From: Macrotis lagotis
Lineage: Eukaryota; Chordata; Mammalia; Peramelemorphia; Peramelidae
Assembly (NCBI RefSeq): GCF_037893015.1
Contig: NC_133660.1
Coordinates: 167,278,363-167,342,362 of the forward strand
Length of the DNA: 64,000 bases
Direction of reading: 5' to 3'
Every line of letters begins with the position of its first letter. Position 1 is the first letter of the stretch. The notes below the pieces were generated by a model, which had not been told where the DNA came from, made no database searches, and saw nothing but the letters and a program-made list of their open reading frames with translations. The translations under genes were made by a program, and so were the position numbers. Of the stretch, positions 1-64,000 are shown in pieces.

Positions 1-388
1 AATTGCAATGCTGGCTATATAGACTGCAAGAATCAAGAGTTTGGCTTTTTTTTTCAGGATGGTTTTATAACTATAGCAAGAGCATTTGTGTTAGTATTAT
101 CACAACTACAGTGACTCACTAGACAGTTTTGTTTCAATTCCTGTTAAGTCAACATGTGTATAATATACTTATTCTAAATAAGAGAAATAAAAATTATAAC
201 CTCGTTTTTTGGTGAAACTACAAATGGAGATAGAATAGTAGCAAATCTCTGTTAGGTTCTCTTCTCTAAAATTACCTTCAGGTGGTAGATAAGAGAATAT
301 TAACTGATTTCTATGAAATATGAGTAAATTTTATATAGCATTTTTCTGGGACCAAGTCTTAATTCTGTTTAACAATTTAAACAATTGC

Positions 389-536
389 AGGCATCTAGGT
401 GGCCCAGTGGATAGGGCACTGGTCCTGGAATCAGGAGGACCTGAGTTCAAATGTGACCCCAGACACTTAATAACTGCCTAGCTGTGTGACCTTGGGAGTC
501 ACTTTAACCCCATTGCCTTAAATAAATAAAAAAACA
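389..536 (+). repeat. tRNA-derived marsupial SINE (WSINE/SINE1-like)
   Basis: The copy begins near CTAGGTGGCCCAGTGGATAG (A box) and has the box-B-like GAGTTCAAATG, then CTAGCTGTGTGACCTTGGG and an A-rich AAATAAATAAAA tail. It is diverged from the young copies elsewhere in the window, for example GACCTTGGGAGTCACTTT in place of GGCAAGTCACTT. This suggests the older SINE1-type subfamily. Confidence 0.85.
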
Positions 537-2059
537 CAATTTGAACAATGAATGAGTGGGAACTTTGAAACATTTTGAATTACATAGTTGCTTTTTTAGA
601 ACATCAGGGAATTTGTTTTAGTGGAAAAGTGCTTCTCTTGCTCTGAAAGATCAAGTTAGTTGCACAAACAAAAGGAAAAAAAACCCCTAAATTTTAAAAT
701 GTTAGAGAATATAACTCTTTCAAAGTGTATATGGTTCTGTGTTGCAGTTTACAAAGACAATGTCACACAAACTGTTAGAATAATAACAACAACAACATGG
801 AAATTTCAACTTTAATATATATTGGTACTAGAATTACCTTGGCTGCTGGCACCAGACACTCTCCGATAGATTTTTGAAATTTAAAGAATTTAAAGAGTGC
901 TTATTTTTTTGCAGGCCCTCAAAAGAATTGTTATTCAATGACATATTCAGAGTTTTTTGATTCAGTGAAGCCACCAAGACTTTCTACTAAACACAAGCTT
1001 TAAAAAATGTAATTTTAATGTATAAAAAATGTTTCAAAAGTCATCCAAAGAAACTGACATAGGTAAAGCAATTAATACAAGAGTAATTTCAAGGAAAGAT
1101 GATATGTGATGATAAAACAGAGATTTCCTTAACTCCAAAATAGTAAACCAAGGTTCTTTTTATGGCTGTTTACATGCTATTAATGTAAGTTTATATATAT
1201 TAATATCCTGGTTATATAGTTTTAATCTGCATACAGTTGCTTATCAACCAATATTTACATGGCTGCCACTGGTTTCTAGAGTTATCTCCTGAAATAAGTC
1301 CAAAGCTGCTATTGACAGTTACTTTCCATCAACCTACTTTTAAAAAGTTCCCCTTCAATATTGTCAGTGCTAATATAAACCAGGATAAAATAGAGTAATT
1401 CCAGCTGTTTGAGCTCAAGCCAAGGGTTCTGCTCCATAGATTTCTACTGCCCAACTGTCTACCTGATTTTTAAGAGTCGATAGGTCAAATCCCATACAAC
1501 TGTGTTAAAACACAAAACCAACTCTGAAAGACATTGACCACAGATGCTTACTCTATGAATCCTGCCCCTTTATCTTTGGATCTTGGAAAAAACTTCTGTC
1601 TGAGCAATGTCTAAATCTAATTCTTTGATTATTATGTGAACTTCATACCATCATTCTTGTCATGCTTCTATTGGAGACATGAGCATTTACCATTCATCAT
1701 AATACCTCAATGGTTTTTCCATGCACAGTAAACAATGGATTTTCTTAAAATGTACCAGAGTCAATGGCAAAAAAAATTGTGAGATTTTTCATTGTAAAAA
1801 CTGAATCTTGTATAATTGAATGCATTTCCAAAAGCCCTGGCCCTAAACAAATGGTTGCTAAGTTTTTAACAGCAGACCAGAATCACATACTAGAAAATGT
1901 GCTGCTGACTCTGCTTAGAAAATTGACTGATGCAAAGATATTCTCTACAGTTGAATCAATTACCTGTAAAATGCACAAGACAACTTCCAATACATAAACC
2001 ACTAGAAATTACAGAAAAAAACATCTGTTAGGCAATAATATTCATAATTACTTTTTCTG

Positions 2060-2570
2060 CTTATGATAGCTATGTGTTGCATAGTGCTCTATGATTACCA
2101 TGCTTTTTCACATACACGCATTTATTTGATCCTCACAATACCTCTAAAAAATAAGGCAGGTATTATCACTCCTAATTTGCAAGGCACCTGATGGAGGAAG
2201 TATAGCATTGTTCAGCTGGATGGGGGAGTGAAGGATCATGTGTGGTAGAAGCAGTGACTCCTAAAGGAATGGATTGCTTGGATAAATAAAGCTTTACCTC
2301 TCCCCCTTGAACTAGCAATACTTACATTTAAGATTTCCATATTTGTTATCAGTACTTTACTATAATAAGTGAACCATTATATGAGAAAGGACAAAGTCAT
2401 AGATAACCACAATTGTAGAACGGAATACATTTTCTCTTGAGACACAAAAGGAGTTTCAGTAATGTTAACACCGTCATTTCATAGATGAAAAACTGGAAAT
2501 TCATAAACATGAAAATCACACAACTAGTCAGCGGCAGAATTCAAACACAAAAATTCTTTTATCCTTATCT
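2060..2570 (-). repeat. ancient MIR/MAR1-type SINE fragments
   Basis: Two diverged copies lie close together (about 2060-2290 and 2400-2570). Each shows the reverse complement of the MIR core: the frequent-CTC start (GATCCTCACAATACCTCT), a remnant of the CAGATGAGGAAACTGAGG tract and, in the second, ACACAACTAGTCAGCGGCAG. Boundaries are approximate. Confidence 0.5.
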
Positions 2571-3811
2571 AAAGAATAAATTCTCCCTGAGATGGCAATT
2601 TTTTTTTAGTGAACAAGTACAACAAAAAAGTAAAGAGTGGGCTAGAGTGGTTTTTCCTTCCCACATTTGGCAGCAACTTACAGAATTTTGTGAATCAAAG
2701 TTTAGATTTTTAGCTTTTGTATCTTAGGACATCTAAACTAGAAAATCATAAAATCTCAGTTTGGTAAGGGATCAGATGAATCTCTACCTGAAATAATGAT
2801 TCCCTTATAAAGTACTATCTCTTCTTAAGCACATTTCAGCATAGATTTTTCCCCCCTAAAATTTATAAGAGATGAAAATCTGATCATCAAACTTCTCCAT
2901 TATAGTGTAAACTTTGGTTTGAGGATTATTTTTCTTAGCTGTACCCAAGAAAAGGTAATTTAAAAGTCCAGTTGACTTATTATCTATAAATAAGGCAATG
3001 AAAATACCTATTCCTAAATCAAAACTCCTGTTTTATTTGGTACATGGGAATTCCTTGTTGCCATGAAACTTATGTAAATAAACATGGAGGAATATTTTAT
3101 AAGTTTATTAAGTATATTGGAATTATGCTCAATTGTTCTGCCATGATGATAATAACATCAACTTATCCACATGTGTCAGTAGCTCAAGGTGGACTGGGAG
3201 GATGAGAAAGAGATTAGAAAATAATTTAGAACAAAGGCATCAATAAAGATGAAGAAATAAAGGCATGTGGGAAAATTCATTTACAAAGGATAACATTCTG
3301 TTGAATTGTGAACACTACCAAAAAATAGAAATATCAATTCTTTTCAGACTCTGGAGCAAAATGTAACCTGGGTCATCCATTTAGCATTGGCACTTAGGTG
3401 GAGGGTAGCACTTGCCTCCTTGTTTTCTACCATGGTGATACTTAAAAGTTATTCCCTCACCATTGATTATTTTATCATGTATCTCTGAATGTAATCATGG
3501 CTTCAGTCATCCCAGGAGAAACTAATCAAAGTAACAATCCCTGGTCATCATACTTTTTTTCTTTGCAGTTGAGTACTCTGATTTCATTGAGCTAATGGAC
3601 CTTGGTAGAACTCAGTTTCTTCATCAGTGGAGGAAGGATCATTTAGGGAAACCATTTTTTGAAGTGAGGGTCAACTGAAATATCTATTTCAAAATTGTCT
3701 ACAATAATCATCATGATCTTTTTGGGTAACTTGGGTCTTTAGTCTAACTGTGACTGGAATTATTCAAGTGCAAATGAGTGCAATTCTTTAATATTAATGC
3801 TTTTCTTTTTG

Positions 3812-3964
3812 GTTTTTTTTTTTTTTTTGGCAAGGCAATGGGGTTAAATGACTTGCCAAAGATCACACAGCTAGGTAATTATTAAATGTCTGAGATAGGA
3901 TTTAAACTCGGGTCCTCCTGACTCCAGGGCTAGTGCTCTATCCACTGTACCACCTAGCTGCCCC
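3812..3964 (-). repeat. WSINE-type SINE with target-site duplication
   Basis: A reverse-orientation copy running from its T-rich tail through GGCAAGGCAATGGGGTTAAA to the 5' end CCACCTAGCTGCCCC. It is flanked by an approximate duplication of TAATATTAATG (just before 3803 and at 3965-3975). This indicates target-primed insertion with L1-type machinery. Confidence 0.9.
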
Positions 3965-4479
3965 TAATATTAATGATTTTATAAATATCTTACATTATAG
4001 AAATTCAGCTTATGGACATCTAAAGTCTACTCCCTCCTCTAGTACTATACTTCCCATATCTTTTTTTTTTTTAAGAAATGAGAAAGCTTCATTTGTCTAC
4101 TCATAAAGAAAAGGAAGATAAAACTCTGGAGAAGTCACTTCCTAGCCTTGGTTTTTCCATTTAAAAAGAGAAAAACAAATGGGGGAAATGAGAGGAGAGA
4201 GAATGCCTGGTTAGATCACTTTATCTTAGTCTTAATACTAGCCATAATTGGATTTAATTGATGAGTATATAAATAATGCCATTTTAAGTCCAAATCATTT
4301 ATCGTTTTATCAGAATTATTTTGCATATTATATGATTTTATGTTTTAAATGGTTTAGTCATTTGACCAGCATTTATGCTTAACTAGTATTTATGTTTGCC
4401 ATCATGGCAAACACCTGCTGTCTTAAAATGTATTTAAAAGCACTTTTGAAGAGTCTTCTCATACACACACATAAATACA

Positions 4480-4628
4480 TAGGTGGCACAGTGGATAGAG
4501 TACTGGCCCAGGGGTCAGGAGGACCTGAGTTCAAATGCGACCTCAGATACTTGATAATTACCTAGCTCTATGGCCTTGGGCAAGCCACTTAACCCCATTT
4601 GCCTTGCAAAAAACAAAAAACAAAAAAA
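4480..4628 (+). repeat. WSINE-type SINE
   Basis: Forward copy starting TAGGTGGCACAGTGGATAGA. It continues through GAGTTCAAATGCGACCTCAG and GCCACTTAACCCCATTTGCC, and ends in an A-rich tail interrupted by single C residues. The open frame over its tail (4599-4829) is not a gene. Confidence 0.88.
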
Positions 4629-4699
4629 ACTATCCAACCAACTTTTTCACTCTACAGCTATGGAATCTGTAGGGGTCAAACTAGTAAGTGGAATAACTT

Positions 4700-4850
4700 G
4701 ATTTTGAACTTGAGGGATCCTGGCATAGCAGAAAAAGAGTTCATCTCAAAATCAGAAAGACCTGGGTTCAAGTCTAAACTTTTACCCTTACTGGTTGTGG
4801 GACCCTGGATAAGTTACTTAACCTCTTAGTGCTCTAAGAAGTCTCTAAAA
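4700..4850 (+). repeat. MAR1/MIR-like ancient tRNA-SINE
   Basis: The copy reads ATCCTGGCATAGCAGAAAAA, then ACCTGGGTTCAAGTC and GTGGGACCCTGGATAAGTTACTTAACCTC. This is the classic tRNA-SINE and MIR-core order, but the sequence is too diverged for the WSINE family. Confidence 0.65.
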
Positions 4851-5509
4851 CTAAGTTAAGAAAAGTGCCAATATACATCGGGAAAGGGAATTTTCTCACC
4901 TGGAGAGAATTTCTTGTGCCAATGAGATCATAGGTTTACTCTCTAGCCTTGGAATGCAAATTCAATATATTTCTTTTGTATAAAGCTAATTCCAAGTATT
5001 AGTGGTGCATCTCCTGTTTTTTGGAGCACATGACAGTAGAAAGAATAGATGAGGAAATGTTAAAAAAAAAAGCAAACACTACAAGATGGATTGGGGTTTT
5101 TGGAAGACTTGCTCTCAAATAGAATATTTTATTTGGTCAAGGCTGCCATGTATTTAAATATACTGGCAGTCCCCTACTTTATGAACTCTTGGTTTAAAAA
5201 ATCCTAACAGGAATGGGCAATGGGGGGAATCTCAACAAGTGAGAAAAAGTGTTCAAAGCATCAGGGAAGTGATCTGCCTAGAGGTGGGAGGAAGTGGGAG
5301 GAGAATGCTATTCTTAGAATTATATTACTATATTTAGGTACATTATAAGTTAATTAGTTTTATTGTAAACTGGTCTAAGAAATGAACCACCATGCATAAC
5401 ATTGTTTCTATGTGAGAAAAGTGTTCTATTTCCAAAAGACTGATATGCAATTAGATCTTTTTGGACCTGACCTATTCTCAAGTTGAGAAATGCCAGTAAT
5501 ATGCATGTG

Positions 5510-5515
5510 TTTATT
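5510..5515 (-). promoter_or_regulatory. candidate poly(A) signals for ATP10D
   Basis: On the minus strand an AATAAA hexamer lies at 5515-5510, about 345 bases beyond the stop codon. Others occur at 5850-5845 (only 8 bases after the stop) and at 5363-5358. Human ATP10D has a long 3' UTR, so the hexamer beside the stop is less plausible. No downstream GU-rich element was verified, and the choice among them is open. Confidence 0.25.
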
Positions 5516-5858
5516 TTCTTTTATGGTCTCCAAGTGAAACAAAATTTAAATTAAATTTAATTTTTTTAAAATAGTTTGCATTTTTAAGTCAATGAAAATG
5601 TTTTTACAAAATCCAAAAACTTCTTAAGAACATTTGATTCCAGCATTGAATCAAATTAAAAACCTCCCCAAGTCAACCTTACTCTTTTTTTTTTAAATTC
5701 CACATAGAGCATAATTTTACATAGACATCTCATAGCCTATTAAACATTCATGTTCTTTAAGAAATAATTCAAGACAGTCTCTTTTTTTGGTAAGGAAAAT
5801 TTCCTTCTTTTCAATCCCAAATTACAAGAAGCATTTTTTTCCCTTTTATTTCTGAGTG

Positions 5859-6189
5859 CTATTCTGTACTACTACTTGGTATCTTCATAGCCATCCCTGA
5901 GGCATTGGTTATATCTAAAGTAGCTTTGAATACAGGAGAGTCTCTTTGTTTGGTACAAAAAGATGCTGTTGTCATTGAGAAGTCACAAGAAAAGTCCAAG
6001 TTCCTCTCTCTTCCTAGCCTCTCAGTGTCTGTAGGACCAGAATGAACAGCTGCCATCTGCCTTATTCTTCTGGCCTCATTCCACTTTTTGAGAGCTTCAT
6101 TCCTTTCCTCCAAAGTAAGTTTATCAAGATGCTTAGATCTTAATATCAAAGAAGGAAATACTGATCCCTGCAGAACTCTGTATATAAAC
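5859..6189 (-). CDS. ATP10D: ATP10D last coding exon, C-terminal tail
   Basis: This exon begins after the acceptor CCCTAG at 6191-6190. It completes the codon split by the previous exon (PR|FIYRVLQGS) and reads to a TAG stop at 5861-5859, giving 110 residues. The first residues finish the last membrane segment (LLPRFIYRVLQGS). The rest is the cytosolic tail with a charged stretch near EERNEALKKWNEARRIRQM. The part close to the membrane matches human ATP10D well, while the last 70 or so residues are poorly conserved, as is usual for class 5 flippase tails. The phase (2 nt carried over plus 331 nt) closes exactly. Assignment as the terminal exon is firm. Confidence 0.94.
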
Positions 6190-6740
6190 CTAGGGAACAA
6201 AGAACATCATTAAATTAATTATAACTGTCTCAGATATAGTTTGGCAAATCAAGAAATTACTTTATAGTTACAGAAAAAAATCAAAGAAGTACAAGGGAAA
6301 TCTCTACCAGAAGTGTAGAAGTATAGCTCTCTCAGCACTTTCAGGCTACCAGGGTATCCTATTGGGCAGGGATACCCATATTGCAATGAATTTTATTTAA
6401 AATGGTTAAGAAGATCTGCATTTCTAAATAATTTTTTTAACTGCTACATAAGAAAGTAAATTTGTAAACAATTCTAAATAGGGGAGATTGAATGGTTTTA
6501 TCATCTACAGAATGGGAAGAAAACAGTCAAAGGTATAAAAGAGAAGATGATGATTTTGAAGCCCTAAGATACAATTATTTGAGGTTCCTGAGACAATGTC
6601 TTTAAGCCATTTGCCTTGAACTGGTTGAGGTAGAAAATGATCTAAATATATAAGGGCAGATAGATCACACAATCTCTCAAAGTCCCTTCCTATTCTATGA
6701 CTTCACTTGGATCATTCAGGTTGTGAAACCCACACCATAC

Positions 6741-6928
6741 CTGGGGAGAAGAGCAATACAAGTTGTGAGGACACAGACTAAATAAAACATTGGATCCATC
6801 ATGTGCTTTTCCATGATCCAGTAGACATTGGATGGTGGGTTGCAAGTCACACACATTGCTCCAAACACCAAGGCAAAGAAAAAGTAAGTTAAGATGCTAC
6901 CACCAATGACCAGCATGTGAATCCAAGT
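6741..6928 (-). CDS. ATP10D: ATP10D exon, last transmembrane segments
   Basis: The acceptor is TTTGCAG at 6931-6929 and the donor is CCCAG|GTATGG at 6741/6740. The 188 nt encode TWIHMLVIGGSILTYFFFA and on to a conserved CNPPSNVYWIM and FYLVCVLTTCIALLPR. These are two hydrophobic helices (about residues 5-28 and 46-60 of the exon), corresponding to TM9 and TM10 of P4-ATPases. The short luminal loop carries the cysteine pair seen in ATP10D (MCVTC). The exon ends in phase 2, which the next exon at 6189 completes to R. Confidence 0.95.
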
Positions 6929-7565
6929 CTGCAAAGCAAGAGAACAAGAGCAAAGTATGAAAGACATCAAAATCCCATACTGTCTAGGTTCACAGCCTGG
7001 TAAAACCCACTGGAGTTACACAAACCTCATTTTGAACCTAGATTGGTATATATATATTTCTTGATAAAGTGTAAAAGTGCTTCTCTAAAACCTCAAGAAT
7101 GGATTTCTATGGTTAAATTGATTGATTTCTATTAAAACAGAAAAGCAGAATCATTTATTTTGTCTCACAAACACCATCCTAGCTTCCAGTTATAAGAAAA
7201 CTCTAATGTAGTTGCTTAGAGGAAGTGGTGGAAACGTCCTGTAAACTTGGCATTTTTAATATTTGGATAACTATTTCAGTATAATTGGTTTCCTTTGTAA
7301 CCTTTTTTATTTTATGCATCTAAAAACATTATTTTGAGAACAGAGCTGGTATTAGCAGAATGAAAGGGGATCACAGATATAATACTGTGTAAGCACCCTT
7401 GCTCTAGAGTTTGTATTTTAAAATAGAGATTATAAAAAATACTTTATTCTTTAATTTGGCTATTCAGTTTTACGGACTCCCAAGCTCTATAGATTTCCTG
7501 CCCATCTGGTCAGCTTCTTTCCTGGGAGCAGATATGTGAATTGATTTCACAAGAGGCACACACAT

Positions 7566-7717
7566 TTTTTTTAGGTTTTTTGCAAGGCAATGGGGTTAAG
7601 TGGTTTTCCCAATGCCACACAGCTAGGTAATTATTAAGTGTCTGAGGCTGGATTTTAACTCAGGTACTCCTGACTCTAGGGCCGGTGCTCTGTCAACTGC
7701 AGCACCTAGCCTCCCCT
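7566..7717 (-). repeat. WSINE-type SINE with long target-site duplication
   Basis: Reverse copy in the intron between the last two coding exons and the 9.5 kb exon. It begins with its T-tail at TTTTAGGTTTTTTGCAAGGC and ends GCACCTAGCCTCCCC. AGGCACACACATTTTTT flanks it on both sides (7553-7569 and 7719-7735), which is a clean target-site duplication. The overlapping open frame at 7685-7954 is not a gene. Confidence 0.9.
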
Positions 7718-8999
7718 AGGCACACACATTTTTTAGGGGCAATAATCAGCATAAATTGTTTAGACAGAAACTACACTTTTCTTTTTAGCCAATTCTGTGA
7801 TTTTATTCATGAATCTAAAGCAGTGGTTCTCAGACTTTTCCTTCCACAATCTTTGCCCCAAGCCACAGAGTCTCCAATGCCTCTTTTAAAAGGATTTGAC
7901 TTTTTTCTGATAAGTATTTTAATGTCTTTCTTATATTTCACTCATTTTAAATGATTTAGAAAGTATTAGGTTTTCTTCTTAGCTAAAGTCTAGATTGAAA
8001 GGAGGACAAAAAATGAAGAAGATATGGTGGTTCTGCAAGGGTAGAAGGAATTAGAAGTGGACATAAAGCTAAACAATCTGACAATGCTTGAGGGAGGCTA
8101 GCCTAACCCATTCTTTCCTTCCAACCTTAGGATCTTCTCCAGCAGTCAATGAGTCAATTTAGTTTGGGGGCAGAAGTATCTAAACATCTTCTATATTTGA
8201 TGTCTTTGAGATTCTCCATAATTCATCTGAAATCCAGAACACATCCCAATGTGATGGCCAGAGACATATTTTTTGACATAATCACATTTTTCACTTGAGT
8301 TTTTTGCATTCTTCCAAAACTAAGTATTTAAAAAAAACTATAGAAGGATTTTACTTAAAGGCTTTCCCTTGTTCAGGCCATCTGGTTTTCTAAAGAGATT
8401 TATGAAAACCCATTCACCTCTGCATACATCACACCTTTACATTTTGAGCTCTGATTGGGCACTAAAAGAGGCCAACTGCTTGACTTGTAACTTCTTCCAG
8501 ATTTTTCTTATTTAAAACACATTGATTTCAAGAGAAGAAAAAAAAGGCACCAAGGGTCATATCATTCCAGAAAAATTCTACTCTTCCTTTTTGGTATATC
8601 CCCACAATATTCCTATCCGAAATTAAAAAAAATCCTTTTTATTATAGAGCTTCACCAACTTAAAAAAACCTAAGCATAACAAAATTCCTTTTGGACTAAG
8701 ATAGTAAGATATAACAAGTGTTACATTACTGTGTTTCAACAGAGCAAAAAAGACAACTATTTCAACAATGGCAGCAAAGCTAAAGTTATAAAAAAAATAG
8801 AAATTCTCTCCCTACCCCCCAAAACCTCCTGCCCTCTTCATTTTTTCTACCTAGTCAGTTTGTATGTTTAATTTAAAAAAAGTCATCCCACCTTGGCTGG
8901 CACTGATTCATTAACCTTGATACCACCTTTAATTGCGGATGATAAACATCTCATATCTTCTTTAGCTATCTGTAGTTTAGAAAATGTCTTGAACATACT

Positions 9000-9170
9000 T
9001 AATCAGCACATTTGATCAATTCATTATCTACATTTTGTAGATGAGGTAAAACAGGCTGAAAGCTGTAAAAGGAACTTGTAAAGTTCTTTTGTACAATCAA
9101 GCATTAAATTCAGGTCCTCTTACTCTTAGCTTGGGAAACTTCCACAACACTAATCTACAGTCTTAGTTTA
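9000..9170 (-). repeat. ancient MIR-type SINE
   Basis: Reverse complement of a MIR core: CATTTTGTAGATGAGGTAAAACAGGCTGAAAG-like tract, then AATTCAGGTCCTCTTACTCT. Diverged, with approximate ends. Confidence 0.5.
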
Positions 9171-9464
9171 AGCCTCCCATTCATGAGCAGACCCTTGATA
9201 AGGATTATAATAAATCCCTGGTCCAAATAACATGGCTATTTGTATTTCTTGGGTCACTTATCCAAAGCTTGCTCCATGAAACTTGACAACTGCTCAGCAT
9301 CATGTGAAATCCCACATTTCAATTCATTGTTTTCCTTGTCACTGCCCCTCTCTTTAGGGCTCCCTTTGCATCTAGGCATCAAGAGCTGTCCAAGGTCCTT
9401 AATAAGAGAGCTCAATTTTCTTTAAAAAAAAAAAGTAAGTAAATTGCTGTATGTTTCCACTCAC

Positions 9465-9569
9465 CAAAGTCTTACTTTCAATTACAAGGTGGAGAAGAAT
9501 GATGAATAGCGCTGCTGTGTTCAAAGGGTTCCCAAACATAAAGATGTCAATGTCTGAGCCCTGGTAGGC
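9465..9569 (-). CDS. ATP10D: ATP10D exon, TM8 region
   Basis: This exon is 105 nt, or 35 codons, in phase 0 at both ends. The acceptor is TTTTGTAG at 9571-9570 and the donor is TTG|GTGAGT at 9465/9464. It encodes AYQGSDIDIFMFGNPLNTAA followed by LFIILLHLVIESKTL. This is the luminal loop with the GS-D-DIF-FGNPLNTA signature of class 5 flippases, followed by a transmembrane helix. In human ATP10D the first residue is T rather than A; the rest is nearly colinear. The next exon begins with TWIHMLV, so the join reads ESKTL|TWIH as expected. Confidence 0.95.
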
Positions 9570-9674
9570 CTACAAAATGAAAGGAAAAAGGGGATTTAGT
9601 TGTAGGTTGATAATAGGTTGCCAGCATAGCAGAAGAGAAGCAAAGAGAATAAATATATTTCTTTTTGTACTTAC

Positions 9675-9755
9675 AAAGTAAGGCACAAAGAAGCAAACTA
9701 GGCTTTGGTAAAAGGCATCAAGCAAGGTGATCCAGAATGTGAATGGTAAGTATGC
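9675..9755 (-). CDS. ATP10D: ATP10D exon, TM7 region
   Basis: This small exon is 81 nt, or 27 codons, phase 0 to phase 0. The acceptor is TTTCCAG at 9758-9756 and the donor is TTT|GTAAGT at 9675/9674. It encodes AYLPFTFWITLLDAFYQSLV then CFFVPYF. It forms an amphipathic lead-in followed by one membrane helix, and it matches human ATP10D at almost every residue. Only about 100 bases of intron separate it from the following exon at 9569. Confidence 0.95.
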
Positions 9756-10737
9756 CTGGAAATGAAACATTGGAATAAGAATAAGATATCATCTTCTTGA
9801 TCATAGAAGAAAATTCTGCAAATGCTACCCATAATTTTCTTAACCCGCTAGATTTTGGATTGAGGATAGAAGTCTGAGACAGGATGGACCCACAGGGAAA
9901 ATGGAATGAAAAAGTCTGGTGAAGCTCTTCTTCTTTAGTACTCATCTCTCTGATCTTTTCTCTTCATGAGGGAAAACTGAAAGAGTACATAAAGAAAGAG
10001 CCTCCTGTCAGTAGTTACAATGTATTATTACTTAAACAAAAAACTCTTTTCTTCAGATTCCACAATCAATTTTTCTTCCTAATTTGACCTTTTCATTTCT
10101 CATTTTCCCAAAATGCAAAAAAGGAGGTTTAAGCTCATCTATAAAATATGCTAATTCCCAAATAAAGTTACTCTGTGATAAATATAGAAATATATTTTGG
10201 GTTGTTATCTTCTGTCTCACAAACCTACTCAGTATTTTCATATCAATAATTTAATAAACTTTTGTGGTCCTTTGAATGATCAAAATAATGAAGACTCATG
10301 GTTCTTGATTCACTTTTTTTAAAGCAATTCCATAGTAAGGATAAGAGACTTCCCCCCCATCATTTTCCAGAACCATTTCTAGAATGAGGCAAGAAACAGA
10401 CTCTGAAGAATAAGAATGTAAAAAAAAATAAGAGGGCTGAAAGAATTCCATTGATCTGAGGGGGAAAGATTTGGTGTTAAATTAAGTCATAACTTAGCTC
10501 TTATTTTCTTCCCTATCTCTGAATTCTAAAATTCCTCTCAATATAACTTTCTGTCCTTTTATTCCTCCTCCCTTACTCTAAACCTGTTCATCCTCATTAT
10601 GAGTTTCAGACGCTTTATCCCTCCTGGTCTTCCTCATATTATCTCTGCTCTGATCTTAATTTCATCCCTTTACAGCAGGAATAAGGAACCTTTTATCTGG
10701 CAAGGACCATTTGGATGGATTTACCCTAACCTCTTAA

Positions 10738-10980
10738 ATGGGGCCACTAGGTGGCACAGTTGGTAGAGAGTCAGGGCCTGAAGTCAAGAAAACTGATCCT
10801 CCCGAGTTTAAAGCTGGCTGTGTGACCCTGGGCAAGTCATTTGATTCTTTTTGCCTCAGTTTTTTCATCATTAAAATGAGCTGGAAAAGAAAATGATAAA
10901 TCACTTCACTATTTTTACCAAGAAAACCCCAAGAAGGGTCACAAAAAGTCAGGCATTGAAGTAATGACTGAACAATAACA
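10738..10980 (+). repeat. tRNA-SINE with RTE/BovB-like tail
   Basis: The copy begins GGCCACTAGGTGGCACAGTT, passes through GTGACCCTGGGCAAGTCATTT and GAGCTGGAAAAGAAAATGAT, and ends in an RTE-like 3' tail (AAGAAAACCCCAAGAAGGGTCAC then ATGACTGAACAATAACA, given here in parts). This tail type is shared with RTE LINEs, which mobilise such SINEs. Confidence 0.75.
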
Positions 10981-11229
10981 TATCCAAAATCCTCTTAAAC
11001 TGCCCCCTTGTCCTGCCAAACCACAACCCTTAAGTTACCCCCCTCCCCTAAGCCAAAACAAAATACTTTGAGAAAAAGTTACAATTGTGCTGACTGGATG
11101 CACTATGAAAAAATTCATGTATCTTTAAAAGGGCCCTCATTGCTTCTAATTTCTCTCTTCTGTATCCTCCACCCAACTCTAGAATTATGTTTTAGTCTTT
11201 TGTGGATTTTTTCCAATTACATATAAAGA

Positions 11230-12260
11230 TAGTTTACAACATTATGTTTTGTAAGATTTTGAAAGTTCATTTTTCTCTCTCCTATCCCCATTCCCCAAGT
11301 CAGCAAAGTAATCTGATAGAGGTTATAAATGGTTATCTCAAACATAATTCCATATTATTCCAAGAAGAAGCAGAATAAAAGAAAAAGATGAGAAAGGGCA
11401 AAAAAAAGCAAAATTTTTTTTTTTTAAAAAGGGAAAATAGTACGCTTTGGTATGCATTCAGACTCTTTGGTTCTTTCTCTGGATGTGGATTGCACAGGTT
11501 TTTTGGAATTGCTTTTGATCACTACATTGTTGAGAAGAGCTAAGTCCATCATGGTTGATTATCACACAGTGTTGCTGTGTACAGTGTCTTCCTGGTTCTC
11601 CTCACTTCATTCAGTATCAATTCATGTAGGTCTTTCCAGGTTTTTCTGAAATCTTACTGCTCATGATTTCTTACAGAACAAAAGTATTTCAATACAATCA
11701 TACACCACAACTTGTTCAGCCATTCCCCAATTGATAGGTATCTCCTCCGTTTCCAATTATTTGCTACCACAAAAAGAGTTGCTATACATACTTTTATATA
11801 TGTGTGTATCTCCTTTTTTATAATCTCTTTGGAATACAGACCTTGTGGTGGTATTGGCTGGATCAAAATTTTATAGCCCTTCCAAAATGATTGGATCAAT
11901 TCACAGTTCCTCCAATAGTACATTAGCATCTCAGTCTTCCTATATCCTCCCAACATTTATCATTTTCTTTTTCTATCATATTAGCCCATCTGATATCTCT
12001 GTACAAAATCTTTTAAATTTAATGTAATCAAAATTAACCCTTTTGCATTTCATAATGTTCTCTAACTCTTGTTTGGTCACAAATCTTCCCCTCTCCATAG
12101 ATCTGACAACTATTCCTTGTTCTCCCAATTGGCTTATGGTATCACCCTTTATGTCTAAATCATGTACCCATTTCTATATTATCTTGGTATAGAGGGTAAA
12201 ATGTGGTTTGTACATAGCTTCTGCCATGCTATTTTCCACAAATTACCTTTTCCAAGACAC
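11230..12260 (-). repeat. LINE-1 3' end (ORF2 C-terminus plus 3' UTR), fragment
   Basis: Read on the minus strand, this fragment contains the conserved C-terminal ORF2 end (the frame at 11956-11654 includes LFVVANNWKRR and SIGEWLNKLW, the marsupial counterpart of the human L1 C-terminus). 3' UTR matter extends toward 11230. About 12000-12250 is an upstream ORF2 piece. A gap between the two pieces suggests an internal deletion. No functional ORF remains. Confidence 0.85.
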
Positions 12261-12269
12261 TGATTGCAT

Positions 12270-13270
12270 AGTTTCATCCCCCTACTCATACAACTTTAGT
12301 GGCTCCATATTATCTCTAGAATAGACTGCAAACTTCTCTGCCTCATACTGCTAATTCTTCACTATATGAATCCACTGACCTCCTAGACATAATATTATAG
12401 ATATTAGTGTAGGAAGGGAATTTACAGATTATTAAATTCCATCTCTTCATTTTATAGATGAGCAAACAGACACAGCGAGGTTAAGGGATTTGACCAGAGA
12501 TACACATCTTGTAGATGGTACAAGGCAGGATTTTAATCCAGGTCTTCATGTCTCTAAGTCCATTATCCTAACCATGAACCATACTGCCTCTGCATTTCCT
12601 ATCATTTCCCTTCATTCATTCTTTATCCTAACTAAACTGACCTATTTGCTGTATAGACCCCAACTCAATCTTCCATTGTCCTCCCATTGTGCAGTCATGA
12701 ATTGCTTATGTCCCACTCCCAATCTCCTTCACCAGCATCTCTTAGCACCTCTAGCTTTGAGTCATAATATAGGCAACACTTTCTATGAGAAACCTTTTCT
12801 GATCTTTGAACTTCACCCTGATTTAGATTCTGAATTGATCTTTAAATTGTCTTATTCTTCTCAAAGAAGACAATGACATTAGGGAGGTGATGTCATGACA
12901 TGTACATGAACTGATTTGAGTGAGAGGATGCTGTGCTGAGTCACCAGCCTCACTTTCTCCTCTGGGTCCATTGGCCCAGATATGGATCAGGATGACTGGA
13001 GATGATTTGGGATTATGAGGCAATGGATTAAGAGGCTTGCCAAGGTCACACAGATAGTAAGGGTCAAGTGTTTGAGGCCAGATTGAAACTTAGTCTTACC
13101 AACACTAGGGCTGGTGCTCTCTACACTGTACCACCTAGCTGCCCTCTACATGTTGTATCCTCTAGTAGAAGGTTAGCACTCTGAAATCAGGGTTTTTTTT
13201 TATTTTTTTCTTAGTATTGCCTAGATTCACATGTAGAATGTGTTTGTTAACTATTTGTTGAACAGAATTT
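12270..13270 (+). repeat. L2-type LINE 3' region, split by two SINEs
   Basis: Sense L2-like sequence at about 12270-12370 (TAGTGGCTCCATATTATCTC), resuming at 12585-12850 (pattern of CCTCCCATTGTGCAGTCATG, then TATGAGAAACCTTTTCTGA). It resumes again at 13146-13265, where GTTAGCACTCTGAAATCAGG leads to TTGTTAACTATTTGTTGAA, the typical 3' end. A MIR-like copy (about 12370-12580) and a long SINE (12863-13144) interrupt it. The open frames in this stretch belong to the repeat. Confidence 0.65.
12863..13144 (-). repeat. long composite tRNA-SINE (WALLSI-like), complete
   Basis: Reverse copy of the longer SINE type. Its 5' tRNA-like half matches the WSINE group (CACCTAGCTGCCC at the right end). It carries an extra 3' module with TGGCCCAGATATGGATCAGG, TCACCAGCCTCACTTTCTCC and TGAGTGAGAGGATGCTGTGC, ending near GAAGACAATGACATTAGG. 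It is a useful reference for the broken copies of the same family at 21986-22054 and 31134-31400. Confidence 0.8.
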
Positions 13271-14269
13271 AAAATTTAAAATAATTTATTACTTCTATAT
13301 TACTGGATACAGACCCAGAGGACTTGGAATGAATAATGCTGATAGGCTAGTAGAGGAAGTAAAGAAAGTAGATTTAAGATAAAATGAATGAGATGCTAAT
13401 GGAAACCAACCAAGTGGAACTTTGGGAAAAGGAAAACATGCAGGGAATGGAAAAGGAGACTTTAAGAGTGATGAGAGATATAGCATTAGAATAGCATTCC
13501 AGGGCTCTTCAACATTAGGAAAAAGGGATTTAGGGAGCTCAGGAGAATAGATTTCAGATTAGTGAAGACAGGAAATGATCAAAGCATAAAAGAAAGTGTG
13601 CTTGGAGGCCAAGTTCAAGGAGAGGGCAACTTCTGGAATGGGTGAATTAAATGACAACAATTACCTTATATCAAGGGCAGTCTGATGTGGCTCTGCCTGG
13701 GCTATTACAAGCACATCATAAAAGCCAGCCAACCCAACAGTACACATAAAAAGTAAATGACTGTTAACAAAAGTTTACCAGTAGGACAAATGATCTCTGT
13801 TCCCCAAAGGGAAAGCACTAGTTATAGCTGTCAACCCACTTAAAATGGGCCCTTAAAATATAGCATAGGTCAGAACAACCATGAACATTTTCATCTAAAA
13901 GGACATTGCCTCAAGAGATTTTATGATTTTCAGTCAAGAACCTGCAAGCCCCAGGTTTCACATTCCTATATTCTTGTCCTTGAACTTGTGACCACTTTAT
14001 AAGAAATCCTTGTCATTCTGAAAGCAAATCAATCAAATAAATGATGAAGAATCATGAGGCAGGCAACCAGCAATTTGTTAAATAAAAACTGTGTCAGAAA
14101 CTGTGAATACAAAGAAGGGCAAAAGATGGTTCTTGATCTCAAGGAGTCCATAGTACAATGGGGAGGGGGCACAAACATATAGGGCAAATCAACTGAAGGA
14201 AACAGGAGATGAGAGGGGAACTGATATGATCTGCATGGGCAACTCTTCAGGAACTAACTATAGGTGTAG

Positions 14270-14385
14270 AGAGTTGCTTGGGGTGAGAAATTAAGTGACT
14301 TGCCCATGATCAAACAATTAATAATTCTGGTCACCTTTTCTCCAAGACCAATCCTCTATCCACTCTACCACAGTACCTCTAATTG
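14270..14385 (-). repeat. ancient MIR-type SINE
   Basis: Reverse complement of a tRNA-SINE core: TTAAGTGACTTGCCCATGATCA, then CCTCTATCCACTCTACCACA. It lies just downstream of the 14.4 kb exon donor. Confidence 0.55.
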
Positions 14386-14420
14386 ATAAAAGTGGGTGTG
14401 AATTTGATTCTAACTCCTAC

Positions 14421-14621
14421 CTCCGATTTCTGGCCACTCTTATAAAGTTCAGGTAATTGCATGAGGGTCTCTGCTGAAACATCTTTTTCCAGGATTCCAT
14501 AAATGACTGGAGGAACAGATGTGAAGAGGAGGTTGAAGAAGATTAAAACCCAATAGTCTGACATGGATGTTCCAGAAAATCCACAAAAGAATTGGTACCA
14601 AAAAAGAAGATTTACATAAGC
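14421..14621 (-). CDS. ATP10D: ATP10D exon, TM5-TM6 region
   Basis: This exon is 201 nt, or 67 codons, phase 0 at both ends. The acceptor is TTTCTAG at 14624-14622 and the donor is GAG|GTAGGA at 14421/14420. It encodes [20 protein letters not shown], then [20 protein letters not shown] and [20 protein letters not shown], ending KSGQKSE. FWYQFF and the PPVxxGxxEKDVS motif are hallmarks of P4-ATPases; the latter follows the TM6 helix on the cytosolic side. Residue identity to human ATP10D is very high. It joins in phase to the exon at 16927-16802 upstream and 9755-9675 downstream. Confidence 0.96.
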
Positions 14622-14689
14622 CTAGAAATGAAAAAAAGGAAAACACTAAATTTAGCAACAACAATTCATAACAGAAATAATGACTAACA

Positions 14690-14895
14690 CTCAAATAGTT
14701 TTTGAAGGTTTCCAGAAGGCTTTACATATTTCCTCATTTGTTCTCCACAACAACTTATTTTGGTGGGTGGTAGAATTGTCTCTATTTTGTGGATTAGGAA
14801 ACAAGTTAGGAAAGAAACTAAAGTAGTGGGATTTGAACTCATCTTTCTAATGTCAGGCCTAGTTATTTTATCCTCTAAATTACCCACCTACCTCT
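14690..14895 (-). repeat. ancient MIR/MAR1-type SINE
   Basis: Reverse complement of MIR: CCTCATTTGTTCTCCACAAC, then GTGGATTAGGAAACAAGTTA and GGGATTTGAACTCATCTTTC. Inserted immediately upstream of the exon at 14621. Confidence 0.6.
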
Positions 14896-15369
14896 GCTTT
14901 TAAGCATTTCATCACCTGAAAAAGCCAATTGTGTTAAACACAATCCTTTTAACCTCCAAGAGGTTGAGATAGATGGCAATGGACAAATGGTCTTATTTTA
15001 TTTTGTTTCATTTAGGTATCCCACAAGTATCATGGAGGTCTAATGGCAAGAGGCTCTGTACTAAGTTATAAAGATAATGCTTGAGGAAAGGCTGATCTAA
15101 ATCCTCACAACCCATGAAACCTCCCCTCTGTTTTTGCCCACTTGAGTTAAAAGTGAATAGAAATTCATTTAGTGTGATAACATTGTGAAAAGCTGACAAG
15201 AGTGGAATTACTATGGAAGATCTCAAATCTTTGGTTGGATAATCTCCATGAACGAAGACTTCCTTAAAAGAGGATGATGATAATAATAATGATAATGACT
15301 TTCCCCTTTAGACATAGATTGGTTTTTCTTTTAAAAGTTTCTCTGCCCCACTTTTTTTCCTTGTTAATC

Positions 15370-15440
15370 CTATATATTTTATTTTATTTATGTTTTTATT
15401 AAAGATTTTATTTGAGTTTTGCAATTTTTCCCCAAAGGCG
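15370..15440 (-). repeat. L1 3'-tail fragment
   Basis: TTTTTATTAAAGATTTTATTTGAGTTTTGCAATTTTTCCCC resembles the tail at 60200-60345, namely the 3' UTR of a marsupial L1 subfamily in reverse orientation. The piece is short and without other landmarks. Confidence 0.4.
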
Positions 15441-16800
15441 AAGCATTCAAGGTAAAAAACTGAAGGTTTTACTGATCAAAATTCAAAGATTTTCCAAGAA
15501 TTTCTGAGCAGCTGGTTTGTGTTCTGAAAGATCACAGGGCCAGCAAGCCTCTGAATTTAAAAGATGAATCATCAAGGTCAGTCATAGGCACCAGAAAGAT
15601 CCTTTGCAATGCAAAAATATTTTTCTTAAAAGGTCACTATTTGATTAAACATTTTTTTCTCATCACTATTTTTCCTGAAAAGTACTAGACTTTAAGACAA
15701 AAATCTATTAATTTAAAAAAAAACCCTTTAATTATATATGCTTGAACCATCTAAAAATGACCCAATAGAGCTAATTCATGTTAGTAGAGACCCAATTCTT
15801 AAAAATATATTTAGGGGAGAGGTGTTTGCTTGTTTCTTTTTAATAAACTAAAGTTGAATTGGTTCTAACTTCTGCTGACCAAATAATATCATTATCATAG
15901 AGAATTCATTTAGAATGAGAGAATTTTAGCTTTAAGGGATCCTAACAGTTACTTATTCTTTTCAAACTTATTTGCTCATCTATAGGAAATGAAGGGATGA
16001 GATTTTAGTCACTTATCAAATCACCCGCTTGTAAATAGCAGGGCCAAGACTAGAAATCAGATTTCTTGTCTATTTGATCCAATACTTAAAAATTATAAGT
16101 TCAAATTCTAGACCCTTCCCCCCAAGGGGTTGGAGGAATCAGAAAAGGTTTCTTTATTCCTTATTAATTGCCATAAAAGAGAGAAAGGAACCTTTCTCTC
16201 TGAACCTCCCCTGGTGAAGTAGGTGTATCTTAGGATCCTAGAATCTGAGTTTTGGAGAAGACTTCAAATGTCTTTCAAAGTTACAACCAGAAGGATTTGC
16301 TAATAAGCTAAATTGTACAGTAGATTTCCATTTTTTCTTTTTTCTTTTTGGCTGAATGCAATGTTGTTCTCTCTAATTGTGTGTGGGGGTGGAGTGGGGT
16401 GGGTAAATCCAAGATTTCCTTAAAATCAAAGCAAAACACTCCTTTTTTTCCCCTAACAGACAGCATCACACATTTCATAATTCCACTTGCCACAGCCCTT
16501 TTTACAAAAGGTCACAAATCAGATTTTAAATAAACTGGACATGACACAGTAGAATTTAAATGTACAGGGAGCAGCAAATCCTAACTGATGGACAAGCCTG
16601 GCAATTTGCTGCCAGCAGTTGACACAGAGAACATTCTTTGATTATTTTTGATAGAGCAATTAATGGTCCTGCCATTTCCTCCTAGACCTCAGCATCAAAA
16701 TTCAAGATACTATCACCATTCTTTAAAATGCACCAGGACCCATAAGAGAATGAAAAGAATGACGGGAGAGTATTGAAATAAGATTCCCAAATATCACATA
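15440..16800. other. intron with no gene; scattered ancient repeat
   Basis: Apart from a probable MIR-like piece at about 15920-16090 (reverse orientation), nothing was recognised here. The open frames at 16308-16493 and 16348-16533 overlap on opposite strands and look accidental. Confidence 0.5.
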
Positions 16801-16801
16801 C

Positions 16802-16927
16802 CACATTCTTATAAAAGAAATACAGAATCATGTTTGATAGTCTGGTATAACACCAATGTCCATGGACAAGTAAAAGCTTGGTGAGGTGTCTGAACTGGGA
16901 AACTGCAAAATCACTGGCCATCACTGC
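16802..16927 (-). CDS. ATP10D: ATP10D exon, end of P domain into TM5
   Basis: This exon is 126 nt, or 42 codons, phase 0. The acceptor is TCTGCAG at 16930-16928 and the donor is GTG|GTATGT at 16802/16801. It encodes [20 protein letters not shown] then [22 protein letters not shown]. The MASDFA-x-QFRHL, HG-W-Y-R, and LYFFYKN motifs are strongly conserved in P4-ATPases and connect the P domain to TM5. It should follow directly on the GQEGMQ exon, which in this assembly is found on the opposite strand at 27023-27099. The split therefore marks the right-hand boundary of the rearranged block from the protein's point of view. Confidence 0.96.
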
Positions 16928-17159
16928 CTGCAGAGAAAAAAGAAAAAAATTCTTCAGAAATATGAGACATTAGAAGGGATGAAGAGATTCAATAGCATGC
17001 AGGGATTGTAAACTCACTTAAATTAGTCAGTTCTGCTATTCAGAACTTAGTAAGGATATAGAAAAAGCTGAGAAAATTAGAGGAGAGCTAAAAAAGTTCT
17101 GCCTTGGGATTTCTCATTTTACCAATTCATACAGATAATTCATCAGTTCATTATTCTTT

Positions 17160-17311
17160 TTTTTAGGATTTTTTGGCAAGGCAAATGGGGTTAAGTGGCT
17201 TGCCCAAGGTCACACGGCTAGGTAATTATTAAGTGTCTGAGGCCGCATTTGAACTCAGGTTCTCCTGACTCCAGGGCCAGTGCTTTATCTACTATGCCAC
17301 CTAGCCGCCCC
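17160..17311 (-). repeat. young WSINE with 16-base target-site duplication
   Basis: Full-length reverse copy ending CCACCTAGCCGCCCC. It is flanked by exact 16-base direct repeats CAGTTCATTATTCTTT at 17144-17159 and 17312-17327. The low divergence and perfect duplication suggest recent insertion. Confidence 0.95.
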
Positions 17312-17699
17312 CAGTTCATTATTCTTTATGAAGACCTGGCTGCCCTTCTGCACTCTCCCTAGCTCTCTATCAGCTTCTCTCAATGAATTTTTACTCCCTA
17401 GAATCTGACAGTATAAATTTCACTTCCTATTTTGGGGAATAGCATGAAGTATTGAAGCTAAAAACCTCATACAACTTTAAAGTAATCTGCTAAACACTCA
17501 GCCTGTATTTCCAGATTCTCTATTTTTCTAGGACAGGCATTTTAGAATTTATTTTTATTATTATTCTCCAAGTTTATCAGCACTCAAATTTGAAGTGTTC
17601 CTTACTACTTAGTCAGCAGTCATTTGCTATCTATAAAGGACTAGGATATGGAAATGACATTCATCTGCAAGGACTGATATTACTATACAATAAAGAATG

Positions 17700-18130
17700 C
17701 TCACTGGAATAGAGATTTTCTTTTAAAAGTTTCTCTGCCCCATGTTTTATAGTAACAAAGAATTAGGGAAAAAGTCAATGCTCATCAGTGGACAATGGCT
17801 AAACTAGTTGTGATATATGAACATAATGTGAACTATTACCATGCTATCAGAAGTGATAAAGAGAATGAATACTTAGGAATATAGGGAGATATATGACTTG
17901 ATAGAAGTGAAGCAGAAACAGAAAAATAATATGCACAAAATTGAGTAAGGAAATAAGAACAATAAATTCTAAACACACAAAAGGTGGGGGGAAAGATGGA
18001 TATGGAATTTTTATAGGGTCATTGTAGGTTAGGTTTTCTCCTTTTTACTTTTTGTTATGAGTTCTCTGCACTTGATAAGCATATACTGAGAAATGTACAT
18101 GATATAAAAATGAAATCAATAAAAAAATTT
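17700..18130 (+). repeat. L1 3' end, sense fragment
   Basis: Forward L1 3' matter: ATGGCTAAACTAGTTGTGAT, GAACTATTACCATGCTATCAG-like (the ORF2 tail region), then GAAGTGAAGCAGAAACAG and, near the end, AAAAATGAAATCAATAAAAA. Heavily diverged, with no long open frame. Confidence 0.6.
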
Positions 18131-18249
18131 TAAAAGGTTTCCTTGTCAGTTTTTAGGCATTTTTTTCTTTCTGTAGAAGTGGCATATACATACACATGTA
18201 TATAATAAATGACTTTAATTCCATACTCCATGACTGTGGAAACTTTCTT

Positions 18250-19865
18250 TTTTCTTATTATATAAATATTTTATTTGTTTTTCCAAATACACAGTGGTAG
18301 TTTCTAGCAATCATTTTTTTTGCAAGGTTTTGAGTTTTACAATTTTTCTCCCTCCCTCCCTCTCTTCCTTTTCCCCTCTTCCCAACAGATGGCAATCTGA
18401 CATAGGCTTTATATTTGCATACCTGATAAGTATAGATCAAAATTGAATTTATTTTGAGAGAAGAATCAGATACAAACGAAAGAAAACATTAGAGAGAGTA
18501 AAATTACTTTTAATTTTTAAAAACTGAATATATATTTTGGTCTTCATTTAAACTCCACAGTTCCTTCTCTAGATAAAGCTGGTATTCTCTATCACAAATT
18601 CCCTAAAATTGTCCCTGATTTTTGCACCAATGTAATGAGCAAGTCCATAGTGGTTGATCAACTCCCCCCATGTTTGTTCTGGTTCTACTGATCTCACTCA
18701 GCATCAAATTCATACAAATCTTTCCAGGCTTTTCTGAAATCCCATCCCTCATGATTTCTTATAGAACAATAATGTTCCATCACATACCATATTTCCCCAT
18801 GTATAAAATGCACCTTAATTTTGGGAACCAAAATTTGAAAAAAAATGTATTACATAAAGTTATTGAACTCAAGTTTTATTCACCATAAAATTCATACAAT
18901 TCCTTATCACTGTCAAAACTCTCATCCATTAGCTCATTCTCATTTGTGTTTGATGACAAATCACTGTCTTAGGAGAGGCTCTGACTGCTCTCCTGCCTGT
19001 GTTCTGGTCTGGGGTTGACCACAAGCGCTACCTGGGCAAGTCTGGGACATGGATACATGCTTAGTCCATTCCACTTCATGAACCTGAAGTTGTGTCCTGC
19101 TTTGAAACCAATCACTTCTTTTTCATCAGCAATTCTTTTGGCCTCCTGCTGAACCATCTTTGTGGACACAGGAATTCCAATGGCCCTTTGCTCTTCAAAC
19201 CATCTCTTCAATTCCTCTCTAAATCAGGCCATTTGGCTGACTTGCCTCTCACAGCCTTCTTCTGCTAGGGACTTTTCAGTAGGGTTTCTTCTTCCTGTGG
19301 CAAGTCTCAGACTGTTTTCTCAGTTGGAGGAGGATCAAACTTACTTTCAGAAGCACAGATTTCCATTCATTTTTGCAAATTGGATCACTTTGAATCACTT
19401 TGAAATGAATTCAGCATCATACAAAGTCTTTCTGTGCCATTTCTGGGCAGAACATGACAAAATATAACCTAATATACCAGTGACAAATGTGGAAACAATG
19501 AGTGCAAGACAACAAGCACAAAAAAGCAAGAAATGAAAGTAAAAAAATCTACAACCACTGTATAAGCTGCTCCCAGTTTTAGAACCCAAATTTTTCAAAT
19601 AATTTTTCTTATACATGGGGAAATACAGTATATATATATATATATACCACAATTTGTTCTGCCATTCCCCAATTGATGGGCATCCCCTCAGTTTCCAGTT
19701 CTTTGCCACTACAAACAGAGCTGCTATGAATATTTTTGAACATGTTGGATTTTTACCCTTTTTCATGATCTTTTCAGAATACAGACCCAGTGTGATATTG
19801 CTGGATCAAAGGTTATGCATATTTTATTGCCCTTTGGGCATGACTGAATGTGAAAACTTTCCTTC
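18250..19865 (-). repeat. L1 3' end, interrupted by a Tc2/Kanga transposon
   Basis: The reverse-orientation L1 3' UTR and ORF2 end begin at about 18250 (CTCCCTCCCTCCCTCTCTTC is the pyrimidine tract) and run to 18786. They resume at 19631-19865, where GCCATTCCCCAATTGATGGG encodes the L1 SIGEWL motif in reverse. The interruption at 18787-19628 is a DNA transposon inserted at a TA. The two L1 halves are colinear across it. Confidence 0.8.
18787..19628 (-). mobile_element. Tc2-group (Kanga-like) mariner transposon, internally shortened
   Basis: Terminal inverted repeats are visible: CCATATTTCCCCATGTATAA at the left end, and on the minus strand from the right end CTGTATTTCCCCATGTATAA. TA lies on both sides (18785-18786 and 19629-19630), as expected for Tc1/mariner elements. 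Minus-strand frames keep pieces of a transposase N-terminus: a YDAEF-type first helix-turn-helix near 19410, then LKRWFEEQR-like and IPVSTKMVQQEAKRIADE at 19211-19090, the CENPB-type second DNA-binding motif, and FMKWNGLSM. At 842 bases it lacks the catalytic DDE domain, so it is a deletion derivative of a larger element. The region has stops and shifts and cannot encode a transposase. The family name Kanga is from memory and needs a library search. Confidence 0.75.
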
Positions 19866-20115
19866 ATGGATGTGGTTTTGTTGTTTCAGTTGTATCCAAC
19901 TCTTTGTGAGCACATTTGGAGTTTTCTTGGCAAAGATATTGGAGTAGTTTTCCATTTTCCTTACCCAGATCATTTTACAAATGAAGAAACTGAGGCATAT
20001 AGGATTAAGTGTCTTGCCCAGGACTTCACATCTAGTTAGTACATATATATATATATATAAAATGTATGTATAACACTATTGTATGGTTAATGAATGAGGC
20101 TGGATTTGAACTCAA
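19865..20115 (-). repeat. RTE-tailed tRNA-SINE
   Basis: Reverse copy: TTGTTTCAGTTGTATCCAAC, GGAGTTTTCTTGGCAAAGAT, ACAAATGAAGAAACTGAGGC, then TTAAGTGTCTTGCCCAGGAC. A (TA)n run at 20042-20059 sits in the 5' part. The 3' module is the same as in the copies at 10738, 40832, 51478, 53135, 56460, 59405 and 60980. Confidence 0.75.
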
Positions 20116-20489
20116 GAAGCCTTTCAGTATAAAACCTAAATGGACCAGACCTACAAATATCTTGTGTATCCCCCACTCTATAACCATTTTTTCATGGCCT
20201 CTTCTTCCTCACCTCTCCCCTCTTCCCTACTAAGGGCAGAAAATGCCAAGTGCCCAAAGATAACTCTGCTTTTTGGGGGGAGGGGAAGGGGGAGCAGGGT
20301 TGGGAGTTGTATTTAATCTTTTTTCCCCCCCTCATCATTGATGACTTTTTGAAGTCTGAGAAATAGTATATAATAGTGGAGGAAAAGGGGTCTTTCTCAC
20401 TCCAGACTCAAAATTCAATCTACTTGACGCCAGCTAACTGCCCTTTCCCTCAAGGACATACTCCCAATTCAATATGTTTTTGTCAGAGA

Positions 20490-20690
20490 TCACAAAATCA
20501 TAAATTTAGAGCTAGAAGGGATCACTCAATCCAAACTCCTCATTGTATATATGAGGAAACCAAAGCTTAGAGAAGTTGTGATTTGTTCAGGGTCACAAGA
20601 CTGTTAAGTAAAAGAGCTGGTAGCTGAACCTTGGTTTGCTGTTTCAAAGCCTAACAGACTTTCCATAGCATCATATCCCATGAAATGTAT
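20490..20690 (-). repeat. MAR1/MIR-type SINE
   Basis: Reverse copy: AAATTTAGAGCTAGAAGGGA, ATATGAGGAAACCAAAGCTT, TTGTTCAGGGTCACAAGACT. Moderately diverged. Confidence 0.6.
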
Positions 20691-21109
20691 GTGTTTCTGT
20701 GGCTAAGAACAAAAAAACCCCCAAATATAAAACAAAATATAAAACTCCCCCCAAAAAACCCCAAAATATAAAAAACTCCTGCCAGTTTTTTTAAAGTAAT
20801 GAGCTTCTTGATAGTTATCTAAGTTAAACCTCATATAGCAAACACAAGTTCCATCCCAGCAACATAACAAAAGCGTTTTTAGAGGGCTGGGCCTATCAGA
20901 ACTTGTGGTCTATACACTAGAAGCTTTCAGAATTAACTTTACATCACAGTAAGGCATCAGAGTAAGGATTCAGTGAAAGATAATTTAAAAAACCCAGAAT
21001 AGTAGTACTTATTTATATAATACATTATAGTTGGATCACACACATCACCTAATTTGATGCTGCCTTATAAATATCTCTGTAGGCTAAGTAATAAAATATT
21101 ACTCACACA

Positions 21110-21540
21110 TCAGGGAATAATCTCAGAGTTCAAAAGATCATAAAGTCATAGACCTACAACTAGAAGAAACCTCAAATAATATCTAGTCCAACCTTTTTAT
21201 TTGAAAAATGAAGAAATAGTCCAGTGAAGTTAAGTGACTTGAACCCAATTCAAGAAATGACTTGGGGGCGGCTAGGTGGCATAGTGGATAAAGCACTGGC
21301 CTTGGAGTCAGGAGTACCTGGGTTCAAATCCGGTGTCAGACACTTAATAATTACCTAGCTGTGTGGCCTTGGGCAAGCCACTTAACCCCATTTGCCTTGC
21401 AAAAAAAAAAAACTAAAAAAAAAAAAAAGAAATGACTTGCTCAAAATCACAGAGCTATGTATGATGGAACCACAAAGAGAAATTACATGCTCTAACTATA
21501 AATTTAATGTTCTCTCCACTATTTTACCTGTTCAAGACAA
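21110..21540 (-). repeat. MAR1/MIR-type SINE split by a young WSINE
   Basis: Reverse MAR1-like sequence (CATAGACCTACAACTAGAAG, then AATGAAGAAATAGTCCAGTG) is interrupted at 21265-21426 by a forward WSINE. It resumes with GAAATGACTTGCTCAAAATC. Confidence 0.65.
21265..21426 (+). repeat. young WSINE with 13-base target-site duplication
   Basis: Full-length forward copy (GGGGCGGCTAGGTGGCATAG at the start, A-rich tail at the end). It is flanked by exact AAGAAATGACTTG repeats at 21252-21264 and 21427-21439. It carries the young-subfamily diagnostic GGCCTTGGGCAAGCCACTTA. Confidence 0.95.
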
Positions 21541-21985
21541 GTATGATTGAATTGTGTAAATTAACATTTAAAATGGCATGGCACTCTTAAACTAAAAGCT
21601 TTGTTGACTCATACAACAATTAGGGTTAGGCCATTTTTAACATCACATGTCTATTCTCTTTCAGAAGCAGGTTAGAGGCAAAATTTTTCTGAGAAATTTT
21701 CCTTAAAAATTTTTTTTAAATTGAATCAAAGAAGGGAAGGTCCAGGTATATAGAATAAAAGATACTCCCTAATCTCTTTGTTTTTTCAACATATTTACCA
21801 TATAGCAAAATAATCTATCATTATCACTACTTATTTACATTATGAAAGTTCACAACTTCACAATCTTGCACCTAGAACATTTCAAAATGCTCAGATGATA
21901 CCTCTTTCTCTTTTAGCTATTGTTGGGATTTTTTTTAGCAAGAATGCAAAGCACTATATATACAATGGGGAGTTCATTTCTATTT

Positions 21986-22054
21986 CTGCCAAAGTGACAT
22001 GACAAGCACATGAACTGGATTTGAGTGAGGGGGTGCTGTGCTAAGTCACCTGTC
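21986..22054 (-). repeat. 69-base exact inverted copy of 31332-31400 (truncated SINE at a contig join)
   Basis: This stretch is part of the long composite SINE (GTGAGGGGGTGCTGTGCTAA). Its reverse complement is identical, base for base, to 31332-31400, the last bases before the N gap. After 22054 the SINE stops abruptly: where the family continues with TCACTTTTTCCTCTGG the sequence becomes AGGTACCATGTTCTTG. To the left of 21986 it runs into non-repeat sequence. This is what an unmerged overlap between two contigs would look like, with the block to the right joined by its wrong end. Confidence 0.93.
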
Positions 22055-22559
22055 AGGTACCATGTTCTTGAATCTAGCTGTGTCTGTTTATTAGTTAAAA
22101 AAGTAATGTCTTGACTTATTCAAACAAAATAATGCCTTGAAAGTTCTCCGTATAATAAAGGGCTTTCAGGAATACATTAAAATCAGAGAATATTCTAACA
22201 GAATAAAACTGCAGAGATGATGTTATTTAGTGACATTCATTCAGTATACAACAAGTATGTATTGGGCACCTCCTTTGAGATAAGCACTGGAAATGTGGAC
22301 AAAAGGAAGGCCAGCTGAGGAGCCAGATTGGAAGGGAAGGATCAAACAAGGAGAGAGTTGCTCACCTAAGTTGTGCTTTCATCAGTGACATGGAAGACAG
22401 TGTCTGACCAGAGTCCAAGCAAAAGAAGTTTTCCCTATGACTGTTGGGTGTTGTTTCCAAATGTTCCCACTGACTAATGACATTTAATTAATGATATCAA
22501 GCCTTAACACACTACAAAGTTGTCTCATTGAAAACCACAGGAATGTCAAAGAAATTGAC

Positions 22560-22680
22560 TTGATTAGTAGATTGGGAGCTCCTTGAGGGCAGGCAGGATT
22601 TTTGCCTCTTTTTTTGTATCTCCAGTGCCTGACTCCTTGTAGGAACTCGATCAATGTTTATTGAGAACCTAACTATACAC
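22560..22680 (+). repeat. L2-type 3' end
   Basis: GGGAGCTCCTTGAGGGCAGG, GTATCTCCAGTGCCTGACTC, then CAATGTTTATTGAGAACC is the typical 3' terminus of L2 LINEs. Confidence 0.7.
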
Positions 22681-22884
22681 AAGCTTAAAAAATGTAAATC
22701 ATCAAACCCATGACATAGAACTGTGCTGTTGAATTAGACCATCACCATCTAGATATCTCAGATAGAACTTGGCAGATGACAGTGGGACTGATCTTGAAAC
22801 TGTTTGGGAGCAAGAAATGCAGCTATATCTCATTTGTTAAATTGATTGTTTTCAATTGTGTGCTGCCACAGAAATCTCATCTAT

Positions 22885-23090
22885 TTTATGCTATGGGATC
22901 CTAGACCTAGAAATGGAAAGGACTTCCTAAGTTATCTAAAACAGCTCCTTACAGATGAGGAAGTTGAGTGAAGTAATAAAGCACCTTCACTATGGTCACT
23001 CAGATACTAAATATTAGATTTTGAATTTCAACCCAGGCCATCTGATGCAGAGTCAAAACTCTTTCTACTTTACCATTCTAACACTGTTTT
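22885..23090 (-). repeat. MAR1/MIR-type SINE
   Basis: Reverse copy: CTAGACCTAGAAATGGAAAG, TTACAGATGAGGAAGTTGAG, then a diverged body ending TTTCTACTTTACCATTCTAA. Confidence 0.6.
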
Positions 23091-23464
23091 TTCCCATTAA
23101 ATATTTCCTCTGTGTATGCAAGTACAACATCCTAATGATTAAAATTACAGTAATACATCAGTGTGGCAGGCATCAATAGATTCTGTCACTACCAATGATT
23201 TGTCTGCAGGAAGCAACACTTTCTGACAGGCATTAATAGATGAAGAGATGATAACCGATCAGGGGATCATGGGGTTAGAGCTAGAAGAGACTCTAGGATG
23301 AGGAAAGAATTAGAGAAAGTCCTCCAGCATGTTAGTTACATCTTTATGAAGCATTTTCAGAAGACACACCAAAAATGGCACAGGATTAAAAAAGGATGAT
23401 GGAGTCAAATATGTCTCAGGGAAGGAGGGTCCCACCATATAACCACAACTCTGGTATCAGGGCT

Positions 23465-23930
23465 ATCATCAGAGAGAGCTAGAGCCAGAAGGGACCTTTA
23501 CAGATTCAAAAATCCAAAGCTTACAGAGTGGAACCAACCTACCCAAGATCATAGTTAGTCAAAGGCAGAACTGGAATTTGAACTCCAGTTCTCTAACCCC
23601 AAATCTGGTGATCTTTGTACCCTACTACACCCCTTCCCTTCCAACAAAGCAGATTGTAAGCTCCTTGCAGAATTTGGACAGTGCCTAGCATGGCACCCTG
23701 AATATCATACCCACTTTATGGTTTGACTGATTTGAAAATGTCTTATTGAAGTCTCATCATAATGTGGATTCAAATGCCTTCTCCAAGCCTTGCTTGCTAT
23801 ATTATGCCAGGCAACTCACTTAACCCCTCTGAGGCTTGGTTTCTTTATCTGTAAAATCAGTGATAATAACATCCCACCCAATTGGGAGGATCAAATGAAT
23901 TAATATCTATAAAGCAAATTTAATCACCAA
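23465..23930. repeat. MIR-type SINE (-), L2 scrap (+), MIR-type SINE (+)
   Basis: About 23465-23640 is a reverse MAR1/MIR copy (GAGCCAGAAGGGACCTTTAC). 23645-23705 keeps an L2 3' scrap (GATTGTAAGCTCCTTGCAGA). 23745-23930 is a forward MIR (GGCAACTCACTTAACCCCTC, ATCTGTAAAATCAGTGATAA). All are old and their ends are approximate. Confidence 0.55.
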
Positions 23931-24059
23931 ATAAAAGAATTTTGAACAAGCTACCAAGTCAGTGTTTGCTTTCTTTTCACTTATGATGATGTTCTAATTA
24001 AAATAATAGCATCCAAGTCATTACTACTACCAAAGAATGCCTTGAGAATTACATCTTTT

Positions 24060-24260
24060 TTCTTGGACTGTTGAAAGGTAGTTTCAGCTGCCTCCTCATT
24101 TTGTTCTCAGGCGACTCCTTCATTGAACTGTGAGCTCCTGGATTGTAGGGACTGAGCTGTTTTGGGGGCTGGGGGGATGCCTTTCTTTTGTATCTATCCC
24201 TAGCACTTAGTCAGTGTTTGGTACATTGAAGGTGCCTAATAAATGATAGATGACTGATTG
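24060..24260 (+). repeat. L2-type 3' end
   Basis: GAACTGTGAGCTCCTGGATT, CTATCCCTAGCACTTAGTCA, GGTGCCTAATAAATGATAGA. Forward L2 3' end, followed by a short MIR-like scrap near 24305-24400 (GGGTTCAAATCCTGTCTGTG). Confidence 0.65.
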
Positions 24261-25374
24261 ACAATCTCAGTCAATCTATCATTCATTAAGAACCTCCTAT
24301 GTATAATAAATAGAGCTGACTTTTGATGAAAGAGGGCCTGGGTTCAAATCCTGTCTGTGACACATTGTCTATTTTGATTCTGAGAAGGTCCTTTCCCTTC
24401 TCAGTGTACCAGGTAAGTCTTGAAAACAAAGCTGCAGGATAGTTACTGATCTACACTGATTGTAGGACTTTCTTTTCTGGGAATTATCAAACCCATTGAA
24501 TTTAGAACTCCAAGTCTTCTTTCTGTCCAATGAAATCCCAGGTCTGGACTCCCCCAGTATCTCATACAATGTCAGCCATTTAAACATTTTTTTTACCAGG
24601 TAGATTGTTAGGTGCTTAAAGACTGAAAATTTTCCATTCTTTTTAAATCTTTTTCTCCCCTTTTTCACTCTGTAGATTTATATTTTAAAAATGACCAAAG
24701 TGTTAGAAGTCTAATACACATTCATAAATTTATCCAAACATGACAATAGAAGCAGAAAATGATACCTTTGCTCATCCCATTAATATGACTGAGCACTTAT
24801 TTCTGCTCATTCTTGACAGATCTTATCCATGATCTATATCATGAACAAGGGATTTTTACATGTCTTTTATGAAAAGTCTTTCTGAAATATTTAAAATGAA
24901 AGTTGGGTATATAAGAAGATAGTCTTCAGTTACTCTTCCCTGTTTTCTTAAACAGAATATATGGAGCATGGAGAGTCACCATTTTAATCATTAATTATTT
25001 TACTGAATTTTATACTGTGGCCTCAGGATCTCTTGAATATGACCTCCAGAGTAAATTGAGGACTGGGGAATCCTCCATGTTTTATGATCACTTGGGCAAT
25101 TTATGATTTTTGTTTCTACATTGAATGTCAAGCTGTCAGTTGTCACTTTCTATTGCTGTCAGTGTGTCTGCTCCCTAGCAACCTACCCTCCCCCTTCTAA
25201 ATTACTGCTTCTAATCTCAGAGAGACTTTAGAAGCTACCTAACCAAGTTCCTTAGAATTTCAGTATCATTTATTCAATCAATGGAAGTCTTTTTTAAGTA
25301 TTTCCTCTATCCCAGGCACTGTGCTAGCCACTAGTGATGAAAAGATGATAAATGAAACAATCTTCATTCTCAAG

Positions 25375-25890
25375 GAGCTTTTTTTTCTTATTTATTTTCC
25401 AATTACATGCAAAGAGTTTTCAACATTCATCCTTTTGCAAGCTTTTGAGTTCCACATTTTTCTACCTCCCTCCCTTCCCACCTCTCTTCCCATGGCAGCA
25501 AATAATTTAAAATGGGTTGTACATATAAAATTAAGTTTAACATATTTCTATATTAGTCAAGCTGTGAAAGAACTAGAACTGAGAGGGAAATAAAACATGA
25601 GAAAGAAAGAAAAAACATAAAAAGTTTTAAAAGGGAACAAATGAACAAAAGAAGTTTTAAAAAGTGAAAGTCTGCTTTACTCTGCATTCAGACTCCATGA
25701 TGGATTTTATTCTGGATGTGGATGGCATTTTCTTAACCTGTCTTTCAGGATTGTCCTTGATCACTGAACTACTGAGAAGAGCTGAATCCATCATAGTTGA
25801 TAATCTCACAGTGTTCTGTTAGTTTATACAATGTTCTCCTGGTTCAGCATCAGTTCATGCAAGTTTTTCCATGTTTTTCTCCATGAAGTC
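25375..25890 (-). repeat. L1 3' UTR fragment
   Basis: Reverse L1 3' end: the pyrimidine tract CTACCTCCCTCCCTTCCCAC, ATGATGGATTTTATTCTGGA, ACTGAGAAGAGCTGAATCCA, TCATAGTTGATAATCTCACA. Ends at about 25885 before the conserved ORF2 tail. Confidence 0.7.
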
Positions 25891-26155
25891 AGAGGAGCTG
25901 GCATTTTAACAATTTGTCTAAAATAGTCTTAAGAGTTTGAGAGTATTTTCTGAGGGTAATGTTCTAAAGCTTTCATGCATAGTTACTGGTATTTGTCTTG
26001 GCTAGCCAGAGTTCTTTTTTATTATTGTCGTTCATGGCTATATTCTGAATCAAAGGAGAGGTAATGAGTGTAAAGCACTATGCAAATTTTAACAATCCTA
26101 TATAAATAGGAGCTCTTCCAGAAGATTTAATTAGATAATAGAAGTACCTAAGTAT

Positions 26156-26156
<1 letters not shown>

Positions 26157-26188
<32 letters not shown>

Positions 26189-26204
26189 ATACATATATAT
26201 ATAT
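26157..26204. repeat. (TA)n microsatellite
   Basis: A run of alternating T and A with GTATGTATATAC interruptions. No gene; the open frame on the minus strand across it is accidental. Confidence 0.85.
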
Positions 26205-26406
26205 AAAATCTTGTATCTCATTAGTTTTCTTTTTAGAGTTATTGCTTTTAGGATATTTTCACTAATTTGACTAATTCTTTCCCCAACTTGTAATGGCACA
26301 TACAAACAGACTCCAAGACATACATGCATGGCTCTCTTCAAAATTCTTATTGATTACTGAAATTTATTAGATTATTTCCCACTCTAGCTTAATTTGATGG
26401 ATACAA

Positions 26407-26407
<1 letters not shown>

Positions 26408-26484
<77 letters not shown>
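26408..26484. repeat. (CT)n microsatellite forming the polypyrimidine tract of an ATP10D exon
   Basis: About 38 CT units, interrupted by a single A near 26470, end only 13 bases before the acceptor AG of the exon at 26498. In the coding direction the repeat is pyrimidine-rich, so it extends the 3' splice-site polypyrimidine tract to roughly 90 bases. Confidence 0.95.
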
Positions 26485-26486
<2 letters not shown>

Positions 26487-26497
26487 GCCTCTTTAAG

Positions 26498-26783
26498 GAA
26501 GCCTATGAGATGTTGATGAATAAGGTATTAGAAGAACTTAAGAAAGATATTCAAAGTCCTCCAAATGTCCAGTCTTCCGGCACTCACATTCCTCAATTTC
26601 GAGTTGGACTCATTATCACTGGGAAAACATTAGAGTTTGCACTGCAGGATAGTCTGCAGAGTCAGTTTCTAGAACTCACTGGATTGTGCCAAGCTGTTGT
26701 CTGCTGCCGAGCAACACCCCTGCAGAAAAGTGAAGTGGTAAAATTAGTACGAAATCAACTCAAAGTGATGACCTTGGCTGTTG
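26498..26783 (+). CDS. ATP10D: ATP10D exon, P-domain loop and CCRATPLQK motif (on reversed block)
   Basis: The acceptor is CTTTAAG at 26495-26497 and the donor is GTTG|GTGAGT at 26783/26784. It encodes EAYEMLMNKVLEELKKDIQS, a variable linker, then VGLIITGKTLEFALQDSLQS, LTGLCQAVVCCRATPLQKSE and VVKLVRNQLKVMTLAV, ending one base into a G codon. LIITG-L-FAL and CCR-TPLQK are the diagnostic P4-ATPase P-domain motifs; they follow the nucleotide-binding domain. In human ATP10D the start aligns with the KD-CGMLM stretch, so everything between exon 3 and this point is missing. It lies on the plus strand, opposite to every exon outside the block. The sequence is intact, arguing for recent or artefactual reversal. 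Confidence 0.95.
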
Positions 26784-27022
26784 GTGAGTATAGGCATCAT
26801 TATGCATTTTGTCCCCCTTAATTTTTGTGACAAGATCTTAATTTCTCCATTTGGGTGATTTTTCTTCCATAGGATTTGAGAAAAGTGGGATAAGCAGGGA
26901 AGGGATTTATTTATCATAATCAGTAAAGATTTCCTAATTCATAACTTTCCACATCTGAAGTTATATTATTATCCCTTCTTTTTAATGCATCCTCTCTCCC
27001 ATATCCAATTGACCCTGGGAAG

Positions 27023-27099
27023 GTGATGGAGCCAATGATGTTAGTATGATACAAGTTGCTGACATTGGAGTAGGAATTTCAGGCCAAGAAGGCATGCAG
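27023..27099 (+). CDS. ATP10D: ATP10D exon, GDGANDV hinge motif (on reversed block)
   Basis: This exon is 77 nt. The acceptor is GGGAAG at 27021-27022 and the donor is CAG|GTTAGT at 27099/27100. With the carried-over G it encodes [20 protein letters not shown] then GQEGMQ. GDGANDV is the invariant P-type ATPase hinge, which coordinates Mg2+ and closes the P domain. Phase (1 in, 0 out) matches the exon before it (26783) and the exon that should follow, AVMASDF at 16927 on the other strand. Twenty bases after the donor lies a (TG)n repeat. Confidence 0.96.
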
Positions 27100-27111
27100 G
27101 TTAGTGAATAA

Positions 27112-27114
<3 letters not shown>

Positions 27115-27153
<39 letters not shown>

Positions 27154-27163
27154 TGTGTGTGTG
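27115..27163. repeat. (TG)n microsatellite just after a 5' splice site
   Basis: About 24 TG units with one TT interruption, starting about 16 bases downstream of the exon donor at 27099. In the transcript this is a UG-repeat, a known binding sequence of CELF proteins and TDP-43. An effect on splicing is inference only. Confidence 0.9.
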
Positions 27164-27174
27164 AAAGTCCCTAT

Positions 27175-27520
27175 GACCTCTTGAAACTACTACTTCCCAA
27201 ATCCAAAGTCTTCTCTGTGTAATCCATGAATTTTGGTATGTTGTATCATTGTTGTCATTCTCTTTAATGAAATTATTGATCAGTTCTGTGGTTTGAGCTT
27301 GACCCACTCTTTCTTTAGGATTAAATTTTTTAGTTTCCAATAAATTTTCTGTTATCTTTTCATGACCTTTTATAGAATATATTTTTCATTGCATCATGAT
27401 CTGAAAAAGATACATTTAATATTTTTTCCTTGTGGTGTGTTTATGCCCTAATATATGATCAATTTTTGTGTAGATGAGGTCTTCTCTGTGGCAAAATCTC
27501 AGCAGAAGAAAGAACCCTAA
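27175..27520 (-). repeat. L1 ORF2 fragment
   Basis: Reverse L1 ORF2 matter: GTTCTGTGGTTTGAGCTTGA, TGCATCATGATCTGAAAAAG, ATGCCCTAATATATGATCAA, AGATGAGGTCTTCTCTGTGG. Same region as the start of the fragment at 29845, implying two copies of the same L1 segment within 3 kb. Confidence 0.6.
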
Positions 27521-27756
27521 ATTACCAGAAGGGATACTAAGAGTGTAATTCAAAACTATATTGCTGATTGCTACAATCAAATAATTTCATTCTGCCTGAA
27601 TATCTTTCTCTTTTTATTTTTTAAGATTTTTTTATAATGACCTTGAAAAACTCAACAAACATAAACATTTCCATATTCAAAGGTCAGGTTTTTAAAAAAG
27701 ATTATGTAACTATGGATTTTTATATACATTATTTTTATAGCTCTCTATGGAACTTT

Positions 27757-27906
27757 TTTTTTAGATTTTTGCAAGGCAAATGGGGTTAAGTGGCTTGCCC
27801 AAGGCCACACATGTAGGTAATTATTAAGTGTCTGAGACCGGATTTAAACCCAGGTACTCCTGACTCCAAGGCCGGTGTTTTATCCATTATGCCACCTAGC
27901 CGCCCC
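27757..27906 (-). repeat. WSINE-type SINE
   Basis: Full-length reverse copy from its T-tail through GCAAGGCAAATGGGGTTAAG to CCACCTAGCCGCCCC. A nearly perfect target duplication, TATGGAACTTTT on the left and TATTGAACTTTT on the right, flanks it. Confidence 0.92.
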
Positions 27907-27929
27907 TTTATTGAACTTTTTATACCATA

Positions 27930-28350
27930 TTTTATTTTTTCCAATTACATTTTAAAAATTTTTAAACTTTTTTTTAAAGTTTTGAGTCCAAATTCAATCT
28001 CTCTCTCTCTCTCTCTCTGCTCCTTAAGATAGTAAGCAATCCAATATAGTTTATACATGTGCAGTCATGTTAAACATTTCCATATTAATCATTTTGTGCA
28101 AGAAGACTCAAATAAAAAAGTGAAAGAAAGAGGAAAAATATAATGCTTAGTCTGTATACAGAGAATTTCAATTCTTTCTCTGGAGGAAAATGGTATGCTT
28201 CATCGATGACTCCTTTGAGATTGTCCTGGATCATTGTATTGCTGAGAATAGCTAAGTCATTCGCAATTCTTCATCAAACAATATTGCTGTTGCTGTGTAC
28301 AACATTATTCTGATTCTGCTCATATCAGTTCATATAAGTCTTTCCAAGAG
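27930..28350 (-). repeat. L1 3' UTR fragment
   Basis: Reverse L1 3' matter with a (CT)n run at 28000-28018, TTCTTTCTCTGGAGGAAAAT, ATTGCTGAGAATAGCTAAGT and CATATAAGTCTTTCCAAGAG. The 27757 SINE is inserted just beside it. Confidence 0.65.
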
Positions 28351-28439
28351 GTAATATATTTCTCTTTTCAACTTGGAAGAAATATTTTGAAAGTGAATGC
28401 TCTGTAAGTATGTCATTAAGAATCATGAAGTTTGCGGGG

Positions 28440-28800
28440 TGGGGGCAGCATCTAGCTGGCACAGTGTATAGAGTACCAGTCCTGGAGTCAGGGTCTCAGA
28501 CACTTTATACTCTACTTAGTTGTATGACCTTAACCCCAATGCCTTATAAAACAAACCAACCATAAAAAAAAGAATCATGAAGTTCCTTCTGTATGCAACC
28601 ACTATGATGAGGGAAACTCCAATGAGTAAAACAGATTTACTTCTAATATAATTAATGTTGAGCTGTCTAGATCACTGAAGGTTGAATGACTTACCTGGGA
28701 TTACAAAGTCATCATGTATCAGAGAAGGGATTTAAACCCAGGTATTCCTGACTCCGAGGGAAACTATCTATCAATAATGCCACCTTGTTCCATTAGAGTT
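28440..28800. repeat. SINE (+) followed by MIR-like SINE (-)
   Basis: 28440-28570 is a shortened forward SINE (CTAGCTGGCACAGTGTATAG, then GTATGACCTTAACCCCAATG, missing the box-B region). 28660-28795 is a reverse tRNA-SINE (GGATTTAAACCCAGGTATTC, TAATGCCACCTTGTTCC). Confidence 0.65.
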
Positions 28801-29319
28801 TATGATGACTAACTTCATGATAGTTTTTTGATTCAAAGGGTACAAAAATCTGTGCTACATCAGAGAAAAAAGTAACAACTGTAAAGGATTCTTAGTATGT
28901 CAACCATGATAATTCTCCATCAAAAATGTTGTTTTGAGATGGAGCCAATGTGTTGATTTGTTTTGTTGAATCATACCTATTTTTTTTTAAATAAAGGAGG
29001 TCTTCTCATTAGGGATCCAACCTTCTAAACTATACTAATCCTTATGTTTATTTGTTGCTTTTAGCTCATTTCTTCTGTTTCATTCAAAACTCCCAATAGC
29101 ACAGTGAAGAAGATAGCAATGGGGTGTATCCTCATTTTGCTGATGGCAAAAAAAAGATGTAATTGTAAGTGGTAAAGGACAAAGTAAAAAATATTACTTT
29201 GTGCCATCTCTGCACTTAATTTAATTAAATTGTGTGTTTTTAAAATAATTCTCTTGATTCTCATTTTTCTTTACATATCTATCACTGCCTACAAATCACA
29301 ACCATTATCCCTAATTAGA

Positions 29320-29550
29320 CACATTCATTTTTAAAAAATTTTTAATTCAGCAAAACAAGTTAATACATTGGCCATATCTGAGAAATCATATCTCATTCTG
29401 TATCTCTAGCCCATCACCTCTGTGTTAAGTGGTGAGTTTTATTTTGTCAGTAGTCCTTGGCCATCATAATCATTCTGTTCTTTGAGTAAAGTCTAGAGGT
29501 CTTTCAAGTGTTTTTCTTTTCATTATTATTTTACTTATCATATAAATTGT
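29320..29550 (-). repeat. possible L1-type 3' fragment
   Basis: GCAAAACAAGTTAATACATT, TGAGAAATCATATCTCATTC and TCTGTATCTCTAGCCCATCA resemble the 3' UTR of a second L1 subfamily read in reverse. No conserved coding part is present, so the call is weak. Confidence 0.35.
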
Positions 29551-29844
29551 TTTGACTTGGCAAAGAAGACAAAAACAGAAAACAATATTGGCCCTAATGT
29601 TAGACAACACAGAGAAAAGCAAAACTGCCTAGGGCACTCCAGTACCTAGTTGACTTTGAATTTCTAATACAGTCATTTAGTCAGCTCTGGGCCCATCTAG
29701 TTGTATTATCATCTAGTTCACATCTCTCCATCCTTTCCAGAGGAATAATGTAAGATACTTCATCAAATGTTTTCTACAATCCAGGCAACTCTATAATACT
29801 CCCCACTCAACTAGATCAATAATGCTTCCCAAAATGGTTATCTG

Positions 29845-30460
29845 GAATGTTGTTTTCTAATGCCCTAGTACATGGTCAATTTTTGTATAAGTGCCATGTA
29901 CTGCAGAGAAAAAGGTATATTCCTTTCTATCCCCATTCAGTTTCCTCCATAAGTCTATCATATCTAGTTTTTCTGACAATCTATTTACCTACTTAACTTC
30001 TTTCCTGTTTATTTTATGATTCCATTTATCTAGATCTGAGAGGAGGAGGTTGAGGTCTCCCACTAGTAGAGTTTCTATTTATGTCTTCCTGTAGTTCTTT
30101 CAGCTTCTCCTCTAAGAATTTGGTTGCTATCCCATTGGGTGCATATATATTCAGTATTGAAATCACTTTATTGTCTATGGTACCTTTTAGGAGGATACAG
30201 TTTCCTTCCTTGTCTCTTTTAATGCTATCTATTTTTGCAGCTGCTTTGTCTGAGATAAGGATTGCTACCCCTGCTTTTTTCACTTCAGCTGAAGCAAAAT
30301 ATATTTTGTTCCAACCTTTTATTCTATATGTATCTCTCTGCTTCAAATGAGCTTCTTGTAAGCAGCATATTGTAGGATTCTGGTTTTTAATTCACTCTGC
30401 TATTTGCTTACGTTTTAAGGGAGAGTTCATCCCTGAAATGTTGTTTTCTGGATGAAGACA
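29845..30460 (-). repeat. L1 ORF2 endonuclease-domain fragment
   Basis: The minus-strand frame at 30346-30026 encodes an L1 apurinic-like endonuclease piece: GWNKIYFASAEVKKAGVAIL, ISDKA, then NIYAPNGIATKFLEEKLKEL. The motif AGVAILIS and the NIYAPN block are typical of the ORF2 N-terminus. Sequence down to 29845 continues the same reading direction (TAATGCCCTAGTACATGGTC) into the region before the RT domain. It is a fragment with no start and a stop, so not an active element. Confidence 0.85.
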
Positions 30461-30954
30461 TGTTAATACTTTATAATCACTGAAAATTTTAAATGACTTG
30501 CCCATTCTCAATGTTTTAAATATTCACTAGCCAATTCTTTAATAATGTTTCAGATTAATCTCATTATCCTATGGTTTGCAGATTATGTTCTATCTTTTTT
30601 TATAAAAAATTGAATGACATTTGCCCTTTTCTAATGCTGACGTACCTTTCCATTCTCCATTCTTTCAATACATGAGGTTATAGTTCATCTTGGCTGGGTG
30701 ATTTGAATTCATCAAGAGCAACTAGGTGAGGTGCTCTCTTATTCTTTCCCTGCATATCTTGGGAATCAACTCCCTATTAGTCATTTTTTCCCATTATTTA
30801 TGTTACAAATTATCCTTTGCAAAAAAAAAACCCAAACAGAAAAAGCAATATAAAAACCAAACAGTTCTTTCTCCCATCACTTGTCATTGTCTTTACTCCT
30901 CCAAGAAACAGTCCAGTCTCATCTTTAATCTTCCTCTGTTCCACAAGTTGGGTT

Positions 30955-31110
30955 TTTTTTAGGGTTTTTTTTTGCAAGGCAAATGGGGTTAAGTGACTTG
31001 CCCAAGGCCACATAGCTAGGTAATTATTAAGTGTCTGAGACCGGATTTGAACTCAGGTACTCCCTGACTCCAGGGCCGGTGCTTTATACACTGCACCACC
31101 TAGCAGCCCT
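30955..31110 (-). repeat. WSINE-type SINE
   Basis: Full-length reverse copy (TTTGCAAGGCAAATGGGGTT to CACCTAGCAGCCC). Flanked by TGTTCCACAAGTTG at the left and TGTTCCAAAAGTTG at the right, a one-mismatch duplication. Confidence 0.92.
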
Positions 31111-31133
31111 GTTCCAAAAGTTGTTTATAAATG

Positions 31134-31400
31134 AAGGGGCAGCTAGGAAGTGCAGTGGAGCACTGGCCTTAAGAGTCAGGAGGGCAGGAGTTCAAATGTG
31201 ACTTCAGACACATAACACTTACTGGTTTGGGCAAATCATTTAACCTTGATTGCCTCGTATCCAGGACCATCTCCAGTCATCCTGATTCATTTCTGGCCAC
31301 TGGACCCAGATGGCTCCAGAGGAAAAAGTGAGACAGGTGACTTAGCACAGCACCCCCTCACTCAAATCCAGTTCATGTGCTTGTCATGTCACTTTGGCAG
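31134..31400 (+). repeat. long composite SINE running into the sequence gap
   Basis: Forward copy: GGGGCAGCTAGGAAGTGCAG, GTTCAAATGTGACTTCAGAC, TGGCCACTGGACCCAGATGG and ACAGCACCCCCTCACTCAAA, up to the first N. Its last 69 bases also occur inverted at 21986-22054, where they continue into unique sequence. The copy is therefore probably complete once the reversed block is turned round. Confidence 0.9.
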
Positions 31401-31432
31401 NNNNNNNNNNNNNNNNNNNNNNNNNNNNNNNN
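31401..31432. other. assembly gap of 32 N
   Basis: The only ambiguous bases in the window. Both edges are inside SINE sequence (composite SINE on the left, reverse WSINE on the right). In the corrected layout the missing middle exons of ATP10D would fall here, so 32 bases cannot be the true size. Confidence 0.97.
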
Positions 31433-31502
31433 TGTCTGAGGTCAGATTTGACATCAGGAAGCAGGCACAACTCTCTATTCATTATGCCATGTAACTGCCC
31501 CA
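31433..31502 (-). repeat. partial SINE at the right edge of the gap
   Basis: Reverse copy retaining only the 5' half: TGTCTGAGGTCAGATTTGAC, then TTCATTATGCCATGTAACTG. The remainder lies in the gap. Confidence 0.8.
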
Positions 31503-31729
31503 TAGATTCAGAAACACATAACATCACAAATAGGTTTGAGTCATGAGTTTCAGGATTTAGTGGTAGATTTGCTGTTTCTCTAGAAATTCTAAATTGAACC
31601 AGCAATTACAGGACTATGCACATAATAGGGATTTATGTGTTTTTCAAATTAATGAGTGTTCTATTCTTGTAAAAAAAAACCTTCATTAGATGCTAACATG
31701 TTAATTAGCTTTCATCCTAGATTTCTCCT

Positions 31730-32800
31730 TACCTAAATTCCTTTAAAAAGTCATCTCTAATTAACATCTCCATTTCCTTTCTTCTCATTTTGTTCTAAAT
31801 TGGTAGCATCTTCAGCTTCATCATTCAATTAAAACTGCTCTCCCCAAAGTTAACTATGATTTCTTTATCCCTATATCTAATTATCTCTTTTCAGCCCTCA
31901 TCCTTTTTGACCTCTTTGTAGTATTTAATCTCATTAATGATCTTCTCTTTCTGGATACTCTTTCCTTATTGAATTTTTGCAACACCAGTTTCTCCTGGTT
32001 TTCTTCCTACCTATTTGAATAACCCTTCTGAACTCTGGCTGCATCTTCATCTATCAAATACACACTAACTGTGGGAGTCTCCTAAGGCTATGCTCTTGGT
32101 CTCCCCATTTCTCTTTAAATTTTGTCACTTGATGATCTCATTAGCTCCCATGGGATTTCAGTATCTTTTCAATGCAGATAATTTCTAGGTTTATTTATCC
32201 TGCCCTCTTTTCTCTCCTGAGAGAGAACATGAATTGCCTGTTAGATCTTTTGAGCATTTTGTAAATATCTAAACTCAACATATCTAAGAGAAAATCTGTT
32301 ACAGCTCTCCCTCAATCCTCCTCTCTTCTGAGTTTCCCTACCTCCATCTTCCTAGCCACCCCAAGCTTATAATATTAGTTTTCTCAACTATTTTCATTCA
32401 CCTATCTAATCAGTTACCAAATCTTGTAATTTCTTTTCTTTTACATCTCTAATATATGTCCCATCTTACATTCTATTTCTCACCATGCTCTCTACAATCC
32501 AGTCATACTGGCCTATTCTGCCTGGTATGTTTTTCCTCCCATTTCCATGTCTTAGAATTCTTGGCTTCTTTAAAAGACTCAGTTCAAGTTCAAATTATTG
32601 TAGAAGACCTTTCCTGTTCTCTCCCTCCCCCAAACTGCTTCTATCATTTCTTTCTAAGGATACCTTTTAACTATTCTGCATTCACCTTACCTATCTTTTT
32701 AGTGTGGTTTGTTGATTTTCTTTCTATTCCTAGTGCTTAGCATGGTGTCCGGCAGAGAGCCAGCATTCAATAAATGCTTACTAATTTATTGGCTAAAATC
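31730..32800 (+). repeat. L2-type LINE 3' region
   Basis: Long forward L2-like stretch: CTCAACATATCTAAGAGAAA, CAGTTACCAAATCTTGTAAT, TTAGAATTCTTGGCTTCTTT, ending GCATGGTGTCCGGCAGAGAG and CAATAAATGCTTACTAATT. Frames at 32456-32740 and 32485-32670 are remnants of ORF2 or chance. Confidence 0.7.
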
Positions 32801-33182
32801 CAGATTCCAGTTAATGAATTTAGTTAACCAGTTAGCCATAATAAACTGGAGATAACTAGAAAAGCAAACAAAACTTTTTGTTATTACCACTGCATATTAA
32901 CAACATCTGAGACTATTAGCTTTTAGTATTGAAAACTGAGGGTGATACCAAAGAGTTTTTGGATAGGCATAGCAAATGATTCTGAAAATTGTAATTTTTA
33001 AATTCAATTCTCACTTCGCCATCACTTTCTTAAGTCTAAACAAGTCTAAAACAATAAAACAAACCCTGATTACTTTGTGGATTTCCAAGGTGGATTTCCA
33101 ATGCTCACACTGAAAAGTGAACAACTGGCTTTTTCCAACCTTGTACTTTGCAGGTTATAACATACCCTTGGTATATACATAC

Positions 33183-33247
<65 letters not shown>
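33183..33247. repeat. (TA)n microsatellite
   Basis: About 32 perfect TA units abutting the T-tail of the WSINE at 33248. Probably grew from, or at, the SINE insertion point. Open frames of repeated I and Y residues across it are artefacts. Confidence 0.95.
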
Positions 33248-33249
<2 letters not shown>

Positions 33250-33394
33250 AGGTTTTTTCCAAGGCAAATGGGGTTAAATGGCTTGCCCAAGGCCACACAG
33301 CTAGGTCACTATTAAGTGTCTGAGACCAGATTTGAACCCAGGTACTCCTGACTCCAGGGCTGGTGCTTTATCCACTGCACCACCTAGCCACCCC
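33248..33394 (-). repeat. WSINE-type SINE
   Basis: Reverse copy with intact body: CAAGGCAAATGGGGTTAAAT to CACCTAGCCACCCC. The open frames on both strands at 33301-33622 start within it and are not genes. Confidence 0.92.
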
Positions 33395-34340
33395 TCCTCA
33401 ATAGTCCTTGACAGCTCAAATATTACTATATCACTTTCTGAGCTGAAGTTCCCTGTTAAACAAACAACTTTGAAAATAAATGTTGTCATTGATGTGCATA
33501 ATCTACTAAAAAAATCACAATTTTGGAGATTAGTTTGGTGGTTTATCTTAAAAGTAGCTATAATTTGGGGTTTTGAACAGGATGTAGAATGTACATATTT
33601 CATAGGTAAATACACATTATAGTCTATTATTCTGAAGATATAATCACTATATTAATTTTTAAAACATTTTCCAGTAATTGGACCTATTAATTTTCATAGT
33701 ACCTCATTTGAACACACTCAAAAATATCTAATAAAACTTCTTTATTGTGCACATATGACTGACATAATATAAAGCAAAATTCAAAGAAAATACTCTTGGC
33801 CTTTAGAGACTTAGGATAATAGAAAACAATCCTCTCTGACAAATAATCACATTATACATAATTGCTATACCATGCATAATACCATCAAAAATTATTACTC
33901 TCTTCCTTCTAATATCTCTTTGTTTATCTAACAACATATCTCATATGTATAAACATGTGTCTATATGTCTATGTACAAAAATAGATACACATTTATATAA
34001 TATCTTTAAGAGGAATAGTGGGAAAATAATATTATCATTGAAATCAATTTTAGAACAATATAAAAATCAAAAGAGCAATTAAGAGAACAAAGACTGGCAT
34101 AATAAGAGAATTGCTCAAGCATTTCCTTAAGAGGAACAAAGATGAATGTTTTGCTGCTCTTATTAAATTTCTGCTGTGTTGTATAATGATTTCATAATTT
34201 TATCTCTCTGACATAGGAGAAATTATAGCCTTATTTTTTCCTTTCTTTTTAAAAATAGAAAAAATGTGAAAAAAACAACTGGCATAACAATTAAGGCTTT
34301 AGTTTTCTATTCTTATATGGAAATAAGGGATTTATATCAT
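33395..34340. other. intron, no gene or named repeat
   Basis: AT-rich sequence in the intron 3' of the TM1-TM2 exon (gene orientation). No exon-like conserved frame was found on the minus strand, where missing ATP10D exons would be expected. Confidence 0.5.
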
Positions 34341-34344
34341 CTTC

Positions 34345-36175
34345 AATCCAATTCCTTTCTCTCACTCCATCCTCAGCCCCCTACAGTCTGGCTTCTGAGA
34401 TCACTCAACTGAAATTGTTCTCTTCTAAATTAGCAACAATTTCTTACTAGTCAAATGTGATATCTTTTCTCAGTCTTCATCCTTCTTGACCTACCATCTT
34501 TCTTTTTGAATACTCTCTCCCTCTTTGAATTTTCATAATACTGCTGTCTCCCAAGTCTTCTCCTACCTATTTAACAGCTTTTTCAATCTCCTCTGATAGC
34601 TCATCATACATATTGTGCCTTTAATTTTCTTGTCTTTTCCTTCTATGTTTTCTGTGATAGAAGCTTAGGTATGTTAGGACTTGGTGGCCAGAATTCAGGG
34701 TAAGGATCAGAGTAAAATTTAATTATCATCTCTATTCCTCTGATTCACAGATTTAAATACTCAGCTCTTTACTCTTTCTTGAATACTAGTCTTGCATTAT
34801 CAACTATCTGGACCTTTCAAACTGAATGTCTGTTAAGTGTCTTTTTCTCGTGCATGTCCAAAATGGACTCTATTCTCTTTCTCCACTAACACTCCTCTCT
34901 GCTGAACTGTACTATTTCTTACTAGGGTACCACCATTCTTTTAATCTCCCAGATTCATAATCACAATATCTTGATACTTCTACCACTACTATATCTCTTG
35001 CATTCATCTATTGTTTCTAATCTAAAAGAATATCTTAGACCACATCTTCATCATACTTCTACTTGAGATATTTTAATATCCCACTCATTGTTTCTTATGC
35101 CTTAAGTGTTCCCCTGCTTGTATCCATCACGCACATAACTTTTCCTTAAGTACAGAGAAATTTTCCTGTTGGCAATGTATTCCCCCTTTTCTGTTGGCAA
35201 TGTATTCTCTCTTTATTCCCATCTCATCGAATCCCTCTTTGCTTCAAGATGTATCTTAAACACCACCTTCTACATCAGGAATAGGGAATGCCCATTCAGC
35301 AAGTTTTATAAATCATTTAGGCTGGTGCTGCCAAAGTAACTGCAGGTGGGACTCAAAATTCAATAAATCTAGGAGCTTCTTAAGGGTGAAATAATTAAAT
35401 GTTTGACCAAATATAGAAGGTTAATTTTTAAATTTTGGCCCTTGGCAGAAAAAAAGGTTCCCTGTTCCTGTTCTTTCTTGTTTCCTTCCCAATCAATAAT
35501 GCCCTCCGTTCCATAAGTATACTTAACTACCTTGGATTAATTTTGTTTACTCTATTTCTATTTATTTTGCATAATAAATATACAATATGTATATAAATAT
35601 ATGCATATGTAAGTACACATTTTCTCTACCTCCATCCTACCTCCCTCAATAGTAGAAATTTTTCTTTTTTTTTCTTTTTATCTTCGTATTTTCAGAATGT
35701 CTGGCAAAAAAGAAACACTAAATCAATAATTAATTCAATAGCTGATTCATACTTCTTTAAATTTTATTTCACAGACCAGTAAAGGCTTATAATCAGTCCA
35801 GTTCTACTTCTTGTATCCATCCCTACTGATACCACTTTAGACCCTCCAACTTCATTTCCTTTCTACCAACCTACCAAATCTGTCTCCCTAAAACAATGTT
35901 TTCATCATTCTATTCTCTTCTTAAAAACCTTCAAGACCAGATTCCTCACTCTAAAACTCTAGACCTTCTAGAATTTAACTTTGAGCTGTGGTTGCAGTTT
36001 TACTTCTGGTTTACCCACTATTCCCAGCACATGTTATCTGTTATCCAACTTCCATGAAATCTAAAGAGTTTCTCTTTCATCAATTTTATATGAAAGCAAA
36101 TACTAATTGACAGTTTTCTTATTTTTAAACAATTGCACAGTATATTGTAATACTATTTTGGGAGCTTTCTCTACC
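34345..36175 (+). repeat. L2-type LINE fragments
   Basis: Forward L2-like sequence in at least two pieces: about 34345-35560 (GATCACTCAACTGAAATTGT, TCTTTCTCCACTAACACTCC, TGTATTCTCTCTTTATTCCC) and 35795-36170 (CCAACCTACCAAATCTGTCT, TAAAAACCTTCAAGACCAGA). The piece at 35270-35470 (CATCAGGAATAGGGAATGCC) does not fit and may be another insertion. Confidence 0.55.
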
Positions 36176-36698
36176 TACATATCTTCCACTCCTCTTTCTG
36201 GGACATAATTAGGAAAAAAAATCCAAATTCTGATATTGAATCGAAGGCTATAACTTAGAATTCTTTTTTTTGAAAGGCAGAGTGTTATTCAAAATATATG
36301 AAAGGTAACAATGAGGAACTTGAGGAGGAGTACTTTACAGTCTTGACTTTGCAGAAAAAGATGCAAAGGCTTATAAAATATAATAAGAAAAAAAGCAAAC
36401 TTTCTCATATTAGTCAAATGTAACTTCCCTACTTTTCCTTGACATTCTCCAAGTAAATAACCTGGACTTATGAGTTGTTGGCTTCTTGGGAACTAGGATC
36501 ATTATTAAGCATCTTTGCATTTTCCCCAGCACCCAACACATTGGTTTAACACACAGGAGGAACTTCAAGGTTTGCTAAAAAAGTTACAACACCCAAGGTA
36601 GTGCCTTCAAAGGAATTTTAGTATTTTATGCATGAAAAGACTTCTTCCAATAAAGGTGTTTCAAAAGTATTAAATAAACAAACACATACTTTACTCAC

Positions 36699-36893
36699 CT
36701 ACTATATACCTTTGTTATTAAGTTGTTGATCTGTTTATCTATTTTATATTTTCGGTAATCTTCCAAACCATCTTTAATTGCTATGATTGTGAGAACGACC
36801 ACAAGAGGCAACATAGTAATTTCTTTTTGGAAAGCTTCTACCAGAGGGACCCAGTTGAGGACGACTAAAAAGAGGAAATACAAGTTGGCAGCT
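36699..36893 (-). CDS. ATP10D: ATP10D exon 3, TM1 and TM2
   Basis: The acceptor is TTTTTCCAG at 36896-36894. The donor is AGTAG|GTGAGT at 36699/36698, preferred over the weaker AAAG|GTATAT because human ATP10D continues VYSR in this exon. The 195 nt encode (R)AANLYFLFLVVLNWVPLVEA, FQKEITMLPLVVVLTIIAIK, DGLEDYRKYKIDKQINN and LITKVYS. Two helices are clear: TM1 (LYFLFLVVLNWVPL) and TM2 (MLPLVVVLTIIAI), followed by the DG-EDYRRxK-D-x-IN motif leading into the actuator domain. The Q after AF and the residues in TM1-TM2 belong to the lipid-selectivity gate in P4-ATPases (established for the family). It joins in phase 2 to the N-terminal exon at 49720. No following exon is present in the window. 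Confidence 0.96.
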
Positions 36894-37094
36894 CTGGAAA
36901 AAAACACACACACACATATATATTCTAAAGAGATATTGTTATCAAGATGTATTAACTGCAATTTGAAAGGTTTTATTTTTAATCACAAATCTATAGAGCA
37001 TTTTTTCTAAGAGTCTTTTATACTTGGTTTGGTATTTAGTACTACAAATATAATATTCAGGAAAAAATGATACTGTTAAAAATCCAACTAAAAT

Positions 37095-37246
37095 GGGGGC
37101 AGCTAGGTCGTGTAGTGGATAAAGCACCAGTCCTGGAGTCAGGAGTACCTGGGTTCAAATCTGGTCTCAGACACTTAATAATTGCCTAGCTGTGTGGCCT
37201 TGGGCAAGCCATTTAACCCTGTTTGCCTTGCAAAAAAAAAATCTAA
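37095..37246 (+). repeat. young WSINE with 15-base target-site duplication
   Basis: Forward copy (GGGGGCAGCTAGGTCGTGTA to the A-rich tail) flanked by AAAATCCAACTAAAA on both sides (from 37079 and from 37249). It lies about 200 bases upstream of exon 3 in gene orientation. Confidence 0.93.
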
Positions 37247-37391
37247 AAAAAAATCCAACTAAAAGTTTTATCATTCACATAGAAATCTAGAAATCTACTT
37301 TCCTCTCCTATTAGTTTTAAATTTAGTATTAAAATAGTTTTAATATTTGATCATTTAATAGGACCTACAAAAATAAGTAGCAAAATAAACA

Positions 37392-37562
37392 TTTTTTTTT
37401 ATTTTTTCAAGGCAATGGGGTTAAGTGGCTTGCCCAAGGCCACATGGCTAGGTAATTATTAAGTGGCTAGGTAATTATTAAGTGTCTGTGAGGTCGGATT
37501 TGAGCCCAGGTCCTCCTGACTCCAAGGCCAGTTCTCTATCCACTATGCCACCTAGCCGCCCC
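37392..37562 (-). repeat. WSINE with an internal direct duplication
   Basis: Reverse copy in which GGCTAGGTAATTATTAAGTG occurs twice in a row (about 37446-37484), once in full and once continuing into TCTGTGAGGTC. The element is otherwise normal, ending CCACCTAGCCGCCCC and flanked by AAAATAAACATT at both sides. Confidence 0.9.
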
Positions 37563-37845
37563 AAAAATAAACATTAAGAGAATGCAATTGAAGCACCAAA
37601 ACTTTTGTTTCATTTTATGGCCAGTGATTTTATCTCTGTGGAAAATCCTCAATAAACAAACTCCTTTTACCAATGCAAATTGGCACCTACTCTCCAATTT
37701 ACAATCTGAGAATTGCTATCTTAGAGAGTTGACCTAAATTTACCCATAATTAAAAGCTACAAACCTTAGCCTATGTAAACACATTTTTTATAAATTTCGT
37801 AAAGCAAAGTCCATGAGGTATTCCTCTTCTTTCTACATTAAATTC

Positions 37846-38005
37846 TAGGGACAGCTAAGTGGCTCAGTGGATAGAGCATCAGCCCTGGAGTCAGGAGGAC
37901 CTGAGTTCAAATTTGACCTCAGACACTTAATAATTACCTAGCCGTGTGACCTTGGGAAAGTCACTTAACCCCATTGCCTTGCCCCCCCAAAAAAACAAAA
38001 CAAAA
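37846..38005 (+). repeat. SINE1/WSINE-type SINE
   Basis: Forward copy: GGGACAGCTAAGTGGCTCAG, GGAGGACCTGAGTTCAAATT, then GTGACCTTGGGAAAGTCACT. The GAGGACCTGAG and GTGACC variants are those of an older subfamily than the GTACCTGGG copies. Confidence 0.88.
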
Positions 38006-39129
38006 TTATATTCTAGGCCTTGATTACTTAGATACATATGTTCTCTATGATAATTCTTGTGGGCACAATCAATCTACTTAAATAGAAAAGAAACAAAGTA
38101 GACAGTCTCTAAACTCAGTCAAATGACTTAATAAAGACAACATTGACATAAGGATCATGGGACCTTAAGAGTGATAAAGTGGGTGACATTTGTTAAAAAG
38201 CTAAGCAGGAATACAGAAGAAAAAAATATACACAAGTTTTGAAAGATGTCTGAGAGGTGGGAAGATGGTCATTGATTTTTGTTCTGCAAACCCTATCCAA
38301 CAACAATAATAAAGCATGTTATGAACCCCAAATCAATTTAATATACCACTCATAATATTCTTCTATATTTATTCATAAATGTTTACCATAATAAAACCTT
38401 TTGCCCCAAAAGCTAATTAAAAATTACTAGAAAGATTTCACTTGGACTTAACTTGTTCTGTGAATCTCCCTCCCTCTCTCTGACCATCTCTCTTCTTCCT
38501 CCAATTTCTTCATCTCTTACTATTGTCTGTGAAACAGGCTCAAGTCTCTATAATTATAATTATAAAAAACAAAAGGCTATTCTCCATAGCTAAGTTTTAA
38601 AATCAAAACTGTTTTAAAATTTAAAGCTAATTATTAAATAATTACAAATATTTTATGTGAGACATTCTATAATAAAAGAATTCAGCAACACCTTTTATGC
38701 TAATTATTTATATATATAGTAACATAACTAGACAATTATTTATTGCTTAAGGAAACATTAAAGACTTTTTTTTTTAAATCATGAAACCACAAGGAGTCTG
38801 TGAACCACAGTAAATGACAGTCATTGGGTTACAATAGATGTTGATGAATAAATGATAGATCATAGAAGTATCCTTCTTCTCTATTCCTGTCATGGAGAAC
38901 TACTATTTTTTTTTTCTAATCTTGTCCTACACTCTCTTGTCAGACCTTCACATGAATCATCTCCTCCCCTTGAATACATTTCCTAATTCTGTGCTCTGCC
39001 ATTCCCACCCCCACCAAATTACTACCACACCTATTTGAAAGTGGTTTCTTCTTAATGAAAAATTTTCCCAAAACATTTTGTTTCCTATCTCCATTTCCCT
39101 ATTCCATTCTACCTTGTATCACATTTGTG

Positions 39130-39510
39130 AGGCAGCACAGATAGGAGTGGGTTTGGACTCATGAAAACTTTGATTCAAATTCTATTTTCAACACAGATTG
39201 TTTGACAGGAAAAAAGATACTTTAACCACTGAGACTCAAGTTTCTTAAATGTAAATGGGGAAGTTAACATCTGTATCTAATGATATAAACTATAACTAAT
39301 GAATAAGGTTGTTTTGAGGCTGAATACAAATAATGGATGTAAAGCACCTTGCAAAATTTAAAGCATTATATAAATATTAGTTATTATTATGATGATGTTT
39401 GTATTAGACTATAAACTATTTAATAGCAGGAATTATCTTTCCTATCCTTATATCTCTAAGTGCTCAGAAGAGTATAGGTACTTAATAAATATTTGCTGAA
39501 TTAAATTCCA
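39130..39510 (+). repeat. MIR-type SINE and L2 3' end
   Basis: About 39130-39400 is a forward MIR (GGGTTTGGACTCATGAAAAC, AAATGTAAATGGGGAAGTTA, then AAGCACCTTGCAAAATTTAA). 39405-39505 is an L2 3' end (CTATAAACTATTTAATAGCA to TACTTAATAAATATTTGCTG). Confidence 0.6.
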
Positions 39511-39641
39511 CCTTGCTTATGACTTTGTAGTAATAGACACTGAGATCTTCCTTACTCTAGAGTGAGAAGGTAATAGACTAGGGCATAAGAAATACAGTCA
39601 CCTTTTTTTAAACATAACAGTTCTTTTAAAGATTTAACAAT

Positions 39642-39800
39642 AGGGGTGGCTAGGTGGCACAGTGGATAAAGCACCAGCCCTGGAGCCAGGAGTACCTGGG
39701 TTCAAATCCGATCTCAGACACTTAATAATTACCTGGCTGTGTGGCCTTGGGCAAGCCACTTAACCCCATTTGCTTTGAAAAACAATAAAAAAAATTTTAA
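39642..39800 (+). repeat. WSINE-type SINE
   Basis: Forward copy GGGGTGGCTAGGTGGCACAG to AAAATTTTAAAAA. Target duplication GATTTAACAATAG on the left and GATTAAACAATAG on the right, one mismatch. Confidence 0.93.
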
Positions 39801-40433
39801 AAAGATTAAACAATAGAAAATTTAGAAACGGACACTTTTTTGGGGGACAGGGGAAATCAGGAGCAAATGAAGTCAATAAAAAATAAAAAGTGTCAAATAA
39901 AACTCTGTACTATATAAATTTCTAACAAAACTAAGGGTGTTAAAGAAGGTCTAATTAGGGGAAAAATTGTCTTTCCTCCAAAAGATTTATATTATAGTTT
40001 TCCAATTAAACATAAATTCTAGACTATAGAAATAGGGCAAATCAAGTTAGATATGATTCCAGAAAAGCTATAATTTCCAAGCTATTTCCCTTTCAGATTC
40101 TATGCTAAAAGTATTAACCTGTAAGTTAAAAGGATTGATTTTCTCTCTTCCCTTCAGAAACACAGCAGTCCCAGCATATGTATTATTATTGTTATTACTC
40201 ACAACCAGGAAACAAAATTGCTGTGCTTCAAGGCTATCAGATTTGAGAGAGAAAGAAAAGATCATTTTAAAAACTAACCCTAACTGATGACATGGATATC
40301 AGGAACTTAATAAATGAAGTTATTTAAAAAATTATCTTATTGGTCAAATTTAATGGCTATTAAGATGAAAGCTGCTGTCTGGCATACATAAGGATATAAG
40401 GACAGCATCTATCTTTAAATAGTACCTTTTATG

Positions 40434-40585
40434 GGGTGGCTAGGTGGCACAGTGAATAAAGCACTGGCCCTGGAGTCAGAAGTACCTGAGTTCAAATCCA
40501 ACCTCAGACATTTAATAATTACCTAGCTGTGTGGCCTTGGGCAAGCCACTTAACCATGTTTACCTTACAAAAAACCTAAAAATAA
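40434..40585 (+). repeat. young WSINE with 15-base target-site duplication
   Basis: Forward copy GGGGTGGCTAGGTGGCACAG, flanked by AAATAGTACCTTTTA (40418-40432 and again at 40587-40601). A full-length body with A-rich tail. Confidence 0.94.
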
Positions 40586-40831
40586 ATAAATAGTACCTTT
40601 TAAATGCATAGTTAGTACTCTATCAATATATGTTAAATGAAGAAGTATGTAAATTGTCATTTAAAGTTTCCATATAATGTCTTTACCTAATATAGCTGAG
40701 ATCTTTCATATAGAAGAATACCTAGTCCAAAATTATAATCAAATTCACTATATGCAATGGCAGAAAAATTGAAATTTAAATATTAGCTTCTAAAATTATA
40801 GAATAAAAATATCTCTTCTACTTTGTTAGAC

Positions 40832-41090
40832 AGTTAGGTGGTAGTAGATAGAGTACCAGACCCAGAGTTAGGTAAATTCAACTTCCTGAGTTCAAATCTG
40901 GCCTCTGAAACTAGCTGTGTGATCCTGGTCATGTCACTTAATCTTATTTGACTCAGTTTCCTCATCTCTAAAATGAACTGGAGAAGAAAATGGCAAATCA
41001 CTCAGTATCTCTGCCAAGAAAATCCCAAAAGGGGTCATGAAGTGTCAGACATGCCTGAAAAAAAATGACTAAAAGCAATAACAAGCAACT
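40832..41090 (+). repeat. RTE-tailed tRNA-SINE
   Basis: Forward copy: ACAGTTAGGTGGTAGTAGAT, CTGAGTTCAAATCTGGCCTC, AAAATGAACTGGAGAAGAAA, GCCAAGAAAATCCCAAAAGG, GTCATGAAGTGTCAGACATG. All modules of the type are present. Confidence 0.8.
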
Positions 41091-41744
41091 ATTTTGTTGG
41101 CTAGTTTAATACTTGAGGGAAGATAATAATAATTTAGCATCATTATTTGACTGAAACAATGGATTGCACTGGTGAAGAGAACTCTGGTGAGGAAGTCCTT
41201 TATCCAATAAAGATCAACCTGGGAAGTTAGTTGACTTGCCAGTAGATGTCAAGAAGTAGGATTTGCACCTAAGTCTTCTGAAACTATAAGGCTGGCTCTT
41301 AACCATATCATGTTGCTTTTCCAATAAAAAATTATACATACATACATACATATATATATATATATAATTAAAATGTTTCAATGAAAATGTTTATAAGTCA
41401 TACTAAATGTGAGGTAAGGCTGTTACTTATGCTTTAATATAGGCTGGTCTCATATCTAGAAAAGTAGATAAAAGGAATCTTATAACACTTCTCTCTCTCC
41501 AGTCTATTAGAGAACATAAAAATACTCATTTTTTAAAAAAAGAAATGGGATAATTGTATGTGAAAACAAACAAGAAATAATAATAATATGGAAAGGCAGA
41601 AGAAGAGAAATCTGCTCTGGGTCAAGAGGTCATACAATAAAAGAACATGACTAAGAGAAAAGGTAAAATAAAAATAACTGAATACTTAGTTCACTAGGAA
41701 ATATATTTAAGGGAATGCAGGCAACTAATTGTTGAACTGGTGTT

Positions 41745-42085
41745 TGTCCTTCATTTTCAAAAGGGACTATGATATCTGGAAGGTGATGTAATGACCTGGA
41801 AAGAATTGGCTAAGAGTGAGGGCTGTCACCAACCTTATTTTTTCCTCTGAAGTCATCTGGGTCCTGTGGCCAGATATAGATCAGGATAACTAGAAATGGC
41901 CCTGGATGCAGTGGCCTTTAATTTTTTTTTAATTTTTTTGACTTTTGCAAGGCAATGGGGGGTTAAGTGACTTGCCCAAGATCACACAGCTAGGTAATCA
42001 TTAAGTGTCTGCATCTGATTTTGAACTCAAGTCCTCCTGACTCCAGGACTGGTGTTCTATCCACTGCACCACCTAGCTACCCTAC
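41745..42085 (-). repeat. long composite SINE (-) with WSINE (-) inserted at its middle
   Basis: 41745-41915 is the 3' module of the composite SINE in reverse (TTTTCAAAAGGGACTATGAT, AGTGAGGGCTGTCACCAACC, TGGCCAGATATAGATCAGGA). At 41920-42083 a WSINE body follows in the same orientation (GACTTTTGCAAGGCAATGGG to CCACCTAGCTACCC). Confidence 0.75.
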
Positions 42086-42379
42086 TTTAGCTTTTATTAA
42101 TTTGGTAAATCTATCGAAAAAGGAAATGAGGCTAGTCTGGCATGAATTATTCTTAAAGAAGCCAAGGGTGGCTTGTGGTAATAAGTCCTTTTCTTTTGAG
42201 CAATAAGCCAACTTATTTCTGACTTATGAAAGCTGACTTAGCTAAAGTACAAAATGGCTCATCATAGGTAGATTACCTGCTGAAATTCATAAAACAAAGA
42301 AAAATTCAGTCTGGTCTTAAGGTCTATGTGATTCCTTTCTAATATGTTGAACTAGTAACAATTGCAAACCTTATTGTCT

Positions 42380-43475
42380 TCCTTGGCCAATTATTTAGGA
42401 CAAGACTGAGACGCTCCCAAGACTTGTCCAAACTGATGATTGCAATTAATTTCTGGTGATTCATATTGGCACAAATGAGGATACCATGAGGAAACCAGAA
42501 AACATTACTAAAACTCCAGAAGTCTTGAGCAAAAAGATTAAGATCATAGAAGCATTAAGTAGTGTTTTCCTCACTGATGCCAACCAAAGGAAAGCACTTT
42601 GAGAGATAGATTTGGGAAGTAAAATATTCCTTAAGAAGATGTGTAAGAAAGGGGGTTAGATTTTTGCATCATGGTTTAAAATATAGAAATGACAGGTTCT
42701 TATACAGGAATGAAGGGCATCTAACCATGGCTGATGTTTGTCTAACTGAGACTTATACATCTAATTGAAAGACTTTTAATTGAGAAGAAAGAAGGAAAGC
42801 AAAAACTACCTATATCTTTCTACTGAGTTGTAGAGGATTGGTTGTATAGAGGATAGCTATAATGTAGGAAGAAGAAATATCCAGAAATTCACAGGATTGG
42901 ATCTTATCTCCTGTGAATTTCTGAATATTAAGGACTATGTCTATTTTTTGAAAAGAATAAAATATGGATGACAAAGGAAATTGAACAAGTGTAAATCAAG
43001 GAGGTAAATTTGACCTCTCTGAAATTTGAGGAATTATACCAATCACTGAAATATGGTTCTGGAAGGGTATTTCTTATTCAAATCTAAATGATGTATTTAA
43101 ATCATGAAGTGATCATCTAAGGAAACAGCTTTTACGCTTATGAGATCTGGAAACTTCCCCTATGGGTTTTGCAGTCCTTGTCTACCCAGCAGCCACAGCT
43201 ACTTAATATCCAGAAATGAAAGTTCCTTCCAACAAAGTTTTTCTCCCTATAAAATGTTTCATGAAAATTATGACATTTGTCCTGCCTTGTTGCTACATCT
43301 ATAAGAACCACTGGGTTTTACATCTGGCTTGCAGCTGAAATCTTCTATAGACATTGCCTCCCTGTATTAGAAAATAATTTAGCTGAAAGCAAGGACTTTT
43401 TCCATTTATCTCTTCAGTGCTTAGAATAATTCTTTACATATAATAATACTCTATAAATGATTCTTTTGTTAATTC
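42380..43475 (+). repeat. CR1/L3-like LINE fragment and L2 3' end
   Basis: 42380-43100 reads like degraded CR1-type LINE sense sequence (TGATTCATATTGGCACAAAT, then GTTTGTCTAACTGAGACTTA). 43360-43475 is an L2-type 3' end (GAAAGCAAGGACTTTTTCCA, ATACTCTATAAATGATTC). No open frame of note. Confidence 0.45.
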
Positions 43476-43576
43476 ATAGAAAAGGTAAAGGAGGGGGTTG
43501 TACTGGCTAGAGTAATACTGCACATGAAGAAGACAGAGATTCACAGTGGGAAATCAAGGAACCAGTTATAAGATGG

Positions 43577-43723
43577 CAGAGGGGCAGCTAGGTGGCGTAG
43601 TGGATAAAGCACCGGGCCTTGGAATCAGGAGTGCCTGTGTTCCAATTCGGTTTCAGACACTTAATAATTATCTAGCTGTGTGGCCTTGGGCAAGCCACTT
43701 AACTCCATTTGCCTTGCAAAAAC

Positions 43724-43745
<22 letters not shown>
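43577..43745 (+). repeat. WSINE-type SINE
   Basis: Forward copy GGGGCAGCTAGGTGGCGTAG with a tail made of (CAAAA)n units. Open frame 43546-43836 runs through the SINE and is not a gene. Confidence 0.93.
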
Positions 43746-43754
<9 letters not shown>

Positions 43755-43854
43755 AATGAGAGCTGTTTCAAAGCAAATTCTCTATAATTGGAGGCCTTCA
43801 AGCAGAGACTGGCTGACTACTCCTGTGACTAGATGACTTACTGAGAACCTTTTT

Positions 43855-44030
43855 GGGTGGCTAGGTGGCCTAATGGATAAAGCACATGCCTTGGAGTCAG
43901 GAGTACCTGGGTTCAAATCCAGTCTCAAGACATTTAATAATTACCTAGCTATGTGGCCTTGGGCAAGCCACTTAACTCCATTTGCCTTGCAAAAAAAAAA
44001 AAAAAAACCCTAAACAAAACAAAAAAGCAT
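43855..44030 (+). repeat. WSINE-type SINE
   Basis: Forward copy GGGTGGCTAGGTGGCCTAAT with a pure A run then (AAAC)n-like tail. It follows the previous WSINE by about 110 bases in the same orientation. Confidence 0.92.
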
Positions 44031-46094
44031 AGCAGAATGGTATGTGGTTAAATATAAATAAATAGAAACTGTAATAGAAGTGAACTTGTCACTGAATGAT
44101 AATAATATTAACAATAATAATAATAATAATTTTGTGAGATTAAAAAACCAAAAGGAGAAACTTTATCTTGTAACAAGAAACTATATTTGCTGGAGTGGAA
44201 ATGCTAGAAATATTCTGGGAAGTTGCTACCATACCATGAAATAATGAAATGAAGAAAGAGAATACAATCAGTTATTGTCCAGTACCTATATTATATTTTG
44301 CTAGACTACACTAAAAAGGTTCATACAAAAAAGGTTTGTATAACACTTTAAAGTTTGTAATGCATAATATAAATATTATCTCATATCCTCACACTGTTCC
44401 TATGATATATGTGTTATTTTCCTCTTTTATAGATGAGGAAGTTGAGAGAGGTTAAAGTGACTTACTTGCCAAAAGTCACATAATTATCAAGAGTCAAAGC
44501 AGAACTGAAACTCAGGCTTCTCTGACTATATCTAGTTCTCATCAAAATGAAAATAATTTTTTCTTAGATTTCTAAAACTCACATATTCATAGCTAACTTT
44601 CAAAATATTAAAGTATCATCACATCCTGTCCAACCACACTAAAAATATATGTCTTCAAATGGAAATCAAAACTCTAAAAAGATTTTCCCAGGGTCACTCA
44701 AGTACTAAGTTACTGAAGCAGAATTTGATTTTGTAAATTTGAGATATACTGATGACTCTGAAAGGGCATATCTTATTCAGATCAGTAAAGGATATTTAAA
44801 TCATCAACAAAATAGCTCTAACTCCATGTCTAACATTTTACATCAGATTACGTGCCCTGAAGTGAAAACAGCTAAAGAATCTGAGAAAGAGATGTTGAAT
44901 TACACACAGAAGCACATTATAGCTGTAATGGTGACTTCAATTATAAGGACATCAACTGGACTACTCTTTCTTCTAAAATGATAATTTGCTGTAGTTTGAT
45001 GATTATTTATCCTTTAGGAGATTAAAGAACAAAAGGGGGAACTTTATCTTGTATCTTGTACCAATAAAGTATTTGCTGGAGTGGAAATGCTAGAATTATT
45101 CAGGGAAGTTGATATTGTATCATGAAATTTGAAATGAAGAAAGAATACAAATAGCACATGTACTAGATTTTGCTACAAAAAAGTGCAATATTTCTATAAG
45201 CATAATGGCAGAAGGACTAAACTTCACAAAGATCTAAGCCTTGTGAGTAAAGGACAACAAAATAGGTTTAAAATCTATTTTTGAAGACTAGAGAAAGATC
45301 AAAGACGGTAGATGGAACAGTATGCTCAACTATAGTTTGCTGTCTTGGCCAAGGAGCAGACTCTTTGAACTGAAAAGTACAGAATAAAAATGGCTAATAT
45401 TGTGATAAATAAGGAGATAATATCAACTGCCTTTAACAAATTCAATTTTCTGGAGCAGGCAAACATCATTGTAGCATGCTGAAAAACTGGCAGATGGGAT
45501 TGATGAATCACTATCGAATTTTGAAAAATCCTCGCAAATGTTAGGGATACAACAGGATTGAAGAAGGACAAATGTGATAGTGGCACTCCAGAGAAAGAGA
45601 ACAGAGTCTAAAGAGTATAGGACTTTAATTACTGGAAAAATTCTAGAACATGTTATTAAATGAATGGCTAATAACACTTGTAAAAGGAAATGAGGATTAC
45701 AAAATATCAGCATGGCTTCACCAAGAACAGGTTATGCCAGAATAACTTCATTTTCTCTCTTTTCTTTTGACAAGAGTGCCTAGATGAATAGGTCAAAGGA
45801 TTATTGTAGATTAGATACAAATGGTAGCATCTGATAACTTTTCTCAAATAATACTTATGGAAAGGATGGTGAGAAGTTAGCTAGATTTTCTTATACTTGG
45901 GTTAAAAAAATCAGATTCATACAAAATGGGGGAGATCCACCAAACCAGAAGTTACTTTAAAAAGACCTGAGAGTTCACAAACTGTAATCCCTATGTTAAC
46001 AGAATGATATAGCCACAAGAAAACTTGTAATCTTAAACTATATGAAGAGAGGCATACTACTTAGAAAATAATAGTATGCCTCTTATAATATAGG

Positions 46095-46385
46095 AAGGGC
46101 AGCTAGGTGGTTCAGTGGATAGAGCACTAGCCTGGAGTCAGGAGGACAGGAAATTGAATCCTGACTCAGACCCTTGACTCATACTAGCTGTATGACTTTG
46201 GGCAAATCACTTAACCCTGGATTGCCTGGCATTCAGTCATTCATATCTGGCCACTGGACCCAGATGGCCCTGGAGGAGAAAGTGAGGCTGGTGACTTAGC
46301 ACAGCACCCTCCCCCACTCAAATTCAATTCATGTGCTTGTCATGGCATCACTTCCCTGATGGTCTTCTTTGAAAATGAAGGACAA
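46095..46385 (+). repeat. long composite SINE, complete
   Basis: Forward copy: GGGCAGCTAGGTGGTTCAGT, TGGATTGCCTGGCATTCAGT, TCTGGCCACTGGACCCAGAT, CACTTCCCTGATGGTCTTCT, AAATGAAGGACAAGTA. It is the best intact example in this window of the family found cut at 21986-22054 and 31134-31400. Here the end reads GTCATGGCATCACTTCC, unlike the GTCATGTCACTTTGGCAG shared by those two, which supports their being the same locus. Confidence 0.85.
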
Positions 46386-47334
46386 GTATAATTATTTAAG
46401 AAAAAAGAAAACTGAATCGAAGTATTCTGTTGTGGTCAGACCATTTTAAGACTATTGGATCACATTTAAGGAGAGATAGTGAAAAAGTGAAGGAACAGAA
46501 TCCAGAAAAGAGAAAATGGGATGATGAAGGGATTCAAGATCATGCTATATCAGAAATACTGGAGATCTCAAATCTAGGAGAAAACAGAGTGGGGGCATGA
46601 TAACTGACTTCACAGAGTTGTCAGAGGAAGGACTGGATTTATTCCATTTGTCTAGGGTGCAAAAGAAGAAAACAATGATTGGATGTTCAAAGAAGCAAAT
46701 TTATGTTTGATGTCAGAATAGAGAGGAAGCTTCATAAAAATTAAAGGTATTCCAAAAATAGAATGAACTATCAAAGGAAGTAGGGTGACTATGTTTTAAA
46801 GCAAATACTGAACAATTACATGTGTAGCACTTTGCAGCTTCAGGCAGTCAACAAACGTTTATTAGGCAATTAATAGCCACTAAGATCTCTTCCAATTCTA
46901 AAAATTCTAAGACTCAGTCAAAATATCCTTGAATACCTAACTTATGGTAAGAGTGAGAGGACTGTACCATATATAAAGCATTTTGTAATTTGCAAAGTCA
47001 TATAAAATGAACTATTCTTCATGGCAAGTCTTTTGTGAAAGTTCATAACCTGACTTCCAAGTAGGCTGCACTAGTTTTAGAGACAGGCAAAATAAGTAGT
47101 TGCCTAAGGACATAATAAGAAGTATCTCTTAATATAATTTTTATGAATGCACATATTTTTAATACCCCAAAGTTCTCTAGTACATAACTATTTGTTTTAT
47201 GCTCTCTCAAGTTGCTGAGTTGGAATCAAAGCTCAGAGCCTCTTATGGACAATAATTTACGGAATACACAAAGACCTCATTCTTGTTTGTTGGGCAGTGA
47301 TTTCACTTGTTTTCAGATCAGGGAGGACCCTTTC

Positions 47335-47690
47335 TGAGTATGGTGTGGGGTGCACTGGTTAAAGCACCTTGACTCAAAGTATTTTGAGAAAGCATGAACA
47401 ATCAGGAGACAGTTCAAACACATGGTTGGGTGGCTCTGGGCAAGCCACCTCACCTGAATCTCACTTTGTTCTCCTCTAAAATGAGAAGAATGATATCTAC
47501 ATTGTTTACCTCACAAAGTTGTAATGAGAATTAAATGAAATAATGTACATTAGTGTATTTTTTTGGAATCAGAGCACTTGAATTTTAGAACTGATTTTAA
47601 ATCTGATTTTTAGATCTGCTTCTTAACTACTGATATCATCTTGAACAAGATGCTTAGCCTCTTTAGGCTCAAGTTTTGTTCTTTTTTTAA
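47335..47690 (+). repeat. two ancient MIR-type SINEs
   Basis: 47335-47560 (GGTGTGGGGTGCACTGGTTA, CTCTGGGCAAGCCACCTCAC, CTCTAAAATGAGAAGAATGA) and 47565-47690 (GGAATCAGAGCACTTGAATT, GCTTAGCCTCTTTAGGCTCA), both forward. Confidence 0.6.
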
Positions 47691-47984
47691 ATAAAGGCTA
47701 GGCCTCCATTTCACTTATTGACTCACCATGGCCCTATTCTCTATCCACAACCATCTCAGGAGAAATTTGTACTCAATCCTGGGTTTCCCTTCTCAGTAAG
47801 TGATCTTTTGCCTTAGATGATCAGGATGGATACTTCTGGAACTTTTTGTGAAAGTTCTTGAATTCAAGGATAAAGATTTTGAATTTTAGTCTCATGACCA
47901 GTTTTGCATAACATCTAGAAGGGAGATAAATTTGTCAAAACAATGCATGATGAAATGAAGAAAATGTAGAGTCCACTGATACAA

Positions 47985-48420
47985 ACGTTTATGGTTCAGT
48001 GGATAGAATACTAGATTTCAGGTCAGGAAGACTCGTTTAATTTCCATCTCAGACACCAGAGAGATAACTCTGGTCAAGTCATTTAACCTCTCACTGGGGC
48101 GGCTAGGTGGCTCAGTGGATAAAGCACCAGCCCTGGATTCAGGAGGACCTGAGTTCAAATCTGACCTCAGATACTTAATAATTACCTAGCTGTGTGCCCT
48201 TGGGCAAGTCATTTAACCCCAATGCCTTGTAAAAAACAACAACAACAACAAAAAAGACATTTAACCTCTCACAACCCCAGTTTCCTCATCTCTAAAATGA
48301 GATTAATTGCATCCATCTCCTAGGTTGTTTTGAGGGAAAAAATGAGATAATATTTGTACAGCACTTTGTAAAACCTGAAAGAATTATATAAATGTTGGAT
48401 GTTACAAATAGTCCTATGAA
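47985..48420 (+). repeat. MIR/MAR1-type SINE split by a young WSINE
   Basis: The older SINE runs 47985-48094 (TGGTTCAGTGGATAGAATAC, GTCAAGTCATTTAACCTCTC) and resumes at 48258-48420 (CCCCAGTTTCCTCATCTCTA). The inserted WSINE is 48095-48257. Confidence 0.85.
48095..48257 (+). repeat. young WSINE with 15-base target-site duplication
   Basis: Forward copy GGGGCGGCTAGGTGGCTCAG with a (CAA)n-type tail, flanked by exact CATTTAACCTCTCAC repeats at 48080-48094 and 48258-48272. The target is the 3' half of an older SINE. Confidence 0.95.
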
Positions 48421-48569
48421 ATGCAAGTATTGTTACCCTCATTTTCAGGAATCTTTGAAATCAGGAAACTGATCAAGAATTGATCAGGAATCTGAATCAG
48501 GAAACTGAAGGTGATTTATAAGTTATAGATTTAGAGTTAGATGAAAATTTAAAGTATTTAAATGCACCT

Positions 48570-48715
48570 TGTATTTTATAGGATAAGGAAACTGAAGCTG
48601 AGAAAGTTTAAGTGACTTGTTCAAGGTCACAATCAGTGACAGACGTGAGACTTGAACCCAAGTTCACTAGACTCAAAGTTTACTGATTTTTCCAGTCCCA
48701 TACAATCCTGAAGAT
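48570..48715 (-). repeat. ancient MIR-type SINE
   Basis: Reverse core: GGATAAGGAAACTGAAGCTG, GTGACTTGTTCAAGGTCACA, GAGACTTGAACCCAAGTTCA. Confidence 0.65.
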
Positions 48716-48884
48716 TCAATATTCCCAGATGGTAATAAGGGCCTCTCTAAGGGTACACATATGTACATGCACACATATATGTATGCATATAAACAAATCC
48801 CTATTGTGTCACCACCTTGTTGTAACTTGAAAAGCTTAATAAAATTATGAGCTATAAGGATAGGTCAGGGTGGAGAACTGAAAA

Positions 48885-49080
48885 AACGATGATCCACTGG
48901 AGAAGGAAATGGCAATTTACCCTGGTGTCTTTTGCCAATAAAATCCTATGGACAGCATAAAAATGGTAAAAGACAATGCATTGAAAGATGAATCCCTCAG
49001 GTGAGAAGGTGTCTAACACATGTGTGATATGGTAGAGGACTACAAAGAGTTGGGCATGACCAAACAAGTGAACAATAACA
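48885..49080 (+). repeat. RTE/BovB-like LINE 3' end
   Basis: Forward RTE 3' sequence: GATCCACTGGAGAAGGAAAT, TTTTGCCAATAAAATCCTAT, GATGAATCCCTCAGGTGAGA, GGTGTCTAACACATGTGTGA, GACTACAAAGAGTTGGGCAT, then GAACAATAAC. It represents the autonomous parent of the RTE-tailed SINEs. The open frame on its minus strand is accidental. Confidence 0.7.
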
Positions 49081-49149
49081 TATAAACATATGCAAATATA
49101 CAAGTATGTATACAGAAAGATATAAATATCTATATATGCCTACATACAT

Positions 49150-49160
49150 CTCTCTCTGTA

Positions 49161-49241
<81 letters not shown>
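49150..49241. repeat. compound (CT)n(TA)n(TG)n microsatellite
   Basis: Three adjacent dinucleotide runs: CT (about 49161-49187), TA (about 49188-49206) and TG (about 49207-49241). Located about 480 bases downstream of the N-terminal exon in gene orientation. Confidence 0.9.
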
Positions 49242-49245
<4 letters not shown>

Positions 49246-49719
49246 TGTTCATTTAATCATCTAGTTCAAAGCTCTGAAAGTTAAGGTGATTGAGATCAAC
49301 AAAGGAGAGAAAACAGAAAGAATCAGACACTGATTCTGATGTACCAGGGCAGGAACTGACTGAGAAGGAACATTTACTTATTCATATAATGCAGGTGATT
49401 CTTGGGAAAGAATAACATCTCCCCTTTAAATCCACCAAAATAGTAAAGGTTTTCCTAGTACAAGGAAGACAGAAGGAGGGAAGCACATTTATTATGCAGC
49501 TATGCTTCCCAATAATCTCTGTCAGACCAAGATCATCTATATTACCATCAGATGATAATGTGAATTCGAGAGATGCCCATTACACAACAAAAATCTCAAC
49601 GAATCTGATGATAAAGCTGACTTGATGGGTTAAATGTGGGTTAAAAAATTATAAATACCATAAACCAAAGAGAATAATGGTAATTCTGAGATTTTTTAAG
49701 CATGAGTAAGATATACTAC

Positions 49720-50009
49720 CTATGAAACTGCTCAAACAAGTTCCTTGGCACAAAATTCAGGAGAGTATACTTTGTTGTTCGAATTCGATTGTTCATGTAT
49801 GTTCCACAGATTTTCTCATACTCGTCTCTGAAGCCCTGAGCTCGTGGAATCACCACACGATGTTTTCCTGCGGGCTTTGGTGTCTCAGGGGGCTTCTTCC
49901 CACACACAAGCAGTGAGGAATAGTTGTAAAACCTCTCGCCATCATTCCTGCTGGTACCAGAGATCAGTCGAGTCCAGTGAAATCTGGCCCACTGAAGAGG
50001 GTCTGTCAT
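49720..50009 (-). CDS. ATP10D: ATP10D exon 2, N-terminus with start codon
   Basis: The exon begins after the acceptor GACTAG at 50050-50048 and ends CATAG|GTAGTA at 49720/49719. I chose the ATG at 50009 ([20 protein letters not shown]) because it aligns with the human start MTEALQWAR and has G at -3. An in-frame ATG ten codons upstream (50039, [10 protein letters not shown]) would add residues not present in human and has C at -3. The cytosolic N-terminus continues [19 protein letters not shown], a proline-rich linker, [40 protein letters not shown] and [26 protein letters not shown] is the signature preceding TM1 in class 5 flippases. The phase-2 end joins exon 3. Confidence 0.95.
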
Positions 50010-50047
50010 GTCTGAGGGGCTTGGGAGTCCAGTTTGCATCAGCGAAT
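50010..50047 (-). other. ATP10D exon 2, 5' UTR part
   Basis: Thirty-eight bases between the acceptor AG (50049-50048) and the preferred start codon. They contain an in-frame alternative ATG at 50039. The upstream first exon and promoter were not found in the window. Confidence 0.7.
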
Positions 50048-50454
50048 CTAGTCAAACAAAAAGAATTCTGTAAGAATATGAAAAGTCTGCAAAGGCAGTG
50101 TACCAGAAAGTCCTAGACTCTGACCCTGTCTTTTTTTTATCAAATCTTTCTGAAATAACAATAATGCACCAAAACCTTTAATAAATGAACTGGCATTCTA
50201 AGTAACACTGGGCATATTCTGTGTCTTTTTTACAATTCTTTCTTAAGAGGAAAAAACTGAAAAAAAAACACAGAAGTTTCAGTTCTAATGGTGCTTCTGT
50301 TTTTCTAAATTCAAAATACACATATACACATTGATATATTTGTACATATATATACACACATATGTACGTATATATATATATATATGTACTATGAGATCTT
50401 ATCTCTTAACTGCTATGGAATCTGAAATAAATTATATAGCTTTAAGGCTTGCTT

Positions 50455-50680
50455 TGTACAATGTACAATGCTTTGTATAAAATGCTTTTGGTCATTAAAA
50501 TAATTCTAAGATAGAGTTGCTATTATTATTCCCATTTTACAAATAAGGAAACTGAGGCTGAGAGCAGTTAAGTGGATGTTCAAGGGTCAGACAGCTAATA
50601 AGTATCTGAGGCAGGATTCAAACTCAGGTCTCTCTACTCCACTGTTCAATTCACAGATATACCTACTTACCACAGAGAAG
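50455..50680 (-). repeat. ancient MIR-type SINE
   Basis: Reverse: TTACAAATAAGGAAACTGAG, TTCAAGGGTCAGACAGCTAA, GATTCAAACTCAGGTCTCTC. Well preserved for its class. Confidence 0.7.
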
Positions 50681-51064
50681 TATAAAATCATTTTTTCTTA
50701 GAGATTTAAAAATCAAATACTGATAATTAGTTTCTCAAGCATCTGAAAGTACCATAAATCTGTCTAATCTCATTATTTTGTCTTCAAATCTAACCTATGT
50801 TTATAAAAAGATTTTCCATTGTTATTAGATTACATATTTCCTCCTCACCTTCATAAATACATGAATCATCTAAGTTATCTGATTAAATATTTCTTGCTTT
50901 GTGAAAGATTTTATAAGAAAAAAAGTGAAACAATAGGAAAACCCAAAATACCTCATACTAAGCAAGATGTAAGAATTAAAATGAAAGGACACATGATGCA
51001 AATTTGATGGGGGAAGAGAAAATATAAGAATCATACACGTCAATACCATACTAAAGAAAGGGAA

Positions 51065-51250
51065 TTAGGTCAATCTAGAGTCAGAGATCTTGGGGTTCCC
51101 CTTTGACCTTGAAAGTTTAATCATTTTATGACATTGGGCAAGTCATTTAATCTCCACAAGATGCAGTTTCCTTATATGTAAAATGTTAGAACTGATGGTC
51201 TTAGATGTCCTTCAAGACCTAGATTTATTTATTCTCTGATTTTATGTATC
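51065..51250 (+). repeat. ancient MIR-type SINE
   Basis: Forward: TTATGACATTGGGCAAGTCA, TTTAATCTCCACAAGATGCA, TTATATGTAAAATGTTAGAA. Confidence 0.55.
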
Positions 51251-51477
51251 AGCATATTGGAGCAACTATATATGACAGCTACCACCATTTAGAAAGACCC
51301 CTTATGAATTTGACTTCCATATAGTTTATGGAATTAGCTATAATCTATACAATGTTATGCTAAAACCTATCCATATATATATATATATTATATAGGTTTA
51401 TATATAATATATATTATAGATCAGTTATTTCATAGATCTATTGCTTGAGATATATGATATAAACTATATGTAATATT

Positions 51478-51720
51478 GTTGTTGTGGAGTCACTTCAGTC
51501 TTGTGCACTGATGCACTGGGGATTTTCTTGGCAAAGACACTAGAGTGGCTTGCCATTTCTTTCTTGAGCTCATTTTACAGATGAGGAAGCTGATGCAAAC
51601 AGGATTAAATGATCTACCCAGAGTCACACAGGTAGTAAAAATCTAAGACTAGATTTAGAACTCAGGAAGAAGAATCTTGGCCTGCTACTCTATATCCATT
51701 GCACCACTTAGCTGCCCCAC
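51478..51720 (-). repeat. RTE-tailed tRNA-SINE
   Basis: Reverse: TTGTTGTGGAGTCACTTCAG, GATTTTCTTGGCAAAGACAC, ACAGATGAGGAAGCTGATGC, CAGAGTCACACAGGTAGTAA, ending GCACCACTTAGCTGCCCC. Confidence 0.8.
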
Positions 51721-53130
51721 ATGTGACTATAGTTATAAATTTTAAGGTATACATTTGAGTAAGATTGGGAGTAGGTTAGAACTAAAAGATTAGAACTACT
51801 CACAATTTAGAAATGATGTAAGCATTTTTTGCTATTGGCTCCAAAATATTTTCAAGATTTGAGTGAAAGTTAGCAGAGCTAAAATACTAATAACTTTTAA
51901 ATAATAAGAAAAAATAGAAATGTTAAAACTTTATGTGGTCATATCTTTCTGAGTCTCATCTATTTTAATGAATGCAAGTACAACATTACAACAAGGGTCA
52001 TGCCTTTAGGAGATTTTAATAATCTAGTTTTAAACATTCCTAGAACCACTAAAAACTTCTTTTTAAAAAAATGGGAATTCAATTACAATGGAAAGTTGGC
52101 TGTTAAATTAGGAATACTAGAGGAATAGAGATTATACATTTTATTAAGTCTGTGGAGTTTCTAAAATATCATTTATTTTAGAGTACATGTACCTAAAGCC
52201 AATAAATATTTTTCCTTTGTTTTATGTATCTAGAGAGGAAAAAGAGATATTTGTAAATAGGCAAAGTCTCTGCCTTAAAGAACCATAAAGCCTACTAAAG
52301 GTTAATACAATTGATAGAGCAAATATTTAAGAACAAATTGATTCTAAAATTCATCTGGTTCTACTGTTGTTTCTCAGTCTCTCACAGATTCCACTGAGGA
52401 CTGCAGGTTACCATTTTGAGAATCACTTAAAAATACTAGGAAGAAATTACAAGTCTGAGTTTGCATCTTCAGTTCTCCTCAATCACCACACATAACCTAC
52501 ATACACTTCACACACACACACAGACACATACACATGAATATTTCCTCTTTTACAGAAGTCAAGTGTGACCATTTCACTACCAAAGATACATCTTTTATGG
52601 CTTCCTGGTCTGCCTGAGACATCTTTAATTTGCCAGTACTTGGGGGTGGGGGGTGGGGGAGTGGTTCAGTTGCTTTACTGCCAACCTCAACCACTCATTA
52701 GCATTGGATATTTTTATTCCTTTTGACTAACGAATTGCAAATTGCTCAGAGTTCAACAATCACTTGCAAAGTTTATTAATAACTCCATCTCCTACCTTGC
52801 CTTCCTTTTTCCCCAGATATCTTCCTTTCCTTGAAGAATCTTTCTTAGTTTGAAAGAATTGATACATTCTAGGCAGCCAAGAAGTGTATATTTAGTGGAG
52901 ACAAAAGCAGGTAAAAGAAGGCTATAAGTGATTACTTACATTTGAAACTTGTTTCTAGTTTTCAGGTTTGATATTGGATCCTTGACCCAGTTCATCTATG
53001 TACTATTTCTGATTTACATATCATTCTTTACAAACCTTTGCTTTTATATAAAATATTGTACTAATTTATATAATATTTATTTCTTAATAAGGCAACTAGG
53101 ACATGCTCTATTAAAATAAGAAAGGTGATT
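51721..53130. other. upstream intron or flank, no gene
   Basis: AT-rich sequence; a short (CA)n run near 52509-52531 and a G-rich tract near 52640-52665 (GGGGGTGGGGGGTGGGGGAG). No exon or named repeat recognised. Confidence 0.5.
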
Positions 53131-53134
53131 GCTA

Positions 53135-53350
53135 AGTAGTTGTGAAGTCATTTTTCAGTGGTGTCCAACAATGTTACCTTTTGGAATTTTCTTGGCAAAG
53201 ATACTAGAGTAGTTTGACACTTCCTTCTCCAGCTCAATTTACAGATGAGGAAACTGAGGCAAATAGAGTTAAGTGACTTGTCAAGGATCAAATAGCTAAA
53301 ATCTGAAGATGGATTTTAACTCTTCTGACACCAGTCCTGCCCCATCTAAT
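53135..53350 (-). repeat. RTE-tailed tRNA-SINE
   Basis: Reverse: AGTTGTGAAGTCATTTTTCA, TTTTCTTGGCAAAGATACTA, TTACAGATGAGGAAACTGAG, GAGTTAAGTGACTTGTCAAG. Confidence 0.75.
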
Positions 53351-53399
53351 TTTCCATGAGTGTTTTAGGTATGACAATAGAATAAAAAAAGAAACCTGA

Positions 53400-54640
53400 A
53401 AAGTAGGTAAATGATCACATATGTATACAGATATATAAAGCTTGATGAAATATACCTTGGTTGAAAAGCAAACTAATGCTCAAGAAGGAAAAAGTATTCA
53501 GAGATCCAAAAGTATTAAATTTTCATCTGAATTAGGATCTGTACATGCATCATATTTACATTCATCTTCCTATAGGAAAGATATCACCAATACTTTTGAG
53601 GACTCTTTGCCTTTAGCTGATGCACTGATAGCTTGGGTATTCTAATCCAAAAGTTACCTAACCTTAATTTCGCCTATTGCTTTTAAGTTCATTCCCTTTT
53701 TATCCTTTTTTTGAATGGATCTGGGAGCTGTTTCCTATTTCCTAATGTTATATAAAATAGTTCATAAACTATAATTTAACAGTGTTATAAAACCAAGACC
53801 CTTAAGTTAATCTACTAATATGACGCAGTTTCATTTCAAAATGTCCTAAAGCCTCATATAGTCACTGCCATATACAGATGGATTATGAACAATCTTTCTT
53901 TTATTTCAGGCAGAAATTTTTCTAACCAAAAAGCATAATTGGGACCAATTATGAGAGAATTCATTGTCCTGTTCACAAAAGACATAGATGTGGCCTCTAC
54001 TGCTGCACAAATCCTCAATAACTCTGACCTCTTAATCACAAGACTGAGAAAGATTTAGTAGGGGGAATAAATAGTAGGGGAGGGGAGGGGGGAGTGTCAC
54101 TGTTAGCCTCAGGATTATTGGTTTGGTCTCCATATAGGAAATCATTTTTAAGATTCATGCATAAAATTTCCTCCATTACATTTTGGATCATCTAAATCAA
54201 AAATGGTACTTGGAAAATTTAACCTCTACCAACAATATGTGTAGCTTTTGATTAAAAGATTAATTCTGCCTATATATGCACCACTTACGTGATTTCACGG
54301 GCAATAATAAAATGTACTGCTTTTTTGCACACACTCATGTACAACTATGAATGAATAATCATAATACCTTCAGGATCAAAGATGGTTCCAGATAAACAGA
54401 ATAATAGTAAATCATTGACCTCTGGGTAGCATTTTCCAAGTAAGGCTGTGCATATAAGTTGAATTAGATGGCAATTAAGGTCCAATTCTAAAATTCAATA
54501 ATTCTGTGTATCACTCCAAAGGTGCTACAAATTACATTATTATGCCTCTTAGATGATTTTTAGCAGAAAGGAAATGATCCATTTTGAATCCAAGATGAGA
54601 CCACAAATTGGAAGTGGCTATTTCTCTAAAGGCAAATTCA
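53400..54640. other. upstream intron or flank, no gene
   Basis: No gene or repeat recognised. The open frames at 53442-53645 (+) and 53854-54039 (-) have no conserved motif. A G-rich tract (54073-54093) occurs. Confidence 0.5.
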
Positions 54641-54721
54641 AAATAATCTGAGATGATATATCAATCAGTAAGTATTTTTAAGCACCTACTTATATGCAGA
54701 CATTGTGTTAAGAACTAAGAA

Positions 54722-54882
54722 TTCAGGGGCGGCTAGGTGTTGCAGTGGATAGAGCACCAGCCCTGGAGTCAGAAGTACCTGAGTTCATATGGGGCCTCAG
54801 ACACTTAATAATTACCTAGCTGTGTGGCCTTGGGCAAGCCACTTAACCCCATTGCCTTGCAAAAACTTAAAAAAAAAACCCC
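54722..54882 (+). repeat. WSINE-type SINE with 12-base target-site duplication
   Basis: Forward copy GGGCGGCTAGGTGTTGCAGT flanked by CTAAGAATTCAG on both sides. The open frame at 54824-55009 starts inside it and is not a gene. Confidence 0.93.
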
Positions 54883-55331
54883 TAAGAATTCAGAGACCAT
54901 AATGAAGCAATCTTTGAGCTTCAAGGAGCTTCATTGGGAAACATGCCTAGTACTTAAAACAGTTTATGCAGAATATAAACAAAACAAAGACAAGGTTATT
55001 TGGGATTAGGGGCACAAGAAGTTTTAAAATCAGTAAAGGCTTCATGTGGAAGGTGTTGCTTGAGCAAAGTGTTAAAAAATCCAGAGGATTCAAGAAGGCA
55101 GAGATGAGAAAGGAATGCATTACAATTCCAGAGACACTGGGAACAGCCAATATTAAGGCAAGAGATGGGAGACAGAATCGTGAGTGAGAGGATCAGCAAG
55201 AAGATGTGCTTGGCTCAACCAAAGAGCGAGCGAAGGAGGCCTGACAGGTAGCTTTGGGGCTTGAACAACTTTAATAGGAAAAAGAGATTTTTTTGGTTTG
55301 ATTTTAGAGATACTTAAGAATCACTTGTATT

Positions 55332-55745
55332 AATTATTTTATTAAGCCATTCCCCAATTGATGGACATTCACTCAGTTTCCAATTCTTTACCACCACAGA
55401 GTTGCTATGATCAACCTGAATGGACTTGCTCATACCAACAGGGCAACAATCAGGTACAATTTTGCGGTAACTGCCATTTGTAGCCTGAGAAAGAATTGTG
55501 GAGTTTGAACAAAGACCAAAGACTATCATCTTTAATTTTTTTAAAATGTTATGTAATTCTGCTATATCTCACACTTTATGTTTCTTCCTTAAGGTTATGA
55601 TTTCTTTCTCATCACTTTCAACTTAGATCAATGAATACTGTGGAAACAATGTAAAGATTAACAGACTGCCTTCTCTGGGGGGTGGGGGAGGGAAGCAAGA
55701 TTAGGGGAAAAATCATAAAATTCAAAATAAATGAAATCTTTCTAA
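55332..55745 (+). repeat. 5'-inverted (twin-primed) L1 3' end
   Basis: About 55332-55410 is L1 ORF2-end sequence in reverse (GCCATTCCCCAATTGATGGA). From about 55411 to 55745 the L1 3' UTR is in forward orientation (ATGGACTTGCTCATACCAAC, GACTGCCTTCTCTGGGGGGT, ATGAAATCTTTCTAAAAAAT). Head-to-head halves of this sort result from twin priming. Exact 16-base repeats AAGAATCACTTGTATT at 55316-55331 and 55907-55922 are the L1 target duplication, the right one lying beyond the later WSINE. Confidence 0.85.
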
Positions 55746-55753
55746 AAAATAAA

Positions 55754-55906
55754 AAGAATCTCTAGGTGGTGCAGTGGATAGAGCACTGGCCTTGGAGTCA
55801 GCAGTACCTGAGTTCAAATCTGGTCTCAGACACTTAATAATTACCTAGCTGTGTGGCCTTGGGCAAGCTACTTAACCCCATTGCCTTGAAAAATCTAAAA
55901 AAAAAA
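55754..55906 (+). repeat. WSINE inserted into the tail of the twin-primed L1
   Basis: Forward copy starting at TCTAGGTGGTGCAGTGGATA, ending in an A run. AAAAGAATC occurs at each side, consistent with insertion into the junction between the L1 tail and its right target duplication. Confidence 0.88.
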
Positions 55907-56459
55907 AAGAATCACTTGTATTTATTGAGTAGGGGAGTGACATCACCAAGTGCTTTAGGAAAATCATTTTTGGCAAATGAGTGAACAGACTGGATAGGTA
56001 GGGAGCACCATTTTCATAGCATGGTATCCACTATCACAATCCTCAAGGAAAAAAGTAATGAAGACCTGAACAAGGGAGGTGACTGAAATAAACTCTTATC
56101 AGTTTAGTATCACTCTCATTAAACTAGTAGAGCTTTGTTCTTGATCAAGTTGTGGTGCTTCTTTGTGATCCCTGGTTCTTTTTTCTTGAGTTTTACTAGA
56201 CAACCCGTTATTGATTTTGCCAGGAATAAAACTCTAGCATTTGGGTACTGTATTTCAGTTACCTTTGTCTTCTCAGGTCTGAAAACTGGGACTTATTCCA
56301 ATATCATTCTTTACACTCTTTCAAATATCACTGATGGAGATCATTCCTACCAGTTCTTTCAGAACTCAAAAATGGAGTTTATCTGTGCCAGTTGAATTGA
56401 ATTCACCAGAGGCAGTGCTATTTCCTTACTTATTTTGTACATCATTATCACTTATTTGA

Positions 56460-56695
56460 CCAACTAGATGGTGCAAGTGTATAGTAGGCTAGGCCTGGAC
56501 TCAAGAAGGCCCGGAGTTCAAATCTAGCCTCAGATGGGTACTAGCTGTGTGAACCCGAGCACCTCACTATTTGTCTCAGTCTCATCTCTAAATTGAACTG
56601 GAGAAGGAAATGCAAAAAGATTCCAGTACCTTTGTCAAGAAAACCTCAAATGGGGTCATGAAGAGTAACAACACAACAACAAAAATCTACACTAT
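56460..56695 (+). repeat. RTE-tailed tRNA-SINE
   Basis: Forward: CCAACTAGATGGTGCAAGTG, GGAGTTCAAATCTAGCCTCA, AAATTGAACTGGAGAAGGAA, AGAAAACCTCAAATGGGGTC, then AACACAACAACAAAAA. Confidence 0.8.
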
Positions 56696-57379
56696 ATATA
56701 ATTTAGGGGCTTTTACTTTCAAAAGAACATTTAAAGGTTTCTACAACCTAGAACCCATCACCTTTCCAGAATTACTGTATTTCATATATTCTTCTTCATA
56801 AACTCAAAATTCAAGCTTATTAAATTGATTTACTTGTCCTTCTGAATCCTATTTTGAGCTGTCCTTAGCCTTTCCCTTTTCTTCTAATGGATGAGTCCGT
56901 CCTTATCTCTGCCACTCAGAAACCCCCATTTCTTTCAAAGTTCTGTGCCTCCTTATATGCCTTTTCTCCACCCCCATATTTTATCAATTATTATTATTCT
57001 CTCTCTCCTAGTTACTCCCTTTCTCAGAGGTAGCTAGCAGTACATAATAAAGAATATTAAAACTGAAAATATTAAATTATTAATAAATTATTAAATTAAA
57101 TTAAAGAATATTAGAACTAGAAAGAGCTAAGTTCAAATGTGGCCTCAGACACTTATGAGCTGTATGACCCCAACTATGTCACTCAACCTCTACTTACCTC
57201 AATTTCCTCAGTTGCAAAATGGAAATAACAATACCCACCTCTCAGAACTGTAAACTTAGCACAGTGTCTGGCACATATTAGGAGCCCCTTCTTTAGTTAA
57301 ACCCCTTGACTGTTGTCTTTGTATACTACTTGAGCTAAAGAATTGTGTATGGGAGTCAGTATCTGATGAATCAAAGTCT

Positions 57380-58480
<1,101 letters not shown>

Positions 58481-58639
58481 TCAGAGTTTTTAAGGAGAAG
58501 AGGAAAGAATGGAGAAAAGATACCAGAAAAAGGTGAAATGGTAGGTTCTTCCTGGACAGACACATGGACCAGAAGTGAGGCTGTGGCAGTATTTGCATCT
58601 GTAGCTCTGCCTGGTCAAGATATCCCTCCCAGGTTAAGC

Positions 58640-59010
58640 TCATCATCTTAAATTTCAGCATCTTGCCACTAACTCAAGCCTTGGAAATAACACTTCCTTC
58701 AACCTCTGACTCTATGCCTCTCAAAGCCTTCTTATACAGAGGGCAGAAATCAGAATTCAAGCTCACTCCATTTTTGCATCTACACCTCAATCAGGTTTCA
58801 ACTCAATGGAACAAGAGGCTCCACACTGGGTAGCCTCTGATGTCTCTCTCCTTTCTAGCTTCCTTGTGTATGTTAACTTCTCCCATTAGATTGCAAGCAA
58901 GGTGAGTGAAAGGACTGTCTCCCTTCCCCTAACCCCCTCTTTATTTGTTTCCCCAGCATAATGTTTGGCACAGAAAAGATGTTTAATGTTTACTGAGTTG
59001 AACTGAAATA
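58640..59010 (+). repeat. L2-type 3' end
   Basis: Forward: CTTCCTTCAACCTCTGACTC, AGATTGCAAGCAAGGTGAGT, TTTGTTTCCCCAGCATAATG, AATGTTTACTGAGTTGAACT. Confidence 0.65.
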
Positions 59011-59091
59011 GTGGTAATGACATCTACAGTTCCTTAGTTCTAATCCAAAGCTCAATGAAGACCACAAGAGATAAACTCTAAACAGATAAGT

Positions 59092-59096
<5 letters not shown>

Positions 59097-59126
<30 letters not shown>
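59097..59126. repeat. (TA)n microsatellite
   Basis: About 15 TA units, no associated gene. Confidence 0.9.
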
Positions 59127-59132
<6 letters not shown>

Positions 59133-59404
59133 TATAGATATTAATTTTTCTCTTTCACACTCTCCCTCCCTCCCACTTTCTCATGGGCATATGTTTGAAC
59201 AGATGCTTGGAGTGCTAAAAAAACCAAATATCCTATAACCACACTTCTCTCCCCCCTTCCCTCAATAGCAGCTTACTCTTCAGATTAGTGTGACTTGACA
59301 TGCATTTCTGAGTGTTCTTATATTCTGAATCTGATTGATCTAATCTTATTCCTAATAAATATTTCTATCTGATCCTGTCCTTGGGTTTCTTTGTGTACCT
59401 TCCT

Positions 59405-59655
59405 TCATGAGGTCATTAGGTGATATGGTAGAAAGAGTCTTTGACCTGAAGTCATCAAGACTCATTCCCAGGAGTTCAAATCTGGCTTCAGACACTTATG
59501 AGCTGTATGAAACTGGGCAAGTCAGTTAACACTGTTTAGCTCAGTTTCTTCATCTGCAAATATGCCAGAGGGGGAAACCACTTTAGTATCTTTGCCAAGA
59601 AAACCCCAAATGGGGTTAAGAAGAGTTGTCTATAACTGAATAATAACAAAAACAA
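59405..59655 (+). repeat. RTE-tailed tRNA-SINE
   Basis: Forward: TGAGGTCATTAGGTGATATG, GGAGTTCAAATCTGGCTTCA, GAAACTGGGCAAGTCAGTTA, AAGAAAACCCCAAATGGGGT, ending AATAACAAAAACAAGC. Confidence 0.78.
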
Positions 59656-59717
59656 GCAAACAAAAAGCTTTGACTTTAAGACCAGAGGCTCTAGGAATCA
59701 CAAAGGAAAGAATGAGT

Positions 59718-59881
59718 TTTTTTTTTTTTTTTGGTTTTTGCAGGAGTAGGGGAGGAGGGGTTAAGTGACTCCTCCAAGGTTATACAGCTAGGTAATTATT
59801 AAGTGTCAGAGGCTGCATTTGAACTCAGGTCCTCCACCTACCGGGGCCAGTGCTCTACCCACTGCACTACCTAGCTGCCCC
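59718..59881 (-). repeat. WSINE-type SINE with target-site duplication
   Basis: Reverse copy with a long T-tail, AAGTGACTCCTCCAAGGTTA, GAACTCAGGTCCTCC and the end CACTACCTAGCTGCCCC, flanked by AGAATGAG on both sides. Confidence 0.9.
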
Positions 59882-60199
59882 AGAATGAGCTTTTCTAATG
59901 CAAGACTGGGATCCTAACTCCCAGCCTAGAGTTAAATAGTTTTCACTTTCCACCTGGAAGGATAATCATTAGCCATTCCTGTTTCATTATTTACACTTCT
60001 TAGGGCAAAAATACTACCAACTTGGGCCTTTTAAATTTTCCTCATCAGACATGAGTCTAAAGAACAAAGACATACCCAAATAATCAGTTGAATTTAGCCA
60101 GGTAATTCAAGAGATATGTGGATCGATGATTAAAATTGTTCAAGGGCTAGTTTAAAAAACAATCTCTGTGAGTCTTCCAAGAGCTATAGCAGTCATTAT

Positions 60200-60345
60200 C
60201 ACTTTTTTTTATTAAAGATATTATTTGAGTTTTACAATTTTTCCCCCATCTTACTTCCCTCCCCCCCCCCACAGAGAGCAATCTATTGGTCGTTACTTTG
60301 TTTCCATGTTGTACATTGATCCAAATTGAGTGTGATGAGTCATTA
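60200..60345 (-). repeat. L1 3' UTR fragment
   Basis: TTATTTGAGTTTTACAATTT, a pyrimidine-rich tract with CTTCCCTCCCCCCCCCCAC, then AGAGCAATCTATTGGTCGTT. Same L1 tail type as at 15370-15440. Confidence 0.5.
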
Positions 60346-60979
60346 TCACTCTTAATGTACCCCTAATATTTCATGATATGGTATCTTGGGTACTGGAGAT
60401 GCTACAGACATCTATTCAAGTGATACAAGGATAAGGATTCCCCTTGTGATTTGCTATTTTCCTATATTATTGGTAGCAAATCATAAAAATATAAACCAAT
60501 GAAAACATAAATGACCATGTCATTCTTTTTATATATCTCAATCCTGAATATAAATTAAACTCACCTACATTGCCCTTTTAAGCTTTTGGTCTCATAATGA
60601 AGACAAATATCTCATAGGTATTTTTTTTTCCATCCTTTCCATGCCATTTCACTAGAAATTTGCTTGATGCAATTAGTAATATTTAAGGCATCACATGGTT
60701 GTCTAATGGCAACCCCTAAAATCTTCAGTACAAAAGGGACATTCAGGAATCTACACCCCAATTTACCCACTTGTCAAAGATATCTTGATTTGTCAGAGTA
60801 AATATTTCAAGAATCCTCCAGTGGGTATTCTCTTTTATGTAACATAATTTATATTTGATCTTGGGGGTAAAAGGGAGTGACATGATCACATTCATAGTCA
60901 AGAAAAATCACAGGTAGTATGTTTCAGAGACAGAATTTGTTTAAACCCAGGTCTTTCTGGCTTTCTATTCACTGCACAG

Positions 60980-61240
60980 AACTGTTGTTGCTGTTACTAT
61001 TATTGTGTCTAATTTTTTATGACCTCACTTTTTTTTTTTTGGCAAAGGTATTCGAGTAGTTTTGCCATTTTCTTCTTTAGCTCATTTTACAGAGGAAGAA
61101 ACTAAGGCAAATAGGGTTAAGTGATTTGCACAGTCATATAACTAGTAAGTATCTGAGATCAGATCTGAACTCAGGAAGATGAGTCTTTCTGACTCCAGAC
61201 CCAACAGTCTATATCCACTGTGCTGCCTAGCTGCCTAAAT
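60980..61240 (-). repeat. RTE-tailed tRNA-SINE
   Basis: Reverse: TTTTTGGCAAAGGTATTCGA, TTTACAGAGGAAGAAACTAA, GAACTCAGGAAGATGAGTCT, ending GTGCTGCCTAGCTGCC. Confidence 0.8.
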
Positions 61241-61559
61241 TCTGCTATTAGGGTCCATACTCAAACTTTTCTAAATCAGAAGAAACATACAGAAATTGAT
61301 TTTTGCTAGCATAAGGGGGTTACTCAAAATCCAAAAATAATAACACTATCTTAAGTTGTGTTTTTTGCTAATTGATATTAAGTGTAGCTTCTTCTGAAGC
61401 TATGCCTAGTAATATGTGATTTTTTTGGACATATGCTTCTGTCACAAACTAGTTGTGTGACCATGGGCAAGTCATTTGGACTCCAAGTACTCTAGGCAAC
61501 TTTCCAGGACCATAAATTGCCAAGACCATGCTGACATGAAATGGTAGGGGAAATTCCAC

Positions 61560-61830
61560 ATATGGATGGAATCATGTCTGATCACAATAAAAAATGACAA
61601 ATACGAGAAATTCAGCAAAGCATGGGAAAATATCTGTATGAACTGATGCTGAATAAAATCAAGAGGACAATGTACACAATGTCTGCCATAATGTAAACAA
61701 ACACAGCAATCAAATTCTGATTAATTATTTGACCAGTGTTGACCTTGGAGAATAGATGATGAAAGGCACTTTCCTTCCCTTGGTAGAAAAATGGGGGACT
61801 AAAGATCCAGAATGTTATATATCCTGCATT
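61560..61830 (+). repeat. L1 3' end, sense fragment
   Basis: ATGAACTGATGCTGAATAAA, ATCAAGAGGACAATGTACAC and AATGTCTGCCATAATGTAAA match the ORF2-end/3' UTR junction of marsupial L1. The remainder is diverged. Confidence 0.55.
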
Positions 61831-61839
61831 CACTGTTGG

Positions 61840-63055
61840 TAGGTTTTCTTAATAGGTTTTTCTATGTTTCAATGAAGAGGTTTTTTTTTGTTTTTTATTT
61901 TTTAATTCATAGAGTTGATACTATTATACCAATTTTATACATGAGGAAACTCAATTTCAATCAGATTAAGTCATTCATCTATGGTCACAGTCAAAGTTTA
62001 AAAAAAAGACTTTACATGTACCCAGGTCTTGATTCAGATCTCCTTCCACTGACCAATTGAATAGATTTCTGCAGTGTTGATACCTCTTTTGGGGTGGGGT
62101 GCCTAAGAACTCAAAGGTTTTCAGTATTTGGCCCTGTAGGTTAATGATAAGCTAATTTTTATGCAAATATTCCTATATTAGGTTCAGTTCTCTCCTTATT
62201 TAGAAGTATGACATAAGGCAAAGGAAAGGATAAAGGTGGGTTAGATTTTTCCCAACTTCCATCTCCTCCTACCATGTATGAACTTCTTTTTAGTGTTTTT
62301 TTAATTGAAATTCTTGCAGCATATATAGCCATAAACTGGGCAAATTCTATTGTTCCCAGCTACCATGCTACATCTGAAGGAGTGGCACAGAGGCAATTAA
62401 ACTCTCTGTCTCATTCCTTCTGGTTACACTGCCTGGAAATATCTATTTGATGAAACAAAACTTATATACTACTCTTTCATCTTAATTATGAAATTTTATT
62501 TTTGATTTTTACTTTGAACTCTATTAGATGTAAACAGGAAGTGGTTTGGACAGGCAAATTTTCAAAAGCAAGATCAACCTTGCATCCCCTTACATTTCTC
62601 TCCATCTCTAACCAGAGAAGTTTAGAATTTAATAAAATTTAAATTAGAATTTAATCTTTTTTTCTCATAAATTGGTGCCCATAATGAATTTTTCTTCTAC
62701 TTCAGGTAGCAATAATGACTCTTTTTGATCCCTTCCTTAGATTACCCTCTTTTTTCCTCTGTACAACTTTTAAAATGCTTTAGGGAAGGTTCTATCCTAT
62801 ACCCCATACATATCAGTGTACAATAATTCATCTCTTTATCCCCAATATCTAAGAAGTTCTCAATTTTAGCAAATATGCATAGTCAAGCAAAACAAATCAA
62901 AAGACTAGCCTTCTCTGAGAATGCATATCTGAATCTAGACCTCTATTCATTACCATTGTACCAAAATGTTTAAAATTTGCTTCAAGCTCAGTCTTTTAAA
63001 GACAAGATTTGTCACGACTTTAGTTAAAATTCTAAGGTTTTTCAGAATTGTTTCC
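61840..63055. other. upstream intron or flank, no gene
   Basis: A MIR-like scrap (reverse) near 61905-62060 (TTATACATGAGGAAACTCAA). Otherwise nothing recognised. No CpG-rich promoter. Confidence 0.5.
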
Positions 63056-63179
63056 TATCAGTGAATTGCGGTCATCATGTATATTGTCCTCTTAGTTCTG
63101 TTCATTTTGCTTTACATCAGTTCAGAAAAGTTTTTTTTCATATTTCTCAGAATCTGTCATATTTCTTATTTCTTACTCA

Positions 63180-63405
63180 ACTTTGCATCTTGCAGCTCTG
63201 CCTGGCTTTAACTTCACAGAACAAGATGCCTCCATGCTGGATAGCCCTGGTGTTTCTCTCTCCTTCCCAGCCTCTTTTTGTGTTTTCTTCCTCCCCACCA
63301 CAAGGGGTTGTCTTTTTTCCCCTCATTTGTTTCCAGCACTTAGGATAGTACCTGGTAGTACCTGGTACCAGTAGTTACTTAATAAATGTTTATTAAATTG
63401 AATCC
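63180..63405 (+). repeat. L2-type 3' end
   Basis: Forward: TGCATCTTGCAGCTCTGCCT, TTGTTTCCAGCACTTAGGAT, CTTAATAAATGTTTATTAAA. Open frames at 63061-63374 overlap in two phases and are not genes. A short repeat (GTAGTACCTG twice) occurs at 63348-63365. Confidence 0.65.
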
Positions 63406-63429
63406 CTATGATATGATAAAATCATCTTT

Positions 63430-64000
63430 GCTGTAATTTGTTCAGTCATTTCTCAATTGTTAGGCAGCAATTTTTTTTCCAGTTCTTTGCCATATTGTGT
63501 AGTAAAAAGGACTTTCATAAAGATCCTTGATTATATAGATCTACATCCTTTGTCTAACCTCTTTGGGTAAATACCTTGTAATATTATTTCTGAGGGTGAC
63601 TTTTGAAGCATGGTTCCAAAGTATTTTCCTTAATGTTTCATCAATTCATAGGTTCACCAATAATGCATTAGTGTGCCCATTTTCCCAACCCCTCTCCAAC
63701 AATAGGCACTCTCCTTTTATGTCATTTTTATCAACTTGCTAAGTATGATATAGAACCTCAGGATCATTTTAATTGCATTTTTCTTATTCTTAGTGATGTG
63801 TAACATTTTTCTGCCTATTGCTACTGCAAGCTTGTATTTATTCATTTGAGAACTGCCTGTTCACATTCTTTGACCACTTATCTATTGGAAATTGCTCTTA
63901 TTTTTATATATTTATAACTATTCTTTATGCATTTTAATACTAAACTTCTATTGGAGAAGTTTACTGTGAAGGATTGTTCCAAGTTAATTGCTTCCTTCTG
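63430..64000 (-). repeat. L1 ORF2 3' region, continuing past the window end
   Basis: Reverse ORF2 matter: CAGTCATTTCTCAATTGTTA, ACATCCTTTGTCTAACCTCT, CCAACCCCTCTCCAACAATA (codes the L1 end region in reverse) and TTCTTTGACCACTTATCTAT. The element continues beyond 64000; it is degraded. Confidence 0.75.

Follow-up and report, generated by a model that had tools for sequence, protein, structure and literature searches.

In an earlier zebra finch assembly, KCTD15 suffered the same kind of error that we propose here for ATP10D in the greater bilby, Macrotis lagotis, which would be another instance. As the KCTD15 passages of Kim et al. (2022; PMC9516821) describe it, GC-rich 5′ exons were affected and gaps lay round the contig, whereas at ATP10D it is later exons that are affected and there is one gap only. 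An exact overlap of 69 bases that would mark the true join belongs, in comparison with that account, to the ATP10D case. The KCTD15 case was settled by a better assembly; that of ATP10D is argued from the sequence.

The gap filler PBJelly offers a second likeness. According to the part of English et al. (2012; PMC3504050) that deals with gap filling, it incorporates reads that extend the flanks of a gap and reduces gaps that it cannot close, and at ATP10D, too, sequence may have been added beside a gap that was shortened and not closed. These authors suspect that some of their overfilled gaps stem from problems already in the assembly, inversions included. That an extension could be inserted in reverse, one of the routes suggested below, is our own proposal and goes beyond what that account describes. 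Inversions through staggered breaks are a possible third likeness, in that each end of the inverted segment carries an inverted copy of one short stretch; in one Drosophila case these duplications measure 380 and 128 bases (PMC5080602). As presented there, the signature comes without an assembly gap, whereas at ATP10D one copy ends at a run of Ns, the place at which the gene lacks a part.

For greater bilby assembly v1.9, the assembly description in the genome paper (PMC11239497) lists about 10x HiFi coverage, the Improved Phased Assembler and Purge_dups, ARCS and LINKS scaffolding in which gap sizes were estimated, PBJelly for gap filling, then Pilon, Diploidocus and lastly HiRise and manual curation. 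BUSCO duplication was 4.9%, which its authors attribute possibly to low HiFi depth. ATP10D does not occur in the main text of that paper, and the literature that we searched yielded no paper combining ATP10D with marsupials. We infer that the assembly analysed here is the published v1.9 in a slightly different release.

The window, by which we mean the whole stretch of DNA analysed, is C3:167278363-167342362 of this assembly (64,000 bases), which holds 3,655,600,598 bases in 607 contigs. Rfam gave no match in the window at the gathering score, and no stop-to-stop frame of at least 150 residues occurs in it. We consider it very probable, from the evidence of the letters themselves, that bases 22055-31400 were inserted reverse-complemented and that a 69-base overlap was left unmerged, and we infer an error in place of the animal's own order. 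Biologically there is most likely nothing unusual here, the gene being a normal one that was put together wrongly. Left as it is in a reference genome that serves conservation, the locus would suggest that ATP10D is broken or lost, or that there is a structural variant.

Exon order and reading frame

Table 1 Features of the ATP10D locus in window coordinates
Feature	Position	Strand	Remarks
First coding exon, with start codon	49720..50009	-	
Second coding exon	36699..36893	-	
32-N gap	31401..31432	.	No other Ns occur in the window; some 785-788 ATP10D residues are lacking between the flanking exons
Right, inverted copy of the 69-base overlap	31332..31400	-	Adjoins the N run
Rest of the SINE whose 3′ part is the 69-mer	31127..31331 (left limit approximate)	+	Family copies align throughout
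Block, apparently reversed, 9,346 bases	22055..31400	-	Holds the wrong-strand exons; turning it restores frame and gene order
Exon B (GDGANDV...GQEGMQ)	27023..27099	+ (wrong strand)	92-100% identical to five marsupial ATP10D proteins
Exon A	26498..26783	+ (wrong strand)	79-88% identical to five marsupial ATP10D proteins
Left copy of the 69-base overlap	21986..22054	+	Exact match; SINE family homology ends here as written
Exon C (AVMASDF...)	16802..16927	-	
Exon D	14421..14621	-	
Exon E	9675..9755	-	
Exon F	9465..9569	-	
Exon G	6741..6928	-	
Last exon H, with stop	5859..6189	-	

The coding exons bear out the strands given in the original prediction: both exons inside the block lie on the plus strand and all eight others on the minus strand (Table 1). 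All ten are open, with GT at 9/9 donors and AG at 9/9 acceptors. As written, exons A and B could not be spliced in cis with the remaining exons. We constructed a turned version of the locus in which 22055-31331 is reversed and the two 69-base copies are merged. All ten exons then follow one another on the minus strand as they do in the protein, and the eight exons A-H form one uninterrupted frame of 464 residues that ends in a stop. The turn had been expected to restore both the strand and the order of GDGANDV before AVMASDF. The first expectation held; the second was mistaken, since even before the turn GDGANDV, at 27.0 kb, precedes AVMASDF, at 16.9 kb, when the minus strand is read. The order that the turn does restore is that between exons A and B.

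Compared with proteins of solved structure, the 464-residue product gave 43 matches: 20 to P4-ATPase sequences, each aligned as a single stretch, and 23 weak ones to calcium pumps. Among the 120 listed of 7833 database matches, the best five are marsupial proteins named ATPase VD, with identities to the joined protein of 92% (Phascolarctos cinereus, the koala, for which the ATP10D entry is an isoform without the first part), 91% (Vombatus ursinus) and 88% each (Gracilinanus agilis, Notamacropus eugenii and Sminthopsis crassicaudata). In 5/5 marsupial ATP10D proteins the end of exon B is joined directly to the start of exon C. Pfam recognizes a complete C-terminal P4-ATPase domain at residues 123-368 of the joined product; this domain lies wholly in exons C-H, so the match is no test of the turn.

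The existence of related loci on C1 of the same genome raises the question of whether exons A and B could come from a paralogue, or from a second copy of the gene in the other orientation. Against this stand the identities of both exons to marsupial ATP10D (Table 1) and the fact that they are in frame with exon C. For the interval of exon A, moreover, the only genome match at such a level is the window's own (33 scored of 195 candidates; exon B is too short to be listed in this search). We give a paralogous origin next to no credence.

In exon H, the minus-strand frame at 5859-5890 ends in ...PSSSTE-stop, and another frame of the same DNA reads ...QNSTQK-stop, which is the ending of the marsupial orthologues. 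The frame change alters the C-terminal tail and shortens it by several residues.

The inverted copy and its SINE

The reverse complement of 31332-31400 is identical to 21986-22054 at 69/69 bases, and the right copy touches the N run at 31401-31432, both of which had been noticed beforehand. The resemblance breaks off immediately on the side of the block, and at its opposite end the right copy passes directly into the 32 Ns. The block is thus bounded by an assembly gap on its right, directly after 31400, and is gap-free at its left boundary, where the written join 22054/22055 carries no Ns. An exact-repeat comparison within the window gave 114 pairs of at least 24 bases after a complexity filter, of which the 69-mer is the longest and the next longest measures 57. 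In the written orientation, there is no overlap of 3 to 68 bases between the sequence to the left and the block. Once the block is turned, the sequences on either side of the gap have no exact run in common longer than 9 bases, too little to be useful. The written join is straddled by a 5-base inverted repeat, ACCTG-T-CAGGT (22045-22060), which is probably due to chance.

The 69-mer consists of the 3′ part of an interspersed repeat, as its many copies show, and of about 9 locus-specific bases. We take the repeat to be a SINE of a marsupial kind. Forty of 903 genome candidates were scored, and among these all 69 bases are present at two places only, both of them here. The other 38 copies start at base 10 or later of the 69-mer and are 93-98% identical, the best of them reaching 98% over about 56 bases inside the SINE body, so exactness within the repeat is weak evidence if taken alone. 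Two further copies in the window that overlap the 69-mer well have at most 20 consecutive bases in common with it. The match of the two copies extends past the repeat family into locus-specific sequence, since they are the only scored copies that hold bases 1-9, and they therefore look like one locus represented twice. We accordingly do not attribute the match to independent SINE copies, as its first 9 bases occur in only 2/40 scored copies.

The 69-mer lies mostly inside a SINE that has many copies, a setting in which recombination between two inverted copies might have flipped the segment in the animal. Separate insertions should differ outside the family sequence, yet the roughly 9 locus-specific bases are common to both copies here and occur in none of the other 38 scored. 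Such recombination would also leave full elements on both sides, whereas here the written join interrupts the element of the left copy. These observations make a flip by SINE recombination extremely unlikely.

Comparison with the SINE family agrees with the original prediction that the left copy stops mid-element at 22054 and that the right copy carries the remainder. When the block is turned and the copies are merged, the SINE becomes continuous, and three copies in the window span the predicted join, one of which extends just 10 bases beyond it on the shorter side. Six of the 38 other genome copies were fetched, and all six span the join; against the written version, all six end within 5 bases of the break. 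A possible target-site duplication round the rejoined SINE (TTCATTT at both edges) was set aside, because 1.5% of 20,000 shuffled versions of the left flank also yield it and because the same letters occur in the tail of one other copy of the family.

The missing middle of ATP10D

No complete ATP10D coding sequence was found at the locus: residues of about 163-950 (about 786 codons) are missing from the window. Four full-length marsupial proteins used as queries align to the window as far as residue 162 and resume at 948-951, and a permissive window search with residues 166-940 of the four proteins gave a sole match, at E 4.2. The residues are absent where the 32-N gap separates the second coding exon from the exons of the block. 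In the original prediction it is the turn that leaves the gap facing the missing exons; the gap stands between the second exon and the block exons either way. A search with wombat ATP10D brought up none of the missing exons in other parts of the assembly (33 scored of 195 candidates). In the same search, matches inside the missing interval were at most 71% identical and lay at two loci on C1, which we take to be putative ATP10A and ATP10B. The middle of ATP10D is either unassembled or deleted, the former being more likely given the low read depth.

A deletion would belong to a reading in which the written order is real, that is, a 9.3-kb inversion through staggered double-strand breaks that left a 69-base inverted duplication at both ends and, together with a large deletion of the middle of the gene, destroyed ATP10D in the bilby lineage. 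Were this true, the locus would be a natural knock-out of a lipid flippase gene. A 69-base inverted duplication similar to those of the Drosophila inversions is present, and may have been longer, one copy being cut by the gap. The failure to recognize the missing exons elsewhere among the scored candidates also favours a real inversion, as does GC skew, which does not flip in the block. The written join without Ns speaks against a reversal during assembly, and so does the right part of the block, which is C- and T-rich and resembles its written right neighbour. T-over-A skew does change sign in the block, so that strand skew decides for neither reading. This reading nevertheless leaves unexplained why the right copy ends exactly at the N run and why about 786 codons are lost at the same place, and the ten remaining exons, open and with GT-AG sites, bear no sign of long decay. 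We regard it as very unlikely.

GC skew is strongly negative across 29000-39000, down to -0.32 at 35-36 kb, and is positive at 41-47 kb.

Possible routes to a reversed block

If the block was instead reversed during assembly, the true continuation of 22054 would be 22055-31400 in the opposite orientation, the far end of the block, reversed, being the same 69 bases. Reversed insertion without merging of the overlap would put the 32 Ns beyond the far end of the block, in the place that belongs to the middle exons of ATP10D. Two routes could have led there: a short contig may have been misoriented during scaffolding, or a flank extension of read length may have been set in reverse by the gap filler. 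Both would yield the same letters. At 9,346 bases, the block is of the order of one HiFi read in length. Strand, exon order, frame, SINE and 69-mer all support the unmerged overlap and orientation error that had been predicted, as do the marsupial orthologues, whose exons stand in the same order; the accompanying view that the block is a contig is too narrow, as PBJelly puts flank-extension reads into gaps and a reversed gap fill would fit equally well. Gap reduction by PBJelly could also leave an odd remainder such as 32 Ns. The locus suggests a cheap screen for errors of this kind, namely for exact inverted copies at the ends of a block of wrong-strand exons, one of them touching a run of Ns.

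At the two ATP10-like loci on C1 (388.20-388.34 Mb and 484.76-484.90 Mb), matches occur twice each, at constant spacings of about 102.4 kb and 92.0 kb, respectively. In a 10-kb stretch compared at each locus, the copies are 99.5% and 99.9% identical. These paired copies look like unpurged haplotype duplication, and real tandem duplication is possible.
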